Part shown: one piece after another, positions 1 to 21,720 of the stretch
How the letters are laid out: each line of letters begins with the position of its first letter
Position numbering within the stretch: position 1 is the first letter of the stretch
Virus record (IMG/VR): IMGVR_UViG_3300031576_000610
Coordinates: 1-21,720 of that record
Reading direction: 5' to 3' (one strand)
DNA from: a virus
Length of the DNA: 21,720 nt
Program-made: the position numbers and the translations under genes
Notes under the pieces: model-generated
The model's database searches: none
What the model saw: only the letters and a program-made list of their open reading frames with translations
What the model was told of the DNA's origin: nothing

Positions 1-1465
1 TCTCCGCGGGCTCCCGTTCGGCAGCTAGCTCGGCCGGTAGCTTCTCCCTTGGCGCACCGGGCTCAGTCGCGACAGGAGCGACCGGCTCTATCCCCCGCCG
101 CGCAACCAGGTCCTCGAGGAAGACCACGCCGGACGCCGTCGTCACCGCGGGCCCCACCGCGAGCGGCTTCCCGTCCTCGCCCTCGATGGGATCCTTCCCG
201 ATGGTGGCGCGCACCTCGTCGCGGCCGAGGATCCCCTCCTTCACGTAGGCGACGTTGCGCTGGTAGACGAGCGTCGCGTCCTCGACCTCGTCATCCGCCC
301 AGACGAACTCAACCTGCGGGGCCTTGAGGACCTGCGAGACGTAGCGGTTGACGATCCGCGCGATGAACCCGGCCAAGGGCCGCGCGCCGCTGTTCGTCGT
401 CGCTTCGTCCATGACCTCGGAGGTCGACCGGTTGACCATCTGCACGAGCGCCGTCGGGGAGATGTTGAACGCCTTCGCGATGACCCGGGCCAGCCATTCA
501 AGCTGGTCGTAGGTGACCCGATGGTCCTTCGTCGCCTGGTAGCCGGAACCCTCTCCCCCGGGGATGAACCGCAGGTTACCGGCGCGCTTGCCGCTGCGGC
601 CGGCCATGACGTCGTCCCAGTAGACCTGCCAGTCGCGGACCTGCTGCTGGCTCCAGCTCGCGGGCAGCTTGTAGAGCGCGTCGGGCGTGTTCCCCTCGGT
701 GTAGTAGGCGAGCTCGTGCGCGGTCGTGCGGATCGCCAGGTTGACGGTGAGCAGCACGTCCTCGACCGGCGAGCGGCCGTAGGGGCTGTTCGGCCGGCGG
801 TTGCGTGGCAGGTACCACAGCTCGCCGAGCGTGAATCCTCGCTCCGGCACGCCCTGGATGATCTGCTGGTAGGCGTCCGCCGGCGGGAGCAGCGGCCGCG
901 CCATGTCGTCGACGATCGGCACGATGGTCGCCCCGTCGATCTGCACCAGGCCGAGTGGATCCCCACCGATAGTCGACTGCGGGTAGAGCGACAGCGCATC
1001 GATGACGAGAACGTCCTCGAGGACGCAGCCGATCCAGTCGTCAAACGTCAGCCCCGCCGTCGGGTCGGGGTTCGCTACCCAGGCGCGGATAGCGTCGACC
1101 TGGGGCTGCAGCGCCTCGCTCTCGGTGGCGAACTCCTTCCGCACAGAGACGTCCCACTCCATCGCGCGGGCCTGGCCCTTGACCTCGCTGATGGCGATCC
1201 TGATCAGGTCGTAGTCGCCGAGGAAGCGGAGCGTGGTGAACGCCGTCCCCTCTCCGGCCCGCGGGCGCGCGGCGAGGTTGCGGCCCTGGCGGATGTCCCA
1301 GCCGCGGGGATCGCCGGAGTCGTAGATCGGCTCGAGCGGCGTGCCGACGTCATGCAGGCTGCCGGCGCCAGGGGGCGTCAACGACCGCGGCACGGGTCGG
1401 CCGTCGGGCCCGTAGATCAGCGGCATGATCTCGGCGGTCGGGACGCGCTGCACGAGCTCAGGCAT
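1..1465 (-). CDS. Phage portal protein (3' end beyond window)
   Basis: Portal proteins form the dodecameric ring at the capsid vertex through which the terminase pumps DNA. The frame is open from an ATG at 1465 to the window edge (about 488 codons seen). It overlaps the terminase stop by 8 bp, which suggests translational coupling. The protein starts MPELVQRVPTAEIMPLIYGP. It contains features common in HK97/SPP1-like portals: a mixed alpha/beta core with LRFLGDYDLIRIAISEVKGQ near residue 85, the segment NRRPNSPYGRSPVEDVLLT, then HELAYYTEGNTPDALYKL, and a helical stretch WLARVIAKAFNISPTALVQM. The last segment resembles the IARAFGVPP region of portals. Its position immediately after the large terminase supports the call. 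The family assignment is by motif and synteny. The C-terminus is not visible. Confidence 0.88.
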   Translation of the reverse strand, partial: MPELVQRVPTAEIMPLIYGPDGRPVPRSLTPPGAGSLHDVGTPLEPIYDSGDPRGWDIRQGRNLAARPRAGEGTAFTTLRFLGDYDLIRIAISEVKGQARAMEWDVSVRKEFATESEALQPQVDAIRAWVANPDPTAGLTFDDWIGCVLEDVLVIDALSLYPQSTIGGDPLGLVQIDGATIVPIVDDMARPLLPPADAYQQIIQGVPERGFTLGELWYLPRNRRPNSPYGRSPVEDVLLTVNLAIRTTAHELAYYTEGNTPDALYKLPASWSQQQVRDWQVYWDDVMAGRSGKRAGNLRFIPGGEGSGYQATKDHRVTYDQLEWLARVIAKAFNISPTALVQMVNRSTSEVMDEATTNSGARPLAGFIARIVNRYVSQVLKAPQVEFVWADDEVEDATLVYQRNVAYVKEGILGRDEVRATIGKDPIEGEDGKPLAVGPAVTTASGVVFLEDLVARRGIEPVAPVATEPGAPREKLPAELAAEREPAE

Positions 1466-2849
1466 TCATCCACCCGCCGCGCTCGCGCACCTGGTCGTCG
1501 AAGGGCGTGCCCGGCTGCTTCTCTCGGTCATTCTCGGCCTGCTCCACCGCGGCGGCCATTGCCTCTGACTGGCTACGGTAGTAGTCGAGCATCCCGGTGG
1601 TCCGCTGCAGGTCAACCACGGCCAGCATGAGGGCCACCACCAGGTCATCATGGAAGCCCTCGGCGGCCTCGTACCGGATACGCCCCGAGGTGAGTAGCTC
1701 AGCCTCGAACGCGGCGCCCTCGCTCACGAGCTCGGCGATCCATGGCATCGAGAACTCACGCCGCTCGACAGCTACCTGCAGCCCCTGTACCAGCGTCGTC
1801 TTGCTGTCGTTCGTGAAGATCACCGGTGTAAGGTTCTGCACGCGCTTGCGCAGCATCTCGACCACAACGTTCCCGAGCCCTGTGGCGTCGACCACGACGG
1901 GACAGTTGCCATAGCGTCCAGCGAGTCGTCCGACGCGCTCGACCATCGTCTCCCACTCCAGCCGGTGGAACTGGTGGACCGCGCGCACGCGCTTCGACCT
2001 CTTCCCGATGACGACCGCGGCGGTGAAGTCCTCGCGCTGCGCCAGGTCGACGCCCATGACGCATGGCTCACCTTCGTGCGGCTCCTCGAACGGAAGCGCA
2101 ACCGGGGCCTGCTCGGATCCGCCGTTCACGGAGACCGGCGTCAGGTCCAGGACGCCAGCTCCGTAGTCGAGGAACTCGGCGAGGTACTCCTGGCGGAAGG
2201 CGTCGCGCGGCAAGTTCGCCTCGGCGAACCGAACGTGATCCAGAATCGCTGGGAGGGGATTGTCCGTGGTCTGTCCCTGGAGCCAGTAGTACCCAGCCTG
2301 CTTCGACTGAGCCTTGTGCAGGTCGCGCCATACCCACGCGCCTGGACCGCGCTTCCCCTTCGGCGTGGTCAGCACGAGCAGCTTGCCGTCGCGGTCGGCG
2401 AGCATGGGCGGGATGGCCTCGTCGCGGACCGAGGCGCGTACCCGTGCGCCCTCGTCGATCACGACCAGGTCGAAGCCGCGGCCGAGGGCGGCGTCCGGGT
2501 TCTCCGCGGTGAACATCTCGACCCGACTGCCGTTGACCAGCTCCAGGTCATGCGTCGTCTCGCGGGCGTAGTTCAGCGCGGCTGAAGGCAGGCGCTTCGT
2601 GAACTCCTCCCAGGCGACGCGGACGGCCGCGTACTGGTGGGCGAACCAACCGACCTTGATCGCCGCGGCGAGCCCCAGCTCGATGATCATCTCGACCGCC
2701 CCCACGGTCTTGCCCCATCGCCGGCCGAGGACGGCGACGATGACCCGCGCGTCCGGCGTCGTGACCAGCTCACGGAGTCTTATCTGCCCGGCGTGCGGGG
2801 CCGTGAACCCGTGCAGCTCGATCTCGGTCTGCACTGCCGGGACCGTCAT
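1458..2849 (-). CDS. terL: Terminase large subunit
   Basis: This is the DNA-packaging motor: an N-terminal ATPase and a C-terminal RNase H-like nuclease that cuts the concatemer. Of 463 aa, residues 41-48 (LGRRWGKT) are Walker A, 128-135 (LVVIDEGA, D132/E133) are Walker B, and TTP at 161-163 is the coupling motif. The nuclease acids are D268 in MGVDLAQ, D321 in VVVDATG and D401/D402 in GFHDDLVVAL. The frame is open upstream to 3155, but those 102 residues are Ser/Ala/Arg-rich and overlap a better gene in another frame. The ATG at 2849 gives the normal family start, just before the first conserved segment. No clear Shine-Dalgarno (SD) site precedes it, so translation probably depends on the overlapping small-subunit gene (80 bp overlap). 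The identity is firm; the exact start is likely but not certain. Confidence 0.93.
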   Translation of the reverse strand: MTVPAVQTEIELHGFTAPHAGQIRLRELVTTPDARVIVAVLGRRWGKTVGAVEMIIELGLAAAIKVGWFAHQYAAVRVAWEEFTKRLPSAALNYARETTHDLELVNGSRVEMFTAENPDAALGRGFDLVVIDEGARVRASVRDEAIPPMLADRDGKLLVLTTPKGKRGPGAWVWRDLHKAQSKQAGYYWLQGQTTDNPLPAILDHVRFAEANLPRDAFRQEYLAEFLDYGAGVLDLTPVSVNGGSEQAPVALPFEEPHEGEPCVMGVDLAQREDFTAAVVIGKRSKRVRAVHQFHRLEWETMVERVGRLAGRYGNCPVVVDATGLGNVVVEMLRKRVQNLTPVIFTNDSKTTLVQGLQVAVERREFSMPWIAELVSEGAAFEAELLTSGRIRYEAAEGFHDDLVVALMLAVVDLQRTTGMLDYYRSQSEAMAAAVEQAENDREKQPGTPFDDQVRERGGWMNA

Positions 2850-3132
2850 GGACGATTCGGAACGTGCACTCGAGCGGCCCGCCGCCTTGGCCGCCGAGGA
2901 TGATCGCCTGCGGGGCTGCGCCGAATGCGTGCGCGACGAGGGAGATGAGGAAGCTCGGCTGGCCTTCTTTCGCGAGCCTCCAGGCAAGGGCGTAGAGGCG
3001 GCGCTGGTCGCCGCTGAATCGGCCACGGAGGTAGGCGCGGAACTCGATCCGGGCCGTGGTTTGGCCTGGCTTGCGGCCTGCCCCGGGTCGCGCCCCACCT
3101 CGACGGCTGCCGTCACGCGCTCGCTTCTCCAT
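2770..3132 (-). CDS. terS: Putative terminase small subunit
   Basis: A 120-aa basic protein directly upstream of the large terminase and overlapping it by 80 bp. Its N-terminus contains RGGARPGAGRKPGQ (residues 10-23). The GxRxGAGRKxG signature is frequent at the start of small terminases and other phage DNA-binding adaptors. A helical middle (residues 40-75) follows, and the C-terminal third is Gly/Arg/Pro-rich. Small terminases recognise the packaging site and load the large subunit. The C-terminal 30 residues are translated from DNA shared with the start of the large subunit and look compositionally constrained. The ATG at 3132 lacks a good SD. The role is inferred from position and the N-terminal motif, since no catalytic signature exists for this family. 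A generic DNA-binding protein remains possible. Confidence 0.6.
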   Translation of the reverse strand: MEKRARDGSRRGGARPGAGRKPGQTTARIEFRAYLRGRFSGDQRRLYALAWRLAKEGQPSFLISLVAHAFGAAPQAIILGGQGGGPLECTFRIVHDGPGSADRDRAARVHGPARRADKTP

Positions 3133-3177
3133 CGGTTCACGCTGAAAAAAATCAATATCTCCGAGGTGATAGTTTCC

Positions 3178-3519
3178 TCAGCGCGGGATGGAAGTCAACT
3201 TCCGGCGTCGCGGATGGAGCCTTCTGCGATAGCAGGAATCGCAGCAGTGCGGAGCGTCGGAATCGTGCGGTTTTCCCTCTGAGAATCGGTTCGGGAGGGG
3301 CCTCGGACCGAGGCCGCAGAGGGGGCAGATTCCACGTGGTGAATAATTTTCAGTCCGAATATTCGGATCAGGGCTCGTGACGGCCAGCGGGTCATACCTC
3401 GGCAGCGAGTAGCGGTCCCGGATGGCCCTGGCGAGCGCGGAGGGTGCGACGCGCGCGATGAGCGTCTCGAGGCAGCAGGCGTACCACGCGCCGTTGTGGG
3501 GGTGGGCGAGGTCGGTCAC
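3178..3519 (-). CDS. Small zinc-finger-like protein
   Basis: A 113-aa protein starting at GTG 3519, whose GTGA overlaps the stop of the DnaC-like gene. An ATG at 3564 in the same frame would add 15 residues, but the 4-bp overlap matches the coupling pattern used by most genes here. The C-terminal half has CPLCGLG (C-x2-C) and, after about 24 residues, HCCDSCYRRR (CC-x2-C), a likely zinc ribbon. A basic tail RRRLHPRRRKLTSIPR follows. The arrangement suggests nucleic-acid or protein binding. Its position between the helicase loader and terminase would suit a late-acting replication or packaging accessory protein, but I do not recognise a family. Confidence 0.65.
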   Translation of the reverse strand: MTDLAHPHNGAWYACCLETLIARVAPSALARAIRDRYSLPRYDPLAVTSPDPNIRTENYSPRGICPLCGLGPRPLPNRFSEGKPHDSDAPHCCDSCYRRRLHPRRRKLTSIPR

Positions 3520-4178
3520 GCCACCGCTCTCCGGTCCGCGCTCCCCAGGTCGAGGATCAGGCATGTGCCGTTGATGCGGCTCACGATGCGTTCACCGATG
3601 CGGGCGGCGAGGATTTCGAGGCTCAGGTTCGTGGTGTAGATCGTCGCCTTGCAGTCGTTGTAGCGGCTTGAGACGACGAGGTAGAGCGCGTCCTCGAGGA
3701 ACTCCGAATCGCGGCTCGCTCCCAGGTCGTCGAGCACGAGCAGCTCCGGCTCGGTGTAGTTGCGGAGAACGTCGGTCAGCGTGCCCTCACGCGCCGCGTC
3801 TCGGGTCCCTTGTGCCATCGCTGGGACGGTGGCGAAGTAGAAGCGCCGCAGGTTCATCCGGCGCGGGTCTAGGGTCATGCCGGCGACGTGCGCCGGGGCC
3901 TCGTTCGGATGGCTCTCCACGAAGGCATCGCGCTCCTTCACGCGTGGAGCGACGACGGCCTCGAGGAGTAACGCCGCGGCGAGGTGGGTCTTGCCGCTGC
4001 CGACGCCCCCCAGGAGCATCACGCCCTCGCTCGCGACCCCCTGGACCGCTCGCGTCCGGGTTACGTCGTCGAAGTCGGTGAGCGCCGCGCGGTGGTAGCG
4101 AGGCGGGATGCCGAGCATTCCCGCGACTCGTGGGAGGTTCTCGTATTCCTGGGGAGTGAGCTGCTCGAGCGCGGTCAT
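3516..4178 (-). CDS. DnaC-like AAA+ helicase loader
   Basis: A 220-aa AAA+ ATPase of the DnaC/IstB type, which loads a replicative DnaB helicase onto single-stranded DNA. Motifs: Walker A GGVGSGKT (57-64), Walker B LLVLDDLG (146-153), sensor I in IYTTNLS (about 180-186), and an arginine-finger region GERIVSRI (195-202). The N-terminal 50 residues, with RYHRAALTDFDD, resemble the short adaptor arm of phage DnaC proteins. There is no IstB-associated transposase nearby. The gene starts ATGA across the stop of the upstream replication protein, forming a replication pair. Since no helicase or polymerase is visible in this window, it probably recruits host DnaB. Confidence in the family is high; the helicase partner is inferred. 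Confidence 0.9.
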   Translation of the reverse strand: MTALEQLTPQEYENLPRVAGMLGIPPRYHRAALTDFDDVTRTRAVQGVASEGVMLLGGVGSGKTHLAAALLLEAVVAPRVKERDAFVESHPNEAPAHVAGMTLDPRRMNLRRFYFATVPAMAQGTRDAAREGTLTDVLRNYTEPELLVLDDLGASRDSEFLEDALYLVVSSRYNDCKATIYTTNLSLEILAARIGERIVSRINGTCLILDLGSADRRAVA

Positions 4179-5047
4179 TTCCCGACCCTCACGATGCGGC
4201 CTGCCGTGCCGCGGTATTTCGTCCCGGCCTCCGGGCCTGGGGCGTAGACCTGTGCTTCGCGCTTGCCGTTCGTGGGTGGTTGCAGCCAGCGGTCCGGCTC
4301 GCTGGCGAACTTCCTGGGCGCATGCCCTCGCACGAACTCCCCGCGGTCGGCGAGGTAGTGGGTCCAGCGTTGGCGGAAGGTGTCGCCGCAGTGGCGGATG
4401 GCCGCGGTGAGCGCGACAAAGTCGGCTTTGTGCCAGGTGGGCTTCGTGCCGCCGTTGGCTTCGCGCCAGCGGTCGAAGGCCCAGTCGATTTCCGGTTTCA
4501 CGGTGGGGGATGGCTGTTGGGGAGTCTGGCCACCCGGCGCGCGTTTTTTGCGCGTCGGGGGATCATGGGGTACAGCAGGGAGATCGGATCGTAGAGCTGT
4601 TGGATCTGGTACTGGAGATGGAGATGGAGATGGTACTGGTACTGGGGCATTGCGCTCGCTATGCGACCGCATTGCGCCCGCATGCTCTCGTTCCCAGCGG
4701 ATTAAGGCTGCCTGGCGTGCACTTTCGGACCTCCGCTCGGCGAAACTGGCGTATCCATTGCGCTCAGACCAGCCGTGAATCGAAAAGCGTTGACCACCCG
4801 ATCCGCCTCGAATACCGTCCAAAAAACCGGCGTTCTTGAGGGCGATCACGAGCTTTCCTGGTTCACCATTCCACCCGGCACCGACCTCGACTTCGTCGCT
4901 GCGGATGACCCCCTCGGGGTAGTAGCGGGCGACGTACGACCAGAGGGTGACGATCGCCTGGAAGCCGGCTGGCCCCAGTACGGCCACGAGCTTGCGAGTC
5001 TTGGGATGATCGGGAAAGCCTACGGACACACGGAAGTCGGAGTTCAT
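4175..5047 (-). CDS. Phage replication initiation protein (DnaD/DnaT-like)
   Basis: A 290-aa protein directly upstream of the helicase loader and overlapping it by ATGA. Residues 1-100 (starting MNSDFRVSVGFPDHPKTRKL) resemble the winged-helix N-terminus of phage replisome organisers. A low-complexity Pro linker (135-149, alternating Val/Ser-Pro) and a basic stretch (165-185) join it to a C-terminal helical domain (186-258, with IDWAFDRWREANGG and FRQRWTHYLADRGEFVRGH). That domain is like those that contact ssDNA or helicase in DnaT/DnaD-type proteins. It would recognise the origin and hand DNA to the loader. The start at ATG 5047 is supported by the SD AAGGGGG four bases upstream. The SD lies inside a structured leader that may control translation. 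The function is inferred from architecture and neighbours. Confidence 0.75.
   Translation of the reverse strand: MNSDFRVSVGFPDHPKTRKLVAVLGPAGFQAIVTLWSYVARYYPEGVIRSDEVEVGAGWNGEPGKLVIALKNAGFLDGIRGGSGGQRFSIHGWSERNGYASFAERRSESARQAALIRWEREHAGAMRSHSERNAPVPVPSPSPSPVPDPTALRSDLPAVPHDPPTRKKRAPGGQTPQQPSPTVKPEIDWAFDRWREANGGTKPTWHKADFVALTAAIRHCGDTFRQRWTHYLADRGEFVRGHAPRKFASEPDRWLQPPTNGKREAQVYAPGPEAGTKYRGTAGRIVRVGK
4602..4643 (-). repeat. In-frame hexanucleotide repeat
   Basis: Seven hexamers on the plus strand (ggatct, ggtact, three ggagat, two ggtact) encode the alternating Val/Ser-Pro linker of the replication protein on the minus strand. Units are six bases, so gain or loss would lengthen or shorten the linker by two residues without a frameshift. 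Confidence 0.85.
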
Positions 5048-5157
5048 GCGGCCCCCTTGGAAGTCGGGTAGGGGGCCAGAGCTTCCAATCCCTGGCCCCC
5101 TTCCCGGGGATGAGACGACGGCTCGTCTCGTCCCACCACAGTATCAGGGTATCGCAT
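5044..5157 (-). CDS. Possible 37-aa leader peptide ORF
   Basis: An ATG at 5157 opens a 37-codon frame whose TGA overlaps the ATG of the replication gene (ATGA). This is the same junction used between most genes of this phage. The peptide begins MRYPDTVVGRDEP and ends GLEALAPYPTSKGAA. It runs through both arms of the alternative hairpins described for this leader. There is no close SD (the nearest GGAG is about 16 bases upstream), so expression is doubtful. It could be a regulatory uORF whose translation opens the hairpins, or chance. Confidence 0.3.
   Translation of the reverse strand: MRYPDTVVGRDEPSSHPREGGQGLEALAPYPTSKGAA
5050..5129 (-). promoter_or_regulatory. Structured leader with competing hairpins
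   Basis: Three arms are visible in RNA sense: A = AGGGGGCCAG (5101-5092), B = CTGGCCCCCT (5079-5070) and C = AGGGGGCC (5057-5050). C contains the SD of the replication gene. B can pair perfectly with A (10 bp) or with C (8 bp), but not both, so pairing with C would hide the ribosome binding site. Another perfect 7-bp hairpin (GAGACGA/TCGTCTC, 5129-5112) lies just upstream. The remainder of the 204-bp gap (5130-5251) shows only a weak promoter-like TTGAAC near 5168. Confidence 0.55.
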
Positions 5158-5251
5158 GTCGTTCAAGCGCTCTCTCCGGAGGAACCTGGTTGCCGCAGGG
5201 ATCGGGGAGGCGGGCGGTCTACGGCGGGCGGGCGAGGGGGGGCGAGCACGG

Positions 5252-5422
5252 CTACTTCTTTCCCTTCCCGGCGGGGAAGAGCTTGGCCTGTCCTTCCAGT
5301 TCCCCGATGAACGTCTCGGCGGCTTCTCTGGCGGAGTCGAGCGACATCTGCCGGGCGATGCCGCGCTTGATCTTGAACTCCTCCCCGTTGTCGGGGTCCT
5401 GGATGCTGATGGTGATCTTCAT
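5252..5422 (-). CDS. 56-aa hypothetical protein
   Basis: A small acidic/basic protein beginning MKITISIQDPDNGEEFKIKR and ending LFPAGKGKK. The start ATG 5422 is preceded by a strong SD (AAGGGGG with a five-base spacer), which argues that this short frame is real. The first half looks like a compact beta-strand segment and the second an amphipathic helix (SLDSAREAAETFIGELEGQA). It lies between a methyltransferase and the replication leader, 37 bp downstream of the former. No family is recognised. Confidence 0.7.
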   Translation of the reverse strand: MKITISIQDPDNGEEFKIKRGIARQMSLDSAREAAETFIGELEGQAKLFPAGKGKK

Positions 5423-5459
5423 GCGTTCCCCCTTCCGGCCGAGGCCGGGGTGTCAGTGG

Positions 5460-6137
5460 TCATACCGGAATCTCCATCTGCTCTGGCGGCGGCGCGGGCG
5501 GCTCGAATGGCAGGAATTCCTGCCGTAGCCGCTTGATCGCGATCTCGCAGTAGCGTTCTTCGATCTCAATACCGATGGCGCGGCGGCCGAGTTGCTTCGC
5601 GGCGACGAGCGTGGTGCCGCTGCCCATGAATGGGTCAAGGACGAGGTCGCCCCGGACAAAACCAAGGCACCAGCGCATGAGAGCAGAGGGCTTCTGCGCT
5701 GGATGAACGCGTTGCTCTCGCTCGCTGTCCCGGATCATCCCCATCCAGCGGTGACTGAAAAGTCGTGCGGGGCCTCCGAGATTGGTCCACGCAAGCTCAC
5801 AATCGGCCAGCGGGTTGGATTTCATCCCATCCCGCTTGTCCCACACGAGCCAACATGATTCTGACGGAAGGCGCGCTGCATAATGGTTAGCTCCCCATAA
5901 GACCACGCCCCCGAAGCAAAGAAATGGCGATGGGTCAAACGGCGAATCATCACCAACGATCGGCAGGTAGTCGTTAGTCGCGCAGGCATTCGAAGTCCCG
6001 AATGTCTTACCTTTCAACACGGCGCCGATCCCGTACGGCGGGTCCGTCACCACCACATCAGCGGAGACGTGCGGCAGGATGTCGCGGCAATCGCCGTGGT
6101 AGATCGTGATCCCCGCCTCCTGGTAGTAGGGCGTCAC
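5460..6137 (-). CDS. DNA N6-adenine/N4-cytosine methyltransferase (beta-class order)
   Basis: A 225-aa AdoMet-dependent DNA methyltransferase. The catalytic motif TDPPYG lies at 31-36. HPAQKPSALM is at 145-154, and the AdoMet-binding motif DPFMGSGTT follows at 168-176, with GIEIEERYCEIA at 189-200. Catalytic motif before AdoMet motif defines the beta-type order of the N6_N4 methylase family. DPPY is usual for adenine-N6 enzymes. It starts at GTG 6137 (GTGA overlap with the previous stop). The frame is open far upstream, but that part is Arg-rich and shadows the neighbouring genes. No restriction enzyme is adjacent, so it is probably an orphan enzyme protecting phage DNA or marking it for regulation. 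Target specificity cannot be read from the sequence. Confidence 0.9.
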   Translation of the reverse strand: MTPYYQEAGITIYHGDCRDILPHVSADVVVTDPPYGIGAVLKGKTFGTSNACATNDYLPIVGDDSPFDPSPFLCFGGVVLWGANHYAARLPSESCWLVWDKRDGMKSNPLADCELAWTNLGGPARLFSHRWMGMIRDSEREQRVHPAQKPSALMRWCLGFVRGDLVLDPFMGSGTTLVAAKQLGRRAIGIEIEERYCEIAIKRLRQEFLPFEPPAPPPEQMEIPV

Positions 6138-6484
6138 CCGAACAACCCCATCTGCCCGATCCTCCGTTCCACTTCCTCTTTTCCGATTCTCTTGCGGGCG
6201 CCAGCGGCGTAGAGGATGGCTTTGGCGCGTCGTTCCTCTCTGGCCTCCCAGGCGCAGACTTTCGCCGGGTCGGTGACGATACGATACCCGGCTCCGCTGG
6301 ACTCGATGTAGAGTCCATGTTCCCTGAGTGCGCGGACGGCCTCGCCGATACGGCGGACGTGGACACTGCGCCCGCTGGTGTCGAGGTAGCGCATGGCGAG
6401 GGCGCGCCCGGTCTGCGGCTCCTCCGGCTCGCGGGGCAGCAGGGCCTTGAGGGCCGAGAGGACCGCGGGGTCGGTACGCGTCAC
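6134..6484 (-). CDS. Winged-helix-like DNA-binding protein
   Basis: A 116-aa protein with GTG start 6484 (GTGA overlap). The middle reads VRRIGEAVRALREHGLYIES followed by SGAGYRIV. This has the helix, recognition-helix and beta-wing look of small winged-helix domains, in which two alternatives are tested by a downstream wing. A basic helical tail (RKRIGKEEVERRIGQM) follows. It sits between an HTH protein and the methyltransferase in one coupled operon, so a regulatory or replication-accessory role is plausible. The assignment rests on pattern only. Confidence 0.6.
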   Translation of the reverse strand: MTRTDPAVLSALKALLPREPEEPQTGRALAMRYLDTSGRSVHVRRIGEAVRALREHGLYIESSGAGYRIVTDPAKVCAWEAREERRAKAILYAAGARKRIGKEEVERRIGQMGLFG

Positions 6485-6990
6485 AACGCCACTTTCCCGC
6501 GGTCGCCGAGCTTCTTGTCACGGAGGACCTGGCGGAGCTTGTCGAGGAGGCCGGCGGGGATCTGCTGCTGCCCGTTTTCCATGCGCGAGATCGGCATCTG
6601 GCGTCCATGGCCCTTGTAACCTGCGATCTCCCCCACCATGACCTGCGACATTCCGAGGCTCTGGCGCAGCGACTTGAGCGCGGCCGCGTCACCGGTGGCG
6701 GGCGCCTGATGCTCCGGTTCAGCGGACGCAGATGCCGCCTTCGGCTTCGGGCCTGCTTTCTTGGGCGTGGCATCCGTGGGGGGGGGCGTCGGCTCTGCTG
6801 GCGGCTTCGCGGGGAGTGCCGCCCGCGGCTTCCTCGCTTCCGCCACGACGGCAGCGCCGATCGCGGCGGCCGGGACCGGAGCGCGGCCGAGGTAGAGCTG
6901 CTCCAGGGTGTCGGCGACGTCGTTCAACTGCTTCGCCCGGGCGCGGGCATCCGCCACCACGGCGACCCAGTCCTCCCGGGTGAGGCTCAT
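6481..6990 (-). CDS. HTH (Cro/C1-type) protein with Pro/Ala linker
   Basis: 169 aa. Residues 1-40 form a predicted helical segment (DARARAKQLNDVADTLEQLY). A long Ala/Pro/Lys linker follows at about 45-100. The C-terminal 65 residues contain an XRE-like helix-turn-helix: LKSLRQSLGMSQVMVGEIAG, then MPISRMENGQQQIPAGLLDK. The canonical SQ..VA..iSR.EnG pattern is clear. It starts at ATG 6990 in an ATGA overlap. Having the DNA-binding domain at the C-terminus behind a flexible linker is unusual for a repressor and suggests an adaptor: the N-terminal helix may oligomerise or bind a partner. Confidence 0.75.
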   Translation of the reverse strand: MSLTREDWVAVVADARARAKQLNDVADTLEQLYLGRAPVPAAAIGAAVVAEARKPRAALPAKPPAEPTPPPTDATPKKAGPKPKAASASAEPEHQAPATGDAAALKSLRQSLGMSQVMVGEIAGYKGHGRQMPISRMENGQQQIPAGLLDKLRQVLRDKKLGDRGKVAL

Positions 6991-7364
6991 GCAGCCTCCA
7001 CGATCAGCTCGTCATGCCAGTTGAGCGCCACGCGCTGCCGCCGGAGGGTCCAGAGCTTGCGGGCGCCCGCTGCTCCGCGCTTCCCCCAACCCCACACCTC
7101 GAACTTGCCGCCGGCCTGGAGCCAGGTGGCGAGGCGGGGCTCCGCGAGCGCCTTCGTGACGTGCGTGCCTACATCGCTGCCCCGCGTGCCTCCGTCAGAG
7201 CACGCCTGTACCCCGAGGATGCCGCGATCGGGATGGACGGCCACAATGTCGATGCAGCCCAGCAGGTCGTTGCGGACCTTGGCGAAGCGGTTGAAGCGCT
7301 CGACCACGCCAGCGGTCCAGCCGTCGTCACGGAGCACCTTCAGGGAGCGGGCGGTGGGGGTCAT
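6987..7364 (-). CDS. Small PD-(D/E)XK-like nuclease-fold protein
   Basis: 125 aa, ATG 7364 overlapping the HNH gene stop. The pattern is an N-terminal helix (SLKVLRDDGWTAGVVERFN), then RNDLLGCIDIVAVH, ILGVQACSD and a C-terminal FEVWGWGKRG with WTLRR. This matches a recurrent phage family with a minimal PD-(D/E)XK core: D39 in the first beta strand and the second strand reading G-V-Q-A-C (51-55). In that second strand the usual Glu-x-Lys is replaced by Gln-x-Cys. In related phage proteins Gln-x-Thr or Gln-x-Ser is common at this site. It may be a nuclease, a resolvase-like protein, or a non-catalytic DNA binder. The fold call is from pattern alone. Confidence 0.6.
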   Translation of the reverse strand: MTPTARSLKVLRDDGWTAGVVERFNRFAKVRNDLLGCIDIVAVHPDRGILGVQACSDGGTRGSDVGTHVTKALAEPRLATWLQAGGKFEVWGWGKRGAAGARKLWTLRRQRVALNWHDELIVEAA

Positions 7365-7831
7365 TGCCGCCCCTTCCCCGAGAACTCGGCCGCGGCGGGG
7401 AGACGACGGCAGCGGGCGTTCTCGATCCTTCGGCGGCAGGCCCGACAGACGCGACGCCCAAGGGAGTCCACGAACATGTTGTCAGCGGAGAGCGGGTGCC
7501 CGTGGACGCACTCCGTCTTTCTGGCGTTGATAGCCGCAAGCCCCTGGCCACGCAGGATGTTCTCTCTCAGGCTCACCTCTTGGAGGTGATCCACATTGAC
7601 GCAGCGACGGTTGCGGCAAAGATGGTCAAGGGCTCGCAGCGGGAACGAGCCAGTTGCCAGGAACCATGCGACGCGATGGGCGAGCTGCTTGCTCCCTGCG
7701 AATCGAAGCCTGCCGTACCCGTCCGCGGTCAGGAAACCGCACCACTCGATACACCCTCCGGGAGACTTGGCGATCTTCGCCATGAACCTCAGCCGGTTGT
7801 CGGCGATCCTCTCGTCGGTGATGGCGCTCAC
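7361..7831 (-). CDS. HNH endonuclease
   Basis: 156 aa, GTG 7831 (GTGA overlap). An HNH_3-type core is visible: AHRVAWFLATG (51-61), LDHLCRNRRCVNVDHLQEVS (68-87), then LRENILRG. D69/H70 start the motif, with the second His at 82 and Asn at 91. C72 and C77 lie inside the loop. A second metal site, C108-V-H-G-H and CRAC (129-132), is typical of phage HNH proteins with a C-terminal zinc ribbon. Such genes are often free-standing homing endonucleases, but this one is tightly coupled on both sides, so it may serve the phage itself, for example in recombination or packaging. Confidence 0.88.
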   Translation of the reverse strand: MSAITDERIADNRLRFMAKIAKSPGGCIEWCGFLTADGYGRLRFAGSKQLAHRVAWFLATGSFPLRALDHLCRNRRCVNVDHLQEVSLRENILRGQGLAAINARKTECVHGHPLSADNMFVDSLGRRVCRACRRRIENARCRRLPAAAEFSGKGRQ

Positions 7832-8148
7832 GCCTTGCTCCTGCTGAAGGATGAAGCGGCCACGCAGGTCTCGAAGTGGGAGCGGGCCTCCCAGAGCATC
7901 TCGCCGTTACTTCCTCGTTTCAGGGGGGGCAAGTCTCTAGGCCCAACTTCTTCGGCGCGCGGGTATCGGGCCGCATCGTATTGAACTCGCAGCGTCTTCA
8001 GGTCTAGCGGGATCTGCGTCGGCGTGCCGTCTGGCTTCGGTTTCCCCGGCACGAAGATCATCGGCATGCCGCACTTCACGCACGGCCTCGCCTGGCCGGC
8101 GACGAACGGCCGCCAGACCTCGGCGCGGGGCTTCGTGTGCGTCGTCAT
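7828..8148 (-). CDS. Zn-ribbon hypothetical protein
   Basis: 106 aa starting at ATG 8148, which has a GGAGG SD eight bases upstream and forms an ATGA overlap. A further in-frame ATG at 8163 would place that SD inside the gene and is less likely. CVKCGMPMIFVPG near residue 24 is half of a zinc ribbon, and HFETCVAA near the C-terminus may supply the rest. The sequence resembles phage proteins that combine a CxxC knuckle with a short beta-rich body. The function is unknown. Confidence 0.65.
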   Translation of the reverse strand: MTTHTKPRAEVWRPFVAGQARPCVKCGMPMIFVPGKPKPDGTPTQIPLDLKTLRVQYDAARYPRAEEVGPRDLPPLKRGSNGEMLWEARSHFETCVAASSFSRSKA

Positions 8149-8432
8149 AGCGGCAACCTCCATTGCCCGTCCCGCTCGGCCTGCTCGCGGTCGGCGCGCT
8201 CGGTGGCTGGCCAGTCGATCTCGGCCTCGACAGGCTCATCCGAGTCGAGTCCGTTATCCCGGACCCAGGCGTCGATCTCCTCCTGCGTCGCCTCGGTCCA
8301 AAACACCCCGCACGCCGTACACCACGGCCGCGAGTCGAACGGCCCTGCATCGGCCAGCGCCGGGTTGACAGACGTGACCTCTCCGTGTGGGCATCGCTCC
8401 CGGGCGGCGCGGTGGGGGATCGGGCGGGTCAT
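8145..8432 (-). CDS. Cys-containing acidic hypothetical protein
   Basis: 95 aa from ATG 8432 (ATGA overlap with the methyltransferase stop). The frame is open upstream, but that part shadows the methyltransferase. CPHGEVTS and WCTACGVFW form a likely zinc ribbon with about 30 residues between the pairs. An acidic helix (TQEEIDAWVRDNGLDSDEPV) and a charged tail ending RDGQWRLPL follow. It is short and coupled on both sides. No family is recognised. Confidence 0.65.
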   Translation of the reverse strand: MTRPIPHRAARERCPHGEVTSVNPALADAGPFDSRPWCTACGVFWTEATQEEIDAWVRDNGLDSDEPVEAEIDWPATERADREQAERDGQWRLPL

Positions 8433-9304
8433 GCGGTGGCATCCAGATCGTAGATGGTGCGTTGTCTGCCGTCGAGGCAGTGGGGTGAAAACCAGACCGT
8501 TTCCCGCGCCGCGTTCTCGCGCCCGCGCCCGTCGCCTTGCGAGCCGTAGCCGCCCTGCGCCTTCCAGGCGACGGCGGTCCATCCTGGCATCGTGTGCTCC
8601 GTGTCGTAGCCGCAGAGCGCGATCCGCATCAGCGGGTCGTCGCCATGCGCGAGCGCCCATTCTCGTGCGTCATCGGCGACGGTGCCTGAATCCGTCGAGT
8701 ACAGTCCACCGGCGCGCTCGTCTCCCGAGTAGGGCGGGTCAAGTAGCACGGCGGTCAGCCCGAGCTTCGTCGTGGGGCTCGGCCCGCAAACTCGGGTCCA
8801 ATCGCCACAGCAGACGCGGACGTTGCGGAGGCGGTCGGCGAGCGTTGAAAACCACGGGATGAGCGGCGATGTCCGTACCCCCTTGTCTCGCAGGTCGGGG
8901 AGCTTCCGGTTGACGCCTTGGCCGGCGTTGCCCAAGTGGACGAGCTTCCCATCCTCCACGCCCCACGGCCCCGCCCCGGAACACCAGCCGCTGCCAATCC
9001 AGCACGCGATCCCCCATACCCACCACCCGGCGATCTTCGCGTCGTGGAACCCAGGGTCGCCTTCCAGCCGCGAGGTCAGCGTCGGCCGCTGCGCCACCAG
9101 CCAGGAGTGGCGCGCGTGTAGGTCGTTCTCGTTCACCGGCCAGTCGGCGGCACGTGCGACGGCCTCCGGGTCTGCCGCGAGCGCGCGCCAGAAATTCGCC
9201 AAAAGTCCGTCCGCGTCGTTGACAGTCTCGATCCCGAAGTCCGTCCCGGGCCTCCCGAGCAGCACCGCCAGCGACCCGGCGAACGGCTCGACGTAATTCG
9301 CCAC
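8429..9304 (-). CDS. D12-class DNA adenine methyltransferase, main frame
   Basis: 291 aa from GTG 9304, the only start codon in this frame after the stop near 9410. YVEPFAGSLAVLLGRP (motif I, AdoMet binding) is at residue 4 on and LLDPPYSGDER (motif IV) is near 188, the Dam/D12 order. The C-terminal WFSPHCL is characteristic of the phage branch of this family. Family members normally begin about 25 residues earlier with APFPWFGGKSR. Here that segment is present in the DNA: WFGGKSRVAPLVWERFG lies in this frame upstream of the GTG. The preceding APFP, however, is in another frame before a TAG. If only the GTG start is used, the protein lacks part of its AdoMet pocket and may be inactive. No cognate endonuclease is visible. 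Confidence 0.85.
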   Translation of the reverse strand: MANYVEPFAGSLAVLLGRPGTDFGIETVNDADGLLANFWRALAADPEAVARAADWPVNENDLHARHSWLVAQRPTLTSRLEGDPGFHDAKIAGWWVWGIACWIGSGWCSGAGPWGVEDGKLVHLGNAGQGVNRKLPDLRDKGVRTSPLIPWFSTLADRLRNVRVCCGDWTRVCGPSPTTKLGLTAVLLDPPYSGDERAGGLYSTDSGTVADDAREWALAHGDDPLMRIALCGYDTEHTMPGWTAVAWKAQGGYGSQGDGRGRENAARETVWFSPHCLDGRQRTIYDLDATA

Positions 9305-9358
9305 CGAGCCGAATCGCTCCCAGACGAGCGGAGCGACACGAGATTTCCCACCGAACCA

Positions 9359-9417
9359 CGGCCCTACGGGAACGGAGCGCGCAGCTCCGTCCCCGTTGGC
9401 CTCCTTTCATTCGACAT
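9359..9417 (-). pseudogene. Out-of-frame N-terminal segment of the D12 methyltransferase
   Basis: ATG 9417 opens 17 codons ending RAPFP, then TAG (9366-9364). Eight bases later the DNA resumes with WFGGKSR in the frame of the main gene. Removing the eight bases TAGGGCCG restores the family consensus APFPWFGGKSR and an unbroken 326-aa enzyme. CCG stands both immediately before the stop (9369-9367) and immediately before the TGG of the resumed frame (9361-9359). This could be a real lesion, an assembly error, or a short ribosomal hop. Confidence 0.65.
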
Positions 9418-9526
9418 GGCGCCAAACCTGCCTGTTGACGATACGGAATACATGAGCCTGCGCGATTCCAAACCTCGTGGCGAGGCTTCCGAATGATTCG
9501 CCAGCGTACGGGGCGGCAAGGGTCAC
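9407..9526 (-). CDS. 39-aa stand-alone HTH protein
   Basis: A GTG start at 9526 overlaps the Rad50-like stop (GTGA). The whole product is essentially one helix-turn-helix: ESFGSLATRFGIAQAHVFRI followed by VNRQVWRHVE. The pattern (hydrophobic helix, A-xx-FGI, S/A-xx-V-xx-I, then WRHV) is what is usually found fused to phage HNH endonucleases or as a short RNA-polymerase-like HTH. Here it stands alone, without a catalytic domain. The methyltransferase start overlaps its last 11 bases. Confidence 0.65.
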   Translation of the reverse strand: MTLAAPYAGESFGSLATRFGIAQAHVFRIVNRQVWRHVE

Positions 9527-11430
9527 GCCGCCACCGCCTTCCGCCCCGGCGCCTCGACACAGGACCGTCCCTCCGCGTCGCGGGAGACGTAGAGGTAGCT
9601 CGCCCCCGCCGCGTTCCGCTCCGCCGCCAGCGCGACGAACTCCGCCGGGGTCTTGCCGGTGATCGTCTGGAGCACGAGCACCTGGTGGGGACACGCGGCG
9701 AGCACGCCGATCGCCGCCTGCCTGCTCCCCTGGTCCAGCCGGTCAAAGTCGTCGACGACGACGAGCCCGAGGCCGCAGGCGGACGCGACCGCGACCTGGA
9801 ACGCCAGGCCGAACCGGATCTGCTCCGAGCTGGAGAGCAACTGCGTCGGCAGGCCGTTCACGAGCGCGTCATCCTCGAGGGAGAGCAGCGGCGCCAGGTC
9901 GACCTTGAACCCCATCGGCTCGAGCTGGGCATTGACCGCCGCCTGGAACTCCTGGACGCCTCCCCCGCCGGCGAGGTCCTTGCGGATGCCGTCGGGGCCG
10001 AGCAGCTCGCACAGGCGATCGAGCGCGGCGTGCTCCGCCTCTAGCCTCCCTCGCGACTCCCCCGCCTGCTCGTAGGCGCGCACTGCCGCGGCGTGGCCGG
10101 TGAGCAGGTCCAGCCGGCTGCGGCCCTCGGTGATCCGGGTGGCGAGGGCGTCCACGTCGGCGGCCGGAGCCGCCTTCCCCTCGAGGGCGGCCAGCTCTGC
10201 GGCGGCCGCGGCCTGCTCAGCCTCCCCCTTGGAGATTTCCGACGCGATCTGAGCCCCGAGCGCCTCCCGCTCTTCCAGTTCAGAGAGCTGGCGCGAGAGC
10301 CCCGCAACGTCCGGCGTCGCCTGGAGAATCGACGCCGCGTCCGTCACCTGGTTGCGGGCCGCGGCGACCTCGGCATCCGCTGCCTTCGCCCGTTCCCGCG
10401 CGACCTCGATCTGCTTCTTCCGGGCCGCGGCGGACACCTTCGCCCCGCACTTCGGGCAGATTTCCGGGGCGTCCTCGAGGGCCGCGATCTCGGTGGCAGC
10501 CCGCTCGGCGTGCATGTCCGCTTTCAGGAGCCGCTGCTGCGCCTCACGGTGGGCCGTCTCCGCTGCGCCCCTCCCTTCCCCCGCCGCCGTGATCTGGTGG
10601 GAGAGGGAGAGCGCCCGCATCTTCACGTCTTCCTTCGGGAGCGCGGCGAGCTTCTCCCGCCAGCCGGCGAGCGCGCGGTCAATCCCGGCGAGCCGGTCCC
10701 TGATCCGTGCCGGCGCCGACTTGGCTTCCGCCTCCGCGCGCACGGCCTGGTAGCGCTGCTGCTCCAGCTCGGCGACCTTCCGCCGGATCGTGCTGGCCTG
10801 GCTCTCCATCGTCGCCAGGTCGAGGCCCTTCAGCTCCGCGGGGGGCTCTGGGGGCGGGGCCACGCCGATCATCTTGAGCGCCCGGCTGGCGTCGGTCCGC
10901 TTCGCGTACACGTCCCGGTAGAGCCGCTCCAGGTCGGGCAGCCCTACCGTCGCCTCCGTGGGCAGCATCTTGAGCCCCGCGCACAGCTCGCGGATCTCCG
11001 CCGGCAGGTCAATCGCCGTCGGCTTCGCCAGATCCAGGATCATCCGCTGCGCGTCCTTCCGCTCCAGCCGCAGCAGCTCGCCCGAGTAGAGGCAGGCGCG
11101 GATGACGGAGCCGGGCACGCCGAGCACCGCCTCGATCCGCTGCTGGACCGCGGCGCGCGGTCCCTCCCCCTCCTGGCGCACGAACGTCTCGGCGCCGGCG
11201 CGGAGTTGGACGGCCCATTTCTTCCGGTCGCCGTGGCGGCGCAGGTCCTCGTGGCCGCGGCCGGACTCGGAGCCGCGACAGGAGCCCGTAAGCGCCGTCG
11301 AGATCGCGTCGAGCAAGGTGGACTTCCCCACCGCGTTCAGGCCCCCGACGATGTTGAGCCCCGGCGCCAGGTCCACGTCCGCCGCGGCGTAGGACCGGAA
11401 ATTCCGCATGGACAGCTTGTCGATCTTCAT
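9523..11430 (-). CDS. Rad50/SbcC-like recombination ATPase
   Basis: 635 aa, ATG 11430 (ATGA overlap). N-terminus MKIDKLSMRNFRSY, Walker A GGLNAVGKS (29-37). A long coiled coil (about 205-475) is interrupted by a zinc hook CPKC (325-328) flanked by EIAALEDAPEI and SAAARKKQ. The ABC signature LLSSSEQIRFG is at 531-541, Walker B LVVVDDFD at 556-563, and the D-loop FDRLDQGSR at 562-570. Proteins of this class dimerise through the zinc hook, bind ends with a Mre11-type nuclease and process double-strand breaks (T4 gp46 is the phage prototype). The coiled coils are short, as expected for phage versions. No gp47/SbcD-like phosphoesterase is visible in this window. It lies in a recombination block with a YqaJ nuclease. 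Confidence 0.9.
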   Translation of the reverse strand: MKIDKLSMRNFRSYAAADVDLAPGLNIVGGLNAVGKSTLLDAISTALTGSCRGSESGRGHEDLRRHGDRKKWAVQLRAGAETFVRQEGEGPRAAVQQRIEAVLGVPGSVIRACLYSGELLRLERKDAQRMILDLAKPTAIDLPAEIRELCAGLKMLPTEATVGLPDLERLYRDVYAKRTDASRALKMIGVAPPPEPPAELKGLDLATMESQASTIRRKVAELEQQRYQAVRAEAEAKSAPARIRDRLAGIDRALAGWREKLAALPKEDVKMRALSLSHQITAAGEGRGAAETAHREAQQRLLKADMHAERAATEIAALEDAPEICPKCGAKVSAAARKKQIEVARERAKAADAEVAAARNQVTDAASILQATPDVAGLSRQLSELEEREALGAQIASEISKGEAEQAAAAAELAALEGKAAPAADVDALATRITEGRSRLDLLTGHAAAVRAYEQAGESRGRLEAEHAALDRLCELLGPDGIRKDLAGGGGVQEFQAAVNAQLEPMGFKVDLAPLLSLEDDALVNGLPTQLLSSSEQIRFGLAFQVAVASACGLGLVVVDDFDRLDQGSRQAAIGVLAACPHQVLVLQTITGKTPAEFVALAAERNAAGASYLYVSRDAEGRSCVEAPGRKAVAA

Positions 11431-11876
11431 GGCTCCCCCAGGACGCCACATGTCTGAGCGAGAGGCTCGCCGGTCTCTGGCCGTGGGATCAGCCGCGCGT
11501 CGAAGAACTGGACGAACTGCCGCGCGCGCGGGCGGTAGAACGCGGGGACATCCTCGATTCCCTTGACCCCGAAGGCAACGGCCATCGGGCAATTTTCCCA
11601 GGAGTGGCAATCCCACGCTGCCGCGACTTCCGCGAGCGGCTTCCCGCCCGCCATGCAGAGCACCGGGACCACGTCACGGATGTACTCCGCGAGCGTCTCC
11701 CCGGTATCGATCCCGGCGCCCCGAAGGTCGGCGCCCAGAAGATTGGCGTCCTGAAGGTCGGCGCCATGAAGGTCGGCGCGCTTCCCGACAGCCACTTGAA
11801 GCGCGACGCGCAGGCTGTCCGCTTCCGCCTCTAGGATCACGCTTCCGGTTACCCACGACTTGATCTCGATCTTCAT
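11427..11876 (-). CDS. Pentapeptide-repeat protein with unknown C-terminal domain
   Basis: 149 aa from ATG 11876, preceded by GAGGGGAG five bases upstream; a GTG two codons earlier is weaker. The N-terminal half is beta-rich and then has four tandem A(D/N)LxX repeats (ADLHG, ADLQD, ANLLG, ADLRG, residues about 36-55). The DNA repeats are visible at 11720-11780. The C-terminal half carries WDCHSWENCPMAVAFGVKG and FYRPRARQFVQFFDARLI. The conserved Cys/His/Trp and the W-x-N-C-P-M pattern suggest a small structured domain, not a disordered tail. Longer pentapeptide proteins mimic DNA or shield gyrase, but four repeats are too few to assume that. It is the first gene after a 12-bp gap and is coupled to the Rad50-like gene. 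Confidence 0.8.
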   Translation of the reverse strand: MKIEIKSWVTGSVILEAEADSLRVALQVAVGKRADLHGADLQDANLLGADLRGAGIDTGETLAEYIRDVVPVLCMAGGKPLAEVAAAWDCHSWENCPMAVAFGVKGIEDVPAFYRPRARQFVQFFDARLIPRPETGEPLAQTCGVLGEP

Positions 11877-11888
11877 GGGCACTCCCCT

Positions 11889-12932
11889 CTAGAAGTCCAC
11901 GAGCTGACGTTGCGCGGGAGACGCCGCGGCGGCTGGCTTCTCAGCATGGGTCAGGTGGTCATCGATCGAGTCCACGAACTCGGCGGTATCCGCCTCGATA
12001 TCCGCGCGGGACGGACCGGGGGCGGGCGGCTCCGGCTCCTTCCGTGCCGGCCGCTCCGCGGGTCGCAGGGTGTCGGCGAGCTGGTCGAGCTTCCCCTTGC
12101 CGGGTTCGGCCGCGAGCTTCCCCGGCGGGGGCAGTGCCGGCCCACCGAGCTCCGCATCGAGCGCAGCGCCGGCGTGCGGCATCAGGTCGTCGGGCGTCTC
12201 ATCCTTCGGCGCCTCGAGCAGCCCGAGCGCGCCCCCTCCCGCGGCCTTCAGCCGTCGCCCCATGCCGGCGAGTTGTTGCAGGCTCCCGCGGAACTCCAGG
12301 TCGAGGACGTAGACGGTCTTAGACTTCCCCTCCGGCTGGACCGTCATCGGCTTCAGCACGAGCGCGAAGGGGATCCCCGCCACCGTCCCGACCGCGCGAC
12401 GGATCGCCCTGGTGACGTTCAGCACGTTGACGATCGAGTTGAACGACGTCGTCGAGATTTCGTAGACGCCGAACTTCGGGACGGTCGGGAGCATGAATAG
12501 GAATCGCCCCAGGTCCTTGCAGAAGCCCCGCTCGCGGTACGGGCACTCGTCTCCAGGGCATGGCATCTCGAACATCTCGCCGTCCTCGCAGACCTGGCCG
12601 TGCTCCTTCAGGTAGGCGTTCCCCTGCTCGTCCTCCTTCACGTAGACGCGGGTCGCCGTCTCGCCGTCCGGGCAGGCGCAGAACAGCCCGCTCTTGCGGT
12701 ACGCCTTGCGCGCCGTCGGGAAGAACACCTCCTCGTCATCGGCGGGCAGCAGCACGGGGTACAGCTCCCGGCACTGCCCTGGGAATATGCCGCCGACCTC
12801 TGGCACGTCGACGAACGAAAAGTGGTCCAGCGCCTTCGGGTACTCCTTGCCGCCCTTGCTGATGCCCTTCTCCCCGAGACGGATCTTCCCGAGTCGCGGC
12901 AGGCGGTTGCGGGTGGTGACTCCTGGGATCAT
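11889..12932 (-). CDS. phiC31 Gp3-like (recombination directionality factor-like) protein
   Basis: 347 aa. The N-terminal 215 residues match, by eye, the Gp3-like family named for the phiC31 directionality factor: LPRLGKIRLGEKG (11-23), ALDHFSFVD, CRELYPVLLPADD, SGLFCACPDGE (81-91), a Cys-rich stretch (C115, C125, C130, C138 in CPGDECPYRERGFC), then FLFMLPTVPKFGVYEISTTS. The C-terminal third is disordered, Pro/Glu/Ala-rich and ends RQLVDF. phiC31 Gp3 makes serine integrase excise, and related proteins are also found in lytic recombination operons. Start ATG 12932 with GGGGG five bases upstream. It lies 10 bp after the YqaJ nuclease, so a recombination or DNA-binding role is as likely as integrase control. 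No integrase is in the window. Confidence 0.7.
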   Translation of the reverse strand: MIPGVTTRNRLPRLGKIRLGEKGISKGGKEYPKALDHFSFVDVPEVGGIFPGQCRELYPVLLPADDEEVFFPTARKAYRKSGLFCACPDGETATRVYVKEDEQGNAYLKEHGQVCEDGEMFEMPCPGDECPYRERGFCKDLGRFLFMLPTVPKFGVYEISTTSFNSIVNVLNVTRAIRRAVGTVAGIPFALVLKPMTVQPEGKSKTVYVLDLEFRGSLQQLAGMGRRLKAAGGGALGLLEAPKDETPDDLMPHAGAALDAELGGPALPPPGKLAAEPGKGKLDQLADTLRPAERPARKEPEPPAPGPSRADIEADTAEFVDSIDDHLTHAEKPAAAASPAQRQLVDF

Positions 12933-12941
12933 GGTGGCCCC

Positions 12942-13826
12942 CTACTTCCCGGACGCAGAACGCCGGAAGTCGCGGTACGACGTGGGCTCGACCGTGTAGC
13001 CCTTGCGCTGGGTGGTCTTGAAGCTGTAGACGACGCCCGTCGGGAGTTTCCCCCGCTCTGCCTGACCGATGGCGAACTTGAGCTTCGCCTCCGCCTCTTC
13101 CTTCAGCTCCGTGAACCGCTTGATCTCGGTCGCGGCCGCGAGCCGGTCTAGGTCCCACTGGATCGCCTCGTCTGGCAGGTCGACCGACTTCCCCTCGATC
13201 GCCTCGAAGATCCGGCCGATGACCTTCGCGTCTGCGGCGACGGGGTCGGGGGGTGTGTCGTCGGTGACGTGCCGCCAGAAGTCCTCGGCGCGCAGCAGCC
13301 AGCCGTCGATCAGGTCCTGATTCAGCTCGAGGTCCTGATACTTGAACTCCAGCCCACCAATCAGGCCCGCGACGCTCCCCCACTTCCGGCCGGTGACCAG
13401 GAGGTAGTGCTGGAGCTGTACTTGCGCCGCGAGCGGGGCCTCGTCTTCCCAGGCCCGCGACATGAAGGCGTTCGCGGACTTCGCCTCCAGGACGCCGAGG
13501 TCCTCCGGGTCGCGCTCCGGGTCGACGATCAGCCGGTCGATGTGGCCCACTAGGTAGAGGATCGTCGGGTGGACGAAATGCTTCGTCTCGATCAGGACGC
13601 TGCGTCCCGTCTCTTCGGCGTACTCCTCGGAGACGACGGGCTCCAGCCGTCGCCCCCGGCGGAGGTAGGTATTGTCGGGGGCGTCGGTGGCGCGGCCGGT
13701 CTTTTCCGCCCACACCTGCAGCGCCGTCCGGTTGCCCGGGTTCGGCAGGCCGAGGATCGGGGCGACATCGGAGCCGCCGATCCCGCTGCGTCGTTCGTCG
13801 TGGAACTCCTTCGCGTGTGCCCCCAT
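12942..13826 (-). CDS. YqaJ-type viral recombinase / lambda-exonuclease-like nuclease
   Basis: 294 aa. SGIGGSDVAPILGL (14-27), RRGRRLEPVV with E62, the metal-binding D97 in VGHIDRLI, VLEAKSA with E114-x-K116, and QVQLQHYLLV (135-144). This is the ordered core of a PD-(D/E)XK nuclease of the YqaJ/lambda exonuclease family, including the IGGSD signature. The enzyme resects 5' ends to make single strands for annealing during phage recombination. The C-terminal 60 residues are helical, then KTTQRKGYTV. Start ATG 13826 with SD AAGGAG seven bases upstream. A single-strand annealing partner (RecT/Erf) is not obvious; the Gp3-like gene sits where one is often found. Confidence 0.92.
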   Translation of the reverse strand: MGAHAKEFHDERRSGIGGSDVAPILGLPNPGNRTALQVWAEKTGRATDAPDNTYLRRGRRLEPVVSEEYAEETGRSVLIETKHFVHPTILYLVGHIDRLIVDPERDPEDLGVLEAKSANAFMSRAWEDEAPLAAQVQLQHYLLVTGRKWGSVAGLIGGLEFKYQDLELNQDLIDGWLLRAEDFWRHVTDDTPPDPVAADAKVIGRIFEAIEGKSVDLPDEAIQWDLDRLAAATEIKRFTELKEEAEAKLKFAIGQAERGKLPTGVVYSFKTTQRKGYTVEPTSYRDFRRSASGK

Positions 13827-13851
13827 CGGTTGACTCCTTCGGCCCGCCGTG

Positions 13852-14220
13852 CTACGGTCGGGGCTCTTGTGGTTGCTCTACCGGCCGCGACCCGTTGCGA
13901 GCGGGCGCGGCCAAGTTGTCTCGCTCGGCCATTCCGAGCAGCGCGCACTGACAGCCACGCATCGCATCGTCGATCTGCTCCTGGACCTCTCGGATGATCC
14001 CGGCGAAGTCGCCCTCGTCATTTGCCTCCAGGCGGAACGCCGCGCGCAGCAGTTCCACAGCCTCGCTCAGCTTGACCGCCGCCGTGCCCACGAGCGCCCG
14101 CCGCGAGTCGATCCCTACCGTCCCGCCGCCCACGAGCTGCGCGAGCTTGCGGTCGGCATGGCTCGGAAGCGCGGAGGAGTCCGCCACGTCGCGGGCGTCC
14201 TGGTGGACGCTGGCGCTCAC
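13852..14220 (-). CDS. Hypothetical helical protein
   Basis: 122 aa from GTG 14220 (GTGA overlap). The central part is strongly helical (AAVKLSEAVELLRAAFRLEA and FAGIIREVQEQIDDAMRGCQ). The tail is Pro/Arg-rich (ARNGSRPVEQPQEPRP). It shows no membrane segment or known motif. It stands upstream of the YqaJ nuclease by 25 bp and in the same transcript, which suggests a recombination accessory or unknown early function. No family recognised. Confidence 0.6.
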   Translation of the reverse strand: MSASVHQDARDVADSSALPSHADRKLAQLVGGGTVGIDSRRALVGTAAVKLSEAVELLRAAFRLEANDEGDFAGIIREVQEQIDDAMRGCQCALLGMAERDNLAAPARNGSRPVEQPQEPRP

Positions 14221-14366
14221 TTGCCGGCCTCGATCTTCGCCATGAGCGCCGCCTTGATCTGGCTCAGGACGTAGGACAGCGGCCCGCAGGCGCCGACGAT
14301 CCGCTGCCCGTCCAGATGCCCGACCCAGGCACGCCCGTCCTTCTCGACCACGACCTCGAATCTCAT
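14217..14366 (-). CDS. 49-aa hypothetical protein
   Basis: Starts ATG 14366 with a GGAGG SD nine bases upstream and overlaps the preceding stop by ATGA. The frame extends further upstream but only as a shadow of the preceding gene. MRFEVVVEKDGRAWVGHLDG looks like a beta hairpin with a helical C-terminus (LSYVLSQIKAALMAKIEAGK). A small compact domain is likely; the role is unknown. Confidence 0.65.
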   Translation of the reverse strand: MRFEVVVEKDGRAWVGHLDGQRIVGACGPLSYVLSQIKAALMAKIEAGK

Positions 14367-14545
14367 CTCGCTCCCTCCTTCTTCGCGCGGAACGGCACGA
14401 CCGTCCCGCAGTGACACTCCTTCACGGTCGCGGGCCGAAGGCTCCGGCAGACCTCGCAACGGATCACCTCTTCGATTCGCATCCCGACGCGACGAAACAG
14501 CTTCCCGCCCTCGGACCAGACTCGGCGCGGCCTACGGGCGTGCAT
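14363..14545 (-). CDS. 60-aa zinc-ribbon protein
   Basis: ATG 14545 is preceded by AGGGGGAAG. Basic N-terminus (MHARRPRRVWSEGGKLFRRV), then CEVCRSLRPATVKECHCG: C-x2-C and C-x-C, a mini zinc ribbon. The tail is basic (PFRAKKEGAR). It is the first gene downstream of the structured, gene-poor stretch and is coupled to the next gene. A nucleic-acid-binding role is plausible; nothing more specific can be said. Confidence 0.65.
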   Translation of the reverse strand: MHARRPRRVWSEGGKLFRRVGMRIEEVIRCEVCRSLRPATVKECHCGTVVPFRAKKEGAR

Positions 14546-14822
14546 CAGCTTCCCCCTACTCGGTGACGGGCCGGCCTCTCCGGCGAAGGAGTGCCGGCCC
14601 GCCAGCCGTCACGCCCGGCGGCTAACCGACGCAATCCCCAGCGCGAGGGCGCAAAGGTAGCGAACCGCCGGTCCTACACGCCGGGGAACGGCCCCGGTAG
14701 CCGTGCGCTTGGCAGGCGCATGAGGTTCGGAGGCGGGCCAGCTATCCCCTGCGAACGCGGCCGCGCCCCGGTCGAACTGCCAGTTACCGCCTCCGAATGT
14801 CGGACGCTCCACAGAGCTGCTA
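14546..14822. other. Highly structured 277-bp gene-free stretch
   Basis: No convincing gene is seen. Four consecutive helices fill most of it: 14563-14567/14608-14612 enclosing 14568-14575/14593-14600 (8 bp, all G-C), 14615-14621/14665-14671 (7 bp), 14681-14686/14692-14697 (6 bp) and 14726-14736/14787-14797 (11 bp, perfect). The features are symmetric, so the strand of any RNA cannot be told from pairing, but the transcript runs on the minus strand. No T-tract follows any of the hairpins, so a simple terminator is unlikely. Confidence 0.55.
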
Positions 14823-14960
14823 TCACCGGATCTTCGTCTTGCCGTGGTAGCACTTGCCCTTGGCAGTGCATTGGCCGGTGCGGGTATGTCCCACGCGGCC
14901 CTTGATCTTCGCCTTGTTCTGCGGGCCAAACTTGATCACTTTCACGCGCTGATTTGCCAT
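14823..14960 (-). CDS. 45-aa basic peptide
   Basis: ATG 14960 follows AAGGAGG at five bases (an ATG one codon earlier has too short a spacer). The product, MANQRVKVIKFGPQNKAKIK then TGQCTAKGKCYHGKTKIR, is Lys-rich with C-x5-C. Base use is less GC-rich than neighbouring genes. It is the only plausible gene in about 1 kb of structured DNA. It could bind RNA or DNA, perhaps the structured RNA that flanks it, but that is speculation. Confidence 0.55.
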   Translation of the reverse strand: MANQRVKVIKFGPQNKAKIKGRVGHTRTGQCTAKGKCYHGKTKIR

Positions 14961-15578
14961 CATGTCCTCCTTGTGTCGAACGCCCCAGATTGTGAACCGT
15001 GGGCCGGATTCCCCACCCGGCCCCATGTCCGACTAGACCCTTCAGGACTCCACGCCGATCCCGTTCGACATTCGGCAGTCGGTAGCTTTAAGGCTTCGGG
15101 ATACGGCTGGCCGCAGTCCACAACAGCGGCTCCGTCTACCCGGCTCTGCCACGCCGCCACGGTTCACAGACTGCAACGCTCGCACGCTCTGAAGGGCAGA
15201 CCGAAAGGTCACTGAGTCGAGGCCCAGGCCCGACCGTTCACCCCGCGATTCTCGATCTCCGCTAGCGGAGTTCATACGGGCGCTGGCGAGTGGTCTGGAC
15301 TTCTTGCCAGCGTGTTCCGCGAATCGTCGGCCTGCCCATCACAACGTCCGAACGCTCCGAAGGACAGTAGAGACGGAGCGCAGTTGAGGCCCGGTCGCTC
15401 CTCAGCAAGCAAGGCCAACTATGGTTTGCATCTCTACTGCCAATCGCAACGTCGGGGCGGCGGCTGGCGAGAGCGATCGACAGCAGCTCGCTACGTAGAC
15501 ACGCCCTCCTTTGCCTCTCTCCACGTGCGGACGTGGCCTCGGCCACTGGCCGCGAAGTAGATGCCGCCGCCCCGCAAC
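14961..15578. other. 618-bp gene-free, hairpin-rich region
   Basis: Open frames here look like random translation and lack SD sites. Visible elements: hairpins 15001-15007/15017-15023 (7 bp), 15110-15114/15126-15130 (5 bp), 15199-15202/15207-15210 (4 bp, loop gaaa) and 15281-15287/15306-15312 (7 bp). There is also a perfect 14-bp palindrome at 15257-15270, the palindrome ctacgtag at 15491-15498 and a 6-bp hairpin at 15521-15536. Two imperfect 25-bp direct repeats lie at 15171 and 15339. No rho-independent terminator or good promoter was found. Confidence 0.6.
15171..15404 (+). repeat. Two imperfect direct repeats in the gene-free region
   Basis: 15171-15195 and 15339-15363 share 18 of 25 bases, including the blocks caac, cacg/aacg, ctc and gaagg. 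They are followed by similar gaggccc-containing tails about 20-35 bases later. A related stretch (gaatgtcggacgctcc) starts at 14794. In both main copies a 4-bp helix can form (GTCC/GGAC against GCTC/GGGC). Confidence 0.55.
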
Positions 15579-15839
15579 TCACTTAGCTCGCGCCTCTACG
15601 ATTGCCTGTAGAGACTCCACATCTATCTCTGGTCTCCCGCCAACTCGCTTGAGAAATGGCAAGTTGATACCCTTACTGCGATAGTGCCGTGCCCGGGAAC
15701 CCACCGCGCCCGGTAAGAGCCCGAGGGATGCCGCCAGCTCTTTTTTCGTTTTCTTCTGCTGATGGGCATCCATGTACGCCCGGACGAACTCCTCCGGCGA
15801 TATGATGCGCGACACTTGCTTCTTTGCTGCGATCGTCAT
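15579..15839 (-). CDS. Small HTH regulatory protein
   Basis: 86 aa from ATG 15839 (AAGGA seven bases upstream; an ATG six codons earlier is also possible). After RIISPEEFVRAYMDAHQQKK comes TKKELAASLGLLPGAVGSRA, a helix-turn-helix of the resolvase/transposase type in which a kxELAxxLGL helix precedes a recognition helix. Residues 52-70 are basic (RHYRSKGINLPFLKRVGG). A small DNA-binding regulator of the early region is likely. Being the last gene before the structured noncoding stretch, it could act on sites there. Confidence 0.7.
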   Translation of the reverse strand: MTIAAKKQVSRIISPEEFVRAYMDAHQQKKTKKELAASLGLLPGAVGSRARHYRSKGINLPFLKRVGGRPEIDVESLQAIVEARAK

Positions 15840-15862
15840 TGCTCCATCCTTAGACATTCTGA

Positions 15863-16276
15863 TTATCCCAGGTTCGCCGCGACATGGATCGTCGCCCCCT
15901 CGCGCAGCCACGCTAAGGCCGCGTCGTACTCCACCGTCCCGCCATCGCAGTCGAGCGGGCAATCGCGCTCGCTCGTGCGCGGGTCGCCCCACGGGCAGCG
16001 CACGAGATCGGGGTCCACGCCGGTCCCGCCACAGGCATCGCAGCGGTAGACCTCGGCGAAAAACCTGAGGTCGCGCGCATCGCCGACCTCGCAAGCACCA
16101 CCACACTCCCGGCAGTCCGTGCCCCACTCCGGGCCGGAGAGGGGGCGGGTGGCCGGGGCCAGCGCGTCGAGGTCCGCGCCGGTGTCCTCCCCGGCCTGCG
16201 TCTTTGCTGACTCTGGGTGATCGGTAGGCTGGTCGCGCTCCTCTGGCGCGGGCAGGAACGGCGAACCTACGCTCAT
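15863..16276 (-). CDS. Cys-rich zinc-binding protein
   Basis: 137 aa from ATG 16276 (ATGA overlap). A disordered acidic N-terminus (1-50) leads to CRECGGAC (55-62), then YRCDACGGTG (78-86), CPWGDPR near 94 and CPLDC (106-110). The CxxCGG and CxxCGGTG repeats resemble the DnaJ-type zinc centre, but only two copies are recognisable. It could be a stand-alone zinc domain or a chaperone-like adaptor. The C-terminus is short and partly hydrophobic. The function is unknown. Confidence 0.65.
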   Translation of the reverse strand: MSVGSPFLPAPEERDQPTDHPESAKTQAGEDTGADLDALAPATRPLSGPEWGTDCRECGGACEVGDARDLRFFAEVYRCDACGGTGVDPDLVRCPWGDPRTSERDCPLDCDGGTVEYDAALAWLREGATIHVAANLG

Positions 16277-16440
16277 CTTTCCGTCTCCCGGCGCTCCCGC
16301 GCCTCCGCTTCCAGCCGCTCGGCCTCGGCGGCACGGCCGCACAGCCGGGCGCGACAGGCGTTGCACGCAGCCCCCGGCACTTGCACTCGCGTCTCCCGGC
16401 AGATGCGGCAGCGGATGACCGGGACGGTATCGGCGCTCAC
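16273..16440 (-). CDS. 55-aa Cys-rich protein
   Basis: GTG 16440 forms a GTGA overlap with the previous stop. CRICRETRVQVPGAACNACR forms C-x2-C...C-x2-C, a zinc ribbon in about 20 residues. A charged helix follows (AAEAERLEAEARERRETER). Fusion of a mini zinc ribbon to a single helix is typical of phage early proteins with no assigned function. Confidence 0.65.
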   Translation of the reverse strand: MSADTVPVIRCRICRETRVQVPGAACNACRARLCGRAAEAERLEAEARERRETER

Positions 16441-16643
16441 CGGCAGAACCGCTGGACCATGTAGGCCGCGGCGAGCGGATACTCCGGCCAGCACGTCGGC
16501 GCCTCGTCTGCCGCCTCCAGCGCCGCGCGGACCTCCCGGGATTGCATGTAGGCGTCATGGAGCAGCTGCCCCCTCTCGTGCGCGTCGGTCGCGCCGAGCA
16601 GGTGCGACATGATGCTGTCGAGCGCGCGAATCGCGGTCCTCAT
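16437..16643 (-). CDS. 68-aa hypothetical protein
   Basis: ATG 16643 has GAGGAGG eight bases upstream and an ATGA overlap. Mostly helical (MRTAIRALDSIMSHLLGATD and HDAYMQSREVRAALEAADEA), ending PLAAAYMVQRFCR. No known motif. It probably forms a small helical bundle. Confidence 0.6.
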   Translation of the reverse strand: MRTAIRALDSIMSHLLGATDAHERGQLLHDAYMQSREVRAALEAADEAPTCWPEYPLAAAYMVQRFCR

Positions 16644-16882
16644 TGTCCCGCCCTCCTCACGTCCCGCGCCCGGACCCACTCGTGGGAACCGTCAGGGCGA
16701 CGGATCTGGATCATCGGCAGCGGCGCAATCGATCCGCTGGCTAGAAACTCTCCCGCGACTTGCCCCAGCGTCCGGTCGTCATGGACCGCGCCTGTCGCAT
16801 CGAATCCCACCGCGATCCCACCCCGCACCGGCACGCCCTCGGCGCTATCTGCGATCTTACGGATCAGTCGGTCAGCGTCCAC
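16640..16882 (-). CDS. 80-aa hypothetical protein
   Basis: GTG 16882 is supported by GGAGG six bases upstream, despite an 11-bp overlap with the previous gene. MDADRLIRKIADSAEGVPVR, then GGIAVGFDATGAVHDDRTLG and IQIRRPDGSHEWVRARDVRR: a helix plus a small beta-rich domain. The end is basic. No family is recognised. Confidence 0.6.
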   Translation of the reverse strand: MDADRLIRKIADSAEGVPVRGGIAVGFDATGAVHDDRTLGQVAGEFLASGSIAPLPMIQIRRPDGSHEWVRARDVRRAGQ

Positions 16883-16991
16883 GTCCCACCTCCATATCCC
16901 GCAGCCAGGCGTCGGCGCACAGCGCGAGCAGCCAGCCGCAGGTCGCGACGATCAATAGTTCGTGCGCCAGCCAGAGCTCCGGCTCGGTCAT
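16872..16991 (-). CDS. 39-aa membrane peptide
   Basis: ATG 16991 with GGAGG five bases upstream, two bases after the previous stop. After MTEPELW there is one hydrophobic stretch (LLIVATCGWLLALCADAWL) followed by RDMEVGRGR, so a single membrane span with a positive C-terminus. It could be a small host-directed or superinfection protein, as often found early in phages. No family is recognised. Confidence 0.55.
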   Translation of the reverse strand: MTEPELWLAHELLIVATCGWLLALCADAWLRDMEVGRGR

Positions 16992-16993
16992 GC

Positions 16994-17281
16994 CTACCTC
17001 CCGGCGTCGCGGAGAGCGGACGCAGCGTCCACCCCCAGCGGGGAATCCGTGGACTCGAAGTACGCGGCTGTCCGCTCCGCGACGCGCAGCAGACCGAGCG
17101 CCCCATCCGCCAGCGCGACATCCGCGGTGGTGAGGGCGGAGAGGGCGGCCAACAGTTCCCCGCCCGGGCACTCGCACTCCCCCACGATGCTCCCCGCGCT
17201 GTCGCATCCCGGGGAGTGGCGCATCGCCGCCACCGCTCGCTCGCCCGCCTCCACCAACCGCGCCACCTTTTCACCGCTCAT
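16994..17281 (-). CDS. 95-aa hypothetical protein
   Basis: ATG 17281 with AAGGAG five bases upstream and ATGA overlap with the regulator stop. Helical N-terminus (MSGEKVARLVEAGERAVAAM), then a Cys-containing segment (HSPGCDSAGSIVGECECPGG), then helices (ELLAALSALTTADVALADGA). The three cysteines are not in a canonical zinc pattern. Second gene of the early transcript. No family is recognised. Confidence 0.6.
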   Translation of the reverse strand: MSGEKVARLVEAGERAVAAMRHSPGCDSAGSIVGECECPGGELLAALSALTTADVALADGALGLLRVAERTAAYFESTDSPLGVDAASALRDAGR

Positions 17282-17490
17282 GCCGTCTCCTTTCGCGCCC
17301 GACTCTCGGCGTTTGTGATGATCCGCTCCCACTCCCGGAGCATGGCCTTGCGGATCTTCGTCCCCGGGCGCCCCGCCTCCCACTTCCAGAGCGTCGCCCG
17401 TGAAACCTCCAGCGCCGCGGCTACGGCCTCGGCGGATAGCCCGAGCCGCTCCCGGCGAACCTTCAGGGTTGCTACCGTCTCAGCAATCAT
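17278..17490 (-). CDS. Cro/C1-type (XRE) transcriptional regulator
   Basis: 70 aa. LKVRRERLGLSAEAVAAALE then VSRATLWKWEAGRPGTKIRK is a textbook XRE helix-turn-helix (19-40) with the W-x-W-E-xGR signature. A short helix follows (MLREWERIITNAES). Small regulators of this size act as Cro or C1 dimers on operators near their own promoters. The ATG at 17490 has no SD: 5' of it only CCCCGC separates it from the -10. The mRNA therefore probably starts at or within a base or two of the ATG, a leaderless transcript like lambda cI from PRM. First gene of the early operon. Confidence 0.85.
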   Translation of the reverse strand: MIAETVATLKVRRERLGLSAEAVAAALEVSRATLWKWEAGRPGTKIRKAMLREWERIITNAESRARKETA

Positions 17491-17496
17491 GCGGGG

Positions 17497-17525
17497 AGAA
17501 TACGGCGAGTCGTGCGCGATGTCAA
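17497..17525 (-). promoter_or_regulatory. Near-consensus sigma70-type promoter for the early operon
   Basis: TTGACA (17525-17520), a 17-base spacer and TATTCT (17502-17497). The -35 is perfect and the -10 has four of six consensus bases. The start would be near 17490, the A of the regulator ATG. The spacer contains CGACTCG (an odd-centred palindrome), a possible operator half-site pair for the regulator, but that is a guess. Confidence 0.8.
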
Positions 17526-17568
17526 GAAAAAAAACGAGAAAAAGACAATTCCGCGCCCGTCGCGGGAT
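17525..17568 (-). terminator. Rho-independent terminator of the lysis operon
   Basis: In RNA sense, ATCCCGCG (17568-17561), loop ACGGG, CGCGGAAT (17555-17548): eight pairs with one G-U. Then follows a T-rich stretch of about 20 bases ending in eight T (17546-17525). It ends the lysis transcript 150 bases after the last stop, and its T-tract directly joins the -35 of the early promoter. The rest of the gap (17569-17719) has no convincing gene. Confidence 0.85.
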
Positions 17569-17719
17569 TTCAGCAAGATCGTCCAGGAGGCGTTTTCTTG
17601 GTGCGGCAGGGTTTACCCCCGGCGCGGCAGGCCCGGACGGTCATGTAGGCCACCCCGCGCGAAGGGACCTCGGCCTCCCACTCGGCCCATGTCGCGGTGG
17701 ACGGCCATTGCCGTAGGTG

Positions 17720-18385
17720 TCACCACTCCCACGAGACGCGGGCGAGGATCGCCGTGGTCTCCGGGAGCGCCAGCACGTCGCCGCCGATCCAGTCCGGGAG
17801 GATGGCCTGGCCCGCTCGCGTCCGCCATGACAGCCGGCGGGAGTAGCCGGCCAGCCAGCCCACACCGTCCGCGGTCAGCGCGGCGCCGAGGTCCAGCCGG
17901 TTCAGCGGCAACGCCGGTACGGCGAACGCCCCCTCGACGCTGACGGCTTCGCTGGCCTCAAGGTCCAGCGGCGCGTGAGCCAGCTCGGTCCACGCCTCCC
18001 CAAGCCGGATCTCGCAGGTCGCCCAGCCACGCCAGCCCCGGACTGCCAGTCCGCCCTCTACGCCGGCGAGCTGCTCCGCCTCGACGCGGACGCGGGCCTC
18101 GGGTGGCGGCCCCGTCTCGGCCTGGCGCACGACCTCGCGGATGACCTCGACGGGGACCTCGACCCTCTCCGTCTGCCAGCGGACCAGCTCGACGATGCGC
18201 GGCGCGCCGGGCACCGGCACCTCGACCCGCTCGACCTCCCGGACGCGGACCACCTTCGCCGGCAGTGGAACCTCAATCGTCTCCGGTCGGGTGAGCGCGC
18301 GGGCGATGAAGAAGCCGCCGATCGCTGCGGCGACGATGCCGGCGGCCACCGCGAGGAAGCGCGGAGAGATGTAGCGACCGATCAC
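17720..18385 (-). CDS. N-terminally anchored membrane protein with VEVPV repeats
   Basis: 221 aa from GTG 18385 (GTGA overlap). The N-terminal FLAVAAGIVAAAIGGFFIAR spans the membrane once. It is followed by a 60-residue region with repeated (V/I)EVP(V/L) motifs (IEVPLP, VEVPVP, VEVPVE) that could form an extended periplasmic stalk. The C-terminal 100 residues look beta-rich (alternating hydrophobic strands, ending ILARVSWEW). A final Trp after an aromatic-hydrophobic strand is typical of outer-membrane-like barrels. In a lysis cassette such a protein could act like a spanin, reaching across the periplasm, if the host is Gram-negative. That role is inference. Confidence 0.65.
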   Translation of the reverse strand: MIGRYISPRFLAVAAGIVAAAIGGFFIARALTRPETIEVPLPAKVVRVREVERVEVPVPGAPRIVELVRWQTERVEVPVEVIREVVRQAETGPPPEARVRVEAEQLAGVEGGLAVRGWRGWATCEIRLGEAWTELAHAPLDLEASEAVSVEGAFAVPALPLNRLDLGAALTADGVGWLAGYSRRLSWRTRAGQAILPDWIGGDVLALPETTAILARVSWEW

Positions 18386-18579
18386 GGCTTGGGATTCCGC
18401 TCACCCGCGCGGATCATCCCAGCCGCCGCCATCGCCAGGATGCCCGCCCACTTCGGTAGGGCTTCGAGGATCGGCACGTCCCCCGAGAGCACGGCGCCGC
18501 CGAACCCCAGGATCAGCGCGCGCGCGAAACCGATCGCGGCCGTCTCGTCCGTGAAGAACTTCTTGATCAGCGGAATCAT
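18382..18579 (-). CDS. Two-span membrane protein, possible holin
   Basis: 65 aa, ATG 18579 (ATGA overlap). Two hydrophobic stretches, FARALILGFGGAVLSG and WAGILAMAAAGMIRAG, are separated by a short loop (GDVPILEALPK), with a charged N-terminal helix and a basic tail. Size, two spans and position next to the transglycosylase fit a class II-like holin. No holin family can be named. The neighbouring single-span protein is an alternative holin. Confidence 0.6.
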   Translation of the reverse strand: MIPLIKKFFTDETAAIGFARALILGFGGAVLSGDVPILEALPKWAGILAMAAAGMIRAGERNPKP

Positions 18580-18803
18580 TGTGAGTCCCTCCGGCGCCGG
18601 TCTTCACCCTCGAAGGCCCGCGCCATGACGCGCTCGAACATCTCGTCTTTTTCAGCGAACGCTTTTGCGTTCCGTTCCTCTTTCCGCTCGACGTAGCGCA
18701 GGAACATCCAGACCACGAGCACGACGGCGAGGGCGGCCGGGATCTTGTCCGCGAGAACGGCCCACATCGGAGAATCGTTTGCGACCAGCGCCGTGTCGAT
18801 CAT
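18576..18803 (-). CDS. Single-span membrane protein with charged tail, possible holin or antiholin
   Basis: 75 aa. The segment AALAVVLVVWMFLRYVERK is one transmembrane helix, followed by a long charged amphipathic helix (EERNAKAFAEKDEMFERVMA). This is like BhlA-type phage holins, with a short outer N-terminus and a cytoplasmic coiled tail. It is followed by the other membrane protein with a 4-bp overlap. Two membrane proteins in tandem often make a holin/antiholin pair. Confidence 0.6.
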   Translation of the reverse strand: MIDTALVANDSPMWAVLADKIPAALAVVLVVWMFLRYVERKEERNAKAFAEKDEMFERVMARAFEGEDRRRRDSQ

Positions 18804-18806
18804 CGC

Positions 18807-19157
18807 TCAGGGTCGCTCATCAAGGACCGCCGTTCCCTTGTGATTCAGATCGTCGAGGCGTCGCAGGACATCCTCCGATGCTTTATTGCTCCAGCGGTTC
18901 CGCCGCGCAAGCGTCTCGGCAACGAGCTGCACCTTGGCTTCTACGCGGGCGCGATCCTCGGCTGCGTCCACTAATGCCGCTTGCTGCGCCACTAGCTGCT
19001 CCCGTATCTTCGCTTGCTCCTCGACCAGCGAATCGAGGCGCTCGATCGCGCGCCCGCCGTCGAACACCAGTCGGCCCAGGCCCGCGAGCCCGAGAATCGT
19101 CGCTACGACGAGCGAGGAGTTCTTGAGCCATGCGAACCCATCTTTCTCGCGCTGCAT
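18807..19157 (-). CDS. Membrane-anchored coiled-coil protein
   Basis: 116 aa. ATG 19157 (TGATG junction; a GTG one codon earlier would give the GTGA overlap). After MQREKDGFAWLKNS, the segment SLVVATILGLAGLGRLVF spans the membrane. A charged coiled coil with heptad-like Leu/Ile/Ala spacing follows (IERLDSLVEEQAKIREQLVA and RVEAKVQLVAETLARR). The arrangement resembles the inner-membrane subunit of a two-component spanin or a phage lysis adaptor. It lacks a recognised family. Confidence 0.55.
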   Translation of the reverse strand: MQREKDGFAWLKNSSLVVATILGLAGLGRLVFDGGRAIERLDSLVEEQAKIREQLVAQQAALVDAAEDRARVEAKVQLVAETLARRNRWSNKASEDVLRRLDDLNHKGTAVLDERP

Positions 19158-19753
19158 CACGCGGTCATCGGCGCGGCGCCGTCGCCGCTCCCGTCGAGCG
19201 GCAGGCCCTTGAAGAGCCGCGTGAGCGAGTCCTGGTAGTGCCCGACGAAGCGCGGCACGTAGCCCGCGACCGCCTCCGCCGCGGGGTTCCCGCCGTTGTA
19301 GGTGCGGGCGACCTCCTCGACGGTCCGCGCGTTGCGCTGATAGGCGCGCTCGGAGATGTAGGAGACGACTGGCGCAACCGCGATCCGATCGTCGTAGAGC
19401 TTCCACGGCTCGCCGCGGAAGCCAAGCTCCCAAGCGACCGCGTAGAGGATCTGGAAGCTCGACCATGAGGAAGCCGCCGCATCGCCGTAGGTGTTGTGCA
19501 GGTCGCGCACGGTGGCCGAGCGCCGGTAGTAGATCCCGTCCGGCCGGTACGCTCGCTCGACCCGTGACTGCCCGCCGTCGCGGCCGAAGGTGGATTCGGT
19601 CCAAGCGATGGTGGCGAGCAGCGCGATCGAGTCGAGCGTCACGTCCGCCGGGCGCAGCACGTCCAGCGACTGGCCGAAGTCGCGGCAGACGCTATCGAGC
19701 GCGAAGCGGCGGGCGCGCGCGTTCCTGGATACGAGTTCCGTTGACTCGCTCAC
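19157..19753 (-). CDS. Lysozyme-fold (SLT-like) transglycosylase, probable endolysin
   Basis: 198 aa from GTG 19753. IAWTESTFGRDG (49-60) has the catalytic Glu at 53 in the E-S-x-F-G pattern of lytic transglycosylases. ASSWSSFQILYAVAWELGFR (95-114) corresponds to the S-x-G-x-x-Q-I motif, and VARTYNGGNP (149-158) to the YN-GG element. It cleaves peptidoglycan glycan strands at lysis. No signal peptide is seen, so it would need a holin. No separate cell-wall-binding domain is evident; the C-terminus is a short Gly-rich tail. Confidence 0.85.
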   Translation of the reverse strand: MSESTELVSRNARARRFALDSVCRDFGQSLDVLRPADVTLDSIALLATIAWTESTFGRDGGQSRVERAYRPDGIYYRRSATVRDLHNTYGDAAASSWSSFQILYAVAWELGFRGEPWKLYDDRIAVAPVVSYISERAYQRNARTVEEVARTYNGGNPAAEAVAGYVPRFVGHYQDSLTRLFKGLPLDGSGDGAAPMTA

Positions 19754-19908
19754 TCGACCACCTCCAGCGATTCCGGCGGTACGTAGACCGATAGCCCCTG
19801 TCTGACCAGGACAGCGATCCCCTCACGCGACACCCGCTCGACCTTGCCAACCAAGCGGACCTCAGCGTGCGGCAGGATCGGCTTGCCGTTCTTGTCGGAG
19901 GGGATCAC
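19750..19908 (-). CDS. 52-aa beta-rich hypothetical protein
   Basis: GTG 19908 overlaps the previous stop (GTGA); the frame is open upstream only as a shadow. MIPSDKNGKPILPHAEVRLV, then a KVERVSREGIAVLVRQGLSVY core: three beta strands of the kind seen in small SH3-like or OB-like domains. It sits between the last structural gene and the lysin. No family is recognised. Confidence 0.6.
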   Translation of the reverse strand: MIPSDKNGKPILPHAEVRLVGKVERVSREGIAVLVRQGLSVYVPPESLEVVE

Positions 19909-20477
19909 GGCCGGAAGATTTCCAGCAGATCGACGTGCAACTCGGAGGGCGGCGCGAAGCCGCCGCCCGTTATGTTGGTGATCTGGAACTCGACGCGTTC
20001 GATCGCCGCCCAGTTCGCCGCCCCGCCGACGCCGATGGTCAGCTCGGCGTTCAGGGTCCACAAAGACGACGTGCCGGACGTGTACGCCACGACGAACGAG
20101 CTGACAAGCGTGAGGCTGGTGGAATAGAAGCGGATCTCCACGGTCAAGGTAGAGTTGTCGCCAATGTTCACGTACTTCCGGCGATAGCGAAACTTCGTGA
20201 ACGCGGACAGGTCCAGCACGGGCGAGTAATCGCGGCGGAAGGAGCCGAACGGCGTGAACGGCGGGAACCCTGTGTCAGTGCCGCGCAGCGCGCCGCAGCG
20301 GTCGCCTTCGTACGGCGCATTCGTGATGATCGCCGCTGGAGACACAGCGACCCAGCCATCGCCCGAATTGAGGCCGCCGCCGAGCAGGGTCTGCCATCCC
20401 TGCACGACGCCGAGCACTGGAGGCAGGACCGCCGCGCTCCCGCGCGGGCCTCCAGGTCCGATGCTGCCGACCGGCAT
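19905..20477 (-). CDS. Putative virion surface protein
   Basis: 190 aa. The N-terminus MPVGSIGPGGPRGSAAVLPP includes a short collagen-like Gly-x-y stretch, as in phage fibre trimerisation arms. The rest is a beta-sandwich-like domain with many aromatic and Thr/Ser residues (RYRRKYVNIGDNSTLTVEIR and LTIGVGGAANWAAIERVEFQ). It may bind a host or polysaccharide surface. It follows the BppU-like gene with a TGATG junction. No known catalytic motif. Confidence 0.6.
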   Translation of the reverse strand: MPVGSIGPGGPRGSAAVLPPVLGVVQGWQTLLGGGLNSGDGWVAVSPAAIITNAPYEGDRCGALRGTDTGFPPFTPFGSFRRDYSPVLDLSAFTKFRYRRKYVNIGDNSTLTVEIRFYSTSLTLVSSFVVAYTSGTSSLWTLNAELTIGVGGAANWAAIERVEFQITNITGGGFAPPSELHVDLLEIFRP

Positions 20478-20863
20478 CAGAAGTTTTCCACGAGCGGCTG
20501 GTCGAGGCGATAGGTGCCATCGACGACGGTGTAGTGCTTCGGAGCCGAGGTCTTGACCTTCACGCCGAGGTAGTAAGAGACCGGCGGTTGGTTGGTGTAG
20601 AGCCCAAGTGGTGCTGTGTCTGCCGGGAGGATGTAAAAGTCGGCGATTCCGGCGGTCGCGGGCGCGACGATCGTGCCGCTCGCGGTCGGCGTCGCGGAGA
20701 TCGTCTTCGTAAACTTCGCCTGTGCATCCGTGTCGGTGGCGAGCGCCTTCACGGTGAGCTTAAGTGACGCCCCGGTCAGGTCGTACGGCGTGCCGTCCGG
20801 GTTGGTGATGGTGACGCGGATCGTGGCGTCCTCGTTCCGGTGGTGCCTGACGGCTTCCGACAT
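20477..20863 (-). CDS. BppU-like baseplate or tail accessory protein
   Basis: 128 aa from ATG 20863, with AGGAGG four bases upstream; the longer frame upstream is a shadow. ATIRVTITNPDGTPYDLTGA, then SLKLTVKALATDTDAQAKF and DFYILPADTAPLGLYTNQPP follow the Ig-like arrangement of BppU N-terminal domains of lactococcal-type baseplates. It would attach receptor-binding proteins to the baseplate. The match is by eye. Confidence 0.65.
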   Translation of the reverse strand: MSEAVRHHRNEDATIRVTITNPDGTPYDLTGASLKLTVKALATDTDAQAKFTKTISATPTASGTIVAPATAGIADFYILPADTAPLGLYTNQPPVSYYLGVKVKTSAPKHYTVVDGTYRLDQPLVENF

Positions 20864-20871
20864 GCCCCCTC

Positions 20872-21720
20872 CTATCCGACGTCTTCGAGTTCCACGACTC
20901 CGACTAGCGCGAGCGGACCGCAGGCACCGCCGAGTTCTAGGCGCGCGACCTCGCCAGCGATGCCGGAGGCGTTGTCGGCATGGACCTTCACCCGATAGCT
21001 GACGGAGCCGATCGGGCTGAACGGCAGGGTGAACGTCTCGACGCCATCGCTCCCCGCGATCTGGAGCGTGAGCGGTCGGCGGTCGGTCTTCGACCACTTC
21101 GCAGCCGCGACATGCGCGGACATCAGGGCCGCCGCGAGCGCGCCGGTGACGAGCGATGTGTACACCAGATAGGAGACCGGCATCCCGCCGACCACGACTC
21201 CGGTAGCGTCCGTGATGCCGGATGCGAGCACGGCGCCGGAGACATCGAGGATCGAGACCGTCTCGCCCGAGACGGCCGCGCCCTGCGCATCGATCACCTC
21301 GACCTCGACGAGCGACTCCCACTCCAGCGTCGAGCCGACGACGGAAGCGATCTGCTTCAGCAGCGGATCCTCGTCGTTGGCCGCATTCCCGAACGTCGGA
21401 TCGCGGAGGATCGCCCGCCTCGCCGCGGCCGTCACTTGATAGGTGATGTCCGCCTCGGTGCGGCCGAGCACCCGAAGGTTGATGAAGCGATGGAATGTGG
21501 CCGGGCTCGGGATGCGACAGAACAGCCCGACCTCAGAATCCTCGATCGTTAGATTGCTGAACAACTGGCCGTCCACGACGGAGTAGGTATAGGCGGCGTA
21601 ACACTGCCGCACGAACAGATCCTGGACCGTCGCCGGGGTGATCTGGCCGGGAAGATTGGTGTTCGTGTTCAGGCCGGCGACCTCTGTTCCCCTCAGCGTG
21701 ATCGGGAGGTTGAGGCCGTC
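20872..21720 (-). CDS. Structural protein, 5' end beyond window
   Basis: 282 codons are visible and the frame is open to the window edge. It contains QITPATVQDLFVRQCYAAYT, then a beta-rich stretch (VDGQLFSNLTIEDSEVGLFC). A SVLDVSG/VLASGITDATGVV-like Ig or carboxypeptidase-regulatory-type segment (near SGETVSILDVSGAVLASGIT) follows, ending VGVVELEDVG. Repeated small beta domains suit a tail or baseplate component. The family is unknown; position next to the BppU-like gene supports the structural call. Confidence 0.6.
   Translation of the reverse strand, partial: DGLNLPITLRGTEVAGLNTNTNLPGQITPATVQDLFVRQCYAAYTYSVVDGQLFSNLTIEDSEVGLFCRIPSPATFHRFINLRVLGRTEADITYQVTAAARRAILRDPTFGNAANDEDPLLKQIASVVGSTLEWESLVEVEVIDAQGAAVSGETVSILDVSGAVLASGITDATGVVVGGMPVSYLVYTSLVTGALAAALMSAHVAAAKWSKTDRRPLTLQIAGSDGVETFTLPFSPIGSVSYRVKVHADNASGIAGEVARLELGGACGPLALVGVVELEDVG

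Follow-up and report, generated by a model that had tools for sequence, protein, structure and literature searches.

A candidate structured RNA of about 600 nt with three repeated arms in the early operon of an IMG/VR virus

The window analysed is an entire IMG/VR-type virus record of 21,720 bases, which may be a fragment. Its recognisable genes (portal, terminase, replication, RecE and a helix-turn-helix gene) are all on the minus strand, and ARAGORN detects neither a tRNA nor a tmRNA in its 21.7 kb. The initial annotation had described about 1 kb of it, 14546-15578, as nearly gene-free and as a candidate large structured RNA. Coding status was scored by codon log-odds, which are positive for real genes and negative for the candidate ORFs tested. 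By this measure the larger ORFs across both gaps look noncoding, at -0.22 to -0.32 per codon and with flat GC1/2/3, and the 615 nt of 14964-15578 are noncoding. The small ORF between the gaps, 14826-14963, is strongly coding and is called ORF46 here. Genes neighbouring the element are all on its strand. Within 13800-18000 a single sigma-70-type promoter-like site was found, upstream of the RNA at 17525-17497 (-), with 10 of 12 matches; it is located just upstream of the helix-turn-helix gene and could start the early operon. Since neither a T-tract terminator nor an own promoter was found close to the RNA, a separate transcript is not indicated. The features of the region are the following:

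14976-15578 (-), candidate structured RNA, about 600 nt, four arms; noncoding, with folding z-score and ensemble entropy and diversity as evidence
15453-15578 (-), arm D1, branched; z -3.98, 0/300 shuffles; from fold and pair probabilities
15352-15452 (-), arm D2, 101 nt; base ACGUU-G.G-CGA/UCG-U.U-U.C-long helix; z -4.37, 0/300 shuffles
15348-15351 (-), linker UCGG, 4 nt, between D2 and D3
15184-15347 (-), arm D3, 164 nt; base ACGUU-G.G-UGA/UCA-U.U-long helix; z -3.68, 0/300 shuffles
15180-15183 (-), linker GCGA, 4 nt, between D3 and D4
14980-15179 (-), arm D4, 200 nt; base GCGUU-G.G-CAG/CUG-U.U-C.A-long helix; z -3.11, 1/300 shuffles
14976-14979 (-), UCGA after D4, which resembles both linkers
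14966-14972 (-), Shine-Dalgarno sequence AAGGAGG of ORF46, placed by its position relative to the ATG at 14963-14961
14826-14963 (-), ORF46, basic protein of 46 aa including the first Met; codon score +0.55 per codon
14546-14822 (-), second noncoding segment, hairpin-rich; its excess stability is marginal, and it is not counted in the RNA

For the minus strand of 14964-15578 the folding energy is -308.9 kcal/mol, compared with a mean of about -270 for dinucleotide shuffles. This corresponds to z between -5.1 and -5.7 (-5.64 with 20 shuffles; -5.11 with 100, none of them as good). Ensemble entropy and diversity are lower than in all 100 of 100 shuffles, and the segment ranks first among the 66 tiles of 615 nt taken from both strands of the window, with a runner-up at -3.5. 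This second most stable tile, 11274-11888 (+), about -3.5 with a fixed sd, is on the strand opposite to the genes and covers the end of ORF 11427-11882, neighbour of 9523-11442. The plus strand of 14964-15578 shows z -2.59, or -2.7 in the tiling, and the stability excess of the whole segment is -37 kcal/mol on the minus versus -17 on the plus strand. The fold contains 226 pairs, 27 of which are G-U pairs, lost on the opposite strand. Each of the four arms is significant when folded alone on the minus strand; D3 and D4 are also significant on the plus strand. The minus strand of 14546-14822 shows only marginal values, z -2.1 (4/200) and z -2.23 (8/300), so the signal is in the 615-nt segment and not spread evenly over 1 kb. 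Similarity between the two noncoding segments is not above chance.

The four helices named in the initial annotation are all present and perfect: GGGCCGGC at 14568/14593, TTCGGAGGCGG at 14726/14787, CGCTGGC at 15281/15306 and the 14-bp palindrome CTCCGCTAGCGGAG at 15257-15270. The palindrome alone is unremarkable, as the window has four perfect 14-nt palindromes. The comparison with shuffles gives clear excess stability to 14964-15578, but only a marginal excess to 14546-14822. The large structured RNA proposed there gains support from folding energy, ensemble definition and internal covariation, but is narrowed to about 600 nt, 14976-15578 (-), a segment that very probably encodes a structured RNA.

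Arm D1 shows a perfect closing helix of 12 bp, made of G+C only, between 15574-15563 and 15453-15464, which is an inverted repeat at the DNA level. It lacks the base motif of the other arms and directly abuts D2. Arm D3 bears the palindromic hairpin 15257-15270, with loop CUAG. In each of three sequence contexts, the mean pair probability of the base helices of D2, D3 and D4 is within 0.79-0.99. Two further pairings were discarded. One is a weak helix, GUUG/CGAC, that would close the whole RNA; it occurs in the minimum-energy structure when the segment is folded by itself and is gone when flanks are included. The other is a 14-nt long-range complementarity, 14793-14806/15062-15075, with a pair probability of at most 0.19.

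Arms D2, D3 and D4 start with RCGUUG and finish with GRGCGU, and their first 21 positions align gap-free and in register. Their bases have common features: RCGUU (positions 1-5, paired), a G.G mispair at position 6 in three of three arms, 3 bp (7-9), a U.U mispair at position 10 in three of three, one variable position (11; U.C, G-C or C.A) and a long helix of at least 10 bp (12-21, paired). The 18 pair columns of the three arms form 54 cells, all of which contain standard pairs. Two-sided changes between arms occur in 12 of the 18 columns, against a shuffle mean of 4.1 and with no shuffle of 500 reaching as many; this is covariation within one molecule. It rests on three repeats and on an alignment guided by the fold, as no homologue was found. 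Full pairing within arms is partly built in, because the arms were found via the fold; the matching places of the mispairs, the uniform linker length and the sequence common to the arms are not built in by this route. Sliding the register by 1-3 columns destroys the pairing, and each 5' strand finds its best partner in the 3' strand of its own arm, with 18-19 of 21 positions paired versus 10-15 when 5' and 3' strands are swapped between arms. A 26-nt direct repeat among the arms exceeds those in 200 of 200 shuffles.

Used as a descriptor, the base finds exactly D2, D3 and D4 on the minus strand of the window, nothing on the plus strand and nothing in six whole-window shuffles. Scanned over both strands of 1.2 Mb from other loci, it gives only three isolated matches at 17/18. 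A possible fourth base at 14625-14697 was rejected, since its 15/18 is a level common by chance. Most simply, to judge from these sequences, D2-D4 would be diverged copies of a single ancestral arm, and the simplest reading of their differences is that selection kept pairing and mispairs in the copies while sequence drifted.

The RNA element ends 4 nt before the Shine-Dalgarno sequence of ORF46. The protein is lysine-rich and shows a C-x5-C-x-H stretch; no relative was found in Pfam, PHROG or IMG/VR, and its structure model is of low confidence (mean pLDDT 70). Because of this composition and its place as the next gene downstream, ORF46 is the natural candidate for a protein partner and possibly binds the RNA.

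No homologue of the RNA was found in the IMG/VR, phage, plasmid and GTDB collections with the scans used. Direct nucleotide searches of the phage and plasmid collections gave no match to the region, and motif scans of IMG/VR and GTDB genomes gave chance matches only, lacking the arms. RecE, the 86-aa protein, the terminase and ORF46, used as protein queries, retrieved no close relative from IMG/VR; protein matches in phage records show only about 23-40% identity, and the Gp3-like protein gave no matches. The terminase profile retrieved at least 80 loci, with at most 34% identity among the matches listed, and these listed loci have almost no further genes in common with this virus. The best of these listed loci (L025/L118, with terminase and RecE) has 44% GC, crude gene calls and nothing usable upstream of RecE. 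This absence of relatives is weak evidence, as very near records may be missing from the collections scanned. Strong folds of other loci (L009/L017 and L196/L161/L150) were set aside, being located at or in genes resembling phage structural genes. L196, L161 and L150 contain an identical stretch (around 750-1250 of L196) that ends a capsid-like gene and shows a strong fold, with a rough z of -5 to -7.6 from 7 shuffles, in coding sequence. At the start of an opposite-strand gene beside likely structural genes, L017:7794-8193 and L009 fold strongly (z about -5 to -7) and contain a 15-bp inverted repeat; this fold is unrelated to the RNA of arms D1-D4.

To our knowledge, only few phage RNAs so large and ornate are known. 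The initial annotation had pointed to GOLLD and ROOL as precedents and to covariance models of these and of tmRNA-like RNAs; these comparisons gave no Rfam match and no tmRNA. At gathering thresholds no Rfam family matched in the whole window, and under relaxed conditions (E up to 5) over 14300-16000 GOLLD, ROOL, OLE, HEARO, raiA and tmRNA were all absent. GOLLD is described as a large, ornate, noncoding RNA of phages and prophages, with many members over 800 nt and with its function open (PMC12286853). The candidate RNA is also large, ornate, noncoding and phage-encoded, but it shows neither a covariance-model match nor a nearby tRNA, and its three repeated arms, with bases marked by G.G and U.U, are a distinct layout. 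ROOL, described in the same source as highly structured and without known protein partner (PMC12286853), is of about the same size class, and the candidate RNA shares with it the phage setting and the high degree of structure, but not a covariance-model match or a tRNA island. Both GOLLD and ROOL assemble as cages of RNA, and tRNA islands are frequently found in their vicinity (PMC12286853); such islands are not obligatory, and none is present in this possibly fragmentary record. The resemblance of the candidate RNA to GOLLD and ROOL is one of size and setting only. OLE RNA, which acts together with proteins (PMC12054373), is likewise ornate and of about 600 nt, but it is a bacterial chromosomal RNA of Bacillota, and its model does not match here. 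Although size and phage setting are alike, a diverged relative from GOLLD, ROOL or some other large RNA family already described is the least probable of all the explanations considered, given the lack of an Rfam match at either setting and of any tRNA in the record. The layout of three homologous arms with mispair-marked bases was not found described in the literature, which was screened mostly by title and abstract.

The strongest competing reading is that the sequence acts in cis, as a long leader of the early mRNA with a role in translation control of ORF46, in protection or processing of the transcript, or in antitermination. The end of the element 4 nt before the Shine-Dalgarno sequence, the same-strand neighbours and the promoter-like site upstream at 17525-17497 all agree with it, as does the gene upstream of the RNA, 15863-16297 (-), which weakly matches a Q-like antitermination family (phrog_6060, E 1.4e-5). 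This match, however, spans only residues 61-101 of the protein and may reflect a generic zinc finger. Forced junction hairpins between arms cost about 10-11 kcal/mol each, so the repeated arms are not simple switch alternatives. The put RNAs of phage HK022 are small antitermination RNAs, of tens of nucleotides with two hairpins, which are located within the early transcript and let RNA polymerase pass terminators. The candidate would also be a structured RNA within a phage early transcript, but it is about ten times larger and has three repeated arms; the phage leaders and put sites known to us are all far smaller than this element. An mRNA leader or antitermination element is rather unlikely, if less so than the other alternatives.

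A DNA element, that is a replication origin or a recombination or packaging site whose inverted repeats serve as hairpins or protein-binding sites, would account for the long inverted repeats, for the significant folding of D3 and D4 on both strands and for the RecE-like recombination gene and the Gp3-like gene downstream. Such DNA-level roles are improbable because the transcribed strand shows about double the stability excess of the other and G-U pairs are used; moreover, the arm descriptor is satisfied on that strand only, and two-sided changes that use G-U pairs are a mark of RNA selection. Functionless structure, by chance in GC-rich noncoding DNA or in a dead gene with duplications, would agree with the lack of homologues in the collections scanned. 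It is still harder to credit: no shuffle of 100 is as stable, the segment is at the top of 66 equally GC-rich tiles, three arms share identical mispair positions and compensatory changes, and decay would break pairs, yet none of the 54 cells is broken.

We take the element to be a new large RNA of the phage, encoded in the early operon immediately before ORF46, and the best overall explanation is probably an early-operon RNA of about 600 nt with four arms, D2-D4 being copies, and a scaffold role. That it acts as a free-standing scaffold, and not as a cis-acting leader, is slightly favoured. On this reading, the minus strand of 14976-15578 would be transcribed within the early transcription unit, and the presumably stable RNA would fold as a row of four long arms. 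The upper parts of the arm copies would have diverged, with the shared base and the exact 4-nt linkers retained. With G.G and U.U mispairs conserved in each, the three equivalent bases could be repeated docking sites for a protein, possibly ORF46, or for other copies of the same RNA. The mode of action would be broadly like that of GOLLD and ROOL, yet by a different RNA, set apart from them by its three homologous arms with mispair-marked bases. More tentatively, the RNA may represent an undescribed class of large phage RNA, arisen by tandem arm triplication, whose pseudo-symmetric bases organise binding of a basic protein or self-assembly of RNA or RNP early in infection. What GOLLD and ROOL do is not yet established, and an early-operon RNA of about 600 nt with three homologous arms, placed directly before the gene of a tiny basic protein, would offer a compact system in which to test what large phage RNAs do and how they grow by arm duplication. 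The repeated base is a precise descriptor for finding the class elsewhere.

Three small proteins around the RNA, 14363-14545, 14826-14963 and 15863-16297 (-), show cysteine patterns, one of them also with histidine, which suggest zinc binding. Further downstream, a Gp3-like protein (PF18897, annotated as recombination directionality factor-like) adjoins the RecE-like exonuclease, the pair being encoded at 11889-12932 and 12942-13826 (-). No RecT-type annealing protein was recognised beside this pair, and the Gp3-like protein may take its place in the recombination module.
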